From contig NZ_JAHKPU010000006.1 of assembly GCF_018860505.1 (NCBI RefSeq), positions 2,501 through 61,373 of the forward strand: DNA of 58,873 nucleotides. The letters are read 5' to 3'. The notes beneath the pieces were generated by a model. That model ran no database searches and had not been told where the DNA came from. It worked only from the letters and a program-made list of their open reading frames with translations. This document shows positions 1 through 58,873 of this stretch, piece after piece (positions within the stretch are counted from its first letter, which is position 1; every line of letters begins with the position of its first letter). A program made the position numbers and the translations under genes. This DNA is from Pacificibacter marinus. GTDB lineage: Bacteria > Pseudomonadota > Alphaproteobacteria > Rhodobacterales > Rhodobacteraceae.

Positions 1-411
1 TTCCTTTGGAAGGTCCAGCTGATTGACATCGTATAGAGAGATTAAATGTTACATTGAGATTTGTTCTTAATGTAACGAACAACATTGTTGCTCCCCATAG
101 TATTTGGATGAGCTCAACTGCTGCTTCTTCGGAAGCCGGCCGGTGCAAAGCCTCCTCGGCGGATCACAGGTATCGCGGTTGCAAAACGCAATGTTGTCCA
201 AGTCAAGTACACTAACCAAGCTCGTAGATCGCACGGTCTTCGAGCTGAGACGCATCCCTTCATACAGGATGTTGTCTTATGTCAGATCTTATAGATCTGG
301 CGGGAAAATGTATGCTTTTGGTTTGGAAAGCGCATCTACACATCTTACCAGCTTGTGTAGGTCTGCAAAATGGCGTGACTTCGGTCACAGTTTTGCTCTT
401 TCTGGATCAAA
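1..411 (+). other. 3' part of 16S-23S rRNA spacer (ITS)
   Basis: This stretch lies directly upstream of the 23S rRNA and has no credible protein gene. The small open frames on both strands are incidental. It contains several short hairpin-forming stretches and ends in a boxA-like sequence and one strand of the helix that brackets the 23S. The usual tRNA-Ile and tRNA-Ala genes are not seen here and, if present, lie before the window. Confidence 0.8.
394..403 (+). promoter_or_regulatory. boxA-like antitermination site before 23S
   Basis: TGCTCTTTCT matches the first eight positions of the bacterial rRNA boxA consensus (TGCTCTTTAACAA) and sits just before the 23S 5' end. This is where the NusB/S10 antitermination complex is recruited in rRNA operons. 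The site is recognised by position and sequence only. Confidence 0.55.
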
Positions 412-3244
<2,833 letters not shown>

Positions 3245-3370
3245 ATCCAGTAAAAGCAAAACTGATAAAGTTTACTAATACTGAGACAAACAAAAGCATA
3301 CATACCAACACACACAGTAAAATGTACTTAGACTTGGACACTCCTAGGAGTGAAACAGAGGTTCTTATTC

Positions 3371-3488
3371 GGTTTGGTGGTCACAGCGCTAGTGAAACAC
3401 CCGATCCCATCCCGAACTCGGCCGTTAAGCACGGTTGCGCCGATGGTACTGCGTCTTAAGACGTGGGAGAGTAGGTCACCGCCAAACC
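3371..3488 (+). rRNA. rrf: 5S ribosomal RNA
   Basis: The terminal helix GGTTTGGTGG (3371-3380) pairs with CCGCCAAACC (3479-3488). The conserved loop segments CCCATCCCGAACTCGG and GATGGTACTG are present. The flanks AGGTTCTTATT and AATAAGAACCT extend the helix on both sides, giving a long precursor processing stem. It lies about 125 bases after the 23S, as expected for an rrn operon. Ends may differ by one to three bases. Confidence 0.95.
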
Positions 3489-3570
3489 TAATAAGAACCT
3501 CTGAAATGTCCCTTCAGCAGGACATATTTAATCTCTCTAAACGATCCTCATACTCCGGATTATACCCTGT

Positions 3571-3647
<77 letters not shown>

Positions 3648-3694
3648 ACACTAATTCACCAATATTATCAATGGCTTGAGTTTTATCACTCAGG

Positions 3695-3724
3695 TGTTGA
3701 ATGTCACTTAAAACTGACCCGGTA
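3695..3724. repeat. IS21 terminal inverted repeat (end nearest tRNA-fMet)
   Basis: Begins TGTTGAATGTCACTTAAAAC. The reverse complement matches 6159-6188 at 29 of 30 bases. Confidence 0.9.
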
Positions 3725-3767
3725 TTGTCACCGAGATCTGGCCCGCTCAGTCGTTATGCTTTCTTCG

Positions 3768-4559
3768 TTATGATGTGGTCAATGCCGATGTTTCCTTTCG
3801 TTTCTGTTTCGCGATCTCGGAGCTGGCTTTGAAGCGGTAGCTGTCATTACCGGTCTCCAGAATGTGGCAGCGGTGGGTGAGGCGATCGAGGAGCGCGGTG
3901 GTCATCTTGGCGTCACCGAAGACCGTGGCCCATTCGCTGAAGCTCAAATTGGTGGTGATGACTACGCTTGTGCGCTCGTAGAGCTTGCTCAGAAGATGGA
4001 ACAGCAAAGCACCGCCTGAGATGCTGAACGGAAGATAGCCCAGCTCGTTTAAGATCACCAAATTCGTCTTGATCAGCGCCTCAGCGATCTTTCCAGCTTT
4101 GCCCTGAACCTTTTCTTGTTCCAGCGCATTGACCAGCTCAACCGTCGAGAAGAAGCGCACGCGCTTGCGATGATGTTCAATGGCTTGAACGCCGAGGGCC
4201 GTCGCGACATGCGATTTTCCCGTGCCAGGACCACCGATCAAAACGACATTCTCAGCCGCGTCCATGAACTCACAGCGATGCAGTTGCCGCACCAGAGCTT
4301 CGTTGATCTCACTGTCAGTAAATGTGAAGCCAGAAAAATCCTTGTAGGCAGGGAAGCGCGCTGCTTTCATGTGATAAGCGATGGAGCGTACCTCGCATTC
4401 GGCCATCTCAGCTTTAAGCAACTGCGATAATATCGGAACGGCTGCATCGAACGCGGGTGCCCCCTGTTCAAGTAGATCGTTCACAGCCACGGCCATCCCT
4501 GGAAGCTTGAGGCTGCGCAGCATGATGACGATAGCGGCACCGGCAGGATCATGACGCAT
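3768..4559 (-). CDS. istB: IS21 helper ATPase IstB
   Basis: AAA+ ATPase that assists IstA in strand transfer and target choice. The Walker A motif GGPGTGKSH is clear, and [13 protein letters not shown] is the Walker B region (with N-E where D-E is usual). The ending is conserved-looking, with [24 protein letters not shown]. The start was set at the ATG at 4559 because AAGGAGGTG lies just upstream, giving 263 aa; a longer frame reaches 4601. The first codons overlap the end of istA by about 11 bases, consistent with translational coupling. Confidence 0.92.
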
Positions 4560-6075
4560 GGCGCGCACCTCCTTGGCGCAACCCGTCATAGCGCGCAACA
4601 TTGGCCTCGGGTTCTTTGCTTAGCGACAGCGCACTCGGTGGCGTCACGTCTGGCAGATCAGTTGGCTTTCCATCCACCAGCCTGTGAAGCAGGTTCAGGA
4701 CATGGGTCTTGGTCGGCACGCCTGCGTCCAGTGCCATTTCTACAGCGCAGAGCACGGCCTGCTCTTCATGCTGCAAAACCAAGGATAAGATATCGACCAT
4801 TTCCGGGTCTCCGCCAGGCTTACGTAGCATCAGGCTCTGAAGCTTGCGGAACGCCTCTGGCATCTCGACAAACGGTGCTCCGTTACGCAACGCCCCCGGT
4901 TTGCGCTGCACAAGGGCCAGATAATGGCGCCAGTCATAGATGACGCGCCCAGGCTGACGGTGCGACCGCTCAATGATGCGCTCATACGTGCATATCACGG
5001 CTCCCTCGGCCACGATGACCAGCCGTTCGGGATAGATGTGCAGGCTGACTGGGCGGTTCGCAAAGCTCGCTGGCACAGAGTAACGGTTGCGATCAAAAGT
5101 AATCAGGCAGGTTGGCGACACGCGCTTGCTCAGCTCAACAAATCCGTCAAAGGCCGTTGGCAATGGCATCAGCGCGGGCTTCTCGGCCTCCCAGGTATCG
5201 GTGATACTGCCAGACAAGCTGCCGTGTGCAGTCTCCGACCACAGCACTTTGCAGCGACCTTCCAGCCATTCATTTAGTGCCTCAAGGCCCGGAAAGACAG
5301 GCGCGACCTGCCACAGGCGATGGCGCGCGTCGCGGACGTTCTTCTCAACCTGACCTTTCTCCCAGCCCGCCGCTGGATTGCAAAACTCAGGCTCAAACAC
5401 ATAGTGGCTGGTCATCGCCAAAAAGCGTGCATTCACATCGCGCTGTTTGCCGCGACCGACCCTATCCACAGCCGTCTTCATATTATCGTATATCCCTCGG
5501 CTTGGAATACCGCCGAACACACGGAAGGCATGCCAATGGGCATCAAATAGCATCTCGTGGGTCTGCAACAAATAGGCCCGCACCAGAAACGCCCTGCTAT
5601 GTGATAGCTTGATATGAGCAACCGGAAGCTTGACCCGTGCGCCACCAATTGTGGCCCAATCCTCGCTCCAGTCAAACTGGAACGCTACCCCAGGCTGGAA
5701 CACAAAGGGCACAAAAGTCCCGCGCCCAGTCATTTGCTGTGCGCGCTGCCGGTCTGCTTTCCAGGTCCGCACAAAGACGGCGACCCGCTCATATGATCCG
5801 TCAAAGCCCAGCTGCACCAAATCTGCATGCATCTGTTTTGCCGTGCGTCGCTCTTTACGAGACTTACGCTGCTCCATCAGTAGCCAACCCGACAGTTTCT
5901 CCGCAAACGGATCAAGCTTACTTGGCCGCGTCGGCGTCTGGAAGTTGGGTTCTACGATATCAGCCCGCAGATACTTCCTGATGGTGTTCCGAGACGGCCC
6001 CGTCCGCCGTGAAATCTCGCGAATGGGCATCTTGTCCCTTAAAGCCCATCGTCGAATTACGCTCAAAAATCCCAT
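4549..6075 (-). CDS. istA: IS21-family transposase IstA
   Basis: DDE-type transposase of about 508 aa. The N-terminal helix-turn-helix includes [18 protein letters not shown]. The integrase-like core shows [10 protein letters not shown] (first Asp), [10 protein letters not shown] (second Asp) and [11 protein letters not shown] (Glu), so the catalytic triad is preserved. A Mu-type C-terminal domain follows. The start at 6075 is chosen over 6102 because GGAGTGAT precedes it. It is followed directly by istB. It supplies strand cutting and joining at the 30-bp ends. Confidence 0.92.
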
Positions 6076-6158
6076 GTCTATCACTCCAATATCCCCCGAC
6101 AAATCCCGTCAGCGGCAAGGTTGCACATGGGTCAATTCTCAGTGACAATTCTGACCTC

Positions 6159-6188
6159 TACCGGGTCAGTTTCAAGTGACATTCAACA
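6159..6188. repeat. IS21 terminal inverted repeat (istA side)
   Basis: Ends AAGTGACATTCAACA and matches the reverse complement of 3695-3724 with one T/C difference. Confidence 0.9.
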
Positions 6189-6473
6189 TACGACCGTGGC
6201 AACCAATATTGTTCACACGACTATCAGAAGATCCTGCGTCAGCATGGCTTCAAGGTATCGATGAGCGGCAAGGGCAATTGTTATGATAACGCCGCCGTCG
6301 AGACCTTCTTCAAAAGCATCAAAGCCGAATTGATCTGGCGGGACACATGGGACACCCGAAGGCAGGCCGAGATCGCCGTCTTCGAATACATCAACGGCTT
6401 CTATAATCCACGCCGCCGTCATTCAGCACTGGGCTGGAAAAGTCCGGTCGCTTTCGAACGCAAGGTGGCCTAA
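6189..6473 (+). pseudogene. IS3-family transposase, C-terminal fragment
   Basis: An open frame runs in from the IS21 junction: YDRGNQYCSHDYQKILRQHG, then MSGKGNCYDNAAVETFFKSI and FYNPRRRHSALGWKSPVAFE. This is the end of the rve integrase core of IS3-family OrfB, with the second Asp in DRGNQY and the final Glu in AAVETFF. The N-terminal part, including the first catalytic Asp, is absent, so the product cannot be functional. The internal ATG at 6261 is not a real gene start. Confidence 0.88.
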
Positions 6474-6511
6474 ACGAGCACTCGGAGCGGCACAAAAGCG
6501 GGACAGGTCCA
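6189..6511 (+). mobile_element. 3' remnant of an IS3-family element
   Basis: Sequence from the IS21 boundary to ...GGACAGGTCCA, read as the right end of an IS3-like element because it ends in CA and its reverse complement (TGGACCTGTCCCGCTTTTG) looks like an IS3-type tip. Everything 5' of the IS21 junction is missing; the other flank of the IS21 holds tRNA-fMet spacer DNA instead. The end position is inferred, since there is no second copy of the repeat to compare. Confidence 0.7.
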
Positions 6512-6795
6512 TTTTTGATGAACCTGCTTTTATGCCACTTTTCATGCATGCGGTGGCATACCGGTTCGGCGTGGCGGTGGAAATGGTCATCGAGGCAATC
6601 GGCGAAGCGCTATTTGAGAGAGATGATGAAGTCAATCTTGATCACTTCGCCGATGCATACTTTGTGCGGACGGATTGTGATGAAGAGATGAACCCGTTCA
6701 TCTCCGATTATTGGCAAGGCATCGATTCGACTGTTGTTCTGGATCGAAATGTTGCCGAGAAAAAAGAGCCGCGGAAGCGCTCACGGCGTAGGTAG
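6512..6795 (+). pseudogene. TniB-like transposition ATPase, C-terminal fragment
   Basis: The frame is open from the IS3 end (FDEPAFMPLFMHAVAYRFGV) to a TAG at 6793. The segments AVEMVIEAIGEALFE, LDHFADAYFVRTDCDEEMNP and DYWQGIDSTVV resemble the C-terminal region of TniB-family NTP-binding proteins of Tn5053/Tn7-like transposons. The ATPase core is missing, apparently cut by the IS3 element. The tail is basic (KEPRKRSRRR). Assignment is by remembered family pattern and needs a profile search; alternatively it is a short hypothetical protein. Confidence 0.5.
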
Positions 6796-6827
6796 CGCTT
6801 CAAGTAAGCGCGTTGCATTCAGACAAA

Positions 6828-6852
6828 AGGTCGCCCTCGGGCGGCCTTTTTT
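6828..6852 (+). terminator. Rho-independent terminator
   Basis: GGTCGCC, loop CTC, then GGGCGGCC followed by TTTTTTATTT. It sits shortly after the TniB-like fragment and would end transcription in the plus direction. Confidence 0.8.
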
Positions 6853-7240
6853 ATTTCTATGCTACAGTGGTTTAAATCTAGTTGGCATACAGACGTCGAA
6901 AGTTGGTTTTGGGGTGTCGATAGGTTTGCTTTCAGGCTGTTGATGAAAGAGATAACCAATTGATTTATATTAATAAAATTAAAATCCAAGTCGGTCTTTC
7001 GATGTCGGACGACAAGGTGGCTGCTATTGATGGCTGCCATATGCAACACAAACGAAGGAAATGTCCCTCGGTCGATCGGTTCAACATATCGTGTCAGTCT
7101 TTGGGGCATGATGGTCTTTTGTTTGACATATCCAATTATGGATACTGCCGAAATTGTGGCCTTGTCCAAGGGCGTGACCGCTGGCCATCGAATAAATATC
7201 GCATAGGCCACCCAGCATATCACCGGATGGCCTATTCAGA
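6853..7240. other. Intergenic stretch with no supported gene
   Basis: About 390 bases that are more AT-rich than the flanks at 6940-7000. Short open frames occur on both strands (6960-7253 plus, 6819-7223 minus), but neither has a recognisable domain or a convincing ribosome site. It is probably decayed mobile DNA or simple spacer. Confidence 0.5.
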
Positions 7241-8596
7241 TCAGGATGCCTGAGCTTTGCGTGGTCTGGACAGATAAATCAGACTTTCGATAACCGCTAG
7301 GACGATGAGCGTCAGCCCGACCAATGGAAAGAAAATCCCTGCAACGATGGCCATAAGTAGCACCGTACGCGGGATACGCCAGTCTGTCGGGAGTTGCGGT
7401 GTGCCTATCTCTCCAGTGGGGCGGCGTTTCCACCACATGGCTCCGGCGGCGACGGACATGACCATCATGGCCACGCAGACCAAAAGCAATACAATCTGGT
7501 TCACCAGACCCCAAGCCTGCCCCATGTGAATGGAGATCCCCCATTCCGCAGCCCAGCCAAGCGCTCCGAGATCGTTCAACCCTGCATCATAAAGAACTTC
7601 ACCGGTGTATTGATCAAGGTGGATCACCCTCTCTTGTGTGATGTCATCAGGATAAACCGAGGCAGAGAAAACACCTGTCTCGCCTGATGGCATGTTCAGG
7701 GCATATCCAGGAACGATGCCGAGCCCCTCGACCGTGGCAACGACTTGATCAAGCCCCGCGGGAATACCCGAGGACGCGCCTGATGTTGGCATGGGTTGTT
7801 GCTCCATGATCCATGGCGTGCGGTCGAGAGCCTCTCCGACGAGCACGGTGGATTGAGGTTTGTTCGACCAATAGCCATCCGGCATTCCAAGCCCGAGAGC
7901 ATAGGCGCTGTCATAGAAATACCCGCCCCAGACGGAGGACCACGGCAGGCCAGTCATCGCGAGAAACACAATGAATACTGCCGAATAGATGCCTGTCACA
8001 GCGTGAAGATCACGCCACCACGGGCGGCCCTTTGTGGCTTTGATTGTGGCTGTTCCGACCTTTTTGCCCCGTGGCCACCACAGATAGATACCCGTTGCGG
8101 TCAGCAACACCATCCAACCTGCGACAGCCTCGATGATCCGGTTTCCGACCCAACCAACATATTCAAGCGAATGCAGCTTGCGCACCACATACATCGCGGG
8201 CGTGCCCGAGGCCCCCGCATCCCAAAGGGTTCCCAAGACATCGCCCGTGTAGGGGTCAACGAAGATGGCGTTCCTTAACCCATCTTCGCCCAGTATTTTC
8301 ACCTCTGCTGCGCGGTCAGGCGCTGGGGCAGGCTGATAGGCTTTTAGTTCACCTGGATGAGCCGCCAGTGCATTTGCCGTGATTTGCGAGGCCGCAAGCG
8401 GTGCGGCGTCGGTGGGGGCGACGATGCGCAAATCGCGATAGGCTGCGTTATTGATTTCATCTTTGAACAGATAGATGCCGCCCGTGGTGGCAATGATAAA
8501 GATGAAAGGCAAAATCAATAGCCCAGCAATGAAATGCCACCGCCAGACCGCGCGGTATAGGGCAGATGAGCCCGTTTTTCTATTTGCATCAGCCAC
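7241..8596 (-). CDS. PepSY-associated TM protein (PiuB-like)
   Basis: Inner-membrane protein of about 451 aa of the PepSY/PiuB class, commonly found near metal or siderophore uptake genes and sometimes proposed to act as a ferric reductase. The first membrane segment follows LYRAVWRWHFIAGLL (near residues 10-45). The DVLGTLWDAG region is PepSY-like, followed by further helices, one ending in WWPRGKK and the last pair near the C-terminus. I chose a GTG start at 8596 because GGAGGG lies eight bases upstream; the longer open frame to 8872 has no family resemblance. The DUF2946-like gene upstream is on the same strand, with about 240 bases between. Confidence 0.85.
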   Translation of the reverse strand: MADANRKTGSSALYRAVWRWHFIAGLLILPFIFIIATTGGIYLFKDEINNAAYRDLRIVAPTDAAPLAASQITANALAAHPGELKAYQPAPAPDRAAEVKILGEDGLRNAIFVDPYTGDVLGTLWDAGASGTPAMYVVRKLHSLEYVGWVGNRIIEAVAGWMVLLTATGIYLWWPRGKKVGTATIKATKGRPWWRDLHAVTGIYSAVFIVFLAMTGLPWSSVWGGYFYDSAYALGLGMPDGYWSNKPQSTVLVGEALDRTPWIMEQQPMPTSGASSGIPAGLDQVVATVEGLGIVPGYALNMPSGETGVFSASVYPDDITQERVIHLDQYTGEVLYDAGLNDLGALGWAAEWGISIHMGQAWGLVNQIVLLLVCVAMMVMSVAAGAMWWKRRPTGEIGTPQLPTDWRIPRTVLLMAIVAGIFFPLVGLTLIVLAVIESLIYLSRPRKAQAS

Positions 8597-8834
8597 GGAA
8601 ATTGCCCTCCGATACGGTGAATGTTTCGACAGGTTGCACAGGTAATGCTCTGCAATGATTTGGCCGTGACATGCCAGTTGTGAGGCGTGTCGCACGCATG
8701 CAAACGCCATCGTTGAGATGGAATGGTTCCATTGGAGTCTCCGTTGAAATGCGCACGCGGACGCACCGCTGTCTGCGCTTTCAGGCGGCCTATGAGCCGC
8801 ATTTCTGGTCAAATGGCTCTGATTTGAGCCGCGA

Positions 8835-9182
8835 TCAGACTGTACGGGGAGGAGCTCTTGGCGATCGACCATGATCTCTGGCCTGCGCCGCGCGATGTAG
8901 ATCGGCGGTCAATTTCCAGAACTTCACGGCCAGTAGGCGCGTTTCAATTTTAGTCGAATCTGGGGCTTGCGGATCGTCCAGAAGATGACAGTAAGGACAT
9001 CGATGGTTGTGAGTGGGCGAATCTCCACAGATGTCGTCAACGCTAAAACCCAGCAAAACCATTTGGGTAATCGCTACATCTGTCCGGTCCGGTGCCATCA
9101 TCGCTGCGGACGTGACGCTGCCGCTGGCAAGCATCAGCACCGCGCAACAGACTCTCAGATAATGTCGTAGCGAACCGTTCAT
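8835..9182 (-). CDS. Small secreted DUF2946-like protein
   Basis: About 115 aa. It has a signal-like N-terminus (RHYLRVCCAVLMLASGSVTS) and a metal-ligand-like cluster CGDSPTHNHRCPYCHLLDDP. A small protein with an N-terminal hydrophobic segment and CxxC/H motifs next to a PepSY protein or TonB receptor is the usual DUF2946 setting, linked by association to copper or iron handling. The ATG at 9182 is preceded closely by AGAGG; an ATG at 9197 is possible. The Arg/Pro-rich C-terminus (DHGRSPRAPPRTV) is unlike the family and may be a read-through tail. Confidence 0.6.
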   Translation of the reverse strand: MNGSLRHYLRVCCAVLMLASGSVTSAAMMAPDRTDVAITQMVLLGFSVDDICGDSPTHNHRCPYCHLLDDPQAPDSTKIETRLLAVKFWKLTADLHRAAQARDHGRSPRAPPRTV

Positions 9183-9291
9183 GTCGCCTCTATACATCGC
9201 GATTTATTTGAACGCACGAATTTATGTTTAAAAGCCATATGTCATCCAGCGCGCTCAGTGTCCTGATCGACCGGCCATTCGAATGAGACCG

Positions 9292-10869
9292 TTACAAGAA
9301 CCGCTTTTCTTCCAACAGATCTGGCAGGTCGTTTTCATAGAGAACGACGTCATCCTTGGTGAGCGTTTTTGCAATTGCTGCGCGAGCGGCGAAAAAGGTT
9401 GGCACTTCGATCACTTCAGCCGTCTCGTGTTTTGCGGCTGTCACAAAACTGTCAATGCGGCTTGGGTTAACAGCGTAAATCACATCGCAACGCGTGCCTG
9501 AATAACGGCCCAAACGATCATGAACGCGGTCGTGCTCTAACCCGAGTTCTGCAATGCCAGGGGTTACAAGAATACGGCGTCCACCACGGTGTTTTGCCAA
9601 TTTGTCCAGCGCCGAGACGGCAGACATAAAGCCAAGCTCGTTAGAGTTGTACGCATCATCAAGAATAAGCGCAGAGCCAGGTGTGTCGATCTTTTGCAAA
9701 CGGTGCGGAATTTGCGCGATGGTCTTGGTGAAATAGGGGATTTGATCAGCCGTGCTGGGGTCAATCAACAGCGCAAGCGTCACAGCCAAGGCGGCGTTCA
9801 TCACGTTATGATCACCGATCAAGGGCAATTCAAAGGTCAAAGCAGGGATGCGCGCGTTCTTAGAATTGAGCGCGATCGACCATGATCCACCTTCGATCTC
9901 AACAGCATCGATGGTGACATCGGCACCTTGCAAGCCGACGGTGACGATCTTGTCGCCGTATTTGTCTTTCAGGGCTTTAAACGCCGCATATTGCATCACA
10001 TCGGCATTGATCACCATGGTGCCGCCAGCAATGCAGGTCTCGGCCGCCAGTTCGGATTTCGCCTGTGCGATGGCGTCAATACTGCCAAAGCGTTCTGTGT
10101 GCGCGTCACCCACAGCCGTGATGATGCCGTATTGCGGATGGATAAAGTCACACAGGCGTTTGATCGATCCGATGCCGTAGGCCCCCATTTCAGCCACAAA
10201 ATATTTATGCGAATATTGCAAGCGTTGGCGAATGTGGCGTGTGTGACCTAGTACCGTATTGATCGATCCGGGACTGTAAAACACCGGACCAGAGGTTTCC
10301 AAAATTTCTGCAAACATGTGTTTGACTGTGGTTTTGCCAAACGATCCTGTGATGCCGATGCGAATGGGATCAAGGGTTTCCAATTTTGTGCGAGCTTGAT
10401 CGACAAAGCCTTCGTTGATGCGATCTTGGAAAGGCTTCAAAATCATATTCGCGGCGATCAAGGCAAAAGGCACGGCTTGCAACACGAGGATTGCAAAAAT
10501 GGGATGTAGAAACACCAGCAATGCACCAAGGCCCAAAGGCAGCAAAGCCAACCGCCATATCCGCATAGCGCGCTGGGTTTTGGCCAATGGTTTTTTATAG
10601 CGATACTGACGCTCCATATAGGCGATGATCACAAAGACTGCGGCGAGCAAAATAAGGCTCAGGGCTTTGGGCAAGGCCAGTCCCGCAAGCAAGATGATCA
10701 CGACAGCAGCCGATGCGCGCATGTCGAACAGGCGCACATCGCGGCTTGAGGCGACGAACCGTGTGCCGTCATATTCCTCTTGCTGGAAATAGGTCAGTAG
10801 GGTGGTGGTGCGCTGCACAACCAAACAGGCGAGCGCGGCGATCAGTAAAACTGTGGCGAAAAGGATCAT
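9292..10869 (-). CDS. Membrane-anchored Mur ligase (MurF-like)
   Basis: A 525-aa protein. Residues 1-145 contain several hydrophobic segments (about 1-20, 52-86, 105-143), which ordinary MurF lacks. The rest is a Mur-ligase: P-loop GITGSFGKTT (172-181), AEMGAYGIGSI, the ITAVGDAHTERFGS substrate region, AKSELAAE with the carbamylated-Lys position, GDHNVMNAALAV, and the C-terminal LDDAYNSNELGF. Such enzymes join an amino acid or dipeptide to a carboxylate using ATP. Its start overlaps the stop of the hydrolase gene before it (ATGA), and a D-Ala-D-Ala-ligase-like gene diverges next door. The housekeeping murF is expected elsewhere in the cell-wall cluster, so this looks like a specialised paralogue; its acceptor is unknown. 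Confidence 0.85.
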   Translation of the reverse strand: MILFATVLLIAALACLVVQRTTTLLTYFQQEEYDGTRFVASSRDVRLFDMRASAAVVIILLAGLALPKALSLILLAAVFVIIAYMERQYRYKKPLAKTQRAMRIWRLALLPLGLGALLVFLHPIFAILVLQAVPFALIAANMILKPFQDRINEGFVDQARTKLETLDPIRIGITGSFGKTTVKHMFAEILETSGPVFYSPGSINTVLGHTRHIRQRLQYSHKYFVAEMGAYGIGSIKRLCDFIHPQYGIITAVGDAHTERFGSIDAIAQAKSELAAETCIAGGTMVINADVMQYAAFKALKDKYGDKIVTVGLQGADVTIDAVEIEGGSWSIALNSKNARIPALTFELPLIGDHNVMNAALAVTLALLIDPSTADQIPYFTKTIAQIPHRLQKIDTPGSALILDDAYNSNELGFMSAVSALDKLAKHRGGRRILVTPGIAELGLEHDRVHDRLGRYSGTRCDVIYAVNPSRIDSFVTAAKHETAEVIEVPTFFAARAAIAKTLTKDDVVLYENDLPDLLEEKRFL

Positions 10870-11615
10870 GCTTGGCCCCGCTTCAACGTCTCAAGAATGT
10901 GGGTCGTCAATTGATGTCTGCCGCGCGACAGGATCGAGATGTGATCAAATTCAGGACATTCAACATAGGTGGAATTAGGAATGGCGTGGTGCAGCACCTT
11001 ACCCATGGCGGGCGGCGTCTCGGTGTCCTTGCCGCCATAAAGTAAAGTTGTGGGGCAGGTGATCTTGGGCAGATCTGGGGTTTGATCTTCTTCAACTGTG
11101 CGAATGAAAATATCGCGCAGGCCAAGCTCGCGGCTGTTCACATAATCCGCGCTGCCAAATTGCGCCTCAAGGGCAATCACTGCATCCTCAGATGTGGCGG
11201 CGGCTTTTTGTTTCTTGAATTGCCAGCCACGCCATTTGCCTTTGATCTGTTTTAGCAAAGGTCGGGGCAGTTTGATGCCCGCGCCACCCACGATATGCAG
11301 GTGTTCAATAGGTGAGTTCGCCATGGCAGCCAGACGCAAGCCAATGCGTCCGCCAAAGCTGTGCCCAACCCAGATAAACTTTGTGATACCCAACTCGGAC
11401 TTCAAGAAATCACGCACAGCAACAGCGTAATCTTGCGTGGTCCAGTCGCCTTCGGGGCGGGGTGATTTACCGAAGCCCGGCAGGTCCAGCAATACTGTGG
11501 GCGCGGCTTGACCTATCAGCTCTGCCGTTGGTACAAAATCCGTATGATCGCGGCCCCATCCATGCGCAAAAATGATCGGAGTGCCAGTCGCTGCGCCGCT
11601 CTTTTCATAGAACAT
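10866..11615 (-). CDS. Alpha/beta hydrolase coupled to Mur ligase
   Basis: A 249-aa alpha/beta-fold hydrolase. It shows the oxyanion-side HGWGRDHTDF, the nucleophile elbow WVGHSFGGRIG (Ser within GHSFG), a late acid in YGGKDTETP and a catalytic His in ECPEFDHISIL. The substrate is not predictable from sequence. Its TGA stop overlaps the ATG of the Mur ligase, so the two are made from one transcript and probably work in one pathway. It starts 110 bases from the divergent ATP-grasp ligase gene, so that gap must hold two promoters. Confidence 0.85.
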   Translation of the reverse strand: MFYEKSGAATGTPIIFAHGWGRDHTDFVPTAELIGQAAPTVLLDLPGFGKSPRPEGDWTTQDYAVAVRDFLKSELGITKFIWVGHSFGGRIGLRLAAMANSPIEHLHIVGGAGIKLPRPLLKQIKGKWRGWQFKKQKAAATSEDAVIALEAQFGSADYVNSRELGLRDIFIRTVEEDQTPDLPKITCPTTLLYGGKDTETPPAMGKVLHHAIPNSTYVECPEFDHISILSRGRHQLTTHILETLKRGQA

Positions 11616-11725
11616 GGATGTTTGCCTACTCTGCTGATATTCGCTTGGTCGACCACTAGATATGGTGCTTTATCTGTTTCTAGTGTATCGATTAAGCAAA
11701 CTCCATATGGATTGTAGGCAAACAC

Positions 11726-12895
11726 GTGAATAAGCTGAACTTAGCCGTCATTTTCGGCGGACCGAGCCAAGAACACGACGTCAGTGTTGTGAGCGCACAA
11801 CAATTGATGGACGCGGTTGATGTCCGTAAAATCAATGTCGTACCGGTGTATATGGGGTTCGATGGCCGCTTTATGCAGGGGCCCGCTTTGCGCCAATTGG
11901 ACCGTTTTCGCCCTGCGCCCAAAGGTCTGCGCGAGGTTGTATTTGCTTGGGGCGATATGGGGCCATGTTTGACATCAGTGGATGGCAGTTGGACCAAACA
12001 AATCGACTGCGCTTTGCCCGTATTTCACGGCCCCTTTGGCGAGGATGGCCGCATTCAAGGGGTGCTTGAAACCGTTGGTATCCCTTGCACTGGGTTTTCC
12101 GCGATCAATTCCGCTTTGGCGATGCGCAAAGATGCGACCAAATCGCTTGTCGCCTCTGTTGGTGTGAATGTTTTGCCGCATGTGGTGGTCAACGCCAAAG
12201 AAATGAAACACGCCGATGATGTCTGCGCACGTGTCGAAGCCGATCTGTCCTATCCGTTGATCATCAAACCCGCCAATCTGGGGTCTAGTATCGGGGTCGG
12301 ACTGGCCAAATCACGCGATGAATTGTTGGTGCATTTGCAAGGCGCGCTGAAAGAAGACAGTTTTGCTTTGGTCGAGCCACAGGTTCAAAATCTGGAAGAG
12401 CTGAACATCGCGGTGATGTACCGTGAGGGCGAGATCAAATTTTCCGCGATCGAGCGCCCTAAATCGTCAGCAGAATTGCTCGACTTTAGAGAAAAATACC
12501 TGTCCTCTGCCGAAGTGGGCAGCACGGGCAGCGGAAAACTGGGCAATACGGCTGTGCCTTCGCAGGGCATGTTGTCGCTGACGCGTGACATCAATCCTGA
12601 CATTGACCCTGATCTACAAGCGCGTCTTTATGATTTCGCCTCGAAGGCCTTTACCATCTTAGGTTTGCGCGGTGCGCCGCGGATGGATTTCATGCACAAC
12701 ACTGAAACTGGCGAGCTGTGGTTCAACGAGATCAATCCAATTCCTGGGTCTTACGGATTTTTCCTTTGGGAAGCTGCGACAGAGCAAGTGTTGTTTTCAC
12801 AATTGGCCGAGCATTTGATGCATGAGGCCTTGAGCGATAGTATCAAACACTTTGATGATCCGGTGCCGCAAGCTGCCTATCTGTTGCCGCGTTAA
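11726..12895 (+). CDS. D-Ala-D-Ala ligase-like ATP-grasp enzyme
   Basis: A 389-aa ATP-grasp ligase of the Ddl/VanA superfamily. Visible motifs are FGGPSQEHDVSVVSA (Glu16), HGPFGEDG (101-108), IIKPANLGSSIGVGL, and the Mg-ligand end RMDF...ELWFNEINPIPGS. The acceptor-binding end differs from housekeeping Ddl, which has N-T-x-P-G-x-T-x-x-S; here it reads NPIPGSYGFFLWEA. The omega-loop region (LLDFREKYLSSAEVG) also departs from the usual Y-D-Y-x-x-K-Y form. I infer another acceptor or a D-Ala-X product rather than standard D-Ala-D-Ala. It is divergent from the hydrolase/Mur ligase pair and its stop overlaps the stop of the next gene by a few bases. Confidence 0.85.
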   Translation: MNKLNLAVIFGGPSQEHDVSVVSAQQLMDAVDVRKINVVPVYMGFDGRFMQGPALRQLDRFRPAPKGLREVVFAWGDMGPCLTSVDGSWTKQIDCALPVFHGPFGEDGRIQGVLETVGIPCTGFSAINSALAMRKDATKSLVASVGVNVLPHVVVNAKEMKHADDVCARVEADLSYPLIIKPANLGSSIGVGLAKSRDELLVHLQGALKEDSFALVEPQVQNLEELNIAVMYREGEIKFSAIERPKSSAELLDFREKYLSSAEVGSTGSGKLGNTAVPSQGMLSLTRDINPDIDPDLQARLYDFASKAFTILGLRGAPRMDFMHNTETGELWFNEINPIPGSYGFFLWEAATEQVLFSQLAEHLMHEALSDSIKHFDDPVPQAAYLLPR

Positions 12896-14064
12896 CGCGG
12901 GCAGATCCAGTTGACTTTGGTCAGTCCCGCAAGTTTGGCAAAGCGCCCTAATTCGGCGTCCAACTTTTTGATGCGTGCTTTGGTGGAATTTACATCAGGT
13001 TCCATCCAATAGTTGAGTACATTCAGTACGCCATTTTTGCGATCCCCTTTGGCCTCGATCCGACCGACAAACCTGTCGCCTTCAAGCACGGGATAAACGT
13101 AATATCCCCATATTCGCTTGGCGGCGGGGACAAACATTTCCACAGTGTAATCAAAGCCAAACAGACGTTTCAAACGCGTGCGGTCGCGGATGGCTGGATC
13201 AAACGGGCTAAGGATACGTAGACGTGGTGCAGGCGGTTCAAGCGCGTCTAAGCGCTGTTCTATATCCGCGCGGGTGAAAGATTTGCTCCAACTGCCATCA
13301 AAGGCTTGTACCTCGACAGGGACCAGATCGCCCCCTTGGCGTTTGGCCCAGTGCGAGACCTCTTTGACCTCGGTGGCGTCCCAAAACTTGCGGATTTCAG
13401 TCAGGCTGCCCATGCCGATGCGGTCTAATGCCATGGCGCAAAGTCCGTCGATCTGTTCCAAGTCATCCAGTTTTTGTGTGCGCAAGTCCGCCGGAAAGAC
13501 GTTTTCTGCCAGATCGTAAAACTTGGTGAACCCTGTGCGATGGCTGGTGGCTAAATCGCCCGAATACCACAGATAATCCAGCGCCTTTTTGTGCGGTGGA
13601 CGTTTCCAGATCTCTTTGGTGCCCGCGATTTTCGTGTCAAAGTCGCGGGTGGACAGGGGGCCTTCGTCCGCGATGCGGCGCATCACCTCGTCCAGCAGGC
13701 GCGCATCCAAAGCATCACCATACCAAGAAGATCGCGCGACCTTTTCTTTCATGCGCCGAAATTGCCTTTGCCACAGTGGCAGTGTGCTCATCGGCAGGAC
13801 TGAGGCGTCATGGGTGAAATGTTCAAATACGCCGTGACCTTGTCCCAACAGATCGTCCATCATCGGTTCGCGGTAGGCCTGATTGCGGCTCCATAAAATG
13901 TGATGATGCGCGCGCGATACGACCTGAATGGTGTCGAGTTGTACAAACCCTAGGGCGTGAATATCGGCTATGGCATCCAAAGTGCCGATTGGCGCTTGGC
14001 TTAAACCATTGCCCGCCAGCCACAGATGCCGTGCGTCACGGTTCGATATTTTCAGAACACTCAT
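12892..14064 (-). CDS. YcaQ-type winged-helix DNA glycosylase
   Basis: A 390-aa member of the HTH_42 (DUF1006) family, which includes E. coli YcaQ, an interstrand-crosslink-unhooking DNA glycosylase, and Streptomyces AlkZ. The motif VQLDTIQVVSRAHHHILW is near residue 41. The Q-x-D form (Q42-D44) is the YcaQ class, against Q-x-Q in AlkZ. Other family blocks are HDASVLPM, YLWYSGDLATSHRTGFTK, LSPFDPAIRDRTRLKRLFGFDY and MFVPAAKRIWGYYVYPVLEG. The ATG at 14064 is chosen because GTGGAGC precedes it. It converges tail-to-tail on the ATP-grasp gene with overlapping stops. Confidence 0.88.
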   Translation of the reverse strand: MSVLKISNRDARHLWLAGNGLSQAPIGTLDAIADIHALGFVQLDTIQVVSRAHHHILWSRNQAYREPMMDDLLGQGHGVFEHFTHDASVLPMSTLPLWQRQFRRMKEKVARSSWYGDALDARLLDEVMRRIADEGPLSTRDFDTKIAGTKEIWKRPPHKKALDYLWYSGDLATSHRTGFTKFYDLAENVFPADLRTQKLDDLEQIDGLCAMALDRIGMGSLTEIRKFWDATEVKEVSHWAKRQGGDLVPVEVQAFDGSWSKSFTRADIEQRLDALEPPAPRLRILSPFDPAIRDRTRLKRLFGFDYTVEMFVPAAKRIWGYYVYPVLEGDRFVGRIEAKGDRKNGVLNVLNYWMEPDVNSTKARIKKLDAELGRFAKLAGLTKVNWICPR

Positions 14065-14144
14065 GCTCGCTCCACTTCGCGGGTAACCTGCCATATTGAC
14101 CTGTTTGGGTCGAGCAGCTTGTTGTGCAAAGAGGGGCGGCGGGG

Positions 14145-15350
14145 TCAACGATTGGTCTTGCGCCAGTTGAGCATAAGCACAGTACAAGCGACGATCAAAA
14201 TCGCCGAGACTGCAAAGGGTGCCCCCGGCAAATAGAAGTTCGTATCAGGGCGCGAAAATTGCGCAAAGACCATGGTCATCACCAAGGGGCTGACGATGGT
14301 TGCCAATGCTGCAATGGACCCGAGCACGCCTTGCAGTTCCCCTTGTTGGTCATCGTTTGCGGCGCGGCTCATGATACCTTGCAGAGCAGGCATTACGATG
14401 GACCCCAAACCTGAGAGCGCAACAAGCATCCACACAAGCCAAATTTGGGTCAGCACAGCGAAAGTGACGAAAATCACCAGTTCCAATGTCATGCCAAACA
14501 CAGCCGTTTTATAAGCGCCAAAGCGTTTCACGATGGGGCCAACCAATAGGGCTTGCGAGAGCCCCATCGAGACGCCAAATACAAAGAGAGTTAGCCCGAT
14601 GTCACGTGCCGAAAAGGCGAATTGTTCGCGGCCGTAAAAGGCCCAAATGGCGGGATAGACAAACAAGGCCACTTGGTACAAGAAAAACACCACAAGCAGC
14701 GTGCGTACGCCACCCAATTCACTGACTGATTTGAACGAGTTTAAAGGGTTGGCGCGTTTCATGGAAAACGGGCGGCGTTTGTCTAGGGGTAAAGATTCGG
14801 GCATCACCAAAAGGCCAAAAATCCCGTTGGCCAAGGCCATAGCCCCTGCCACCCAAAACGGTGCGCGTGTGTCAACTTCGGCCAAGAAACCGCCAATGAC
14901 CGGCCCCAAGGCAAAGCCAATCCCTACTGCGGCGCCAATGATGCCAAAGTTTTTTTCGCGGTCTTCGGGTTTTGAAATATCGGCCATAAAGGCAGAGGCT
15001 GTTGAATAGGTCGCGGCCATCAGTCCTGCGATGATGCGGCCCAATAACAACAACCAAATTGATCCGGCGACGGCCATGATCGCATAGTCGATGGCCAACA
15101 CAAACAATGCTGCGATCAAGATCGGTTTGCGCCCATAGCGATCTGACAGGTTGCCCACAATCGGGCCACAAACGAATTGCATCACGGCATAACCTGTCGC
15201 CAAAACGCCGCCCCAAATTGCGGCTTCTGACAAAGGTTTACCTGTGACTTCTAAGATAAGATCTGGCAAGACAGGGAAAATCAATCCAGCGCCGATGCCA
15301 TCGATCAAAATGGTCGCAACAATAAAAATAATGGGCAAGCGTGCGCGCAT
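14145..15350 (-). CDS. MFS drug efflux transporter, TetA-like
   Basis: Twelve-helix major facilitator of about 401 aa. The proton antiporter motif A is GNLSDRYGRKP in the loop after helix 2, and motif C-like GAAVGIGFALGPVIGG lies in helix 5, as in tetracycline and multidrug exporters. The beginning LPIIFIVATILIDGIGAGLI and VLPDL are typical of the TetA class. The frame opens with a TTG at 15368, but the ATG at 15350 is the more likely start; neither has a strong ribosome site. It lies 80 bases upstream of the YcaQ-type gene on the same strand, so they may be co-transcribed. The substrate is unknown. Confidence 0.85.
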   Translation of the reverse strand: MRARLPIIFIVATILIDGIGAGLIFPVLPDLILEVTGKPLSEAAIWGGVLATGYAVMQFVCGPIVGNLSDRYGRKPILIAALFVLAIDYAIMAVAGSIWLLLLGRIIAGLMAATYSTASAFMADISKPEDREKNFGIIGAAVGIGFALGPVIGGFLAEVDTRAPFWVAGAMALANGIFGLLVMPESLPLDKRRPFSMKRANPLNSFKSVSELGGVRTLLVVFFLYQVALFVYPAIWAFYGREQFAFSARDIGLTLFVFGVSMGLSQALLVGPIVKRFGAYKTAVFGMTLELVIFVTFAVLTQIWLVWMLVALSGLGSIVMPALQGIMSRAANDDQQGELQGVLGSIAALATIVSPLVMTMVFAQFSRPDTNFYLPGAPFAVSAILIVACTVLMLNWRKTNR

Positions 15351-15453
15351 GGCTGAATCCGATGACAAGAACGTTTAGCGTTACGGTGTTGTAAGCCAGT
15401 TGGTCTGCATTGCAATCCCGATTGGGCGATTTTGCGCGTTGATGCTTGCTGCG

Positions 15454-16239
15454 TCAGGCGTGGCCTATCTCGGTTAGAAAATCACGCAACAGTGCCGCAA
15501 GAGACTCTGGTGCTTCTAACATCGGATAATGCCCAGAGCGTCTTATCAATTCAAATCTTGCGCCGGGGATCAGCTCAAGTGTCTCGCGCATCAAATCGGG
15601 TGGGGTGATACGATCATCAATGCCGCATAGCCCTAGACAGGGCAGGCGTAGACCAGAAGTGGGCGTGTAAAAATCAGTGCCAGAAATCGCGTTGCAGTTG
15701 CCGATATAGCCCTCACCCGACATGTCGCGCAGGACATTGATCCATTGACGCGCCACCTCGCTGTCACGACCTGAGCGCGTAAAACTGCGTTCAGTTGTAA
15801 TCGCACTCAGCGCCTCTGTGCCGCCCGCTTTCACCTGCGCGATACGTCTGTCCCACACTGCTGGCGGGCCCAGCTTGGCCGCCGTGCCACATAAAACCAT
15901 GGCGCGAATTTGATCGAGACGTTTGACGGCCAATCCTTGCGCGATCAAGCCGCCATATCCCGCCCCTACAAAAACGCAGTCTTTGATGTTGAGATGATCC
16001 AAAAGCTGTTCGGCATCTGTCACCAACTGTCCCATGCGATACGGCGCAGGAGTCACATCCGTCGCCCCATGACCGCGCGCATCATACCGAACGCGCCGCA
16101 AGGATTTGGGCAGGTGATCGCAAACGGCGTCCCATATCCGCATATTGGTGCCAAGAGGATGCGCAAACACCACCGCAGGTGCATCCTTGGGGCCGTCATC
16201 CAAAATGTTTAAGGCAATGTCATTCACTTGCACGTGCAT
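15454..16239 (-). CDS. PcaD-like alpha/beta hydrolase lacking its Ser
   Basis: About 261 aa, resembling 3-oxoadipate enol-lactonase (PcaD): VVFAHPLGTNMRIWDAV, RVRYDARGHGATDV, then the nucleophile elbow. That elbow reads FVGAGYGGLIAQ where the family has G-x-S-x-G: the serine codon is replaced by GGA (Gly) at 15958-15960. The other catalytic residues are present (Asp in CGIDDRITPP, His in RSGHYPMLEAP). It may therefore be inactive as a hydrolase, a binding protein, or a different enzyme. A GTG three bases earlier is an alternative start. It is on the same strand as the next hydrolase, 58 bases away. No other protocatechuate genes are nearby. Confidence 0.75.
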   Translation of the reverse strand: MHVQVNDIALNILDDGPKDAPAVVFAHPLGTNMRIWDAVCDHLPKSLRRVRYDARGHGATDVTPAPYRMGQLVTDAEQLLDHLNIKDCVFVGAGYGGLIAQGLAVKRLDQIRAMVLCGTAAKLGPPAVWDRRIAQVKAGGTEALSAITTERSFTRSGRDSEVARQWINVLRDMSGEGYIGNCNAISGTDFYTPTSGLRLPCLGLCGIDDRITPPDLMRETLELIPGARFELIRRSGHYPMLEAPESLAALLRDFLTEIGHA

Positions 16240-16297
16240 CACAGTCTCTCATGGGGCTGAGGTGATATCCCACATGGGATGTCGCCAGTATCTTGTG

Positions 16298-17155
16298 TTA
16301 AGCGCCTATCGGCAATTCAGCGATGAAGCGCATGATCGTTTCTGTGCTTTCAGCCTCATCCAAAAAGGGCACATGACCTCGATCTGGTATCTCTGTCGCA
16401 ATCATATCCGGACGCGCGGTCTGCATTTTGACCCAGCACTCTGGCGTTAAAATATTAGAATGCGCGCCGCGCAATGCGGCTAAAGGCAAACCGCTGAGCG
16501 CATGAAACAAGGGCCATAAATCTGGTGTTTCACCAGAGGCACCTTGGGCCTCGATGGCCTCTCGTAATTTGGGATCATAGCGCAGTTGCAACCGATCTGG
16601 ACCTGCCGTCCAACTGCGTTTCGCATAAGCCAGCCATTCAACGTGGCTAACATTTGGGAACTGCGTTCCCAAAGCGCGTGGCAATCGTTCAGCGGCCTCC
16701 TCAAAGGACGTAAACGCGCAAGGTCGGCCAAGATAATCCATGATATGCGCCAAGCCAGCAGGATTCAACTCGGGGCCGATATCATTGAGCAAAACACCCG
16801 ACAACCGATGTTTCGCTGTGGCGGCCAAAACCATCGCGATCAACCCGCCTCGCGAGGTGCCGATTATGGCGGCACGTTCAAGATTTAGGTGATCCAACAG
16901 TGCCAATGCATCGCTGGCTTCTTGTGGGATGGTATAGTTTTGCGGATTTGGATCAAAGTCAGACGCGCCCCGCCCACGGCTGTCGAGACGTATGATCTGC
17001 GCGCGGTCTGAAAAATTGGCAGCGATTGGATCAAAGTCATCCATGTTGCGGGTGAGACCAGCCAAACATAAAACAGGCGTACCAGCTCCATGGATGTCAT
17101 AAGCCAATTTTAGCCCGTCGGTGGTTGTGAATGTGCCGCGCTCGGAGTTCAGCAT
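16298..17155 (-). CDS. Alpha/beta hydrolase
   Basis: A 285-aa alpha/beta-fold hydrolase. In order: VLCLAGLTRNMDDFD (oxyanion region), IIRLDSRGRGASDF, the nucleophile elbow IIGTSRGGLIAM with intact Ser, a helical lid containing WLAYAKRSWTAG, and a late His in IPDRGHVPFLDEAE. The acid is probably in the strand before LTPECW. It is of the class that cleaves esters, lactones or C-C bonds; the substrate cannot be assigned. It is probably in one transcript with the serine-less homologue downstream, so one could be the active partner of the other. Confidence 0.8.
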   Translation of the reverse strand: MLNSERGTFTTTDGLKLAYDIHGAGTPVLCLAGLTRNMDDFDPIAANFSDRAQIIRLDSRGRGASDFDPNPQNYTIPQEASDALALLDHLNLERAAIIGTSRGGLIAMVLAATAKHRLSGVLLNDIGPELNPAGLAHIMDYLGRPCAFTSFEEAAERLPRALGTQFPNVSHVEWLAYAKRSWTAGPDRLQLRYDPKLREAIEAQGASGETPDLWPLFHALSGLPLAALRGAHSNILTPECWVKMQTARPDMIATEIPDRGHVPFLDEAESTETIMRFIAELPIGA

Positions 17156-17225
17156 AGCTGCCTGTGCCTTGAAATTTATATAGGTCTAATTGATCTTGCC
17201 ATGCTTGTGGCGCAGAGGCAAAACG

Positions 17226-18005
17226 TTAGAGCAAATCTTGCAACAGCCACCAGCCTGCGGTGAAATGCACGCATATGCAAAACGCATAAGCCGATAAGAC
17301 GACCAGTGCTGTGTTCGGTGATAAGCGCTTATGCTTGGTGCGCTTGGGCCGCAGCAGACTCTGCACGCCCGCTGTGGCCAAGACGCCCATTGCAATCGAA
17401 TGATCTTTAAGCGCCGCTGCCGTAAAGGCTGCGATCATAAATAGTGTCACCCAGGTGGACAGGCTGGGCCAAAAGCTGTCGGAAACCGCTTGCACAACGC
17501 GTCCGCCCGCAAAGGGCAAAAACGGCAATAGCATCACGAAATTAAACGTGCCGATCATGATGCCAAGCGCACGCATGAAATCTGAAAACAATGGAAAGGC
17601 CGCAGCGCTGGCATGGAACAGGCTAAAGGCCACAATCATGGGCGAAATTGCCAAGGCGGGCGCATAAAGAGCCGCATAGCTTTCTTTTAGCGCATCATCG
17701 AAATCGTTGTCTGAGCGGGGCGGTGCCATGTAGGGCAGGGGCACCAATCGCACGCGTGCCAGATCATGCCCTACAAATTGGCAGGCCTTAGCTGCGCCGA
17801 ATTCATGTAATAAAACAGCAAAAACAAAGCCAAATCCCATCAACGGCGATGTTATGGCGGCAACGGCAACCGTCACAATAAAGCCAATTATCACGCCTGT
17901 GCCATCAAACCCGCTTATGGTGATCCGCCCGTTGACCGTTTGTGTCGAGCGCAACAAAGGTGCGCCCATAGCCGTTAGAGCGAGAGCGAAAATGAGAAAG
18001 ACCAT
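17226..18005 (-). CDS. Degenerate M50 (site-2 protease)-like membrane protein
   Basis: A 259-aa multi-pass membrane protein with the outline of an M50 intramembrane metalloprotease. FVFAVLLHEFGAAKACQF sits where H-E-x-x-H is expected, but the second His is Ala71 (codon GCA). FNFVMLLPFLPFAGGRVV matches the N-x-x-P-x-x-P-L-D-G-G block, but the zinc-ligand Asp is Ala166. Asn155, the two prolines and the double Gly are kept. Loss of two zinc ligands predicts no proteolysis, so it may be a pseudoprotease that binds membrane proteins. About five to six hydrophobic segments are visible. It is 70 bases upstream of the hydrolase gene, same strand. Confidence 0.7.
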   Translation of the reverse strand: MVFLIFALALTAMGAPLLRSTQTVNGRITISGFDGTGVIIGFIVTVAVAAITSPLMGFGFVFAVLLHEFGAAKACQFVGHDLARVRLVPLPYMAPPRSDNDFDDALKESYAALYAPALAISPMIVAFSLFHASAAAFPLFSDFMRALGIMIGTFNFVMLLPFLPFAGGRVVQAVSDSFWPSLSTWVTLFMIAAFTAAALKDHSIAMGVLATAGVQSLLRPKRTKHKRLSPNTALVVLSAYAFCICVHFTAGWWLLQDLL

Positions 18006-18680
18006 AAAGTGCGAATCCGGCGGAAGATTTAGTTATTTGGGCTTTGATGCGTCCCAAATGTGGCGAGATTGTGGCCGCGTGCCCCAATTCCCATGCGCAT
18101 ATGAAATGCGGTGGTCTTTGGTGTGGTGAGCGAATTTATCACAAGGATAATAACATGAAAAAGAGGTACGATTTTTATGCCTGCTTCACCATGTTTTGAA
18201 ACGCATCGCGCCATCTATAAACGCTGAATCTGTCGCTTACCTGCCCGCCCCGATTTTCTTGGGTGGTGACGTTTTGCAAACTGGCCAAACGGGGGATGCG
18301 GCGGAACATGTTTTCCGTGATCATCCATTTGCAGTTAATAAGGCAAAAAACGATCAAGGCACGGATCAGGCCACCTATCGCTGTGCGGGCCTTGCGGATA
18401 TGGCAGTTGCGATTGCCACGGGCAGACAGCAGCGCGGTGGTTTGGAGCTTACAACGTATATACGTTGAGGTCATGACCGCGATGGTATCCTCTTTCGAAA
18501 GCGTAAGTGGGGCGATATGTTGCCCCCCGCGAGTGCCCCGAGGCACGGACGCCAGATCAGGCTCGTGACTAGCGCGTCTAACGTTTGGTATGGCCTTGGA
18601 AAATTCAGACTTCATAGGTCTGAATAAACGCAAAACGGCTCGCAAAATTGCGAGCCGTTTCATTTTGGGCAGGCCTTGCC
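18006..18680. other. Stretch without a confident gene
   Basis: About 675 bases. A minus-strand frame (18175-18474, about 99 aa, one hydrophobic segment GLIRALIVFCLINCK) could encode a small membrane protein, but it has no recognised family and only a distant GAGG upstream. An 8-bp inverted repeat, ATTCAGAC (18603-18610) and GTCTGAAT (18618-18625), lies just before the fabI terminator. Nothing else is supported. Confidence 0.4.
18633..18660. terminator. Symmetrical terminator after fabI
   Basis: AAACGGCTCGCAA and TTGCGAGCCGTTT form a perfect 13-bp stem with a 2-base middle. It is 20 bases beyond the fabI stop and can act in either direction. Confidence 0.8.
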
Positions 18681-19469
18681 CTACAGGTTTTCGACTTGCG
18701 GCATACCGATGGTGTGGAAGCCACCGTCAACACGGATGATCTCGCCTGTGGTGTAGGCACCGCCATCTGAATTCAGGTATACAGCCGTTGCACCAACAGC
18801 GTCCAAGGTCGCGTTTGAGCGCAAAGGCGCGTTTTCTTCGGCAAAGCGGTAAGTGCGACGCGCACCGCCGATGGCAGCACCTGCAAGTGTTTTCATCGGA
18901 CCAGGTGAGACCGCATTGACGCGAATGCCTTGAGGGCCAAGGTCATTGGCAAGGTAGCGTACAGAGGATTCCAGCGCCGCCTTGGCCACGCCCATGACGT
19001 TGTAATTCGGCGTAACACGGTTTGAGCCACCGTAGGTCAGTGTGATCAAAGATCCGCCGTCAGGCATCAGTTCTGCCGCGCGTTTGGCCACGTCAATGAA
19101 CGAATAACACGAGATATGCATCGAGTTTTTGAAGTTCTCAACAGATGTATCGCGGAAGCGGCCCGTCAGTTCGTTTTTGTCAGAATAGGCAATGGCGTGC
19201 ACGACGAAATCCAGTGTGCCCCATTTGTCTTTGAGCGCCGCAAAAGCTGCGTCCATTTGCTCGGGGTTGGTGACGTCAACATCGACCATAGTGTCCGAGC
19301 CAACGGTCGCGGCCAAAGGGGCCAAGCGCTTGCCAAAGGCCTCGCCTTGATATGTGAACGCCAATTCGGCACCCTCAGCCGCACAAGACCGCGCGATGCC
19401 CCAAGCGATGGAGCGCTCATTTGCGACCCCCATGATGAGACCGCGTTTGCCTTTGAGTAGATCCGCCAT
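18681..19469 (-). CDS. fabI: Enoyl-ACP reductase (NADH) FabI
   Basis: A 262-aa short-chain-dehydrogenase-fold enzyme that reduces trans-2-enoyl-ACP in the last step of each fatty acid elongation round. Visible are the nucleotide-binding start GLIMGVANERSIAWGIA, DVDVTNP, VHAIAYSDKNELTGRF and the catalytic Tyr-x6-Tyr-x3-Lys region in LTYGGSNRVTPNYNVMGVAK, then NAVSPGPMKTLAGAAI and the C-terminal GEIIRVDGGFH. Length and motifs fit the family. It lies in the fab region with fabB and fabA on the same strand, separated by a lipoprotein gene. It is the class of target inhibited by triclosan. Confidence 0.96.
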   Translation of the reverse strand: MADLLKGKRGLIMGVANERSIAWGIARSCAAEGAELAFTYQGEAFGKRLAPLAATVGSDTMVDVDVTNPEQMDAAFAALKDKWGTLDFVVHAIAYSDKNELTGRFRDTSVENFKNSMHISCYSFIDVAKRAAELMPDGGSLITLTYGGSNRVTPNYNVMGVAKAALESSVRYLANDLGPQGIRVNAVSPGPMKTLAGAAIGGARRTYRFAEENAPLRSNATLDAVGATAVYLNSDGGAYTTGEIIRVDGGFHTIGMPQVENL

Positions 19470-19660
19470 CGTAAAACCCCTTATTTGGTTGGTCGTTTAT
19501 TTGGCGTGTTTCGCACGCAACGTCAAGTTTTTGCGCCGCGTGAGGGGCTGCTAAGGTCTTGTGTAAGACTTGACCCGCCACAATCCTCAAATGCCGACCA
19601 CCCGCAGCTATGAAGCTGGGGGGTGGTGTTGTGTTGCTTGGCGAACAAGGTCCGTCGGGG

Positions 19661-20080
19661 TTAGCCGCAGAATACGCGAATGACTGTGGATGTTGGGTCG
19701 ATCACGGACTCTACGGCCGTGCCGCTGTGCACAAAGTTCAAACGTGAGGGTGTGTTCGTGGCGACGTTTTCTTGGCTGCCGTAATGTCTAGAGCTGCCCG
19801 GAATGTTCAGAGTTGATGTCGCGCGCGATGGGCCGCCGACGAGGCTTTGATACTGAGAGGCACCACATGTGTCCTGCGGTACAGGGTTGCCTTGCGGTAC
19901 TGGCGCCATCGCGACCGTGCTTCGTGCATTTTGAACAGAAACAATGCCAGATTGCGCGCGTGCCCAATCGCTTGGGTGTTGTGCTTGCGGTGTCGTGCGC
20001 ACTGGTAAATTGTCTGACCCTTGGGTGCAGCCAGCCAAAGCTGCCCCTAGGATGCAAAGTGTCAAAGCTGATTTCATCAT
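19661..20080 (-). CDS. Lipoprotein with I78-inhibitor-like domain
   Basis: A 139-aa secreted protein. The signal peptide ends in a lipobox (ALTLCILGAALAGC), so it is anchored as a lipoprotein. After a low-complexity linker comes QDTCGASQYQSLVGGPS, then a strand-rich end SRLNFVHSGTAVESVIDP and VIRVFCG. The C-G-A...L-V-G-x-P start and the Cys-Gly end match the small peptidase-inhibitor I78 fold. The ATG at 20080 follows GGGACGG and starts right at the signal peptide; the longer frame to 20191 is rejected. It stands between fabI and fabB without an obvious link to lipid synthesis. Confidence 0.75.
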   Translation of the reverse strand: MMKSALTLCILGAALAGCTQGSDNLPVRTTPQAQHPSDWARAQSGIVSVQNARSTVAMAPVPQGNPVPQDTCGASQYQSLVGGPSRATSTLNIPGSSRHYGSQENVATNTPSRLNFVHSGTAVESVIDPTSTVIRVFCG

Positions 20081-20192
20081 GTCCGTCCCTACATAAAAGC
20101 GTTTGAAAAAACCTATTGAAGATAAGGAGTTGAGTAAAGCCGTTTGGTCGTTCTTGCTGGCCTGCAGTTGGAGGTGTGGCATGAGATACAAA

Positions 20193-20220
20193 AACGGCCA
20201 CGCAGTGAGGCATGGCCGTT
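20193..20220 (-). terminator. Terminator after fabB
   Basis: AACGGCCA (20193-20200) pairs with TGGCCGTT (20213-20220). Read on the minus strand the hairpin is followed by a T run (20192 downwards). It lies 24 bases beyond the fabB stop. Confidence 0.85.
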
Positions 20221-20243
20221 GAAATGTTGGATCTGCGTTATAA

Positions 20244-21473
20244 TCAATCGCGGTATTTTGACATAATCATAGACCCATTCGTACCGCCAAAGCCAAACGA
20301 ATTGGTCATGACACTATCTAGGCCCGCATTGTCGATGCGTGTGGTTGCGATCTCATTTGCATGGATCGCTGGATCAAGCGTTTCCACATTGATCGACGGC
20401 GCGATGAAGTCGTTTTGCAGCATAAGCAAGCAGTAGACGGCTTCTTGCGCGCCGGTCGCGCCTTGTGAGTGGCCGGTCATGGATTTCGTGGATGAAATCA
20501 GCGGAGTGTTTCCTTCACCAAAAGTGCGGCGGACAGCTTCAACTTCGCCCACATCGCCCACAGGTGTGGATGTACCATGTGCGTTGATGTAGCCGATTTT
20601 GCGATCTGCGCCGAGTGTGGACAGGGCCACTTTCATCGCGCGCTCGCCGCCTTCGCCGGATGGGGCCACCATGTCTGCGCCGTCAGATGTCGCACCGTAG
20701 CCTGTGACTTCTGCATAGATTTTCGCGCCGCGCGCTTTTGCGTGCTCCAGTTCTTCGAGCACCAAGATCGCACCACCGCCGCCGATGACAAAACCATCAC
20801 GGTTCGCATCAAATGCGCGGGACGCTTTCTCTGGCGTGTCGTTGTACTTCGATGACATCGCGCCCATGGCGTCAAACAAACAAGACAAGGACCAATCCAA
20901 TTCCTCGCCGCCGCCTGCAAACATCACGTCCTGTTTGCCCATCATGATTTGCTCGGACGCAGACCCGATGCAGTGCAAGGATGTGGAACAGGCTGACGTG
21001 ATAGAATAGTTGATGCCCTTGATCTGGAACGCTGTCGCGAGGTTCGCAGAAATCGTAGACCCCATACATTTTGGCACAGCAAACGGACCAACGCGTTTGG
21101 TTGCGCCAGACTTCAAAACGGTCTGGTGCGCTGCAAACATCGCTGAAGTGGACGGACCACCAGATCCTGCAATTAGGCCAGTGCGAAAGTTGATGACGTC
21201 TTTCTCTTCCAAGCCAGAATCCGCAATCGCCTGAGACATCGCGATAGAGGCATAAGCCGCACCCGGCCCCATGAAGCGCAGCGCACGCTTTTCAACGTGA
21301 TCTTTAATGTCGAGCTTTACGTTGCCCGCGATCTGACTGCGAAACCCGTATTCTTTCATATCCTCATTGGCAGTGATGCCAGAGGTGCCTGATTTGAGAG
21401 AGGCCAAGACTTCTTCGGCGTTGTTGCCGATAGAGGAGACAACTCCAAGACCTGTGATAACGACACGACGCAT
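20244..21473 (-). CDS. fabB: 3-oxoacyl-ACP synthase I FabB
   Basis: A 409-aa condensing enzyme that extends the cis-3-decenoyl branch, so it is needed for unsaturated fatty acids. The catalytic Cys is in SITSACSTSLHCIGSA, the two His in NAHGTSTPVGD and KSMTGHSQGATGA, and the conserved end is NSFGFGGTN. Start MRRVVITGLGVVSSIG is the standard N-terminus, with an AGGAG-type sequence (GGAGCACGCC) before the ATG. In most relatives fabB follows fabA directly; here a plus-strand SpoIIAA-like gene separates them. Confidence 0.95.
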   Translation of the reverse strand: MRRVVITGLGVVSSIGNNAEEVLASLKSGTSGITANEDMKEYGFRSQIAGNVKLDIKDHVEKRALRFMGPGAAYASIAMSQAIADSGLEEKDVINFRTGLIAGSGGPSTSAMFAAHQTVLKSGATKRVGPFAVPKCMGSTISANLATAFQIKGINYSITSACSTSLHCIGSASEQIMMGKQDVMFAGGGEELDWSLSCLFDAMGAMSSKYNDTPEKASRAFDANRDGFVIGGGGAILVLEELEHAKARGAKIYAEVTGYGATSDGADMVAPSGEGGERAMKVALSTLGADRKIGYINAHGTSTPVGDVGEVEAVRRTFGEGNTPLISSTKSMTGHSQGATGAQEAVYCLLMLQNDFIAPSINVETLDPAIHANEIATTRIDNAGLDSVMTNSFGFGGTNGSMIMSKYRD

Positions 21474-21578
21474 GGCGTGCTCCTTTTATAAGTTTGCTCT
21501 TATGTAAGGCAGGCAAGGGGACGGGTGCAAGGGGGGAGGGGCTGTGAGAGATGGTTTAGGCATCGTAAGCCCTGTGCG

Positions 21579-21592
21579 TTGATTGAGATCAA
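21579..21592 (+). promoter_or_regulatory. FNR/FnrL-type binding site
   Basis: TTGATTGAGATCAA is a perfect match to the FNR/Anr consensus TTGAT-N4-ATCAA. The centre is near 21585.5, and a TAGGAT at 21614-21619 would serve as -10 with transcription starting near 21626, about 41 bases from the centre. That is the spacing of class II activation by FNR. It therefore predicts low-oxygen induction of the SpoIIAA-like gene downstream. Since it also lies upstream of fabB on the other strand (106 bases before its ATG), an effect there is possible. Confidence 0.75.
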
Positions 21593-21647
21593 CGACCCTA
21601 CGTTCCTATCTATTAGGATACAGAGGATAAGTTAGGAGGACATTGTT

Positions 21648-22019
21648 ATGTTTACTGTTACGAAACACTCAGCGGACCGTTTGGATATCAAGCTGTCAGG
21701 TACGCTTGATGCGGATGGTATGCGCGCTGGATTGGATCAACTTATTGCGTTGTCTGATGATGTGACGCAAGGCCGTATGCTGTACAGAATTGCGGATTTC
21801 TCAATGCCAACATTGGGAGCGTTCGGCGTTGAAATGAGTCGCCTTCCAAAGCTGTTCGGCCTTCTGGCCAAATTTGACAAATGCGCTGTGGTCACTGAAG
21901 CGGCGTGGCTGCGCAAAGCCGCTGTGGTTGAGGGCGCACTTTTCCCGGGGCTTGAAATCAAGAGTTTCGAACCAAGTGAGACCGCACTGGCTGAGGATTG
22001 GCTAAGTTCGAACAGTTGA
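21648..22019 (+). CDS. SpoIIAA/STAS-like protein
   Basis: A 123-aa soluble protein: VTKHSADRLDIKLSGTLDADGM, GRMLYRIADFSMPTLGAFGVEM, KCAVVTEAAWLRKAA and EIKSFEPSETALAEDWL. This pattern fits the SpoIIAA-like family (PF11964), a STAS-type fold of unknown cellular role that can bind hydrophobic ligands. The start is well supported by TTAGGAGGACATTGTTATG. It is the only plus-strand gene between fabA and fabB and carries its own FNR-type promoter and its own terminator, so it is an independently regulated single-gene unit. Confidence 0.75.
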   Translation: MFTVTKHSADRLDIKLSGTLDADGMRAGLDQLIALSDDVTQGRMLYRIADFSMPTLGAFGVEMSRLPKLFGLLAKFDKCAVVTEAAWLRKAAVVEGALFPGLEIKSFEPSETALAEDWLSSNS

Positions 22020-22042
22020 TGACCTGCACCTATATGAGATGC

Positions 22043-22079
22043 GAAAAAGCGGCAGCACTTTCATGCCGCCGCCTTTTTC
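22043..22079 (+). terminator. Terminator after SpoIIAA-like gene
   Basis: GAAAAAGCGGC and the GCCGC...CTTTTTC segment form a strong hairpin ending in TTTTT, placed 24 bases after the stop. It may also serve fabA from the other strand. Confidence 0.75.
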
Positions 22080-22106
22080 AACGCCAAAGCGCCGAGCCTC
22101 AGGTCC

Positions 22107-22616
22107 CTAGCTTTCAGACAAAGCCACTTTCATGTCTTTCACTTCGTAAGCCACTTCGCCGTCAATTTTGACGATGCCATCGGCCACACCCATGGTGAGG
22201 CGGCGGGTTTGGATGGCTTTGGTGAAATCAATTTCATAGGTCAAAAGCTTGGCCTCTGGGCGCACCATGGCTTTGAGTTTGATCTCGCCCACACCCAAAG
22301 CATAGCCGCGACCTGTCCAGCCGCGCCAACCAAGGTTGAAACCTGTAAGCTGCCACAGCCCGTCAAGGCCAAGACATCCGGGCATAATGGGGTTGCCAGG
22401 GAAGTGGCATTCAAAGAACCACAGGTCCGGTGTGATGTCGAATTCTGCCATCACGTGACCTTTGCCATGTGCGCCGCCATCGCTTGAAATGTCGGTGATG
22501 CGGTCCATCATCAACATGGGTGGGGCTGGAAGCTGGGCATTGCCTGCACCAAACAGTTCGCCACGGGCGCATTTAAGTAGGTCTTCTTTGTCAAAGCTCG
22601 TCGGAAAATCGGCCAT
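22107..22616 (-). CDS. fabA: 3-hydroxydecanoyl-ACP dehydratase/isomerase FabA
   Basis: A 169-aa hot-dog-fold enzyme that introduces the double bond for unsaturated fatty acids at the C10 stage. The active-site helix block [20 protein letters not shown] has the catalytic His and the downstream Asp. The start [20 protein letters not shown] is typical. It partners with FabB. It is divergent from irr with about 200 bases between, an arrangement known in alphaproteobacteria. Confidence 0.95.
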
Positions 22617-22823
22617 AGATGCGATTGCCTTATGTTAGGGTCTTTTTTCAGTTTGAAGGCTCTGTATCACTGTGTGAGTAAAACGTGCAAGTGTACAGGG
22701 GGGCGTCTTGGTTTAAGCGAATTTGGGGATTTCGTTTGAATAACACCCGCGCAAGGCCTTATACTGTCAAAACGAGCCAATTGGAGGGCCTCATCAAGAG
22801 GCTTTTTTCGAAGCGAGACGCGA

Positions 22824-23270
22824 ATGAATGACATGAGCCAACAAAACAGCCCCTCATTGAGCGTGCAAACGCGGCGCGGCGAAGCGTGGCTGGCCAGTGC
22901 CGATCTGCGCCCCACACGTCAACGTGTTGCTTTGGCAGCGCTGTTGGTGGGGGATGGTCAAGATCGTCATGTTACGGCGGAAAGCTTGTTTTCAAATGTG
23001 TGCAGCTCTGGCGAAAAAGTATCGCTGGCCACCGTATACAACACGCTGCGCGCCTTTTGTGATGCGGGGCTGATGCAAGAGGTCACTGTCGACGGCACGC
23101 GGTCCTATTTCGACACCAACATGGACGAGCATCCGCATTTCTTTTGGGAAGACAGCGGTGAGTTGACCGATGCTCCTGCAGAGGATTTGAAAATTGTGGG
23201 TCTGCCTATGGCCCCTGATGGTATGGAAATTGCCTCTGTTGATGTGGTGATCCGCTTGCGCAAAACCTAA
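22824..23270 (+). CDS. irr: Fur-family iron response regulator Irr
   Basis: A 148-aa Fur-superfamily regulator. The N-terminal winged helix contains LRPTRQRVALAALL and the recognition helix SLATVYNTLRAFCDAGLM. The dimerisation region has the HPHFFWEDSGEL motif, where Irr proteins usually carry a His cluster. The Gly-Cys-Pro haem regulatory motif of Bradyrhizobium Irr is not seen near the N-terminus. The family represses or activates iron and haem genes according to haem status in Rhizobiales and Rhodobacterales. Its placement divergent to fabA supports the Irr call over Fur or Zur. Confidence 0.88.
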   Translation: MNDMSQQNSPSLSVQTRRGEAWLASADLRPTRQRVALAALLVGDGQDRHVTAESLFSNVCSSGEKVSLATVYNTLRAFCDAGLMQEVTVDGTRSYFDTNMDEHPHFFWEDSGELTDAPAEDLKIVGLPMAPDGMEIASVDVVIRLRKT

Positions 23271-23289
23271 GCTGCGTGTTTTTGATTGA

Positions 23290-23796
23290 TTACGTGGTAG
23301 GGACGAACTTTGCCAATCCACGTAGCCAAATTTTAATCGCGGCCTCGATCCCCTCATCCTCAAAAGTTTCCAATGCACGCGGCGTCCAGTGTTCTGGCGT
23401 AATTTGGCTCAGCCAAAGGCGGCGTTCTTGTTCTTGCAAAGTGGGCAAGGGCAGGGCACTGGCGGCTTCAAGCAGTTGTAGCACAGATTGCACCGCACGC
23501 ATTTGCCGAAACGCGTCCATCATTGGGGCCGTCATTTTGGGATCATCGCGCCATGTGATGTCAAACAGCGCTGTAACCCGCTGCCCAGCGCCCAAACATT
23601 GATAGGCGACACAGCCAGAATACCCCTGTGATGTCAGGTCTTTATGGATGGCGCAGTCAAAACCAGACAGATTATGACAGGGCGTTCCTGCCGTTTTGTC
23701 ATGAGCAAAGCTGTCGCCTTGATCAAAGGCCAAAGACAGGCAACATAGGGCGGCGCAATTGGCGCAATCAGACGTGAAATCTATAGGTTTTATCAT
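23290..23796 (-). CDS. Cys-rich protein with possible metal cluster
   Basis: A 168-aa soluble protein. The N-terminal half carries FTSDCANCAALCCLSLAFDQG, then GTPCHNLSGFDCAIH, GYSGCVAYQC. The spaced cysteines look like the zinc/iron-chelating YkgJ-type domain, although the exact spacing is not one I can place. The C-terminal half is helical with no motif. It converges on irr with 19 bases between the stops. A role in metal or Fe-S handling is inferred only from the Cys pattern. Confidence 0.6.
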   Translation of the reverse strand: MIKPIDFTSDCANCAALCCLSLAFDQGDSFAHDKTAGTPCHNLSGFDCAIHKDLTSQGYSGCVAYQCLGAGQRVTALFDITWRDDPKMTAPMMDAFRQMRAVQSVLQLLEAASALPLPTLQEQERRLWLSQITPEHWTPRALETFEDEGIEAAIKIWLRGLAKFVPTT

Positions 23797-23837
23797 CTGA
23801 AAAATCTGTCATCCCATGGCATCTGAGGCAATAAAAA

Positions 23838-23864
23838 AGACGGCCCGCCGCGACGAGCCGTCTT
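23838..23864 (-). terminator. Terminator after SlyD-like gene
   Basis: AAGACGGC (23838-23845) and GCCGTCTT (23857-23864) form a stem; on the minus strand it is followed by TTTTTTATTG. It is 70 bases past the stop of the isomerase gene. Confidence 0.8.
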
Positions 23865-23934
23865 AAATCTAAGGTCGGTACATGCGCTGCCCCTTAAACC
23901 GCAAGGTCTAAGATCACCCGCGCGCCGTTAACCT

Positions 23935-24363
23935 TTAGGCGATTTCAACAAGCTCGATGTCGAATGTCAGGTCTTTTCCTGCCAGAGTATGGTTCGCGTC
24001 CAATGTCACGACGTCTTCGCCGATAGATACAACACTCACAGGGATCACTTGGCCTTCTGGCGATTGCATTTGCAATTGCATCCCGACTTCGAGTGGAATT
24101 TCAGCGGGGATCATTTCGCGTGGCACATCTTGTTGTGCTTCGTCTTGACGTGGGCCGTAAGCCTCTGCTGCAACAGCGACGATGGTTTTCTTTTCGCCAA
24201 CAGTCATGCCAACCATTTCTTTGTCCATGCCCACGATCACTTGGCCTGCGCCAACAGTGAATTCCAATGGGTCACGGCCTTCAGAGCTGTCAAAAACAGT
24301 CCCGTCAGTAAGGGTGCCTTTATAGTGAATGCGAACTTTGTCGCCGGATTTGACTTCGGACAT
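23935..24363 (-). CDS. FKBP-type peptidyl-prolyl isomerase, SlyD-like
   Basis: A 142-aa protein: VRIHYKGTLTDGTVFDSSEG, then FTVGAGQVIVGMDKEMVGM, GEKKTIVAVAAEAYGPR, an inserted flap region, and DANHTLAGKDLTFDIELVEI. That is the two-domain SlyD layout (FKBP with an insert-in-flap chaperone domain). The His-rich metal-binding tail of E. coli SlyD is missing. It catalyses proline cis-trans isomerisation in the cytoplasm during folding. It has its own terminator and appears to be a single-gene unit. Confidence 0.9.
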   Translation of the reverse strand: MSEVKSGDKVRIHYKGTLTDGTVFDSSEGRDPLEFTVGAGQVIVGMDKEMVGMTVGEKKTIVAVAAEAYGPRQDEAQQDVPREMIPAEIPLEVGMQLQMQSPEGQVIPVSVVSIGEDVVTLDANHTLAGKDLTFDIELVEIA

Positions 24364-24533
24364 CAGAAAACTCTTTCGATTTTGGGGTGAATTGTGAGGC
24401 CGCTTAAAACCTATGTGGCGCGGGTGCTCAAGATTGGCGGCTAGGATAGGGAACTTATTCTGGATGTAAAGCAGGCAGCATATTCAAGTTCACAGGCGTC
24501 GCCATATAGTGAGGTACGCCAAGTATGCGCAGT

Positions 24534-25394
24534 CTAAAACCATTGCCCCGGTTCCATCAGTCCTAAATCCAGCAGCTGCTGCGAGTGCCATTCGAATTCG
24601 ACAGAGTTGTGCCAGCGAAAGGTGTGGATATCAAACGCAGACCCAGCGTTGGCTTTCAGTGCTTTTGCGGTGCGAAAACTGCCGATGGCGGCGGTGATGT
24701 TATGATGCCATGGGCATGAAAACGTGTTGTATTCTTCCATGTTGAATGTGTGGTCTTCACGCAGCTCCAACCCCTTTTGGGATTTGAAAATGGCGATGCG
24801 ATCAATGCGGCGTCGTGCGGTCGGCATGTGTTCTTCAAACCGCCACCGCAGCCCGCCGTAAAAGTCGAGCTGGCGCTCTTTGGGGCCCTCAGTGCTTGAA
24901 CGACCCAGAGCATAATAGCCAGATTTGTCCAGATGCGCATCCTCAAGGGACACAGCGTTGGGGGCCTCATCCAAATTGCCTGCATATAAGTCCACCACAT
25001 AGGTGAGCATCCCAAAGCGGCGCTCTTCTGTGTGAAAGGTCAACATGTCGCCGACAGTCCGGTTTTCGCAAAACGGATAGAATAGATATTCAGCGTTGTA
25101 GCAGTAGTACATCCATATGTCGGGCGCCGCTTTGATCAGGGCGTTGACGGCATTGGTCAACATATTTGGCGCGCGGGTGTCGTAAGTGACGCGATGAATT
25201 TTCAATTCAACAGCCGGTGGCAAGGTCATTGTCTCGGGGCCAAACAGGATCAACGACTTGAACCCCAAAGACAAATGATGACGCAAGCAGGTGTCGATCT
25301 CGATCAAATCTTCAGCAAAAATGATCGCCACAGGCCCTTTGGCCAAAGCGTCGGTGCCGCTCTTTAGAAAAATCTCTAAGCTATCAAAACGCAT
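24534..25394 (-). CDS. Glycosyltransferase-like protein of uncertain function
   Basis: About 286 aa. IIFAEDLIEIDTCLRHHLSL followed by GFKSLILFGPE resembles the start of family 2-like GT-A enzymes whose opening is often E-x-x-x-I-x-x-W-I-x-H-H-x-x-x-G. The block DIWMYYCYNAEYLFYPF lies where those enzymes have W-x-x-x-x-D-x-D-E-F, but here the acidic D-x-D is replaced by Y-N-A-E-Y. The C-terminal RWHNSVEFEWHSQQLLDLG is unassigned. The second ATG at 25394 is chosen because AGGAG stands five bases upstream; the frame extends to 25466. Treat the family call as tentative. Confidence 0.5.
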   Translation of the reverse strand: MRFDSLEIFLKSGTDALAKGPVAIIFAEDLIEIDTCLRHHLSLGFKSLILFGPETMTLPPAVELKIHRVTYDTRAPNMLTNAVNALIKAAPDIWMYYCYNAEYLFYPFCENRTVGDMLTFHTEERRFGMLTYVVDLYAGNLDEAPNAVSLEDAHLDKSGYYALGRSSTEGPKERQLDFYGGLRWRFEEHMPTARRRIDRIAIFKSQKGLELREDHTFNMEEYNTFSCPWHHNITAAIGSFRTAKALKANAGSAFDIHTFRWHNSVEFEWHSQQLLDLGLMEPGQWF

Positions 25395-25631
25395 CATGTC
25401 TCCTGCACACCACATCGAAGTGTTGCCGTTTTCGGTAAAAAAGCCATGAACTACATAGGATTGCAAGTGTTAGAGCCGCAATCTGTGGCGCAATATTTGG
25501 CAAATGGGTCTCAGTGGTACGCTATTGTGCGCTGATGGCCGGATGGGCGCGCGGACAGTGGATTGCAAGGTGGCGCGCTTTTGTGTAGCTAGGCCCAGCA
25601 AATACACCTCCTAAACGCACGGATCAATAGC

Positions 25632-26993
25632 ATGTCTGACCCCAAGGCTGATACAAAAGCTGAACTTAAAAAGCTGTTCGTAAAAACCTACGGCTGCCAG
25701 ATGAACGTTTATGATTCAGAGCGTATGGTCGAGGCGCTGGGCGGATCAGGATATACCGAGGTCAGCAGCCCCGAAGAAGCTGATATGATTTTGCTCAACA
25801 CCTGTCACATTCGCGAAAAGGCAGCTGAAAAGGTCTATTCAGATCTTGGGCGCTATAAAGACATCAAGCTGGCGAATCCGAATTTGAAAGTCGGTGTGGC
25901 GGGCTGTGTTGCGCAGGCCGAGGGTGAAGAGATCATTCGGCGCCAGCCCATGGTCGACTTGGTTGTAGGGTCACAGGCCTATCACCGTTTGCCCGAATTG
26001 GAAGCCAAAGTGGGCAATGGCGTCACGGCTGTCGATACGGATTTTCCAGAGGTCGACAAATTTACCGCTATGCCCAATCGCCCCAAAGCGCGCCGTGCGC
26101 CAGCGGCATTTTTGACGGTGCAAGAAGGCTGCGATAAATTTTGCGCCTTTTGTGTTGTGCCCTACACGCGCGGAGCCGAAGTGTCGCGCCCCGCGGACCG
26201 CGTTTTGCGTGAGGCGCAAGATTTGGTCGAACGTGGCGTGCGTGAAATTACGCTTTTGGGCCAGAATGTTAATGCCTACCATGGGCAAGTCTCTGGTGGA
26301 TCAAAGGACACATGGGGCTTGGCAAAGCTCATTCGTAATTTGGCGAAAGTCGATGGGTTGGAGCGCATTCGTTTCACCACATCGCATCCCAATGATATGG
26401 AAGACGATCTTATCGCAGCGCATGGCGATTGCGATAAATTGATGCCGTATCTGCACTTACCGGTGCAATCTGGGTCAAACAAAATTCTCAAAGCAATGAA
26501 CCGCAAGCACACGGCCGAACAATACATTCGTTTGATGGAACGTATGCGCGAGGCGCGTCCCGATATGGCTTTGTCCGGTGATTTTATTGTCGGCTTTCCG
26601 GGGGAGACCGACCAAGATTTCGAAGACACCATGGCGCTTGTGCGTGAGGTGGGCTATGCCTCTGCGTACTCATTCAAATACTCTGCGCGGCCGGGGACCC
26701 CTGCTGCTGAAAAAGACGATAAAATGGTCGATCATGACGTGGCCATGGAGCGTCTGCACCGCTTACAAGCGCTGATTTCTGAGCAACAATATGCATTCCA
26801 AGAAAGCATGGTTGGCCGCGATGTGTCGGTGTTGTTCGAGAAAAAAGGCCGTCTTGAAGGGCAGATGATCGGGAAATCCGAGTATCTTCATGCGGTCCAC
26901 GCCCCTGTTGAAGGCGTGGAGATTGGCGATATTCGTACTGTGAGAATCACCCAAAGCAAGACGAATTCTTTGGAAGGCAAGTTGATCGACTGA
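25632..26993 (+). CDS. miaB: tRNA-2-methylthio-N6-isopentenyladenosine synthase MiaB
   Basis: A 453-aa radical SAM methylthiotransferase that modifies A37 of tRNAs reading UNN codons. The N-terminal UPF0004 domain has its three Cys in [23 protein letters not shown] and VGVAGCVAQ. The radical SAM cluster motif is CDKFCAFC, followed by [11 protein letters not shown]-terminal TRAM domain ends near [13 protein letters not shown]. Family length and order are normal. It is divergent from the glycosyltransferase-like gene and followed by about 250 bases of spacer. Confidence 0.96.
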
Positions 26994-27250
26994 TCACGGT
27001 CTCTCCAATAAGGCATCGTTTCCACGGCCATGCAGAGAAAAAAAGGTCTCGATGCTTTACGTAACGTCGACAATGTGACGCAATTTTAGTGACCGTTGCG
27101 GATATCGACACGATATGTGGTGAATTTTCTTCACAATTCTACGAAGTTTGCTATCCTGCACATATATTTGTGAGTAGGGCATCAAAACGTGGTTCATGTT
27201 AAGGTGTAGAGTAAAATACTCCGAAAGCGTTAACAAGGGAGACTGAAGAC

Positions 27251-27823
27251 GTGGTAAACGAACTTCTTTCTAAAGGACGAGCAGTACTTGCGGGCTCTTT
27301 GATCGCCGCCACGGCTTTCGTTGGAACTGCCGCGCAGGCACAAGTAATTTCTGGTACAGTGAATGGCGAACGCTATGCACCAACCATCTGGATTGACCCA
27401 GATGGGTGTGAGCATTGGGTCATGGATGACGGCGTTGAGGGCTATATGGACCTTAAAGTTGATCGTCAGGGCAACCCAACCTGTCACCCCGTTCAGGCCT
27501 GTGCTGTTATGAATTCAGATCAGCTGTTCGCAACAGATAAATATACGATTTCTGCGGCGGGTCGCAAACGTTTGACTGACTTCTTCGCGCAAGCGGGGGC
27601 CACAGCTTACACAATCATCGGTCACACCGACAGCCGCGCATCAGACGAATACAACATGCGCCTCAGCTATAATCGTGCCAATGCCGTTGCAAAAATCGCA
27701 GCTGGCACAGGCGCGCGTATCGCGGACGTTCGTGGTTACGGTGAGCGTATGCCAATCGCGTCTAATGGGACGGGTGCAGGCATGCAAAAAAACCGTCGCG
27801 TTGAAATTATCTGCATCAAGTAA
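27251..27823 (+). CDS. OmpA-family protein with novel Cys-pair domain
   Basis: A 190-aa exported protein. Signal peptide residues 1-30 end in TAAQA. Residues 46-79 hold TIWIDPDGCEHWVMDDGVEG then VDRQGNPTC, a segment I do not recognise. The C-terminal OmpA/MotB peptidoglycan-binding domain (about 90-190) shows TIIGHTDSRASDEYN, LSYNRANAV and NRRVEIIC. A GTG start is preceded by AGGGAGAC. The next gene, 11 bases on, encodes a lipoprotein carrying the same segment. I infer an envelope pair, one lipid-anchored and one cell-wall-binding. Confidence 0.85.
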   Translation: MVNELLSKGRAVLAGSLIAATAFVGTAAQAQVISGTVNGERYAPTIWIDPDGCEHWVMDDGVEGYMDLKVDRQGNPTCHPVQACAVMNSDQLFATDKYTISAAGRKRLTDFFAQAGATAYTIIGHTDSRASDEYNMRLSYNRANAVAKIAAGTGARIADVRGYGERMPIASNGTGAGMQKNRRVEIICIK

Positions 27824-27834
27824 GGAGCGAAAGA

Positions 27835-28167
27835 ATGAAAGCTATCAAAGTTATTGCCATTCTTGGTGTCGCTGTTTCCTTGTCAGCCTGTGAAAACGTT
27901 GTGACTGAAAGTGCGGGTGCCGCCTTGGGCAGCAAGCAAAACAAAACAGTCGATCGCGGATTTGATTCCAAGCACCTGTCGCAATTGCAAGCAGGTATCT
28001 GGATCGATCCAATCGGGTGTGACCACTGGATCATCGATGATGGTGTCGAGGGCTATTTGTCCCCACGCGTCGATAAATACGGCAAACCAGTTTGTTCTGG
28101 GTCCGCCGCGCCAAACACAGCGATTGGTCCGTTTAAATCAGGGTCCGTCTTTGGTGATCCTATCTAA
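27835..28167 (+). CDS. Lipoprotein sharing the same Cys-pair domain
   Basis: A 110-aa lipoprotein: signal ending LSAC with Cys19 and Glu at +2, so probably outer-membrane directed. Residues 55-88 read IWIDPIGCDHWIIDDGVEGY then VDKYGKPVC, strikingly like residues 46-79 of the OmpA-family neighbour (same Cys positions, WIDP, DDGVEGY and VD-x-x-G-x-P). It has no OmpA domain. The start follows AAGGAGCGAAAG. The two genes form an operon ending in a terminator. The function is unknown; a shared ligand or heterotypic contact is an inference. Confidence 0.8.
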   Translation: MKAIKVIAILGVAVSLSACENVVTESAGAALGSKQNKTVDRGFDSKHLSQLQAGIWIDPIGCDHWIIDDGVEGYLSPRVDKYGKPVCSGSAAPNTAIGPFKSGSVFGDPI

Positions 28168-28188
28168 CGATCTAAACGTTAAGATTTT

Positions 28189-28217
28189 CAAAGCCGCTCC
28201 TTTGGGGGCGGCTTTTT
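28189..28217 (+). terminator. Terminator after the OmpA/lipoprotein pair
   Basis: AAAGCCGCTCC and GGGGGCGGCTTT form the stem, followed by a T run. It is 22 bases after the lipoprotein stop. Confidence 0.9.
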
Positions 28218-28365
28218 TATGATTTTCGGGGGATAACTGTGCTGTCACAATGACCAAGCATGCGCCAAATTTTGCGCGACTGTGTGAATATTTTGTATCA
28301 TGGCTTGCGCTGACCACAATCCCTTGGCACCATTAGGGTATAGCCCTTTAGAGTCGGAGAGACAT

Positions 28366-29409
28366 TTGGCCACCAGCGTGCTGACACCCCCGCGAACACA
28401 AGACAACGGTTTTGAAACTCTGCTTGAGTTTGATGACAACCGATCGCTTATAGATTTGTGCGGCGAATACGACCGCAATTTGGCGCAGATCGAAACCAAT
28501 CTTTCGGTTCAGATTGTACGGCGCGGGAATATCTTGGCCGTGATGGGCGAGGAAGAACCACGCGCATTGGCCTGTTCAACCCTGACAGAACTTTACCTGA
28601 AATTGGACGCTGGACGCGATATCGATGAAGGCGAGATTTCTGGAACCATTCGCATGGGCAAAGGCAATAAATCTCAATCTGGCAAGGCCGATGCGCGCCG
28701 TGGTGACGGGGCATTCCCAGCTGACCAAATAGAGATGTTCAAGGGCGCAGGCTCCGAGATTAAAACGCGCAAGAAAACAATCGAGCCACGCACCCAAGCG
28801 CAAAAGGCCTATGTAGAAAGCCTGTACAACAACGAATTGGCATTTGGCATCGGGCCTGCGGGTACGGGCAAAACCTATCTGGCTGTGGCTGTTGGTGTGA
28901 ACATGTTCATCAACGGTCATGTGGATAAGATCATTCTCTCGCGTCCAGCTGTGGAAGCGGGCGAGCGTTTGGGGTTCTTGCCCGGCGATATGGGTGAAAA
29001 AGTCGATCCTTACATGCAGCCGCTTTACGATGCCTTGGATGATTTTTTACCCGCCAAATTGATTGCCAAGCTTAAAGAAGAAAAGACCATCGAAATCGCC
29101 CCGCTGGCGTTCATGCGTGGCCGCACTTTAAGTCGTGCTTTTGTTGTTTTGGATGAAGCCCAAAATGCCACCACGATGCAGATGAAGATGTTTTTGACGC
29201 GTCTGGGCGAAGGCTCGCGCATGGTTATCACGGGGGACCGCACGCAAATCGACTTGCCACGGGGCATGGCTTCGGGCTTGCGCGATGCTGAACGGGTTTT
29301 GTCAGGCGTTAAAAAGGTCTCGTTCAATTACTTTTCCTCGAAAGATGTGGTGCGCCATCCGCTTGTGGCGGCAATCATTGAGGCCTATGAGGCTGATGAG
29401 GCAACGTAA
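28366..29409 (+). CDS. phoH: PhoH-family ATPase
   Basis: About 347 aa. An N-terminal KH-like RNA-binding stretch (VQIVRRGNILAVMGEEE) is followed by the PhoH ATPase: QKAYVESLYNNELAFGIGPA, Walker A GPAGTGKTYLA, VDKIILSRPAVEAGE, LGFLPGDMGEKVDPY, Walker B-type AFVVLDEAQNATTMQMKMFL and the sensor RMVITGDRTQIDLP. It is a PhoH/YbeZ-type ATPase that acts with YbeY in rRNA processing; ybeY is the next gene. A TTG start at 28366 is chosen because GGAGAGA is just upstream; the open frame extends to 28300. Confidence 0.92.
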   Translation: MATSVLTPPRTQDNGFETLLEFDDNRSLIDLCGEYDRNLAQIETNLSVQIVRRGNILAVMGEEEPRALACSTLTELYLKLDAGRDIDEGEISGTIRMGKGNKSQSGKADARRGDGAFPADQIEMFKGAGSEIKTRKKTIEPRTQAQKAYVESLYNNELAFGIGPAGTGKTYLAVAVGVNMFINGHVDKIILSRPAVEAGERLGFLPGDMGEKVDPYMQPLYDALDDFLPAKLIAKLKEEKTIEIAPLAFMRGRTLSRAFVVLDEAQNATTMQMKMFLTRLGEGSRMVITGDRTQIDLPRGMASGLRDAERVLSGVKKVSFNYFSSKDVVRHPLVAAIIEAYEADEAT

Positions 29410-29485
29410 GCAGGCTGATGAGGGCAAGGCGCCAAGCGCAGCGAGTTTGTGCGCCAATTCAGTTTGAACATAGGGCACTTTGCAT

Positions 29486-29980
29486 ATGCAAATAGACATT
29501 GATATCGCCGATGCCCGCTGGGATGCGGCGCTCGACCTTGAGGCCATTTCCGGTGTGGCCATGAATGCGATCTGTGCACGTTTGGGTCTTGATCCTGATG
29601 ATTGCGAGGTCTCTGTTTTGGCTTGCGATGACATACGTATCAAAGAGCTGAACGCGGATTTTCGTGAAAAGGACAAGGCCACCAATGTGCTGTCTTGGCC
29701 TGCTCTCGAGCGTGGCGCAGATGAAGGCTGTGTTCCCGATGTGCCTGAGGCCGATGTTTTCGGTGCGATTGAACTGGGCGATATCGCGATTTCTTACGAT
29801 ACATGCGAGACGGAAGCACGTGAAACAGGCAAGCCATTCGAGCACCATGTGACACATTTGATCGTGCATGGGATACTACATTTGCTGGGTTATGATCACA
29901 TAAGTGATGCAGATGCAGCGCTAATGGAACAACTTGAGACAGAACTACTTGAAACTTTAGGTATACCTGACCCATATTAG
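29486..29980 (+). CDS. ybeY: Endoribonuclease YbeY
   Basis: A 164-aa single-strand RNA endonuclease needed for 16S rRNA 3' maturation and 70S quality control. The zinc motif H-x3-H-x5-H is clear in HLIVHGILHLLGYDH. LNADFREKDKATNVLSWPA is the conserved substrate-side segment. The ATG at 29486 is used; a TTG two codons earlier also opens the frame. It follows phoH, as in most proteobacteria, and is followed by corC. Confidence 0.95.
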   Translation: MQIDIDIADARWDAALDLEAISGVAMNAICARLGLDPDDCEVSVLACDDIRIKELNADFREKDKATNVLSWPALERGADEGCVPDVPEADVFGAIELGDIAISYDTCETEARETGKPFEHHVTHLIVHGILHLLGYDHISDADAALMEQLETELLETLGIPDPY

Positions 29981-30022
29981 GGCACTAGGCCGCATTTCGG
30001 CTATCAATTTTGGAAAGGACGC

Positions 30023-31018
30023 ATGGGCGACACCGAGCCTGGGTCTTCTACGGCAGCGCAAAGCGCGCGCCCAGACCCCAAGAGACTCTCAGAAATGAGC
30101 CTCTCCCCGACGCAAAACACACCTGATGTGTATGGCCCTGTGCCACAAGCTTCTAAACCAAGCTGGATCACGCGTGTATTGTCTTCATTCTCATCATCAT
30201 CCGAACACGATGTGCCCAGCACAACGGTGCCGCAACAGCGCGAGCCGGTGCAATTACAACGTTTGGGTATGATGAACCTGCGCTCTAAGCGGGTTGACGA
30301 TGTGGCTGTGCCTAAAGCGGATATGACGGCCGTGCCCTCTGACATCAAAAAAGATGATCTGGTAAAAGTGTTCCGCGAAAGTGGCAACACGCGCTTGCCT
30401 GTGTATGATGGAACGCTCGACTCGCCCGTTGGTCTCGTCCACCTTAAAGATTTCGCGTTGACCCACGGATTTAATGGCAAGGGCGAAGATTTCGATTTGT
30501 CGAAAATGCTGCGTCCGTTGATCTATGCACCGCCTTCTATGCCCATCGGGGTGTTGCTGACCAAAATGCAATCGGATCGTATGCATATGGCCTTGGTCAT
30601 CGATGAATACGGCGGGGTTGACGGGTTGGTTACGCTCGAAGATTTGGTCGAACAGGTGATCGGCGAAATCGAAGACGAACATGACGTTGAAGAAGACGAA
30701 TACTGGACGCAGCAGGGCGATGGTATCTATGTTGCTTTGGCCAAAACACCGATGGATGAGTTCGAGAATGAAATCGGATTGCGCCTGACGCCAGACGATG
30801 CGGATGAAGAAATAGACACGCTTGGTGGCTTGGTGTTTTTGTTGACGGGGCGTGTGCCTGTGCGCGGCGAAGTGATCCCACACGTATCTGGGGCCGAGTT
30901 CGAAATCATCGATGCAGACCCGCGCCGGATCAAGCGCATTCGGGTGCGCTTGCCCAATGCAGCCAAAGCTCCGAAGGCACAAGTCCTGACTGTTACGCCC
31001 GAAACGGAACAAGCCTAA
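30023..31018 (+). CDS. CBS-domain CorC/TlyC-type protein
   Basis: A 331-aa cytoplasmic protein of the CorC/HlyC class without an N-terminal DUF21 membrane domain. After a disordered N-terminal 85 residues come VPKADMTAVPSDIKKDDLV (CBS 1), HMALVIDEYGGVDGLVTLED (CBS 2, nucleotide-binding), VEQVIGEIEDEHD, and a C-terminal transporter-associated domain with DEEIDTLGGLVFLLTGRVP. The family is linked to magnesium and cobalt efflux. It lies between ybeY and lnt in the classical ybeZ-ybeY-ybeX-lnt order, corresponding to YbeX. Confidence 0.9.
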   Translation: MGDTEPGSSTAAQSARPDPKRLSEMSLSPTQNTPDVYGPVPQASKPSWITRVLSSFSSSSEHDVPSTTVPQQREPVQLQRLGMMNLRSKRVDDVAVPKADMTAVPSDIKKDDLVKVFRESGNTRLPVYDGTLDSPVGLVHLKDFALTHGFNGKGEDFDLSKMLRPLIYAPPSMPIGVLLTKMQSDRMHMALVIDEYGGVDGLVTLEDLVEQVIGEIEDEHDVEEDEYWTQQGDGIYVALAKTPMDEFENEIGLRLTPDDADEEIDTLGGLVFLLTGRVPVRGEVIPHVSGAEFEIIDADPRRIKRIRVRLPNAAKAPKAQVLTVTPETEQA

Positions 31019-31019
31019 C

Positions 31020-32519
31020 ATGTCGGCGGCACAGCGCCTTTTTAGCGCTGTGCGAGCGCCGCGCAGCATGGCGTTTTTTGCTGGTCTAACTGGAGGGCTT
31101 GGGCAGGCACCTGTTCAGGCTTGGCCTATTGCGTTGATAGGGTTGTGCATTGCTGCCTACCTTTGGGCTGGGGCCAAAACGCCCCGTGCTGCGGCGGCGC
31201 TGGGCTGGTGGCTTGGCTTTGGCACGTTTTTAAGTTCCATCTTTTGGATCGCAGAACCTTTTCTGGTTGAACCGGCGCGTCATGGTTGGATGATCCCTTT
31301 TGCACTATTTGGCATGGCTGGCGGCTTGGCCCTGTTTTGGAGCGCAGCCTTTTATTGCGCCAAACGCTTTGGCGCAGGGCTTTTGGCGCTCACGGTCTTT
31401 TGGTCGTTGACCGAGTTGTTGCGCGGCTATCTGTTCACCGGTTTCCCTTGGGCCTTGCCTGCCTATATTTGGCTCGACAGCCCCGTGGCGCAGATTGCTG
31501 CGTTTGTCGGGCCTTATGGTTTGACGGCTTTGACCTTTGGTCTGGCCGCACTGGGGGCGCAAGCTTACTTGGCGCGCAGCATGTATGCGACGATGATGCC
31601 GGTGTGTGGGCTCGCTGCCGTGTTTGGCCTTGGTATGTGGCAGCTCAACCAACCTGTACCCGCGAATACGCCCCATAAATTGCGAATCGTACAGCCCAAC
31701 GCGGCGCAGCATCTCAAATGGGATCCTGCTTATATTCCGATCTTTTTCGAACGCGCTTTGGATCTCTCTGCGCCAGAAGGGGCCGATTTGGTCATTTGGC
31801 CTGAAACCTCTGTGCCCGCGCCGCTTTATGCGGCAGCGAGCTATCTTGATCTGGTGGCTGAACGCTCAGGAACCGCGAAAGCTGTCGTCGGCTTGCAACG
31901 TGTTGAGGGCTTTCAGGGGTATAATTCTGCCGCGGTGATCGGCGCGAGTGGCGCAGTCGAGGCGATTTATGACAAACGCCATTTGGTGCCGTTTGGTGAA
32001 TATATGCCTTTGCCAAAGATTATGAGCGCCATAGGTTTGCGCACGTTTACGGCGCAGGCTGGTTTCGGGTTTTCTGCAGGCCAAGACGAATTGCTGTTCG
32101 ATTTTGGCGCTGTGGGAAAAGCCCTGCCATTGATCTGTTATGAGGCGATTTTTCCACGTGATGCCCGCAGTGTCGAGCGCCCAGATTGGTTGTTACAGAT
32201 CACCAATGACGCATGGTTTGGAACTCTCACAGGGCCGCAGCAAAGCCTTGCGCAGGCCAGATTTCGCGCGATTGAAACGGGTCTGCCGATGGTGCGTGCG
32301 GCCAATACTGGCATATCTGCGATCACCGATGCGCGTGGCCGTATTCAAGCGTTTATCCCTTTGGGGCAGGCGGGGGCTGTGACCGCAGCGCTGCCAGCCC
32401 CATTGCCGCCTACGTTCTATGCGCGCCACGGCGAACGGGTCGCTTTGGGTCTGTTAAGCTTTCTTGCGCTATGTGCATGGCTGTTGCCACTTAAAGAGCG
32501 ATTTCGAAAAACCGTTTGA
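31020..32519 (+). CDS. lnt: Apolipoprotein N-acyltransferase Lnt
   Basis: A 499-aa inner-membrane enzyme that adds the third acyl chain to lipoproteins. An N-terminal multi-helix region leads into a nitrilase domain with the catalytic triad positions Glu in VIWPETSVPAP, Lys in YDKRHLVPFGEYMP and Cys in LPLICYEAIFP. A final helix (ALGLLSFLALCAWLLP) closes the chain. The ATG lies two bases after the TAA of corC, so translation is probably coupled. It has obvious clients in the lipoproteins encoded in this window. Confidence 0.95.
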   Translation: MSAAQRLFSAVRAPRSMAFFAGLTGGLGQAPVQAWPIALIGLCIAAYLWAGAKTPRAAAALGWWLGFGTFLSSIFWIAEPFLVEPARHGWMIPFALFGMAGGLALFWSAAFYCAKRFGAGLLALTVFWSLTELLRGYLFTGFPWALPAYIWLDSPVAQIAAFVGPYGLTALTFGLAALGAQAYLARSMYATMMPVCGLAAVFGLGMWQLNQPVPANTPHKLRIVQPNAAQHLKWDPAYIPIFFERALDLSAPEGADLVIWPETSVPAPLYAAASYLDLVAERSGTAKAVVGLQRVEGFQGYNSAAVIGASGAVEAIYDKRHLVPFGEYMPLPKIMSAIGLRTFTAQAGFGFSAGQDELLFDFGAVGKALPLICYEAIFPRDARSVERPDWLLQITNDAWFGTLTGPQQSLAQARFRAIETGLPMVRAANTGISAITDARGRIQAFIPLGQAGAVTAALPAPLPPTFYARHGERVALGLLSFLALCAWLLPLKERFRKTV

Positions 32520-32554
32520 CCCGACCCAGACCGCGCTATATCGCACTTAACATA

Positions 32555-32610
32555 TCGGCCCGCCACAACGGCTTCCTGACGTGATGGGCGACATGAAATA
32601 ACGGAGCACC
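32555..32610 (+). ncRNA. SAM/SAH-type riboswitch upstream of metK
   Basis: CGCCACAACGGCTTCCTGAC then GTGATGGGCG and ACGGAGCACC. The CACAACGGCTTCCTG segment followed after about 25 bases by GGAGCA is the signature of the SAM/SAH riboswitch found upstream of metK in Rhodobacterales. CAC and GTG close the hairpin; GCTTC (32571-32575) can pair with GGAGC (32603-32607) as the pseudoknot, with one G-U pair. That GGAG is also the ribosome site of metK, eight bases before its ATG, so binding of SAM (or SAH) would block translation. Confidence 0.88.
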
Positions 32611-32615
32611 ACCCC

Positions 32616-33797
32616 ATGTCTCGCAAAGATTATATTTTTACCTCGGAATCTGTATCCGAAGGCCACCCCGATAAAGTGTGCGATCGCATCTCTGATGCCG
32701 TTCTGGATGCATTTTTGACCGAAGAACCCGAAGCACGGGTTGCAGCGGAAACATTTGCAACCACGGATCGTGTTGTGATCGGCGGCGAAGTTGGCTTGTC
32801 TGATTCCGCAAAGCTCACCGAATACATGGGCAAAATTGACGGTATCGTGCGCGATTGTGTACGCGACATCGGTTATGAGCAAGATAAATTCCATTGGAAT
32901 ACGCTCAAAGTATCCAACTATCTGCACGAACAATCGGCCCATATCGCCCAAGGGGTTGATGCGGCAGGCGACAAAGACGAAGGCGCTGGCGATCAAGGCA
33001 TCATGTTCGGCTATGCCACGGATGAAACCGAGGCGCTTATGCCCGCGCCGATCCAATATGCTCACGCTATTTTGCGCCGTTTGGCGGAGGTGCGCAAAGA
33101 CGGCACCGAGCCACGCTTGGGCCCTGATGCGAAATCGCAATTGTCGGTGCAATACCGCGATGGCAAACCTGTCGGCATTTCATCCTTGGTCTTGTCCACG
33201 CAGCACCTAGACGAAACCATGTCGTCCGCGGATGTGCGCGAGCTGATCACGCCCTATATTTTGGAAGTCCTGCCTGAAGGTTGGATCACCCCAGAAACCG
33301 TGTGGCATGTGAACCCAACAGGTAAGTTTGTCATCGGTGGCCCTGACGGCGATGCGGGTCTGACGGGTCGCAAAATCATTGTCGACACATATGGCGGCGC
33401 AGCACCGCATGGTGGCGGTGCGTTTTCTGGCAAAGACCCGACCAAAGTGGATCGTTCTGCGGCCTATGCCGCACGCTATTTGGCGAAAAACGTTGTCGCG
33501 GCTGGCTTGGCCAAGCGCTGCACGATCCAATTGTCCTATGCGATTGGCGTTTCTGCGCCTCTGTCGATCTACGCCGATCTACACGGCACCGGCGATACGG
33601 CCCCCGCGCTGATCGAGGCAGCCATTCCAAAGGTTATGGATCTTACACCACGCGGCATTCGCACCCATCTTGAGTTGAACAAGCCGATCTATGCACGCAC
33701 AGCGGCTTACGGCCACTTTGGTCGATCCCCTGAAGCGGATGGCGGTTTTTCGTGGGAACGTACCGATTTGGCACAGGCCTTGATCAACGCGATCTAA
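32616..33797 (+). CDS. metK: S-adenosylmethionine synthetase MetK
   Basis: A 393-aa enzyme making SAM from methionine and ATP. Motifs include [33 protein letters not shown] (family hexapeptide-like region), [34 protein letters not shown] and [12 protein letters not shown]. It follows lnt and is headed by a riboswitch, giving feedback control by its own product. A terminator lies right after it. Confidence 0.97.
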
Positions 33798-33820
33798 CGT
33801 ATGCAGTTCCATTGATTTCA

Positions 33821-33849
33821 AAGAGGGCGGGGGCAACCTCGCCCTTTTG
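33821..33849 (+). terminator. Terminator after metK
   Basis: AGAGGGCG and CGCCCTTTT pair across GGGGCAACCT, with a short T run. It ends the phoH-metK run. Confidence 0.75.
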
Positions 33850-33897
33850 CTTTGTGTGATGCGCAGCTAGAACGGGTAAAAATGTTAAAGGTGATCT

Positions 33898-34362
33898 ATG
33901 GTTCAAACAGACACAAGCAAACTCACGCAACTTGGTGGTGCGACCGACTTGCCCAATTCACCACAAGATGCCGAGCTTGAGCGGGTGCCACATACACACG
34001 CTGGCGAACGCTATACGGTGCGGTTTACGGCGCCCGAGTTTACGTCACTCTGCCCAATGACAGGTCAGCCTGATTTTGGTCATCTGATGATCGACTATGT
34101 GCCGCGTAAATGGCTGGTCGAAAGCAAGTCGCTTAAACTGTTTTTGGGATCGTTTCGCAATCACGGTGCGTTCCATGAGGATTGTTCTGTCTATATCGGC
34201 AAGCGTTTAACGGAATTATTGGATCCTGAATGGCTGCGCATAGGCGCTTATTGGTATCCGCGTGGCGGTATTCCGATTGATGTGTTTTGGGCCTCTGGGC
34301 CAGAACCCAAAGACCTATGGATTCCCGAACAGGGAGTGCCGCCATATCGCGGACGCGGCTGA
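33898..34362 (+). CDS. queF: NADPH-dependent preQ0 reductase QueF
   Basis: A 154-aa short-form QueF, which reduces 7-cyano-7-deazaguanine to preQ1 in queuosine synthesis. The nucleophile Cys is in [14 protein letters not shown], and [21 protein letters not shown] is the hallmark NADPH/substrate block. Its tRNA role fits its neighbours miaB and trmB, though they are not in one operon. The start ATG is preceded by AAAGGTGATCT. Confidence 0.95.
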
Positions 34363-34471
34363 GTCTTTTGTCAGTGTTGGTGCAGCGAGGCGGGGACAGG
34401 TTTTACTTTGACATATCCTTGATGACAGCCAGTGGTTGCCGCCGCGCCAAAGCCCTGATAAATCGCTGCTC

Positions 34472-35209
34472 ATGACCGATGAGAACACACCCAAAAAGAC
34501 GCCTCCTGGCGCACACCAATCTGGTGCCCCTTGGCGCAATTTCTATGGGCGTATCCATGGGAAAACGATGAACCAAGCACAAAAAGATTATCTTGTTGAG
34601 GATCTGGATGCACTGTCGCCTGGTGGGGTGGGTTGGGATGTTAATCCTGATCGCACGCCCATCGATATGGCCACCAAATTCAAGGGCAAACCTGTTTGGC
34701 TTGAGATTGGATTCGGTGGCGGCGAGCATTTGGTACATATGGGCGAAACCTATCCGCAGGTCGAAATCATCGGTTGCGAACCGTTCATGAATGGTGTCGC
34801 GATGCTTTTGGGTAAAATTCGCAAACTCGGCACGCAAAACGTCTGGGTACATCCCGGCGATGTGCGCGATCTGTTTGATGTTTTGCCTGATGAGAGTCTT
34901 GAAAAAGCATTCTTGAACTATCCTGACCCTTGGCCAAAATCACGGCATCACCGTCGGCGTTTTGTGACGCAAGAACACTTGGTGCCGCTGTTTAAAGCGA
35001 TGAAACCGAGCACAGAATTTCGTGTTGCCACGGACATTCCTGATTATGTGCGTCAAACGATGGAAGAGGTGCCAAAGGCGGGCTTTGTCTTTGAGGGCGA
35101 CCCGAAAGATCTGAGTGAGTCTTGGCCAGATTGGATTTCAACGCGCTACGAGCAAAAAGCACTACGCGAGGGCCGCACGCCGCATTACATGACGTTCCGC
35201 CGCCCATAA
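34472..35209 (+). CDS. trmB: tRNA (guanine-N7-)-methyltransferase TrmB
   Basis: About 245 aa; SAM-dependent enzyme forming m7G46. The SAM-binding motif is [12 protein letters not shown], and the catalytic-region signature [18 protein letters not shown] is present, with [12 protein letters not shown] in the later part. The frame opens with a TTG at 34436, but the ATG at 34472 gives the expected N-terminus; no strong ribosome site precedes either. It runs into the aroA leader. Confidence 0.94.
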
Positions 35210-35325
35210 GGGCGGGACGCCAAAGTTGGCTTTATGACGACGACGTGGATGGACCCTATTTTCTGTTTGCGCTATCAGTTTTACAAATGATGTATCAGCG
35301 CAGCGCGCTGCATAAGGAGAGACCC

Positions 35326-36675
35326 ATGTCCGGCCACGGCACCCCTATCCCGATGATGTCCCGCAAATCTGGCCCTTTGTCAGGCGTGGCCTCTGTGCCG
35401 GGCGATAAATCTATTTCGCACCGCGCATTGATTTTTGGCGCGATGGCAGTGGGTGAGACCAAGATCACGGGCCTGCTTGAAGGCCAAGATGTGCTGGACA
35501 CGGCCAAAGCGATGCAAGCGCTGGGCGCGGATGTCGTGGATCACGGCGCGGGCGAATGGTCCGTGCATGGTGTTGGGGTTGGTGGCTTTTCCGAACCTGA
35601 CAATGTGATCGATTGCGGTAACTCTGGCACCGGTGTGCGCTTGATCATGGGCTGCGTTGCCACGTCACCTTTCGCTGTGACCTTTACTGGCGATGCCTCG
35701 TTGAGCAAACGCCCTATGGGGCGCGTTACCGATCCGTTGGCCTTGTTTGGCACAACGTCTGTTGGCCGCTCTGGTGGGCGTTTGCCGTTGACACTTGTGG
35801 GCACTGGTGATGCGACGCCTGTGGAATACACCACGCCAATGCCATCCGCGCAGGTGAAATCTGCCGTACTTTTGGCGGGACTAAACACCCCCGGCAAAAC
35901 TGTGGTGATCGAAAAAGAAGCCACGCGCGACCACACAGAACGTATGTTGCGCGGCTTCGGGGCTGAGGTCGTGAGTGAAAAGGTGGCTGAAGGCTATAAA
36001 ATCACCCTGACAGGTCGCCCCGAATTGAAACCGCAAGTTGTCGCCGTTCCGCGTGATCCAAGTTCTGCTGCCTTTCCTGTCTGTGCGGCTTTGATTATCG
36101 AGGGGTCTGACATCTTGGTGCCTGGCGTGAGCCAAAACACCACGCGCAACGGGTTGTACACAACGCTGGTTGAGATGGGCGCGAATATCACATTTGAAAA
36201 TGAGCGCGAAGAGGGTGGCGAACCTGTTGCTGACCTACGGGTAAAATATTCTCAACTCAAAGGCATCGAAGTGCCGCCAGCGCGTGCAGCATCGATGATC
36301 GATGAATACCCAGTTTTGTCTGTGGTTGCGTCCTTTGCGACAGGCATCACTGTGATGAAGGGCGTCAAAGAATTGCGCGTGAAAGAAAGCGATCGCATTG
36401 ATGCGATGGCGCGCGGTTTGGAAAAATGCGGTGTTCAGATCGAAGAAGATCAAGACACGCTGATCGTGCACGGATGCGGTCCCAATGGTGTCAAAGGGGG
36501 CGCGACTTGTGCCACCTTTATTGACCACCGCATTGCGATGTCGTTCCTTGTCATGGGGTTGGCCTCAAATGAACCGGTTTCCGTTGATGATGGGTCCCCC
36601 ATCGCAACTTCTTTCCCTGTGTTCGAGACACTTATGGCGGACCTTGGCGCATCCATTCAGCGGACAAAGGACTGA
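35326..36675 (+). CDS. aroA: 3-phosphoshikimate 1-carboxyvinyltransferase AroA
   Basis: A 449-aa EPSP synthase of the shikimate pathway. Visible are [62 protein letters not shown] and [15 protein letters not shown]. The start at 35326 follows AAGGAGAG; a longer open frame from 35122 overlaps trmB in another frame and is rejected. It is the first gene of the aroA-cmk-rpsA-ihfB conserved order. Confidence 0.96.
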
Positions 36676-36742
36676 CGCAAAACTTTGACTTGCACTCCAT
36701 TGGACCGCTTGCAATGTTTAACGCCTAAATAGGGGAAGACGC

Positions 36743-37351
36743 ATGAGTTTTTGTGTAGCGATCGACGGACCTGCCGCAGCAGGCAAGGGCACAGTGTCTC
36801 GTGCCGTGGCCGAGGTTTTTGGCTTTGCGCATTTGGATACAGGGCTTTTGTACCGCGCTACAGGGGCGAAAACCTTTGAGGGCTTGTCCCCTATCGAGGC
36901 AGCGCAAACCCTGACAGCCGAAGATTTGCAACGCGATGATTTGCGCTCGGGCGATGCAGGCCAAGCGGCCAGTCGCGTGGCCGCTATTGCTGAGGTGCGC
37001 GAGGCTTTGGTTGATTTTCAACAAGCTTTTGCGCGTCGCTCTGGTGGCGCTGTTTTGGATGGGCGCGATATCGGCACGGTGATTTGCCCTGACGCCACTG
37101 TAAAACTTTACATCACTGCCTCAGATGAGGTGCGCGCCACACGCCGTTTTGATGAATTGATTGCTGCGGGCGAGAACACCACCGTCGAGCAAGTTTTGCA
37201 CGACCTTCGTGAACGTGACGAACGTGATTCCGCTCGCGCCGCAGCGCCGCTTAAGCCAGCGAATGACGCGACCATCATCGACACTTCAAACATGAGCATC
37301 GAAGACGCCATCGCGCAGGTGGTGGCTTTGGTCAAGCTCAAGCAAAGATAA
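36743..37351 (+). CDS. cmk: Cytidylate kinase Cmk
   Basis: A 202-aa nucleoside monophosphate kinase that phosphorylates CMP and dCMP. The P-loop is [29 protein letters not shown] is the CMP-binding start; [18 protein letters not shown] and the lid region [16 protein letters not shown] follow. It is somewhat shorter than E. coli Cmk but normal for alphaproteobacteria. GGGGAAGACGC precedes the ATG. It follows aroA by 67 bases. Confidence 0.95.
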
Positions 37352-37521
37352 GCGTACTGAAAATGAGCCTTGCAGCTTTGACGTGATCATGTTGATTACG
37401 CACCTCTCGCCGCCATGATAGAGAGGCTGTGCGAGAATGCAGAGGTGTTTCTTATTGATATTTAGCATGATGGGCGTAGGTGCAGTGTTATATTTCAACG
37501 ACATACACAGAAGAGGCATCA

Positions 37522-38154
37522 ATGCTCAAAGATCTTATGCAATGGCGCTACGCGACCAAAAAATACGACCCTTCTAAGAAAATTCCTGCGGACCAACTTG
37601 AAGCGATCTTAGATGCGATTTCTCTAGCGCCGACGTCATCAGGGTCTCAGCCTTTTGAGGTCTTTGTGGTCAGCGGCCAAGAGGCACGCGAAGGCATTCC
37701 AACCATGGGAATGAACGAGTCTTTGATGGCAGATTGCTCTCATGTCTTGGTTTTCGCCGCTTGGGACAATTACACAGCGGAGCGCATCGATGCGGTACGC
37801 GAGCGCGGTGAAGTCGCACGTGGCGGCCCGACTGAAATGGCGACGGCCTATTATGAAGGCCTAAAAGCTCTGTATCTTTCTTTGCCTGAAGCCGTAAATG
37901 CGGGTCACGCTGCGCGTCAGGCTTATATCGCGCTCGGTTTTGCAATGTTGGCCGCAGCAGAACAGGCCGTTGATGCAACCCCGATTGAAGGTTTTGATCC
38001 GGCGGCTGTAGACGAAGCACTTGGATTGGCCGCGAAAGGCCTGAAGTCTCAAGTCATACTTGCGTTAGGGTATCGCGACGAAGCGAACGACTGGTTGGTC
38101 AATTTGCCAAAGGTCCGCAAGTCACGCGACGAGATGTTTACCTTCGTAGAATAA
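37522..38154 (+). CDS. Nitroreductase-family NAD(P)H oxidoreductase
   Basis: About 210 aa, FMN-dependent. The start MLKDLMQWRYATKKYDPSKK is the nitroreductase-family R-x-S/T-x-x-x-Y/F pattern (NfsB-like). ISLAPTSSGSQPFEVFVV is the FMN-contact segment, and the end includes SQVILALGYRDEANDWL. It reduces quinone, nitro or flavin substrates; which is unknown. The ATG at 37522 follows AGAGGCATCA. It interrupts the usual cmk-rpsA order and has its own hairpin terminator, so it is probably an insertion of an independent gene. Confidence 0.85.
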   Translation: MLKDLMQWRYATKKYDPSKKIPADQLEAILDAISLAPTSSGSQPFEVFVVSGQEAREGIPTMGMNESLMADCSHVLVFAAWDNYTAERIDAVRERGEVARGGPTEMATAYYEGLKALYLSLPEAVNAGHAARQAYIALGFAMLAAAEQAVDATPIEGFDPAAVDEALGLAAKGLKSQVILALGYRDEANDWLVNLPKVRKSRDEMFTFVE

Positions 38155-38169
38155 GCGCTTTTGTCATGC

Positions 38170-38195
38170 GGGGCAGGGCCAATAGGTCTTGCCCC
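38170..38195 (+). terminator. Hairpin after nitroreductase gene
   Basis: GGGGCA (38170-38175) pairs with TGCCCC (38190-38195), with further pairing inside (GGCC with GGTC). It is followed by TCTT only, so it is a weaker terminator or a processing stem. Confidence 0.6.
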
Positions 38196-38197
38196 TC

Positions 38198-38226
38198 TTG
38201 CTATCAGGTCGGAAAACACCTATACG
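38198..38226 (+). promoter_or_regulatory. Candidate sigma-70 promoter for rpsA leader
   Basis: TTGCTA (-35) and TATACG (-10) are 17 bases apart, each matching consensus at four of six positions. Transcription would begin near 38233, about 190 bases before the rpsA start. Predicted by eye only. Confidence 0.4.
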
Positions 38227-38269
38227 CGGCCCTGTCTAAAGACCGTAAAGAGTCGCAGATGTGGTGAGT

Positions 38270-38299
38270 AGAGCCGGGGGAATGCCTCAGGCTCTTTTT
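38270..38299 (+). terminator. Terminator-like hairpin inside rpsA leader
   Basis: AGAGCC (38270-38275) pairs with GGCTCT (38290-38295), with extra inner pairs GGGG and CCTC, followed by TTTTTGTTTTT. It lies about 120 bases before the rpsA ATG and downstream of the candidate promoter, so it would either attenuate rpsA or end a small RNA of about 65 nt. Confidence 0.7.
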
Positions 38300-38365
38300 G
38301 TTTTTGTGTGTTCACCATCATGTGCGGCGCTCAATGTCGGCTTGGGATGCAATGAAACTAAGACC

Positions 38366-38381
38366 CGTGGAAACAACCACG
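38366..38381 (+). promoter_or_regulatory. Leader hairpin upstream of rpsA
   Basis: CGTGG, loop AAACAA, CCACG: a perfect 5-bp stem about 40 bases before the start codon, a position suited to autoregulation by S1 binding its own leader. Function is inferred. Confidence 0.4.
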
Positions 38382-38420
38382 AGGCCCGAATATACGTTTT
38401 GAAAAGGAAATTGAGACCAC

Positions 38421-40097
38421 ATGGCTCAGAACATCACTATGGAAGACTTCGAAGCTCTTCTCGCGGAAAGCTTTGAAATTGACACACCTCAAGAAGGGTC
38501 TGTCGTAAAAGGTAAAATCATCGCAATCGAAGCTGGCCAAGCCATCATCGATGTAGGCTACAAAATGGAAGGCCGCGTTGATCTTAAAGAATTCTCCAAC
38601 CCGGGCGAAGCTCCCTCCATCGCTGTTGGCGATGAGGTTGAAGTGTTCCTCGACCGTGTTGAAAACGCACGTGGCGAAGCTGTTATTTCTCGTGATAAAG
38701 CGCGTCGCGAAGAAGCATGGGATCGTCTTGAAAAAGCTTACGCTGCTGAAGAGCGCGTTGACGGTGCTATCTTTGGTCGAGTCAAAGGCGGCTTTACAGT
38801 TGACCTCGGCGGCGCCGTGGCCTTCTTGCCAGGTTCCCAAGTTGACGTACGCCCAGTGCGTGACGCTGGCCCATTGATGGGTCTCAAGCAGCCGTTCCAG
38901 ATTTTGAAAATGGACCGCCGCCGTGGCAACATCGTTGTATCACGTCGTGCTATCCTTGAAGAATCTCGTGCAGAACAGCGCGCTGAAGTCATCGGCAACC
39001 TCACTGAAGGTCAAGCTGTTGAAGGCGTTGTTAAGAACATCACCGAATATGGTGCGTTTGTTGACCTTGGCGGCGTAGACGGTTTGCTCCACGTCACTGA
39101 CATGGCATGGCGTCGTGTGAATCACCCATCCGAGATCCTCACAATCGGTGAGAGCATCAACGTTCAAGTGATCAAAATCAACAAAGAGACACACCGTATC
39201 TCCTTGGGCATGAAACAATTGCAAGACGATCCTTGGGATGCTGTTGAAGCGAAATTCGCTCTCGAAACAGTTCACATGGGCCGCGTGACAAACATCACTG
39301 ACTACGGCGCATTCGTTGAGCTTGAGCCAGGTGTTGAAGGTCTCGTACACGTTTCTGAAATGTCTTGGACAAAGAAAAACGTACACCCAGGCAAAATCGT
39401 TTCTACATCACAAGAAGTAGAAGTGATGGTTTTGGAAATCGATTCTTCCAAACGTCGTGTATCTTTGGGTCTCAAACAGACTCAACGTAATCCATGGGAA
39501 GTGTTCGCTGAAACACACCCAGAGGGCACACAAGTTGAAGGCGAAGTTAAAAACATCACCGAATTCGGTCTGTTTGTTGGCTTGCCAGGCGACATCGACG
39601 GCATGGTTCACCTCTCTGACCTGTCATGGGAAGAGCGCGGCGAAGATGCGATCCAGAACTTCCGCAAAGCGGACGTTGTTAAAGCGGTTGTCACCGAAGT
39701 TGACGTTGAGAAAGAGCGTATCTCTCTCTCCATCAAAGCGCTCGACGACAGCTTCTCTGGTGCAGTTGAAGGCGTGAAACGCGGCTCTATCGTGACTGTC
39801 ACTGTGACAGCGATCGAAGAAGGCGGCGTTGAAGTTGAGTACGAAGGTGCGAAATCCTTCATCCGTCGTTCCGACCTTGCACGTGATCGCGCTGACCAGC
39901 GTCCTGAGCGTTTCAACGTTGGCGATAAGCTTGACGTACGCGTGACCAATGTGGACCAAAAGACACGTCGTCTTGGCCTGTCCATCAAAGCACGTGAAAT
40001 CGCTGAAGAAAAAGAAGCGGTTGAACAGTACGGTTCTTCTGACTCAGGTGCGTCTTTGGGCGACATCCTTGGTGCAGCTTTGAAATCTGAAGACTAA
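38421..40097 (+). CDS. rpsA: 30S ribosomal protein S1
   Basis: A 558-aa protein of six S1 RNA-binding repeats. Repeat starts are recognisable at GSVVKGKIIAIEAGQAIIDV, VDGAIFGRVKGGFTVDLGG, GQAVEGVVKNITEYGAFVDL, MGRVTNITDYGAFVELEPG, GTQVEGEVKNITEFGLFVGL and GSIVTVTVTAIEEGGVEVEY. It recruits mRNA to the small subunit. The start follows AAAAGGAAATTGAGACC. Codon use is strongly biased, as expected of a highly expressed gene. The leader carries a terminator and a hairpin. Confidence 0.97.
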   Translation: MAQNITMEDFEALLAESFEIDTPQEGSVVKGKIIAIEAGQAIIDVGYKMEGRVDLKEFSNPGEAPSIAVGDEVEVFLDRVENARGEAVISRDKARREEAWDRLEKAYAAEERVDGAIFGRVKGGFTVDLGGAVAFLPGSQVDVRPVRDAGPLMGLKQPFQILKMDRRRGNIVVSRRAILEESRAEQRAEVIGNLTEGQAVEGVVKNITEYGAFVDLGGVDGLLHVTDMAWRRVNHPSEILTIGESINVQVIKINKETHRISLGMKQLQDDPWDAVEAKFALETVHMGRVTNITDYGAFVELEPGVEGLVHVSEMSWTKKNVHPGKIVSTSQEVEVMVLEIDSSKRRVSLGLKQTQRNPWEVFAETHPEGTQVEGEVKNITEFGLFVGLPGDIDGMVHLSDLSWEERGEDAIQNFRKADVVKAVVTEVDVEKERISLSIKALDDSFSGAVEGVKRGSIVTVTVTAIEEGGVEVEYEGAKSFIRRSDLARDRADQRPERFNVGDKLDVRVTNVDQKTRRLGLSIKAREIAEEKEAVEQYGSSDSGASLGDILGAALKSED

Positions 40098-40127
40098 TAT
40101 CGCGCAAGCGAAATACTCTTATCCATT

Positions 40128-40160
40128 TGACGGCCCTGCGTTTTGCGCGGGGCCGTCTTT
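40128..40160 (+). terminator. Terminator after rpsA
   Basis: GACGGCCCTGCG and GCGCGGGGCCGTC enclose TTTT and are followed by TTTCGTT. It is about 30 bases after the stop. Confidence 0.85.
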
Positions 40161-40470
40161 CGTTGATCAGCTCATGTGACCGGAATGCGCGACGTACTGC
40201 ATGACGCCAGATTGCTGAAATCAGCACCGGATCTGCGCCAGAGGTGCGAATCGCAAAGACACGAATTGAAATCTTTGTGCCGCCAAACGACGGACGCAGG
40301 TGTCAAAACAGTGTTTTGTCAGAATTTAGGCCCAAGATCAGCGCATTAGAGGTCAAAAAATCGCCCTGACCGTTAAGGAAACTATTCCACGATGCAAATT
40401 CGCGTCCTATAGTCTTGGAAGCTAGCTATGCTTAAAAAGCGAAGCACCAATTTTTTAGGGGGACCTTTTC
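40161..40470. other. Spacer between rpsA and ihfB
   Basis: About 310 bases without a credible gene. It must contain the ihfB promoter; TATAGT at 40408-40413 is a possible -10 but lacks a good -35. The strong AGGGGGACC ribosome site sits at its end. Confidence 0.5.
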
Positions 40471-40752
40471 ATGATCCGATCTGAACTCATTCAGAAGATC
40501 GCAGACGACAACCCGCATCTATACCAACGGGACGTCGAGCGGATCGTGAATACGATCTTTGAAGAAATTATCGAAGCTATGGCCAAAGGCGATCGTGTCG
40601 AGCTGCGCGGTTTTGGCGCGTTTTCAGTTAAGAAGCGCGATGCCAGAATGGGGCGCAATCCACGGACTGGCGAAAGTGTTCCTGTTGATGAAAAACATGT
40701 TCCGTTTTTCAAGACCGGTAAATTGCTCCGTGACCGTTTAAACGAAGAGTAA
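40471..40752 (+). CDS. ihfB: Integration host factor beta subunit
   Basis: A 93-aa HU/IHF-fold DNA-bending protein. [39 protein letters not shown] and [11 protein letters not shown] match the family, the last being the beta-arm with the intercalating Pro. The presence of NPHL near the N-terminus and its place after rpsA mark the beta subunit rather than HU. It is followed after ten bases by the LapA-domain gene. Confidence 0.95.
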
Positions 40753-40762
40753 GGAGCGCCCA

Positions 40763-41110
40763 ATGCGCACCATCCGCTATGTTTTCCTCGCGGCGCTTGC
40801 TGTCGCGCTTATCACGATTGCTTTGGCAAATCGTGCCGTTGTGACACTTGACCTTTTGCCCGCTGAGTTGGCAGACTACTTGGGTGTTGGTTACTCAGTC
40901 TCATTGCCGATGTTCATCGTCATTTTTGGCGCGATCATCGCGGGGCTGTTGATCGGTTTCGTTTGGGAATGGATGCGCGAGTACAAACACCGTGCAGCCG
41001 CCACCAAGCATCGCCGCGAAAAAGATAAACTCGCGCGCGAAGTGTCTAAGCTCAAAGTCGCCAAAGCGAAATCAGAAGGCGACGAAGTGCTCGCTTTGCT
41101 CGACGCATAA
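40763..41110 (+). CDS. LapA-domain (DUF1049) membrane protein
   Basis: A 115-aa protein with two membrane helices (about 5-24 and 45-70): YVFLAALAVALITIALANRA then FIVIFGAIIAGLLIGFVWEW, followed by a basic, coiled-coil-like cytoplasmic tail rich in Lys and Arg. This is the LapA_dom layout; in enterobacteria LapA partners with LapB to control LPS synthesis. It sits between ihfB and trpF with ten- and nine-base gaps, so it is part of one transcript, a conserved alphaproteobacterial arrangement. Confidence 0.85.
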   Translation: MRTIRYVFLAALAVALITIALANRAVVTLDLLPAELADYLGVGYSVSLPMFIVIFGAIIAGLLIGFVWEWMREYKHRAAATKHRREKDKLAREVSKLKVAKAKSEGDEVLALLDA

Positions 41111-41119
41111 GTCTGACAC

Positions 41120-41761
41120 ATGGACACTCGCGTTAAGATTTGTGGGCTGAAAACGCCCGAGGCTGTTGCGTCTGCCGTTGAGGCGGGCGCGCAGTACCTT
41201 GGCTTTGTGTTCTTTGAAAAATCCCCCCGCAATGTATCCGTGCCTGTGGCGCGCGATCTGGCTTTAGATGTGCCTGTGGGCGTGGCCAAGGTGGCCTTGG
41301 TTGTAAATGCGACGGATGAAGAGCTGGACCGCCTGATGGGCGAAGTGCCGGTCGATATGTTGCAACTTCACGGCGCAGAAGACTTAGAGCGAGTCAAAGC
41401 GATCCGTGCGCGCTATGGCCTGCCTGTGATGAAAGCTGTTGGCGTCTCTACACCACAAGACATCCAAGCGCTCGATGCCTATGGCTTGGTTAGCGATCAG
41501 GTTTTGGTGGATGCCAAAGCGCCAAAGGGCGCGGCTTTGCCCGGTGGCAATGGGCTGAGTTTTGATTGGCGGCTCATTTCCAAACGTGGCTGGAACGCGC
41601 CTTGGATGCTGGCTGGCGGATTGACACCCGACAACGTTGTGCAAGCCATTCAACTGACGGGTGCGAAACAGGTGGATGTATCCTCAGGTGTTGAAAGTGC
41701 TCCGGGGGTTAAAGACCCTGTTAAAATACGCGCGTTTATCAAAGCCATCCGCGCAGCTTGA
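41120..41761 (+). CDS. trpF: Phosphoribosylanthranilate isomerase TrpF
   Basis: A 213-aa TIM-barrel enzyme, third step of tryptophan synthesis. The catalytic Cys is in [11 protein letters not shown] and the Asp near [11 protein letters not shown]. Phosphate-binding and late-barrel motifs [14 protein letters not shown] and [16 protein letters not shown] are present. It is co-transcribed with lapA and followed by trpB after about 160 bases. Confidence 0.95.
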
Positions 41762-41925
41762 TGCCCTTAAAATGCCCATGCCCAGATCGCGGGCGTTTGT
41801 TTGAGTATTTTGCCCACCATAATGCTGCATCGCTTTACCGCCCCGCACCTGTGCGCTACATCCTTCGGGACTGATAAGAATTTTCGTATGACGCCGCATG
41901 TGTGGCATACTTTGGGAGCCTCCAG

Positions 41926-43173
41926 ATGAACGATCTTTTCAACAGCTTTATGAATGGTCCCGATGAAAAGGGCCGCTTTGGCAACTATGGCGGGCGCTTT
42001 GTGTCTGAAACCTTGATGCCATTGATCCTCAGCCTTGAGGAAGAGTTTGAAAAAGCCAAAACCGACCCAAGCTTTTGGGCCGAGATGGATCATTTATGGA
42101 AGCATTACGTGGGCCGTCCAAGCCCGTTGTATTTCGCTGAGAACATGACCAACGAGCTTGGCGGTGCGAAGATATACCTCAAACGCGACGAGCTAAACCA
42201 CACCGGCGCGCATAAAATTAACAACGTGTTGGGCCAAATCATTTTGGCGCGGCGCATGGGTAAGACTCGCATCATCGCTGAAACGGGCGCTGGCCAACAC
42301 GGTGTGGCGACGGCAACCGTCTGTGCTAAGTTCGGTCTTGAATGCGTGATTTACATGGGCGCACATGACGTTGAACGCCAAGCGCCCAACGTGTTCCGCA
42401 TGAAATTGCTCGGCGCTGAAGTGGTGCCTGTAACCTCTGGCCGTGGCACGTTGAAAGACGCGATGAACGATGGATTGCGCGATTGGGTCACGAACGTTCA
42501 CAACACGTTTTACTGCATCGGGACAGTGGCGGGGCCGCACCCTTACCCTGAAATGGTGCGCGATTTCCAAGCGATCATTGGCAAAGAAGTCCGCTGGCAG
42601 CTGCCTGAACATGAGGGCGAGGGGCGTTTGCCTGATACAGTGATCGCTTCCATCGGTGGCGGGTCCAACGCGATGGGGCTGTTCTACCCGTTTTTGGATG
42701 ACGACAGTGTGCGCATCATTGGGGTCGAGGCTGGCGGCAAAGGCGTGAATTCCAAAATGGAACATTGTGCCTCTTTGACTGGCGGACGCCCTGGCGTTTT
42801 GCACGGCAACCGCACCTATTTGCTACAAGATGACGATGGTCAGATTTTGGAAGGGTTCTCGATTTCTGCGGGGCTTGATTATCCTGGTATCGGTCCTGAA
42901 CACGCATGGCTACATGATACCAAACGCGCTGAGTATGTGTCCATTACCGATAAAGAAGCGCTTGAGGCGTTCCAATTCTCGTGCCGCACCGAAGGCATCA
43001 TTCCAGCGCTTGAGCCGTCCCACGCCTTGGCTCATGTGATGAAAATTGCACCAACATTGCCAAAAGACCACGTGATCGTCATGAACATGTGTGGACGTGG
43101 TGACAAAGATATTTTCACCGTTGCGCGTCACTTGGGCATGGAAATGGGGGCTGAAGGACGCGACGTTGAATAA
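41926..43173 (+). CDS. trpB: Tryptophan synthase beta chain TrpB
   Basis: A 415-aa PLP enzyme joining indole and serine. [14 protein letters not shown] starts the fold, the PLP Lys is in [32 protein letters not shown] follows, and the phosphate-binding loop is [15 protein letters not shown]. The ATG at 41926 is preceded by GGGAGCCTCC. The alpha chain gene is about 8 kb away on the other strand. Confidence 0.97.
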
Positions 43174-43197
43174 CATCGTCGGAGACGTTTAAATTTT

Positions 43198-43227
43198 AAA
43201 ACGCGAGGCATCTAATGTCTCGCGTTT
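43198..43227. terminator. Terminator between trpB and the DUF2237 gene
   Basis: AAAACGCGAGGCAT and ATGTCTCGCGTTTT form a 14-bp stem with one G-U pair. It lies between convergent genes and can serve both. Confidence 0.85.
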
Positions 43228-43249
43228 TGCATTTTAACGAAGGTGGCGA

Positions 43250-43630
43250 CTACGCCGCATCCACGGCGTGCAGTTTTAAAACTGCCAAAGGCACAATATT
43301 GAGCGCCCGCATATGTGTGGCCGCTAGATTGACTTTAGGCGCGCAGCCCTCGTCATGGGCCTGTAGAAAACGTCCAGCACATAAGCACCAAGCGTCACCA
43401 GCCTTCAGGCCAACAAACCCGAACTCGGGATGCGGCGTCGACAAGTCGTTGCCGACATATTTGGAATAAGCCAAAAACTCATCGGTCATGACCGCGCAGA
43501 CGGTATGTGACCCAGTGTCCTCAGTGCAGGTGTTGCAAGCACCATCGCGAAAGTAGCCTGTCAGCGGTGTCGTCGAACAAAGCTTCAAGGGACCGCCCAG
43601 TACATTTTCACTTGTGTGCGGTTTGATCAT
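43250..43630 (-). CDS. DUF2237-family protein
   Basis: A 126-aa soluble protein: [69 protein letters not shown] and [15 protein letters not shown]. This is a highly conserved family of unknown function with invariant Cys, Trp and PxFGFxGL blocks. Its ATG overlaps the TGA of pth (ATGA), so it is translationally coupled to peptidyl-tRNA hydrolase. Confidence 0.88.
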
Positions 43631-44340
43631 TTGAACTTATCCTTGAGCTTTTGGAGCGGGCTGCGGGCGTCCGGCTGTGCGCTTATCGGTGCAGCAGCCT
43701 TGGCAGGCTTGGGGGCCGTCACGGGAGCGGCCTCTGGTCGTTTGGCAGTCTGCTTGCCGCCGCTTGAACGTGGCGGATTGACGCGTAGACCCACAGCGTT
43801 ACCGAATTTAGCACTGTCACCTTGCGCCAAGGCCGCAGCGCCATCCACGCAGCCACGGATCAAGTCATCCAGCCAGTCTTGGTCCGCTTTGGCAAAATCA
43901 GATAGTACATATCCTGCCACACGATCCTTGTGACCGGGGTGGCCGATGCCCAAACGCACACGGTCATAATCGGCTCCGATGTGTTGGTGCATGGATCGCA
44001 AACCGTTGTGACCCGCATGACCGCCGCCGGTTTTGACGCGAGCTTTGCCGGGGGCCAAATCCAGTTCATCGTGGAAGACCACAACATCAGCAGGTTCAAG
44101 TTTGTAAAACCGCATGGCTTCGCCCACGGCTTGTCCTGAGAGGTTCATAAAGGTTTCTGGTTTGAGCAAGACAACCTTTTCGCTGCCGAGTTTGCCTTCC
44201 GACACTTTTCCCTGAAATTTGGCACGCCAAGGCGCAAATCCCGCCTCTTCGGCGATGCGGTCAACAACCATAAAGCCGATGTTGTGGCGATTGCTTGCGT
44301 ATTTTGCACCGGGATTGCCGAGGCCGACGAAAAGCTTCAT
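43627..44340 (-). CDS. pth: Peptidyl-tRNA hydrolase
   Basis: A 237-aa enzyme recycling peptidyl-tRNA dropped from ribosomes. [20 protein letters not shown] holds the catalytic His; [28 protein letters not shown] (Asp) and [13 protein letters not shown] are the other family blocks. It carries a 40-residue Lys/Pro/Ala-rich C-terminal extension (after about 190) that E. coli Pth lacks. It follows rplY, a common order in bacteria, though a terminator separates them. Confidence 0.95.
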
Positions 44341-44416
44341 GTGGGGTCTCCTGTTTGAAAGAATTTTAGGGGAACAGGACGTGTTACGCTACGGGTGATT
44401 GAGGCTGCGCACAAAA

Positions 44417-44442
44417 AAACGCGAACCCGAAGGTCCGCGTTT
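44417..44442 (-). terminator. Terminator after rplY
   Basis: On the minus strand, AAACGCGGACC, loop TTCG, GGTTCGCGTTTTTTT. A strong hairpin with a tetraloop and T run, 26 bases after the L25 stop, so pth needs read-through or its own promoter. Confidence 0.85.
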
Positions 44443-44467
44443 CAATTTTGTCGAAGAGCGGAAAAGC

Positions 44468-45094
44468 TTACGCTTCTGCTGCTTCTACTTCTGTCGCTTC
44501 GTCTTCATCATCAGATGAACCCAGACCAGCTGGTGCAGTGATGTTTGCGATAACGAAATCACGGTCAATCACAGATTTAGCACCTGCAGGAAGCGTGATG
44601 TCAGAGATGTGGTACACATCACCGAGGTTACCTGCAGACACGTCCAGAGTGATTTTCTCAGGAATGTCGCCAGCAGTCACGATAAGCTCGACCTCTGTAC
44701 GAACGTGCGTTACAACGCCACCCTTTTTCATGCCAGGTGCTTCTTCTTCGCCAACAATCTCAACAGGAATGAAGAGGTTGATGCGTGAATCGCGCTTAAG
44801 ACGCATGAAATCAACGTGTGTTGGAAGATCTTTAACAACGTGGCGCTGAACACCACGGCAGATGACGCGAACGTCTTCTTGACCTTCAACTTTGAGGTTG
44901 AACAAAGTGGATAAGAAACGGCCTTGCTTGAGGCGTTTCAAAAGAACGTTGAACGGGATGTTGATCGGCAAAGGATCTGCTTCACCACCGTAAACGATAC
45001 CTGGAACCAAGCCGTCGCGACGTGCTTGACGAGCGGCGCCCTTGCCTGTCCCCGTACGTTCCGTGGCTACAAAATCAGGAATCTGACCAGCCAT
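44468..45094 (-). CDS. rplY: 50S ribosomal protein L25/Ctc
   Basis: A 208-aa two-domain form of L25. The N-terminal 5S rRNA-binding domain contains [21 protein letters not shown] and [15 protein letters not shown]; the C-terminal TL5/Ctc domain contains [15 protein letters not shown]-type sequence ([17 protein letters not shown]) and [14 protein letters not shown]. An acidic Ala/Glu tail ends it. Codon use is biased as for ribosomal proteins. Confidence 0.94.
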
Positions 45095-45342
45095 AATAAT
45101 TCTCCAATGTTTTAGGGCGGGCCTCCTCCAAGGCTGTAGACCCGCGTGAAGTCGCGCGTATAGGCGAGATTCCCTATAATTGAAAGAGTTTTTTGTAATC
45201 CAAGGTCACAAAGAGTGAACCGAGAGGTCGCGAAGTTGTATTGTATGACTTTTCGCTTTCCAATAGCTTGACCAAAGCGCTTTGAGTGATGCGGTCGACA
45301 ATTGACCTGACGCCCGTTTGGGCCGCGCTGGGGGAGAGTACT

Positions 45343-46497
45343 ATGTCTATTTTGAAAGCTGTGAAAGTGTCACGGGCGCCGTTTTTTGGTCTCGGGATTG
45401 TTGGCTTATACTGGGGGACCTTTTCGGCCATGGTGCCGGAACTGAAAGCGCAAGTCGGCGCTTCTGACGCGCAATTGGGCTGGGCCCTTATGACGGCTGC
45501 CATCGGCGGTATGGCGGCGATGTTTCTGGCCCCTAAAGTGGCGAAAGCGCTTGGAAAATATCAACTGCCTGTGTTGGCCGTGCTTTTGGCGTTGCTGTCG
45601 CAGCTGCCAGTATTTGCGCATTCGTTGCCGTTTATGTTTGTGATGATGGTGGTTTTGGGGGCAGGGGTGTCTGGTTTTGACATCACGTCCAACATGCGCC
45701 TGTCCGAACTTGAGGAACGCCACGGTTTGCATTTGATGAACGTCAATCATGCGATGTTTTCGCTGTGCTTTGGTCTTTCGGCGCTGGCTGTGGGCTGGAT
45801 GCGCCAATCTGGTATGGGCATCGCCGAAGTCTTTCCGCTTATGGGAGGGGTCTTGTTGCTAGTGTCTTTACTGACATGGGAAAAAAACTGGAAGCCCATG
45901 CATAAAGACGAGGGCGATGCCGCTGCGCCGGCGTCCTTACCATGGTTCTTTATTCTGACAGTGTCTGTGATGTTGTTCGTGTCATTTGTGGGCGAAAACG
46001 CCACGGAATCTTGGTCGGCTTTATTCATCGAGCGCGAATTGGGGGGCGCTGTCGGGCATGGCAGTTTCGGCCCCACCACGCTGGGATTGGTGATGTTCAC
46101 CGTGCGCCTTTTGGGGCAGGTGTTCACAGAAAAACTAGGTGAAAAACGTGTGGTGCTTTGGTCCGGCGTTTTTGGCGTGATCGGGTCTTTGGTGATGGCC
46201 CTTGCGTCGACGCAAACGGTTGCTTTGTTGGGGATTGGTATTTCAGCCGTCGGTATGGCGGTGATTGTTCCCACGGCCAATTCACTGTTGGGCAAACTTG
46301 TGCACCGTGAACAACGCGCCATTGCGATGTCTCGCGCTTGGATGTTCGGATTTTCAGGCTTTTTTATTGGGCCTGCATTGATCGGATTTGTGTCTCAGCA
46401 CTGGGGGTTGCGCGTGGCCTTTGTCATCGTTGCAGGTCTGGTCGCAACGATCATCCCGGCTGTGTTGATGATCAAATCAAAACGTGCCGCAACTTAG
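45343..46497 (+). CDS. MFS transporter, YbjJ-like
   Basis: A 384-aa twelve-helix permease. FFGLGIVGLYWGTFSAMVPE opens it; GWALMTAAIGGMAAMFLAP and SGFDITSNMRLSELEERHG are typical of the YbjJ-like MFS branch, which lacks an assigned substrate. The central loop follows WEKNWKPMHKDE. The ATG at 45343 follows GGGGGAGAG. It stands alone, convergent with the lactate dehydrogenase gene, with a shared hairpin between them. Confidence 0.8.
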   Translation: MSILKAVKVSRAPFFGLGIVGLYWGTFSAMVPELKAQVGASDAQLGWALMTAAIGGMAAMFLAPKVAKALGKYQLPVLAVLLALLSQLPVFAHSLPFMFVMMVVLGAGVSGFDITSNMRLSELEERHGLHLMNVNHAMFSLCFGLSALAVGWMRQSGMGIAEVFPLMGGVLLLVSLLTWEKNWKPMHKDEGDAAAPASLPWFFILTVSVMLFVSFVGENATESWSALFIERELGGAVGHGSFGPTTLGLVMFTVRLLGQVFTEKLGEKRVVLWSGVFGVIGSLVMALASTQTVALLGIGISAVGMAVIVPTANSLLGKLVHREQRAIAMSRAWMFGFSGFFIGPALIGFVSQHWGLRVAFVIVAGLVATIIPAVLMIKSKRAAT

Positions 46498-46539
46498 CAT
46501 TCAGGCGTGTGAATTTCGTTTTGTAAGAATATCAAATGA

Positions 46540-46571
46540 ACTCTGCGCTCAGCCGATGTTGAGCGCAGAGT
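46540..46571. terminator. Bidirectional terminator between MFS and lldD-like genes
   Basis: ACTCTGCGCTCA and TGAGCGCAGAGT form a perfect 12-bp stem around an eight-base loop, between convergent genes. Confidence 0.75.
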
Positions 46572-46588
46572 TCGTTGTCTAAGGTGTA

Positions 46589-47752
46589 TTAGGCCCAGTC
46601 GCCAGCAAAGTTTTTCGGCACAAGAACTGTCTCGCGATCCATTGTTTCGATATGCCTGCGTCCGCACAGCGCCATGGTCAGATCCATTTCTTTGTGGATC
46701 ACTTCAAGCGCTTTTGTAACGCCAGCTTCGCCATTGGCCCCAAGACCGTGAATAAAGGCGCGACCAATATAAGTGCCTTTTGCCCCCATTGCGATGGCTT
46801 TAAGCACGTCTTGCCCAGAGCGAATGCCACTGTCCAGATGCACTTCGATCTGGTCGCCCACGGCATCGATGATCGCGGGCAGCATTTTGATTGATGACAA
46901 AGCACCATCCAGCTGACGTCCACCATGGTTCGACACGATGATGGCATCTGCGCCCACTTCGACGGCTTTGCGGGCGTCTTCAGGTTCCATGATGCCTTTA
47001 AGGATGAGCTTTCCGCCCCACATTTCTTTGATTTTTGCGATTTTGTCCCAATCGAGGCGCGGATCGAATTGCTCGGCTGTCCATGTCATCAAAGACCCCA
47101 TGTTGCTGACGCCGCGGGCATGGCCGACAATATTGCCAAAAGATTTGTTCTTTGTGCCCAGCATGCCCATACCCCAACGCCATTTGGTCGCGAGGTCTAA
47201 CATGTTGCCAACTGTTGGGCGCAAAGGCACAGACAACCCGTTTTTCAAATCTTTGTGGCGTTGGCCCAAGATTTGCAAATCGAGCGTCAGAACGAGCGCG
47301 GAACAGTTGGCGTCTTTGGCGCGCTGGATGATCCCTTCCAAAAACTCTTGGTCGCGCATGACATAAAGCTGGAACCAAAAAGGTTTGGTCGTGTGCTTGG
47401 CGACTTCTTCGATAGAGCACACAGACATCGTAGACAGGGTAAACGGCACGCCGAATTTTTCTGCAGCTTTCGCGGCTTTGATTTCGCCGTCCGCACATTG
47501 CATGCCGGTCAATCCAACAGGGGCAAGCGCCACGGGCATGGCAACGTCTTGACCGATCATCTTTGTCTCGGTCGAGCGCCCTGTCATGTCTACGGCGATG
47601 CGTTGGCGGAACCGAATTTGATCAAAATCAGAGGTGTTCTCGCGAAAGGTTTGTTCGGTCCAAGACCCGCTTTCGCAGTAGTCGTAGAACATCTTTGGTG
47701 TGCGCCGTTTGTGTTGTCTTTTGAGATCAGCAATGTTTGTGATGACGGCCAT
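46589..47752 (-). CDS. lldD: FMN-dependent L-lactate dehydrogenase
   Basis: A 387-aa alpha-hydroxy-acid oxidase-fold enzyme. FYDYCESGSWTEQTFREN opens it; ALAPVGLTGMQCADGEI, FQLYVMRD (substrate Tyr), LKGIMEPEDA with Lys and the catalytic SNHGGRQLDGA with the active His follow, then HLDSGIRSGQDVLKA for FMN phosphate. It oxidises L-lactate to pyruvate at the membrane and passes electrons to quinone; other hydroxy acids cannot be excluded. The ATG at 47752 follows AAGGGGTGCC. Confidence 0.9.
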   Translation of the reverse strand: MAVITNIADLKRQHKRRTPKMFYDYCESGSWTEQTFRENTSDFDQIRFRQRIAVDMTGRSTETKMIGQDVAMPVALAPVGLTGMQCADGEIKAAKAAEKFGVPFTLSTMSVCSIEEVAKHTTKPFWFQLYVMRDQEFLEGIIQRAKDANCSALVLTLDLQILGQRHKDLKNGLSVPLRPTVGNMLDLATKWRWGMGMLGTKNKSFGNIVGHARGVSNMGSLMTWTAEQFDPRLDWDKIAKIKEMWGGKLILKGIMEPEDARKAVEVGADAIIVSNHGGRQLDGALSSIKMLPAIIDAVGDQIEVHLDSGIRSGQDVLKAIAMGAKGTYIGRAFIHGLGANGEAGVTKALEVIHKEMDLTMALCGRRHIETMDRETVLVPKNFAGDWA

Positions 47753-47864
47753 GAGGCACCCCTTTGGTCTGAATTGGTTATGTTCAGTTACCAATTCAGG
47801 CCATACCGCGCAATCTAATTTCGTATGTTTCGCAGCTTGCTGCGGAAAAGTCGGGTCTGAAACG

Positions 47865-47893
47865 CAAAAGCCCGCATAAGATACGGGCTTTTG
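47865..47893 (-). terminator. Terminator after carboxynorspermidine synthase gene
   Basis: CAAAAGCCCG (47865-47874) and CGGGCTTTTG (47884-47893) form the stem, 19 bases past the stop of the minus-strand gene. Confidence 0.8.
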
Positions 47894-47911
47894 AGTGTTT
47901 TGTGTGCGGAT

Positions 47912-49159
47912 TTAGGCGTTCCAGGCTTGGTCTTTGCCACCCAGTCCACCGATTTGAACGCGTGTCGGCAGGCCGATGCGGTCCATGATGGTGAAAAACG
48001 GTTTGGGATCAAGTTCTTCCACGTTGCGCATGGTTTTTGTGTCCCATGCGCCGTTTGCGACCAATAGCGCTGCGGCAACAGGTGGCACGCCTGCGGTATA
48101 GGAAATCCCTTGCGACCCAACCTCGTTATAGGCGTCTTTGTGGTCGGCCACGTTGTAGACAAATACCTCGACAGGTTCGCCATCTTTGGTGCCTTTGACC
48201 AGATCGCCAATACATGTTTTGCCCGTGTAATTTGGCGCTAATGACGATGGATCGGGCAGCACAGCTTTGACCAGTTTAAGTGGTACTACTTCTTGCCCTT
48301 CGGCGGTCACAACGGGTTGCTCGGACAAAAGGCCAAGGTTCTTCAAGACGGTGAAGACGTTGATATAATGGTCGCCGAAGCCCATCCAAAAGCGCACATC
48401 GGCTTGCGGGTAGTTGGCTGACAGCGAATGTACCTCGTCATGACCAGACATATAGGCCTGCGATGGCCCAACAACAGGCATGTCCCAGACTTTGCCCACT
48501 TCGAACATCTCGTTGCTTTGCCATGCGCCTTGTTGCCACGAATAGACCGTTCCGGTGAATTCGCGGAAATTGATTTCTGGATCAAAGTTGGTCGAGAAAT
48601 ATTTGCCATGATCGCCCGCGTTGATGTCAACGATGTCGATAGATGTGACCTCGTCCATGAATTCATCAATCGCAAACCGCGCGAAGGCATTCACAACGCC
48701 TGGGTCAAAGCCCGCGCCCAAGATGGCGGTGATGCCTTTCTCGGCGCATAAATCGCGTTTTTTCCACTCATAATTTGCGTACCACGGCGGCGTTTCGCAA
48801 ATTTTTGCAGGGTCTTCATGGATCGCTGTGTCGATGTAGGCGGCACCTGTTTCGATACAGGCGTCAAGCACTGTCATGTTGACGAAAGCAGACCCAACGT
48901 TGATCACGATCTCGGCGTCAATTTTGCGGATCAGCGCTGCAACTGCACTTGTGTCCATCGCGTCGACTTGATGCGCCGCAAGAACGCCCTCTTGTTTCAT
49001 CGCGTTTTTGTCTGCGACAGTCTCAAGCAAGCTTTCGCATTTGGAAAGCGTGCGGCTGGCGATATGGATTTCGCCAAACACATCGTTGTTTTGCGCACAT
49101 TTGTGCAAGACGACCTGAGCGACGCCGCCAGCGCCGATGATGAGTACGTTCTTAGTCAA
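47912..49159 (-). CDS. Carboxy(nor)spermidine dehydrogenase (CASDH)
   Basis: A 415-aa member of the saccharopine dehydrogenase-like family. The Rossmann start is VLIIGAGGVAQVVLHKC; HIASRTLSKCESLLE, DTAIHEDPAKICETPPWYAN, AILGAGFDPGVVNAF and DINAGDHGKYFSTNF are characteristic. It condenses aspartate semialdehyde with putrescine (or diaminopropane) to carboxyspermidine. The gene for its decarboxylase partner NspC is immediately upstream on the same strand, 48 bases away, which supports this over a lysine-pathway role. Confidence 0.92.
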   Translation of the reverse strand: MTKNVLIIGAGGVAQVVLHKCAQNNDVFGEIHIASRTLSKCESLLETVADKNAMKQEGVLAAHQVDAMDTSAVAALIRKIDAEIVINVGSAFVNMTVLDACIETGAAYIDTAIHEDPAKICETPPWYANYEWKKRDLCAEKGITAILGAGFDPGVVNAFARFAIDEFMDEVTSIDIVDINAGDHGKYFSTNFDPEINFREFTGTVYSWQQGAWQSNEMFEVGKVWDMPVVGPSQAYMSGHDEVHSLSANYPQADVRFWMGFGDHYINVFTVLKNLGLLSEQPVVTAEGQEVVPLKLVKAVLPDPSSLAPNYTGKTCIGDLVKGTKDGEPVEVFVYNVADHKDAYNEVGSQGISYTAGVPPVAAALLVANGAWDTKTMRNVEELDPKPFFTIMDRIGLPTRVQIGGLGGKDQAWNA

Positions 49160-49207
49160 TTCAAAAGACCCCCTTTGGTGGGTTGGGTGTGTGAGCAGCC
49201 TACGGGT

Positions 49208-50317
49208 TTACCCCAGCGCCGCAACGAAATCAGAATAGTCAAAATCGCGCACAAGATTGACCGACCCGTCCAATTCGCGCACGGCGATGGCAGGCATTTT
49301 AACACCGTTAAACCAGTTCTTCTTAACCATTGTGTAACCGCCTGCGTCCTGAATGGACAGGCGGTCGCCGGTTTGAAGTGGTTTTTCGAATTTATATTCG
49401 CCAAATATATCACCCGCCAAGCAAGATTTGCCGCAAACCATCCAGTCATGCGCGCCGATGTTGGGGCTGATTTTAGCATTTTCACGATAGATCAAGAGGT
49501 CCAACATATGCGCCTCGATGGAGCTGTCGACGATGGCAAGGTTCTTGCCGTTGTGTAGGGTGTCCAGCACAGAGACTTCTAAGGTGGTCGATCCCGTGAT
49601 CGCCGCCTCGCCAGGTTCAAGATAGACCTGCACTTCGTTTTCGCCAGCAAAGCGTTTCAGGCGTTCGGCAAAGCGCGCAAGCGGATAATCATCGCCGGTG
49701 AAATGAATGCCGCCACCAAGCGAGATCCATTTCATTTGCTTGATCAGCGCACCAAAGCGGTCCTCGATATGGCAGAGCATGTCGTCAAAGCGGTCAAAAT
49801 CGTCGTTTTCGCAATTGTTGTGAAACATAAAGCCCGAGATTAAATCCGCGACAGGGGCGATGCCCGCCGCCGTGTGTTCGCCAAGACGCGAGAAAGGCCG
49901 CGCCGGATCAGCCAGATCAAAGTCGGAGGTCGACACACCGGGATTGACGCGTAACCCGCGAGTGTGGTCGCGTGATTGGGGTTCAAATCGCATGAGTTGT
50001 GCTGCTGTGTTGAAAATCACTTTGTCAGAGACGTGCAAGACCTCGTCGATTTCGTGATCCGCCCAAGCGACAGAATAGGCGTGGGTTTCTTTGCCTTTGT
50101 AAGGTCCGAACTTTTCGCGGCCCAACTTGACCTCGTATAAAGACGACGAGGTGGTGCCATCCATGTAATCGGACATGAAATCAAACACGGGCCAGCTGGC
50201 AAAACATTTCAGCGCCAACAAGGCCTTGGCACCAGACATTTCACGCAGATGCGCGATCTTTTCCATGTTTGGCAAAAGACGGGCTTTGTCGATGAGGTAG
50301 TATGGCGTCTGGATCAT
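49208..50317 (-). CDS. nspC: Carboxynorspermidine decarboxylase NspC
   Basis: About 369 aa, PLP enzyme of the alanine-racemase fold. The start is MIQTPYYLIDKARLLPN; the PLP Lys is in AKALLALKCFASWPVF. SSSLYEVKLGREKFG, HNNCENDDFDRFD, ISLGGGIHFTGDDYPL, YLEPGEAAITGSTTLEV, CGKSCLAGDIFGEY and DAGGYTMVKKNWFNG match NspC. It decarboxylates carboxy(nor)spermidine, completing the S-adenosylmethionine-decarboxylase-independent spermidine route. The frame opens at a TTG (50341); the ATG at 50317 is preferred. Confidence 0.92.
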   Translation of the reverse strand: MIQTPYYLIDKARLLPNMEKIAHLREMSGAKALLALKCFASWPVFDFMSDYMDGTTSSSLYEVKLGREKFGPYKGKETHAYSVAWADHEIDEVLHVSDKVIFNTAAQLMRFEPQSRDHTRGLRVNPGVSTSDFDLADPARPFSRLGEHTAAGIAPVADLISGFMFHNNCENDDFDRFDDMLCHIEDRFGALIKQMKWISLGGGIHFTGDDYPLARFAERLKRFAGENEVQVYLEPGEAAITGSTTLEVSVLDTLHNGKNLAIVDSSIEAHMLDLLIYRENAKISPNIGAHDWMVCGKSCLAGDIFGEYKFEKPLQTGDRLSIQDAGGYTMVKKNWFNGVKMPAIAVRELDGSVNLVRDFDYSDFVAALG

Positions 50318-50500
50318 CGGGGGTCTCACGGCTGCACTCAAAAATATATGAAGGGTTCAGGTAGTGGTTTTTGTCCTTTCGGGCAAGAGAAACCCGTTTT
50401 GCCAAGGGTGGATTTCGCTTGTGTTGCGGCGCTCCTGTGCCAAAAACTGTCTCCAGAAAAGACACGTCTATAACTGATTAGAAAATGGCTGGCCCAAGAT

Positions 50501-51406
50501 ATGACTGAAACAAGTTCCAAACGCCCCGATCCTGCTTTGCTTGAGATTTCGCAACGGTTTTCCGCGCCGAACCTTGTGGGCGACGCTAAAGAAGATATGC
50601 CGATGATCCGCAAAGCGGCCCGCAAAGCGCGGGTGGGGCTTGTCGGGCGCTTGGCAGATCAGGTTGAGGTGATGGATCTTGGTGTTTTACGGCGCTTTGT
50701 GCCTAAATCTGCGGATCGCGGGGCGGTGATCATTTTCGCCCATGGCGGAGGCTGGGTGACCTGCGATACAGTCACGCATGGTGGGCTTATGACTGATCTG
50801 GCGGCATTGACCGGCTATGAGGTTTTGGGACCCGAGTATCCGCTTGCACCCGAACACCCTTATCCTGCGGGCTTGGATTATCTGATGCAGCTTATTGACG
50901 ATACGATCAAAACAAAGCCCCATGCCAAGATCGTTCTCGCTGGTGACAGTGCGGGGGCCAATCTGGCGTTGGGGGCGGCTTTGCGTCTGCGCGACGCGGG
51001 GCGGGGGCATGTGATTTCGGCTCTGCTGTTGTGGTATGGCTGTTATCGACGCCTGTTTGACACAACGTCGCACAAGGCTTTTGGCGCAGGCGATCATGGG
51101 CTGACGACCGAGGCCATGGTGCGCATGTGGGATTGGTATCTCGCGGATCACAGCGATCCGAAATATGGCGATTTGTCCAAAGCTGATATGCACGATCTGC
51201 CGCCTGCTTATCTGTGCGAAGCTGAATTGGACTGCTTGGCGTCAGACACCAAATGGTTGGCAGGTGAATTGGCGCAAGTTGGCGTGACGTTCACATATAC
51301 ACAGGTCAAAAATATGCCACATGGCTTTGCGCATTTCGGTCAGTTTTATCACCCGTCTTTCAATGCTTTGGAACAGGCGGCACTTTTCTTAAAAAGCCAG
51401 CTATAG
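50501..51406 (+). CDS. Acetyl-hydrolase, hormone-sensitive-lipase family
   Basis: A 301-aa alpha/beta hydrolase. The oxyanion motif IIFAHGGGWVTCD and the nucleophile elbow VLAGDSAGANLALGAAL mark the HSL (family IV) esterases. Later LCEAELDCLASDTKWLA holds the acid and MPHGFAHFGQFY the His. The substrate is unknown, probably a short-chain ester or amide. It is divergent from nspC by about 180 bases and has a terminator at its end. Confidence 0.88.
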   Translation: MTETSSKRPDPALLEISQRFSAPNLVGDAKEDMPMIRKAARKARVGLVGRLADQVEVMDLGVLRRFVPKSADRGAVIIFAHGGGWVTCDTVTHGGLMTDLAALTGYEVLGPEYPLAPEHPYPAGLDYLMQLIDDTIKTKPHAKIVLAGDSAGANLALGAALRLRDAGRGHVISALLLWYGCYRRLFDTTSHKAFGAGDHGLTTEAMVRMWDWYLADHSDPKYGDLSKADMHDLPPAYLCEAELDCLASDTKWLAGELAQVGVTFTYTQVKNMPHGFAHFGQFYHPSFNALEQAALFLKSQL

Positions 51407-51448
51407 TCAGAGCTGGACGTGTCGCATCAACAAACGCGTGTCGCATCA

Positions 51449-51474
51449 AAAAGGGAGCCGCGTTGGCTCCCTTT
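51449..51474. terminator. Terminator between esterase gene and trpA
   Basis: AAAGGGAGCC and GGCTCCCTTT form a ten-base-pair stem with a six-base loop (GCGTT plus T), between convergent genes. Confidence 0.85.
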
Positions 51475-51513
51475 GCATATTGATTCTGCGTGCGTATTGA
51501 AGCGCAAATCGCG

Positions 51514-52305
51514 TTAGGCGCTGTGCGCGCCATCAGCCAAGGCTTTCACGAAAGCTGCAACCTCTTCGACAGATTTACCTTGGGCGATCTGGTTCACAAT
51601 CGCAGAACCCACAACCGTGCCATCTGCAATTGATGCGATTTCGCGGGCTTTCTGAGGCGTGTTCACACCAAAGCCAACGATCACGGGCAGATCCGTGTGT
51701 GATTTGATCCGCGCCACTTCAGGGCCAACACTGTCGCCTGACGCTTCAGCCGCGCCGGTCACGCCGTTCACCGACACATAGTACACAAAGCCAGAGGTAT
51801 TGGTCAAAACCTTGGGCAACCGCTGCGCGTCTGTGGTGGGTGTCGCGAGGCGAATGAAGTTCAGACCTGCGGCTTGCGCTGGGATACATAGCTCGTCGTC
51901 TTCCTCAGGGGGCAAATCGACAATGATCAAGCCGTCAACGCCCGCCGCTTTCGCGTCCGCCAGAAATGTGTCCACGCCGCGTGAATAGATCGGGTTGTAA
52001 TAGCCCATCATCACGATCGGAGTGGTGTCGTCGACTGCGCGAAAGGCTGCGGCCATATCAAGTGTCTTTTGCAAGGTCATGCCCGCCTCAAGCGCACGTT
52101 GGCCAGCAAGCTGAATGGTGGGGCCATCTGCCATCGGATCGGTGAAGGGGATGCCCAACTCGATAATATCGACGCCAGCGGCAGGCAGCGCTTTGATGAT
52201 GTCGAGCGCTTTTTCCTCGTCAGGATCACCCGCCATAACATAGGCCACGAAGGCTTTTTTCCCTGCGGCTTTCAGCGCGGCAAATTTATCGTCGATCCGT
52301 GTCAT
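51514..52305 (-). CDS. trpA: Tryptophan synthase alpha chain TrpA
   Basis: A 263-aa TIM barrel that releases indole from indole-3-glycerol phosphate. [38 protein letters not shown] (catalytic Glu), [30 protein letters not shown] (catalytic Asp), [14 protein letters not shown] and [15 protein letters not shown] are present. The ATG at 52305 follows CGGAGCCTGAT. The open frame continues upstream to 52908, but that part is the antisense of ychF and is not coding. TrpA is separated from trpB, unlike the usual trpBA pair. Confidence 0.96.
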
Positions 52306-52444
52306 ATCAGGCTCCGTTCTGCGTTTGCGCTCAGGTTTCGCCGATCTTTGGCCCAAGTGCAATGGGCAAGCGTGCCTGTTGGTCTTGCGCGATTGCAAAT
52401 TGGCGCATAGATACGCGTGGAATCGACACGGAAAAGGACGCGAC

Positions 52445-53542
52445 ATGGGTTTCAAGATGGGTATCGTTGGACTGCCAAACGTGGGCAAGTCGACGCTTTT
52501 TAACGCTTTGACGAAAACCGCAGCCGCGCAGGCCGCGAACTTTCCGTTTTGTACCATCGAGCCCAATGTGGGCGAGGTGGCCGTGCCAGACGGGCGCCTT
52601 GACGCTTTGGCCGAAATCGCAGGTTCGAAAACCATCATTCCAACGCGTATGACATTTGTTGACATCGCAGGGTTGGTCAAAGGGGCGTCCAAAGGCGAGG
52701 GCCTTGGTAACCAGTTCTTGGCCAACATCCGCGAATGTGACGCGATTGCCCATGTGGTGCGCTGTTTTGAAGACGGCGATGTGACCCATGTTGAGGGCCG
52801 CGTTGATCCTGTTGACGATGCCTCCGTGATTGAGACCGAATTGATGCTGGCCGATCTTGAGAGCATCATCAAACGTCGTTCTGGTCTCGTGCGTAAAATC
52901 AAGGGCAACGATAAAGACGCTATCCAGCAAGACCGTCTTTTGGCTGCTGCTCAAGACGCGATTGAAAACGACAAGCCTGCACGGACTGTCCAAGTGGATG
53001 AAGACGACGCCAAAGCGTGGCGCTTGCTGCAGCTGTTGTCGCAAAAGCCGATCTTGTATGTGTGCAACGTCGAAGAAGAAAATGCCTCAAAAGGCAACGC
53101 GCATTCTGCGGCTGTGGCTGAAATGGCCGCTGCACAAGGTGCGGGCGCCGTGGTGATTTCCGCCAAGATCGAAGAAGAGATTTCCCAGCTTGATGCTGAG
53201 GAAGCCGAGATGTTCTTGGGCGAGATGGGCTTGGAAGAGGCGGGTCTCGACCGTTTGATCCGCGAAGGCTATCAGTTGTTGAAACTGGAAACCTATTTCA
53301 CAGTTGGTCCAAAAGAAGCCCGCGCTTGGACGATCCCTGCAGGCACAGGCGCACCTGCGGCTGCAGGTGTGATCCACGGCGATTTTGAACGCGGCTTTAT
53401 CCGCGCGGAAACCATTGCTTATGATGATTACATCGAATGCAAAGGTGAAACAAAAGCCAAAGAAACCGGTAAAATGCGTGCTGAGGGCAAAGGCTACATC
53501 GTCAAAGACGGCGATGTGATGCACTTCTTGTTCAACACGTAA
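52445..53542 (+). CDS. ychF: Ribosome-associated ATPase/GTPase YchF (EngD)
   Basis: A 365-aa Obg-related P-loop protein. G1 is [19 protein letters not shown]3-like [19 protein letters not shown], and the YchF-specific [10 protein letters not shown] segment is present ([14 protein letters not shown]). The coiled-coil middle and the C-terminal TGS domain ([34 protein letters not shown]) follow. It preferentially hydrolyses ATP and is linked to oxidative-stress control. The ATG at 52445 follows AAAAGGACGC; the frame upstream of it is non-coding. It is divergent from trpA by about 140 bases. Confidence 0.96.
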
Positions 53543-53563
53543 GCCTATTGATCATTTTATACC

Positions 53564-53592
53564 AAAAGGCCGCCTGATGAGGGCGGCCTTTT
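53564..53592. terminator. Terminator between ychF and aldehyde dehydrogenase
   Basis: AAAAGGCCGCC and GGCGGCCTTTT form an 11-bp stem around a seven-base loop, between convergent genes. Confidence 0.9.
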
Positions 53593-53626
53593 GAGTTGGT
53601 TCGAAGGGTGATGGGCCGCTATCCAA

Positions 53627-55045
53627 CTACATCAACTTACGCGCCAGTTTCATCAATCGTTTTTTCACGCCTGTCATCGGCGGCTCTGTCAGGCTCATAG
53701 CGTTCCATTTGGCTTGGTGTAGAACGGGTTTCATATGGCTGAAGGTCTCGAACCCTGCCTTGCCGTGATAGGCGCCATATCCTGATGCACCAACGCCGCC
53801 AAAGGGCAGGCTGTCTACGGCCACATGAATCACTGTGTCATTGATCGTTACTCCGCCAGAGGTCGAGCGCTCAAGCCATAGGTCTTGGTCTTCTTTGTCT
53901 TGCGCAAAGACATAAAGCGCCAGCGGGTGATCGCGCGTCTTCACGAAGCTCAACGCCTGCTCTACAGTGTCATAAGGAATAATGGGTAGGATCGGCCCGA
54001 ATATTTCTTGCGTCATCATGGCGCAATCCAATGGCGGATCGATCACCAAGGCTGGTGCGCATTTGCGCTGACCGTCAGGGATGGCCTCTTCTGAAAGTTG
54101 AATGACTTTGACATCGCGTGCCTCAACTTCGGTCAACAGATCATCCATCCGCGCCAAATGCCGTTCGGAGATCACGCCACAATAGTCTGTGCTGGCGGCA
54201 CCTTTGGGATAGAACGTGTGCAGATAGCTTTCTGCCAATGTAACAAATGCATCCATTTGATCGCGCGGCACTAAAGCGTAATCGGGGGCCACGCACACTT
54301 GCCCTGCATTGACTGTTGTGCCCCAGATAATCCGCCGTGCCGCCTGATCCAGATCGGCAGACGGCATGACAACGGCGGGGGATTTGCCGCCAAGTTCCAA
54401 TGTCACCGGCGTTAGATTTTGCGCCGCAGCTTGCGCCACTTTGCGGCCAACGGCGGTAGAGCCGGTGAACAGCAAATGATCAAAGGGCAGGGCAGAGAAC
54501 GCAGCGGCGACATCTGCGCCGCCTAAGATCACTTGAACAACTTCGGCACTGAAATACTGTGCAAGCCCTTCGGCCAAGACCTTCGATGTCTGCGGGCTCA
54601 GCTCTGAGGGTTTGATCATCACGCGGTTGCCCGCCGCAAGCGCTGCGGCAAGGGGAGCGATGGCTAAGTAAACCGGAAAATTCCAAGGGGCCATGATGCC
54701 GACCACGCCGCGCGGTTGTGCCTGAGTATATGCGCGCGCAGGCCAAAAGGTCATAGGTGGCAGCACATAGTGCTTTCGCATCCACCATTTCAGATGACGT
54801 CGCTGGTATCGGACTTGGCTTATGGATGTACCCAGATCGAGCGATAGACATTCCTCGCGGCTGCGATGGGTGAAATCAGCTTGCATTGACGCGATCAGCT
54901 GAGGTTCGAAATCTATGAGAAACGCTTCCAAGCTATCCAGCCATGCCCGCCGCGTTTCAAAGTCAGCGGTGCGCGCCGTCCTGTGCGCTGTCCTTAGGGT
55001 ATTAAACTGCGCGGGCAGTTGAGAGAGGGCGGGATCAGTCTTCAT
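53627..55045 (-). CDS. Aldehyde dehydrogenase, coniferyl-aldehyde type
   Basis: About 472 aa. PRGVVGIMAPWNFPVYLAIA is the NAD-binding start, MIKPSELSPQTSKVL and FTGSTAVGRKVAQAAAQNL follow, the general base Glu is in TLELGGKSPAVV and the nucleophile Cys in NAGQVCVAPDY. The C-terminal extension (SHMKPVLHQAKWNAMSLTEP, then MKLARKLM) and substitutions match the short coniferyl aldehyde dehydrogenase (CalB-like) branch; broad aldehyde substrates are likely. The ATG at 55045 is chosen by family N-terminus; an ATG at 55087 is also open and neither has a strong ribosome site. Confidence 0.85.
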   Translation of the reverse strand: MKTDPALSQLPAQFNTLRTAHRTARTADFETRRAWLDSLEAFLIDFEPQLIASMQADFTHRSREECLSLDLGTSISQVRYQRRHLKWWMRKHYVLPPMTFWPARAYTQAQPRGVVGIMAPWNFPVYLAIAPLAAALAAGNRVMIKPSELSPQTSKVLAEGLAQYFSAEVVQVILGGADVAAAFSALPFDHLLFTGSTAVGRKVAQAAAQNLTPVTLELGGKSPAVVMPSADLDQAARRIIWGTTVNAGQVCVAPDYALVPRDQMDAFVTLAESYLHTFYPKGAASTDYCGVISERHLARMDDLLTEVEARDVKVIQLSEEAIPDGQRKCAPALVIDPPLDCAMMTQEIFGPILPIIPYDTVEQALSFVKTRDHPLALYVFAQDKEDQDLWLERSTSGGVTINDTVIHVAVDSLPFGGVGASGYGAYHGKAGFETFSHMKPVLHQAKWNAMSLTEPPMTGVKKRLMKLARKLM

Positions 55046-55087
55046 CTTATAGCACTTTATTCTGGGCGCAGCCTGCGCATTTGTCAT

Positions 55088-55511
55088 GATCTTACCGAAT
55101 ATGGGCTGACTGATCTATGGGGGCAGTGATCTGTTGCGGCTTTTGTTAAAAAAGAAAAGAATGAGCAATCATCCGCACCTATCCGGTCAAGGCGGGAATT
55201 CCAGAGTTGTAGCTATGCGAAGGCGCGATATAAGTTCGAAACGAATCGCGACTAACTTTGGTTAATGTAAGGATAAAGTTCAAATGTTGCCTAATAATTG
55301 AACAAGTCGCCTTATAGTTGTTAGGTGTGAAATATGTCTTTTGTTCGTTTTCAGTGCCTTAACGTAAAGTACAAAAAAGTTTCGCAAAAAAAGACACTAG
55401 AAGAGTTAATAATTTGGTAACAGGTGGGTGAACTCAACATATGAATGTGGTAATTAAAATTATCGTTCAGCACTTGATGTAAGAACTTTCGATAGGACTT
55501 GGAGCAATTCG
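55088..55511. other. AT-rich intergenic region before exopolysaccharide genes
   Basis: About 420 bases with several A/T runs from 55240 on, richer in A+T than the flanks. TTAATAATTTGGTAA (55409-55423) is one base away from the CtrA half-site pair TTAA-N7-TTAA, and other TTAA half-sites occur nearby. It probably carries the promoter and regulatory sites of the sugar-transferase gene. No gene or terminator was recognised. Confidence 0.5.
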
Positions 55512-56210
55512 ATGGCACATATCTCGACTAACATTTCTGGCGAGCGCGACACGTTTAAGGGCGCAGATCGTTTGGAAACACAAAGCACTTTGATCACTAT
55601 CACCTCCATGTTCTCTAAACGCGTGTTTGATATTGCTTTCACGCTTCTCGTTGCTCCATTCGTTATAGTCTTGCTGTGCATTGTTGCGCCGTTCATTAAG
55701 TCGGATGGCGGGTCACTCTTTTTTGGTCACAAACGTGTTGGCAAGGATGGACGTCAGTTCAAGTGCTGGAAAATTCGCACTATGGTGGCTGATGCAGATG
55801 TAAAGCTGCTCGAATATTTGGAAAATAACCCTGCTGAAAAAGCGACTTGGCTTACAGACTTCAAACTGGAAAACGACCCTAGAATTACACGTCTTGGTGC
55901 ACTGCTGCGCAAAACATCGATCGATGAGTTGCCTCAGTTTTTCAATGTATTTAAAGGTGAGATGTCAATTGTTGGCCCGCGTCCGGTCACAATGGAAGAA
56001 ATTAGCTCTCAGTATCAAGAAGCTGCAGATGCTGTATTGTCTGTGCGTCCAGGCGTGACAGGCCCTTGGCAAGTCTCTGGGCGTAATTCGATTACATATG
56101 CCGAACGCATTCAGATTGATTTGCAGTATGTTTCGCGTGTTTCGTTTTGGAACGACATTTCGATCATCTTTCAAACCGTTAAAGTTATGGTGCTTCGGAC
56201 TGGTCAATAG
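55512..56210 (+). CDS. Undecaprenyl-phosphate sugar transferase (ExoY-like)
   Basis: A 232-aa bacterial sugar transferase that moves a sugar phosphate from UDP-sugar to undecaprenyl phosphate, the first step of exopolysaccharide repeat-unit assembly. A membrane anchor (about 38-62) follows FSKRVFDIAFTLL. The catalytic region has GHKRVGKDGRQFKCWKIRTM, DPRITRLGALLRKTSIDELP, MSIVGPRPVT and the C-terminal VRPGVTGPWQVSGRN. The gene is noticeably more AT-rich than the two that follow. GGAGCAATTCG precedes the ATG. Confidence 0.92.
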   Translation: MAHISTNISGERDTFKGADRLETQSTLITITSMFSKRVFDIAFTLLVAPFVIVLLCIVAPFIKSDGGSLFFGHKRVGKDGRQFKCWKIRTMVADADVKLLEYLENNPAEKATWLTDFKLENDPRITRLGALLRKTSIDELPQFFNVFKGEMSIVGPRPVTMEEISSQYQEAADAVLSVRPGVTGPWQVSGRNSITYAERIQIDLQYVSRVSFWNDISIIFQTVKVMVLRTGQ

Positions 56211-56329
56211 GATGATTTGCGTAATGAGGGATTCTGAGGTTTAGAGCTTGGCGGATCAGGCTGGCCGTAGCTTACTTGGTGCAGCTCAGAAGTTTTGGAA
56301 GATATGCGCTAAGTTAAAATGGATAACCT

Positions 56330-57496
56330 ATGAAAATCGCTGTTGCAGGAATTGGCTATGTTGGCCTATCGAATGCCGTGCTTTTGGCGCAGCACAATGA
56401 TGTTGTGGCCGTGGACATTTCACCTGAGCGTGTTGAGATGCTCAATGCGCGCAAAAGCCCGATTGTGGATGCCGAGCTTGAACAGTTTTTGGCCGAAAAG
56501 GAATTGCGTCTAAGCGCGACTTTGGACGGGGCTGCGGCGTATAAAAACGCGGATTTCGTGATTGTCGCGGCGCCGACGAACTATGATGCCGACACCAATT
56601 ACTTTGACACCTCACTGGTCGAGCAAGTTATCCAGTTGGTCATTTCGGTCAATACAACAGCTACGATCGTGGTTAAATCCACCGTTCCTGTTGGGTTTAT
56701 CAATCGCATCCGCGACGAATACGACACCACCCAAGTGATCTTTAGCCCCGAATTTTTGCGCGAGGGTCGAGCGCTTTACGACAACCTTTATCCTAGCCGG
56801 ATCATCGTCGGCGAGCGTTCAGATCGCGCTAAAGTCTTTGCGGATTTACTGCTGCAAGGGGCGGTCAAAAAAGACGTGGACGTGTTGTTTACCGATCCCG
56901 ATGAGGCCGAGGCGATCAAGCTGTTCGCCAACACCTATTTGGCTATGCGTGTGGCGTTTTTCAACGAACTCGACAGCTACGCCATGGCCGGCGGCATGGA
57001 CAGCAAGCAGATCATCGAGGGCATCGGTTTAGACCCGCGGATCGGCGCGCATTACAACAATCCAAGCTTTGGTTACGGCGGCTATTGCCTGCCCAAAGAC
57101 ACCAAGCAATTGCTGGCGAACTACTCTGAAGTGCCGCAAAACTTGATCCGCGCCATCGTCGACGCCAACCGCACCCGCAAAGATTTTCTGTCCGATCAAA
57201 TCATCGCCCGCAAACCGAAAATCGTGGGCGTCTACAGGCTGGTGATGAAAGCGGGGTCCGACAATTTCCGCCAGTCATCGATCCAAGGCATCATGAAACG
57301 TGTCAAAGCCAAGGGCATCGAAGTCATCGTTTACGAACCCGTGATGACGGATCCCGATTTCTTTGGCTCGCGTGTGGTCAACGATCTGGAGGCATTTAAG
57401 GCTGAAGCCGATGTGATCGTCGCCAACCGCGTCACGGATGATATTTCAGACGTCACCGCCAAAATATTCACACGCGACCTCTTTGGCGCGGACTGA
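56330..57496 (+). CDS. ugd: UDP-glucose 6-dehydrogenase
   Basis: A 388-aa enzyme making UDP-glucuronate from UDP-glucose with two NAD+. The NAD motif is [47 protein letters not shown] and [20 protein letters not shown] follow, then the lysine region [20 protein letters not shown] and the catalytic Cys in [15 protein letters not shown]. It is of the compact YwqF/Ugd class. It supplies the precursor for the epimerase gene that follows 16 bases later. Confidence 0.95.
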
Positions 57497-57512
57497 TCTA
57501 AGGACTTCTCAA

Positions 57513-58523
57513 ATGCGCACTGCTCTTGTCACCGGTTCGGCCGGCTTTATCGGTTCTTTCGTTTGTCGTCGCCTCTTGGATGACGGCTTTCGAGTGATTG
57601 GCCTCGATTGCCTGTCTGACTATTACGATGTGGCACTCAAAGAGCGACGTCATGCGATGTTGATGCAGTCAGAAAACTTCCGCGCTGTGATCGATAAGGT
57701 GGAAACGCTTGGCCTGTTGATGGATCTGTTCGCTGAGGAAAAACCCGATGTGGTGATCCATCTCGCAGCCCAAGCGGGTGTGCGCTATTCGATAGAAAAT
57801 CCGCGGTCCTATTTGGAAAGCAATATCATCGGCACGTTTGAATTGCTCGAGGCAGCGCGCGCCTATCCGCCCGAGCACATGTTGCTGGCGTCCACGTCAT
57901 CTGCTTTTGGCGCCAACACCCAGATGCCCTATGCCGAAACGGACAAAGCAGATCACCAGATGTCGTTCTATGCAGCGACCAAGAAATCGACGGAAAACAT
58001 GGCGCATTCCTACGCACATTTGTTCGACCTGCCGATCACCATGTTCCGGTTCTTCACCGTTTACGGCCCATGGGGGCGCCCCGATATGGCGCTATTCAAG
58101 TTCACCAAAGCCATTCTCGAAGACACCCCGATTGATGTTTACAATCACGGCGACATGAAGCGCGACTTCACCTATGTCGAAGACCTCGTCCATGCCATTC
58201 GCCTGCTGATCGACACCCCGCCTGTGCGCCCAGAAAATGGCATTGTGCCTGATGGCGACAGCCTGTCGCCCGTCGCCCCGCACCGCGTGGTCAACATCGG
58301 CAACTCAGACGCCGTGCAACTGATCGCCTTTATCGAAGCCATCGAAGCCGTCACCGGTAAAACGGCCAAACGCAACCTGATGCCGATGCAAGCCGGCGAT
58401 GTGCCCGCCACTTGGGCCAACGCAGACCTGCTGAAATCGTTGACAGGCTACACCCCAAAAACCGCCGTACCAGAAGGCGTCGCCAAGTTCGTGGAGTGGT
58501 ACAAAGACTACTACGATGTGTAG
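57513..58523 (+). CDS. UDP-glucuronate 4-epimerase-like protein
   Basis: A 336-aa extended short-chain dehydrogenase. NAD motif VTGSAGFIGSFVCRRLL; VIHLAAQAGVRYSIENPRSY; ASTSSAFGANTQMPYAE holds the catalytic Ser/Thr and SFYAATKKSTENMAH the Tyr-x3-Lys pair; RFFTVYGPWGRPDMALFKFT is the UDP-glucuronate 4-epimerase signature. It interconverts UDP-glucuronate and UDP-galacturonate for surface polysaccharide. The ATG at 57513 follows AAGGACTTCTC. It forms an operon with ugd and is visibly more GC-rich than the sugar-transferase gene. Confidence 0.92.
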   Translation: MRTALVTGSAGFIGSFVCRRLLDDGFRVIGLDCLSDYYDVALKERRHAMLMQSENFRAVIDKVETLGLLMDLFAEEKPDVVIHLAAQAGVRYSIENPRSYLESNIIGTFELLEAARAYPPEHMLLASTSSAFGANTQMPYAETDKADHQMSFYAATKKSTENMAHSYAHLFDLPITMFRFFTVYGPWGRPDMALFKFTKAILEDTPIDVYNHGDMKRDFTYVEDLVHAIRLLIDTPPVRPENGIVPDGDSLSPVAPHRVVNIGNSDAVQLIAFIEAIEAVTGKTAKRNLMPMQAGDVPATWANADLLKSLTGYTPKTAVPEGVAKFVEWYKDYYDV

Positions 58524-58565
58524 GCCTGATATTGCCAAGTTGTTGCTGACCGATTGTGAAGCATT

Positions 58566-58873
58566 GGCAACGGTTGGATCATGTCGCCATTTCGGCGGTG
58601 TAATCGGACCAGAGGTTGAACGCATCAGTGCGGGCGTGGCGGTATGCGATTGCAGTAAGTTGATAGCGGCGCGGTCGGAAGATCAGGTTGATCTGGTCAT
58701 GTACTGACAGAAACCTTTGAGCCTGCCGGTGGGATTTGAAGCGGCCAAATAGTTTCTCTCGTTTGCGGGTCGGCCGATGCGACACTTCGATCGCATTGTT
58801 CAAACCCTTGTGGGCGCGATGATCCGCGCCCGGTGCCAGTTTACTGATGGGCTGTCTGACGTCAGCGCCTATG
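58566..58873 (-). mobile_element. IS6-family element, cut by window edge
   Basis: The end of an IS6-type element. The 3' tip is probably near GGCAACGGTTGG (58566-58577), which partly resembles the GGCANNGTTGCAAA ends of this family and lies just past the transposase stop. The other end is outside the window. It starts 42 bases after the epimerase stop. Confidence 0.65.
58579..58873 (-). CDS. IS6-family transposase, C-terminal part (partial)
   Basis: The frame is open into the window edge: ADVRQPISKLAPGADHRAHK, then GLNNAIEVSHRPTRKREKLF, GRFKSHRQAQRFLSVHDQIN and a tail ending DYTAEMAT. The block N-N-x-x-E-x-S-H-x-P-T-R-x-R-E-x-x-x-x-x-F-K-S, containing the last catalytic Glu, is diagnostic of IS6/IS26-type DDE transposases. 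The N-terminal part is off the window, so intactness cannot be judged. The apparent TTG-started frame at 58803 is only part of it. Confidence 0.88.
   Translation of the reverse strand, partial: IGADVRQPISKLAPGADHRAHKGLNNAIEVSHRPTRKREKLFGRFKSHRQAQRFLSVHDQINLIFRPRRYQLTAIAYRHARTDAFNLWSDYTAEMAT

Follow-up and report, generated by a model that had tools for sequence, protein, structure and literature searches.

We identified a three-gene module of patchy distribution and probable horizontal spread that, to judge from sequence comparisons, has probably replaced the housekeeping Ddl and MurF in Pacificibacter marinus. The module lies in a 58,873-nucleotide stretch of this genome (hereafter, the window and the window genome, G000) and consists of MurF2, a Mur ligase with an N-terminal membrane region, ABH, a hydrolase, and DdlX, a Ddl-like enzyme (Table 1). 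By the ORF coordinates, ABH overlaps the start of MurF2 by 4 nt (ATGA), and the coordinates, Pfam matches and hydropathy all agree with the original prediction of a MurF-like ligase with a membrane N-terminus, a hydrolase coupled to it and a divergent Ddl-like gene 110 nt away. In most of the carriers examined, canonical ddl and murF are evidently missing or decayed, and the three genes travel together.

Table 1. Features of the module, in window coordinates
Feature	Position	Strand	Description
MurF2, membrane-anchored Mur ligase	9292..10869	-	525 aa; MurF-like ATPase and C-terminal domains
MurF2 N-terminal ~166 residues	10372..10869	-	All-helical hydrophobic domain; position of the UDP-MurNAc-binding domain in canonical MurF
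MurF2 P-loop TGSFGKT, residues 174-180	10330..10350	-	Motif alignment
ABH, alpha/beta hydrolase	10866..11615	-	249 aa
Divergent intergenic region ABH/DdlX	11616..11725	.	110 bp
DdlX, Ddl-like ATP-grasp ligase	11726..12895	+	389 aa
DdlX acceptor loop EINPIPGSYGFFLWE, residues 335-349	12728..12772	+	Replaces ExNTxPG(M/F)TxxSLxP

The original prediction had the set acting apart from the core pathway, in cells that also carry housekeeping murF and ddl, and took the absence of any other copy as an observation that would count against it. No other murF or ddl, in the dcw cluster or elsewhere, was found in the window genome, a 96.7% complete draft, in which DdlX is the only Ddl family match and MurF2 the only MurF-like ligase found; thus, the two look like the housekeeping copies, and this part of the prediction is not supported. 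The dcw cluster, in which murB, murC, murD, murE, murG and mraY were named by NCBIfam, is contiguous in this genome, with murE and mraY 160 bp apart and no murF in that interval, and murB and ftsQ 281 bp apart; in G010, the corresponding gaps measure 160 and 295 bp. The congener G001 carries murF in the first of these slots and ddl in the second. The murB-ftsQ gaps of the window genome and G010 resemble the N-terminus of the Ddl of this congener (49.7 and 53.5 bits, against 29.6 for the best of 400 shuffled gaps), and that of the window genome evidently holds only a decayed ddl fragment, a gene fossil. No murF fossil was detected in the murE-mraY gaps of the two genomes at an E-value of 0.05. 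A 119-aa Ddl-like ORF in G420 (L123:11868-12224) was considered as a ddl relic and rejected; it aligns to positions 324-383 of an over-long comparison ORF, which were taken as an out-of-frame extension.

Of the alphaproteobacterial genomes sampled, 30 were found to encode MurF2, and 29 of these carry all three genes (one with a split DdlX), clustered in 23 of the 30 with varying gene order; this co-occurrence in relatives, on which the original prediction had staked its claim that the three genes form one set, speaks for that claim. The module lies inside dcw, in the ddl slot, in G355 and G420, where DdlX stands between murB and ftsQ, at dcw contig ends in G273, where DdlX adjoins ftsQ, and beside ftsI in G027, in line with the proposed role of the set in the cell wall; in the window genome, DdlX is located elsewhere. 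Among the compared genomes, most of them drafts, a MurF over the TIGR01143 cut-off is present in 3/25 carriers vs 31/35 non-carriers (p 3e-9), and a Ddl over the TIGR01205 cut-off in 2/25 (one itself a DdlX) vs 31/35 (p 2e-10), p-values that are indicative only, the 35 non-carriers having been hand-picked rather than drawn at random and the genomes not being phylogenetically independent. In 22 of the 25 carriers, no Ddl match other than DdlX was detected; in G273, a canonical Ddl accompanies DdlX, G086 has two additional Ddl-family matches, both weaker (124 and 115 bits), and in G105, MurF2 was the only one of the three found, along with a weak Ddl match of a different kind (123 bits). Across 17 carrier dcw regions, murE adjoins mraY with no detected murF in 10, and 4 contain a diverged or decayed MurF.

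A MurF over the cut-off is retained in five of the 27 carriers tested for canonical MurF, a count that excludes G798, G805 and G951: G151, G694 and G716 (in dcw), G234 (elsewhere) and G420 (with altered residues). Thus, MurF2 can coexist with MurF; a MurF over the cut-off is also missing in 4/35 non-carriers. These five carriers could be explained if the module were a cassette for accessory wall modification or resistance that works alongside housekeeping MurF and Ddl, as could the plasmid matches of DdlX, which, among those listed, are Van or Ddl ligases with ~30% identity. However, such a cassette appears highly improbable, given the window genome without detected housekeeping murF and ddl, the ddl fossil in its dcw cluster, the near-exclusive distribution of the module and the canonical genes, and the lack of VanX/VanY- and VanH-type families among the six window genes scanned with Pfam and NCBIfam profiles.

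A genome_contigs scan with DdlX alone yielded two close relatives; in viral_contigs, queries A2 and A5 found no related loci and query A4 found four, with 29-30% identity. In tblastn searches of plasmids, DdlX matched 547 records, all below 60% identity, and MurF2 matched 103, none covering 80% of the protein. An all-against-all BLAST of neighbouring ORFs listed no widely recurring fourth gene; the recurrences were dcw genes, synteny among close relatives and some small clusters, each shared by 3-4 genomes. An M15_3 peptidase was rejected as a module member, being found near the module only in two loci, L014 and L047.

The trio is found together again in distant loci, at 32-44% identity, dN/dS is 0.031-0.093 for the module (vs 0.019-0.070 for five dcw genes), and the distances of MurF2 and DdlX track each other (r 0.80) better than either tracks MraY of the same genomes (0.41 and 0.59; 9 genomes, 36 pairs), all of which indicates that the grouping is not due to chance. 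Over 15 loci, the distance correlation within the module was r 0.87-0.89, or 0.74-0.82 without the two closest pairs, a comparison that has no control of its own, the MraY control covering 9 genomes. Between the window genome and G010, dS is higher for the module (0.49-0.59) than for the five dcw genes (0.30-0.38). Base composition was considered as a sign of recent transfer and proved uninformative (52.0-54.1% GC in the module, 52.9% in the window and 55.0% in the dcw locus).

MurF2 matches Mur_ligase_M and Mur_ligase_C in Pfam and scores 207 bits with TIGR01143, under the cut-off of 288.6, over profile positions 64-400 of 418. Its top PDB matches, by both sequence and fold, are MurF, and it forms a clade separate from 19 canonical MurF (support 0.92). 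We compared 24 MurF2 sequences, leaving out G173 (an over-long ORF; ORFs were called from the first start that follows a stop, which leaves some N-termini over-long), G067 (partial) and the later finds G694, G716, G798, G805 and G951, with these canonical MurF, which were taken from 32 scanned loci by the pattern G..GKT plus D.[YF]N[AS], so that those columns are biased. The P-loop residues T174, G175, S176, G178, K179 and T180 are present in 24/24 MurF2 and 19/19 canonical MurF, and H257, K271, N358, D404 and D405 match the canonical majority residue in every MurF2. T205, A230 and Y231, presumably positions on the UDP-sugar/tripeptide side, stand in place of canonical N, M and N in 24/24, and the canonical NANPxSM is NSNxxGF, with other motifs shifting in step. 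The UDP-MurNAc domain (PF01225) was not found in MurF2 in the Pfam scan, compared with 4/7 dcw-type MurF proteins or relics that have it. The N-terminal region of the window MurF2 is hydrophobic, with three hydropathy peaks over 1.6, and all-helical in the predicted structure (pLDDT >80 in 15 of the leading 17 ten-residue blocks), and R20, Q29, Q30 and Y33 are invariant in this domain among the compared MurF2. Outside Pseudomonadota, Mur ligases with a comparable membrane region at the N-terminus may exist in Patescibacteria, which would hint at a source. By its motifs and domain matches, MurF2 keeps a complete Mur-ligase catalytic core without the UDP-MurNAc domain. From the replacement of murF, we infer that MurF2 would ligate D-Ala-D-Ala to MurNAc-tripeptide.

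In the mechanism that we propose, DdlX would make a terminal dipeptide (D-Ala-D-Ala is the likeliest, but the second residue may be masked or a different one), MurF2 would attach it to MurNAc-tripeptide at the membrane, and ABH would act on the dipeptide or the product, for example, by ester removal unmasking the acceptor carboxylate, or by proofreading; the outcome would be a pentapeptide for penicillin-binding proteins. The membrane-bound acceptor of the original prediction is plausible, and the stem peptide is perhaps finished on a lipid-linked precursor. Tentatively, this completion could follow the lipid step, with MraY loading UDP-MurNAc-tripeptide onto undecaprenyl phosphate, membrane-embedded MurF2 adding the DdlX dipeptide to lipid I/II and ABH unmasking or proofreading the dipeptide, in which case a transferable three-gene module would reorder the peptidoglycan pathway. 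A somewhat doubtful alternative leaves the pathway order unchanged: MurF2 would use soluble UDP-MurNAc-tripeptide, and the membrane domain would be a mere anchor to MraY or the divisome. The conserved catalytic core of MurF2 fits this alternative, as does the fact that some Mur ligases associate with membrane-step enzymes; MurG is named as a scaffold in the title of PMC6420597. However, the lack of a PF01225 match and the invariant T205, A230 and Y231 argue against MurF2 being only an anchored MurF.

DdlX matches Dala_Dala_lig_N and Dala_Dala_lig_C in Pfam and scores 229.5 bits with TIGR01205, under the cut-off of 245.65, which, among the other DdlX, only that of G067 exceeds. Its top Foldseek match is VanG (4fu0, E 1.4e-29), and it forms a clade separate from 29 canonical Ddl (support 0.99). 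The comparison comprised 24 DdlX (G086, split, G105, with none, and five later finds were left out; A4 used 23) and canonical Ddl from 29 of 29 scanned loci, defined by the pattern E[HR].[VI]S plus [EN].N..PG, so that those columns are biased and the acceptor Ser column is unbiased. E16, K135, K181, S187, S188, K257, Y258, R319, D321, E335 and N337, which we take to be the ATP, Mg and first-D-Ala positions, are conserved in 24/24 DdlX. These comparisons place DdlX with confidence among ATP-grasp ligases of the Ddl fold, its nucleotide, Mg and first-D-Ala positions being conserved.

The NPIPGSYGFFLWEA loop noticed in the original prediction in place of the acceptor loop is real and a signature of the family: TxxSLxP of Ddl becomes xx(Y/F/H)(F/Y)L(W/F)(E/K), and the Ser, which in Ddl holds the second D-Ala carboxylate and is present in 29/29 canonical Ddl, is F in 16 and Y in 8 of the 24 DdlX. 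The omega loop had also been called altered, which holds for the residues around the Lys-Tyr pair typical of peptide-forming Ddl but not for the pair itself (K257 and Y258, invariant in 24/24). The module might instead install a different terminal dipeptide or depsipeptide (D-Ala-X), so that the end of the stem peptide would be chemically altered and ABH would trim off either wrong or normal ends. The replaced acceptor Ser, the change to NSNxxGF and its companion motifs in MurF2, and the M15_3 peptidase genes of L014 and L047 are in keeping with such a product, which we nonetheless consider unlikely. Homologues of S11 D-Ala-D-Ala carboxypeptidases are present in 25/25 carriers and 34/35 non-carriers, the translated FtsI keeps KTGTAD, a motif with a role in carboxylate recognition, and DdlX keeps the Lys-Tyr pair. 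Furthermore, the MurF over the cut-off in G151, G420, G234 and G694, if active, must use the DdlX product (that of G716 is accompanied by a further weak Ddl-family match, of 67 bits). The S11 homologues, together with the few carriers that have such a MurF and DdlX as the only strong Ddl, favour D-Ala-D-Ala; of the unusual dipeptide originally predicted, the changed acceptor loop stands, whereas these observations weigh against the product.

ABH matches Abhydrolase_1 in Pfam, and S86, D197 and H225 are kept in 15/15 compared proteins, such that it is predicted to carry an intact Ser-Asp-His triad; its cellular role, as proposed above, is a guess.

MurF and Ddl catalyze textbook, essential, drug-targeted steps, and the module hints that a supposedly universal cell-wall precursor pathway can be rewired in some Alphaproteobacteria. 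The carriers offer a natural test of pathway order, of the range of substrates that MraY and MurG accept, and of the needs of penicillin-binding proteins at the peptide end. Genome annotation in which murF and ddl serve as markers of a complete cell-wall pathway may misread carrier lineages. Among the literature matches listed, which covered few subscription papers and had preprints outside their scope, no title or abstract start describes the module. Loss of MurF has a precedent in that, according to PMC10591338, peptidoglycan is made in some Buchnera that lack MurC, MurE and MurF; the novelty here lies in a dedicated module that would stand in for both MurF and Ddl, with the fossil remains of the lost ddl still recognizable.

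Compared with known systems, MurF2 shares with MurF (TIGR01143) the P-loop, Lys271, His257, Asn358, Asp404-Asp405 and the fold of domains 2-3, and differs in scoring below the cut-off, in having a helical membrane domain for the UDP-MurNAc domain and in its changed specificity-side motifs. DdlX has the same fold and catalytic residues as Ddl (TIGR01205) and the VanA, VanG and Leuconostoc ligases, but is below the cut-off and has its acceptor loop replaced. As in systems with VanX/VanY D,D-peptidases, a hydrolase is coupled to a Ddl-like ligase; however, ABH is an alpha/beta hydrolase, not an M15 metallopeptidase. In the MurT-GatD lipid II amidating complex, a Mur-ligase-fold enzyme without a UDP-MurNAc domain works with a partner on a lipid-linked precursor, and MurF2 has weak PDB matches to it (6gs2 and 7q8e, ~29 bits). 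The Pfam scan of MurF2 and ABH gave neither the MurT-type domain nor a glutaminase; the partner of MurF2 is an alpha/beta hydrolase, and MurF2 itself, with its membrane domain, is closest to MurF.

The Pacificibacter marinus genome (51 contigs, 96.7% complete) yielded neither a separate murF nor a separate ddl in profile searches. The original prediction, in which the membrane-N-terminus Mur ligase (MurF2), the alpha/beta hydrolase (ABH) and the Ddl-like ATP-grasp ligase (DdlX) work beside housekeeping copies, is thus not supported on this point, and its three-gene layout was confirmed in position, four-base overlap and 110-bp divergent spacing. Both ligases are placed near the MurF and Ddl families of NCBIfam yet under their cut-offs (207 bits against 288.6 for MurF2, 229.5 against 245.65 for DdlX). 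Within these contigs, DdlX is the sole match to the Ddl N-domain model, and Mur_ligase_M matches MurF2, three ligases encoded in the division and cell wall (dcw) cluster and a further protein that is probably FolC. The remaining matches to the Ddl C-domain and TIGR01205 models were judged to belong to biotin-carboxylase and CarB-type proteins.

Features of the module, its surroundings and the compared loci
Feature	Location	Strand	Remark
MurF2 (Mur ligase)	window:9292-10869	-	ORF and family matches
ABH (alpha/beta hydrolase)	window:10866-11615	-	four-base overlap with MurF2
DdlX (Ddl-like ATP-grasp gene)	window:11726-12895	+	110 bp from ABH, divergent
AlkZ-like DNA glycosylase	window:12892-14187	opposite to DdlX	four-base end-to-end overlap with DdlX; no obvious link
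IS21-like istA/istB pair	window:3768-6102		IS named by eye
tRNA-Met	window:3571-3647		with an apparent rRNA operon (named by eye), adjoins istA/istB
Decayed N-terminal ddl fragment	L012:5159-5439 (window genome); L049:8439-8733 (G010)		murB-ftsQ gap
Malate/lactate-dehydrogenase-like gene	L012:10913-11929; L049:14206-15222; L144:12123-13061	antisense within dcw	by eye; flanked by murD and ftsW in each of three congeners
MurF homologue, G355	L150:6056-7348		no P-loop or Pfam match; only 73 bits to MurF model
MurE-MurF fusion, G202	L138:6911-9994		second half: P-loop-like stretch kept, NANP motif absent by eye
MurF homologue, G255	L137:6615-8300		224 bits; P-loop kept, other motifs unmatched
Peptidase_M15_3 genes	L014:6674-7177; L047:6020-6589		close to module in two distant loci
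HicB-like antitoxin gene, G049	L045:4301-4723		between MurF2 and ABH

The dcw cluster of the window genome is unbroken (ftsZ, ftsA, ftsQ, murB, murC, murG, ftsW, murD, mraY, murE, ftsI, rsmH), with murB, murC, murG, murD, mraY, murE and rsmH over NCBIfam cut-offs, ftsW slightly under, ftsI recognized as a PBP relative, and ftsQ, ftsA and ftsZ named by eye. Its mraY–murE and ftsQ–murB gaps measure 160 and 281 bp (160 and 295 bp in the congener G010), and in the congener G001 the murE–mraY slot is occupied by murF and the murB–ftsQ slot by ddl. Read as it stands, the murB–ftsQ gap matches the first 56 residues of Ddl from the congener G002 (49.7 bits, 54% identity) in the window genome and the first 69 residues (53.5 bits, 51% identity) in G010, over the top match among 400 shuffled gaps (29.6 bits); therefore, ddl decayed in place in both genomes. 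The GGPS motif is altered in both remnants, and no equivalent murF remnant was found in these two genomes.

Full-length MurF2 was detected in 5 of 61 genomes among relatives (own genome counted), 23 of 385 drawn across the class (scoring 314-898 bits, with other Mur ligases reaching no more than 176; the G067 protein is partial), 4 of 398 across the phylum, every one from Alphaproteobacteria, and 5 of 394 across the family. Pooled, these are 30 different carriers: 25 from the relatives and class draws, G694 and G716 from the phylum, and G798, G805 and G951 from the family; the genome of locus L014 is a further carrier that may overlap with the sampled genomes. The three genes are clustered in 23 of the 30. 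Contig ends cutting the ABH gene divide the module in G273 and G202, DdlX is separate from MurF2-ABH in G153 and G258, MurF2 is separate from DdlX-ABH in G255, DdlX is broken into two ORFs on another contig in G086, and MurF2 is the sole module gene found in G105. Gene order and strand are variable (for example, L046, L165 and L166), which argues that selection acts on module content. Across 15 loci, the three proteins show correlated pairwise distances, with r 0.87-0.89 for all 105 pairs and 0.74-0.82 for the 103 pairs of MurF2 distance >0.4. In a nine-genome control, the MurF2-DdlX correlation (0.80) exceeded that of MurF2 (0.41) or DdlX (0.59) with MraY, pointing to a history common to both and partly their own.

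Among 60 genomes, MurF over the cut-off is present in 3/25 carriers compared with 31/35 non-carriers (Fisher p 3e-9), and at completeness of at least 90 in 3/17 compared with 28/30 (p 2e-7). G694 (320 bits) and G716 (313 bits) raise the carrier count to 5/27; the canonical murF/ddl search covered all carriers but G798, G805 and G951. Some Ddl match exists in all 60 genomes; a match over the cut-off occurs in 31/35 non-carriers and only 2/25 carriers, namely a true second Ddl in G273 and the DdlX itself in G067. At E 1e-20, DdlX is the sole Ddl match in 22/25 carriers, the exceptions being G273, G086, with two extra matches of 124 and 115 bits, and G105, whose one match (123 bits) is not DdlX.

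The canonical murF has been lost from many carriers: in 10 of 17 carrier dcw regions (G000, the window genome, and G010, G273, G258, G153, G094, G311, G405, G271 and G074), murE adjoins mraY and no murF was found between them among ORFs of at least 90 aa. Four regions (G355, G202, G255 and G420) hold a diverged or decayed MurF; that of G420 exceeds the cut-off (321 bits) but, by eye, has lost the invariant His along with further motif residues to substitutions, and those of the other three, which sit in the murF slot with motifs partly or wholly lost, are possibly pseudoenzymes kept for another role. A canonical-looking MurF occupies three regions (G151, G694 and G716), and G234 carries one away from the region of its module. 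The module itself sits inside dcw between murB and ftsQ in G355 and G420; in G273, DdlX adjoins ftsQ where a contig ends, with MurF2 adjoining murB on a separate contig; and in G027, DdlX adjoins ftsI and rsmH.

The MurF2 proteins form a distinct clade (support 0.92). Residues 1-166 are hydrophobic and helical in the predicted structure, with N-terminal peak hydropathy of 1.9-3.0 in 24 MurF2 compared with 0.57-1.45 in 19 canonical MurF, and the UDP-MurNAc domain 1 was not found by Pfam scan. The ATPase core is kept. Relative to canonical MurF, a set pattern-selected for two stretches, NNxxG is constantly changed to NTxxG, GMNxxGEI to GAYxxGSI, NANPxSM to NSNxxGF, LGDMxELG to TPGxxELG and KGS to END. 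DdlX has a clear Ddl fold (Foldseek top match VanG 4fu0, E 1.4e-29; model pLDDT 83.6), an invariant omega-loop Lys-Tyr, and invariant positions assigned to, and presumably forming, the ATP-, Mg- and first-D-Ala-binding sites. Its acceptor loop differs from the canonical one in 24/24 proteins, with Ser replaced by Phe (16) or Tyr (8), Thr by Phe, Leu, Tyr, Ile or Val, and Pro by Glu (23) or Lys (1). ABH is probably active, since Ser86, Asp197 and His225 are kept in 15/15 compared; the named models that it matches best come from lipase/esterase and lactonase families, at scores far under cut-off. The module is under purifying selection with its catalytic residues conserved, and its synonymous divergence between the window genome and G010 (window:9292-12895 against L048:5191-8794) is 0.49-0.59, higher than the 0.30-0.38 of five dcw genes.

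We infer that DdlX and MurF2 now carry out the Ddl and MurF steps. Because a membrane domain replaces the UDP-MurNAc domain and nearby motifs are changed, MurF2 might use a lipid-linked tripeptide acceptor, which we consider about as likely as a soluble one. The retention of S11 homologues (25/25 carriers, 34/35 non-carriers), and the few genomes that keep MurF over the cut-off with DdlX as sole strong Ddl, speak for a stem peptide that would finally end in D-Ala-D-Ala. Given the missing carboxylate-binding Ser and the dedicated serine hydrolase, our guess is that the acceptor carboxylate could be masked during ligation and freed later.

According to a review on obligate intracellular bacteria (PMC5814848), every organism believed to contain peptidoglycan carries Ddl, MurD and MurF genes, although the specificities of these enzymes may differ; another article (PMC10591338) describes Buchnera lineages that make peptidoglycan even without MurC, MurE and MurF. 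No description of a MurF2-ABH-DdlX module appeared among the open-access literature matches listed, and we regard the system as a new arrangement, replacing the usual enzymes, of members of superfamilies that are already known.
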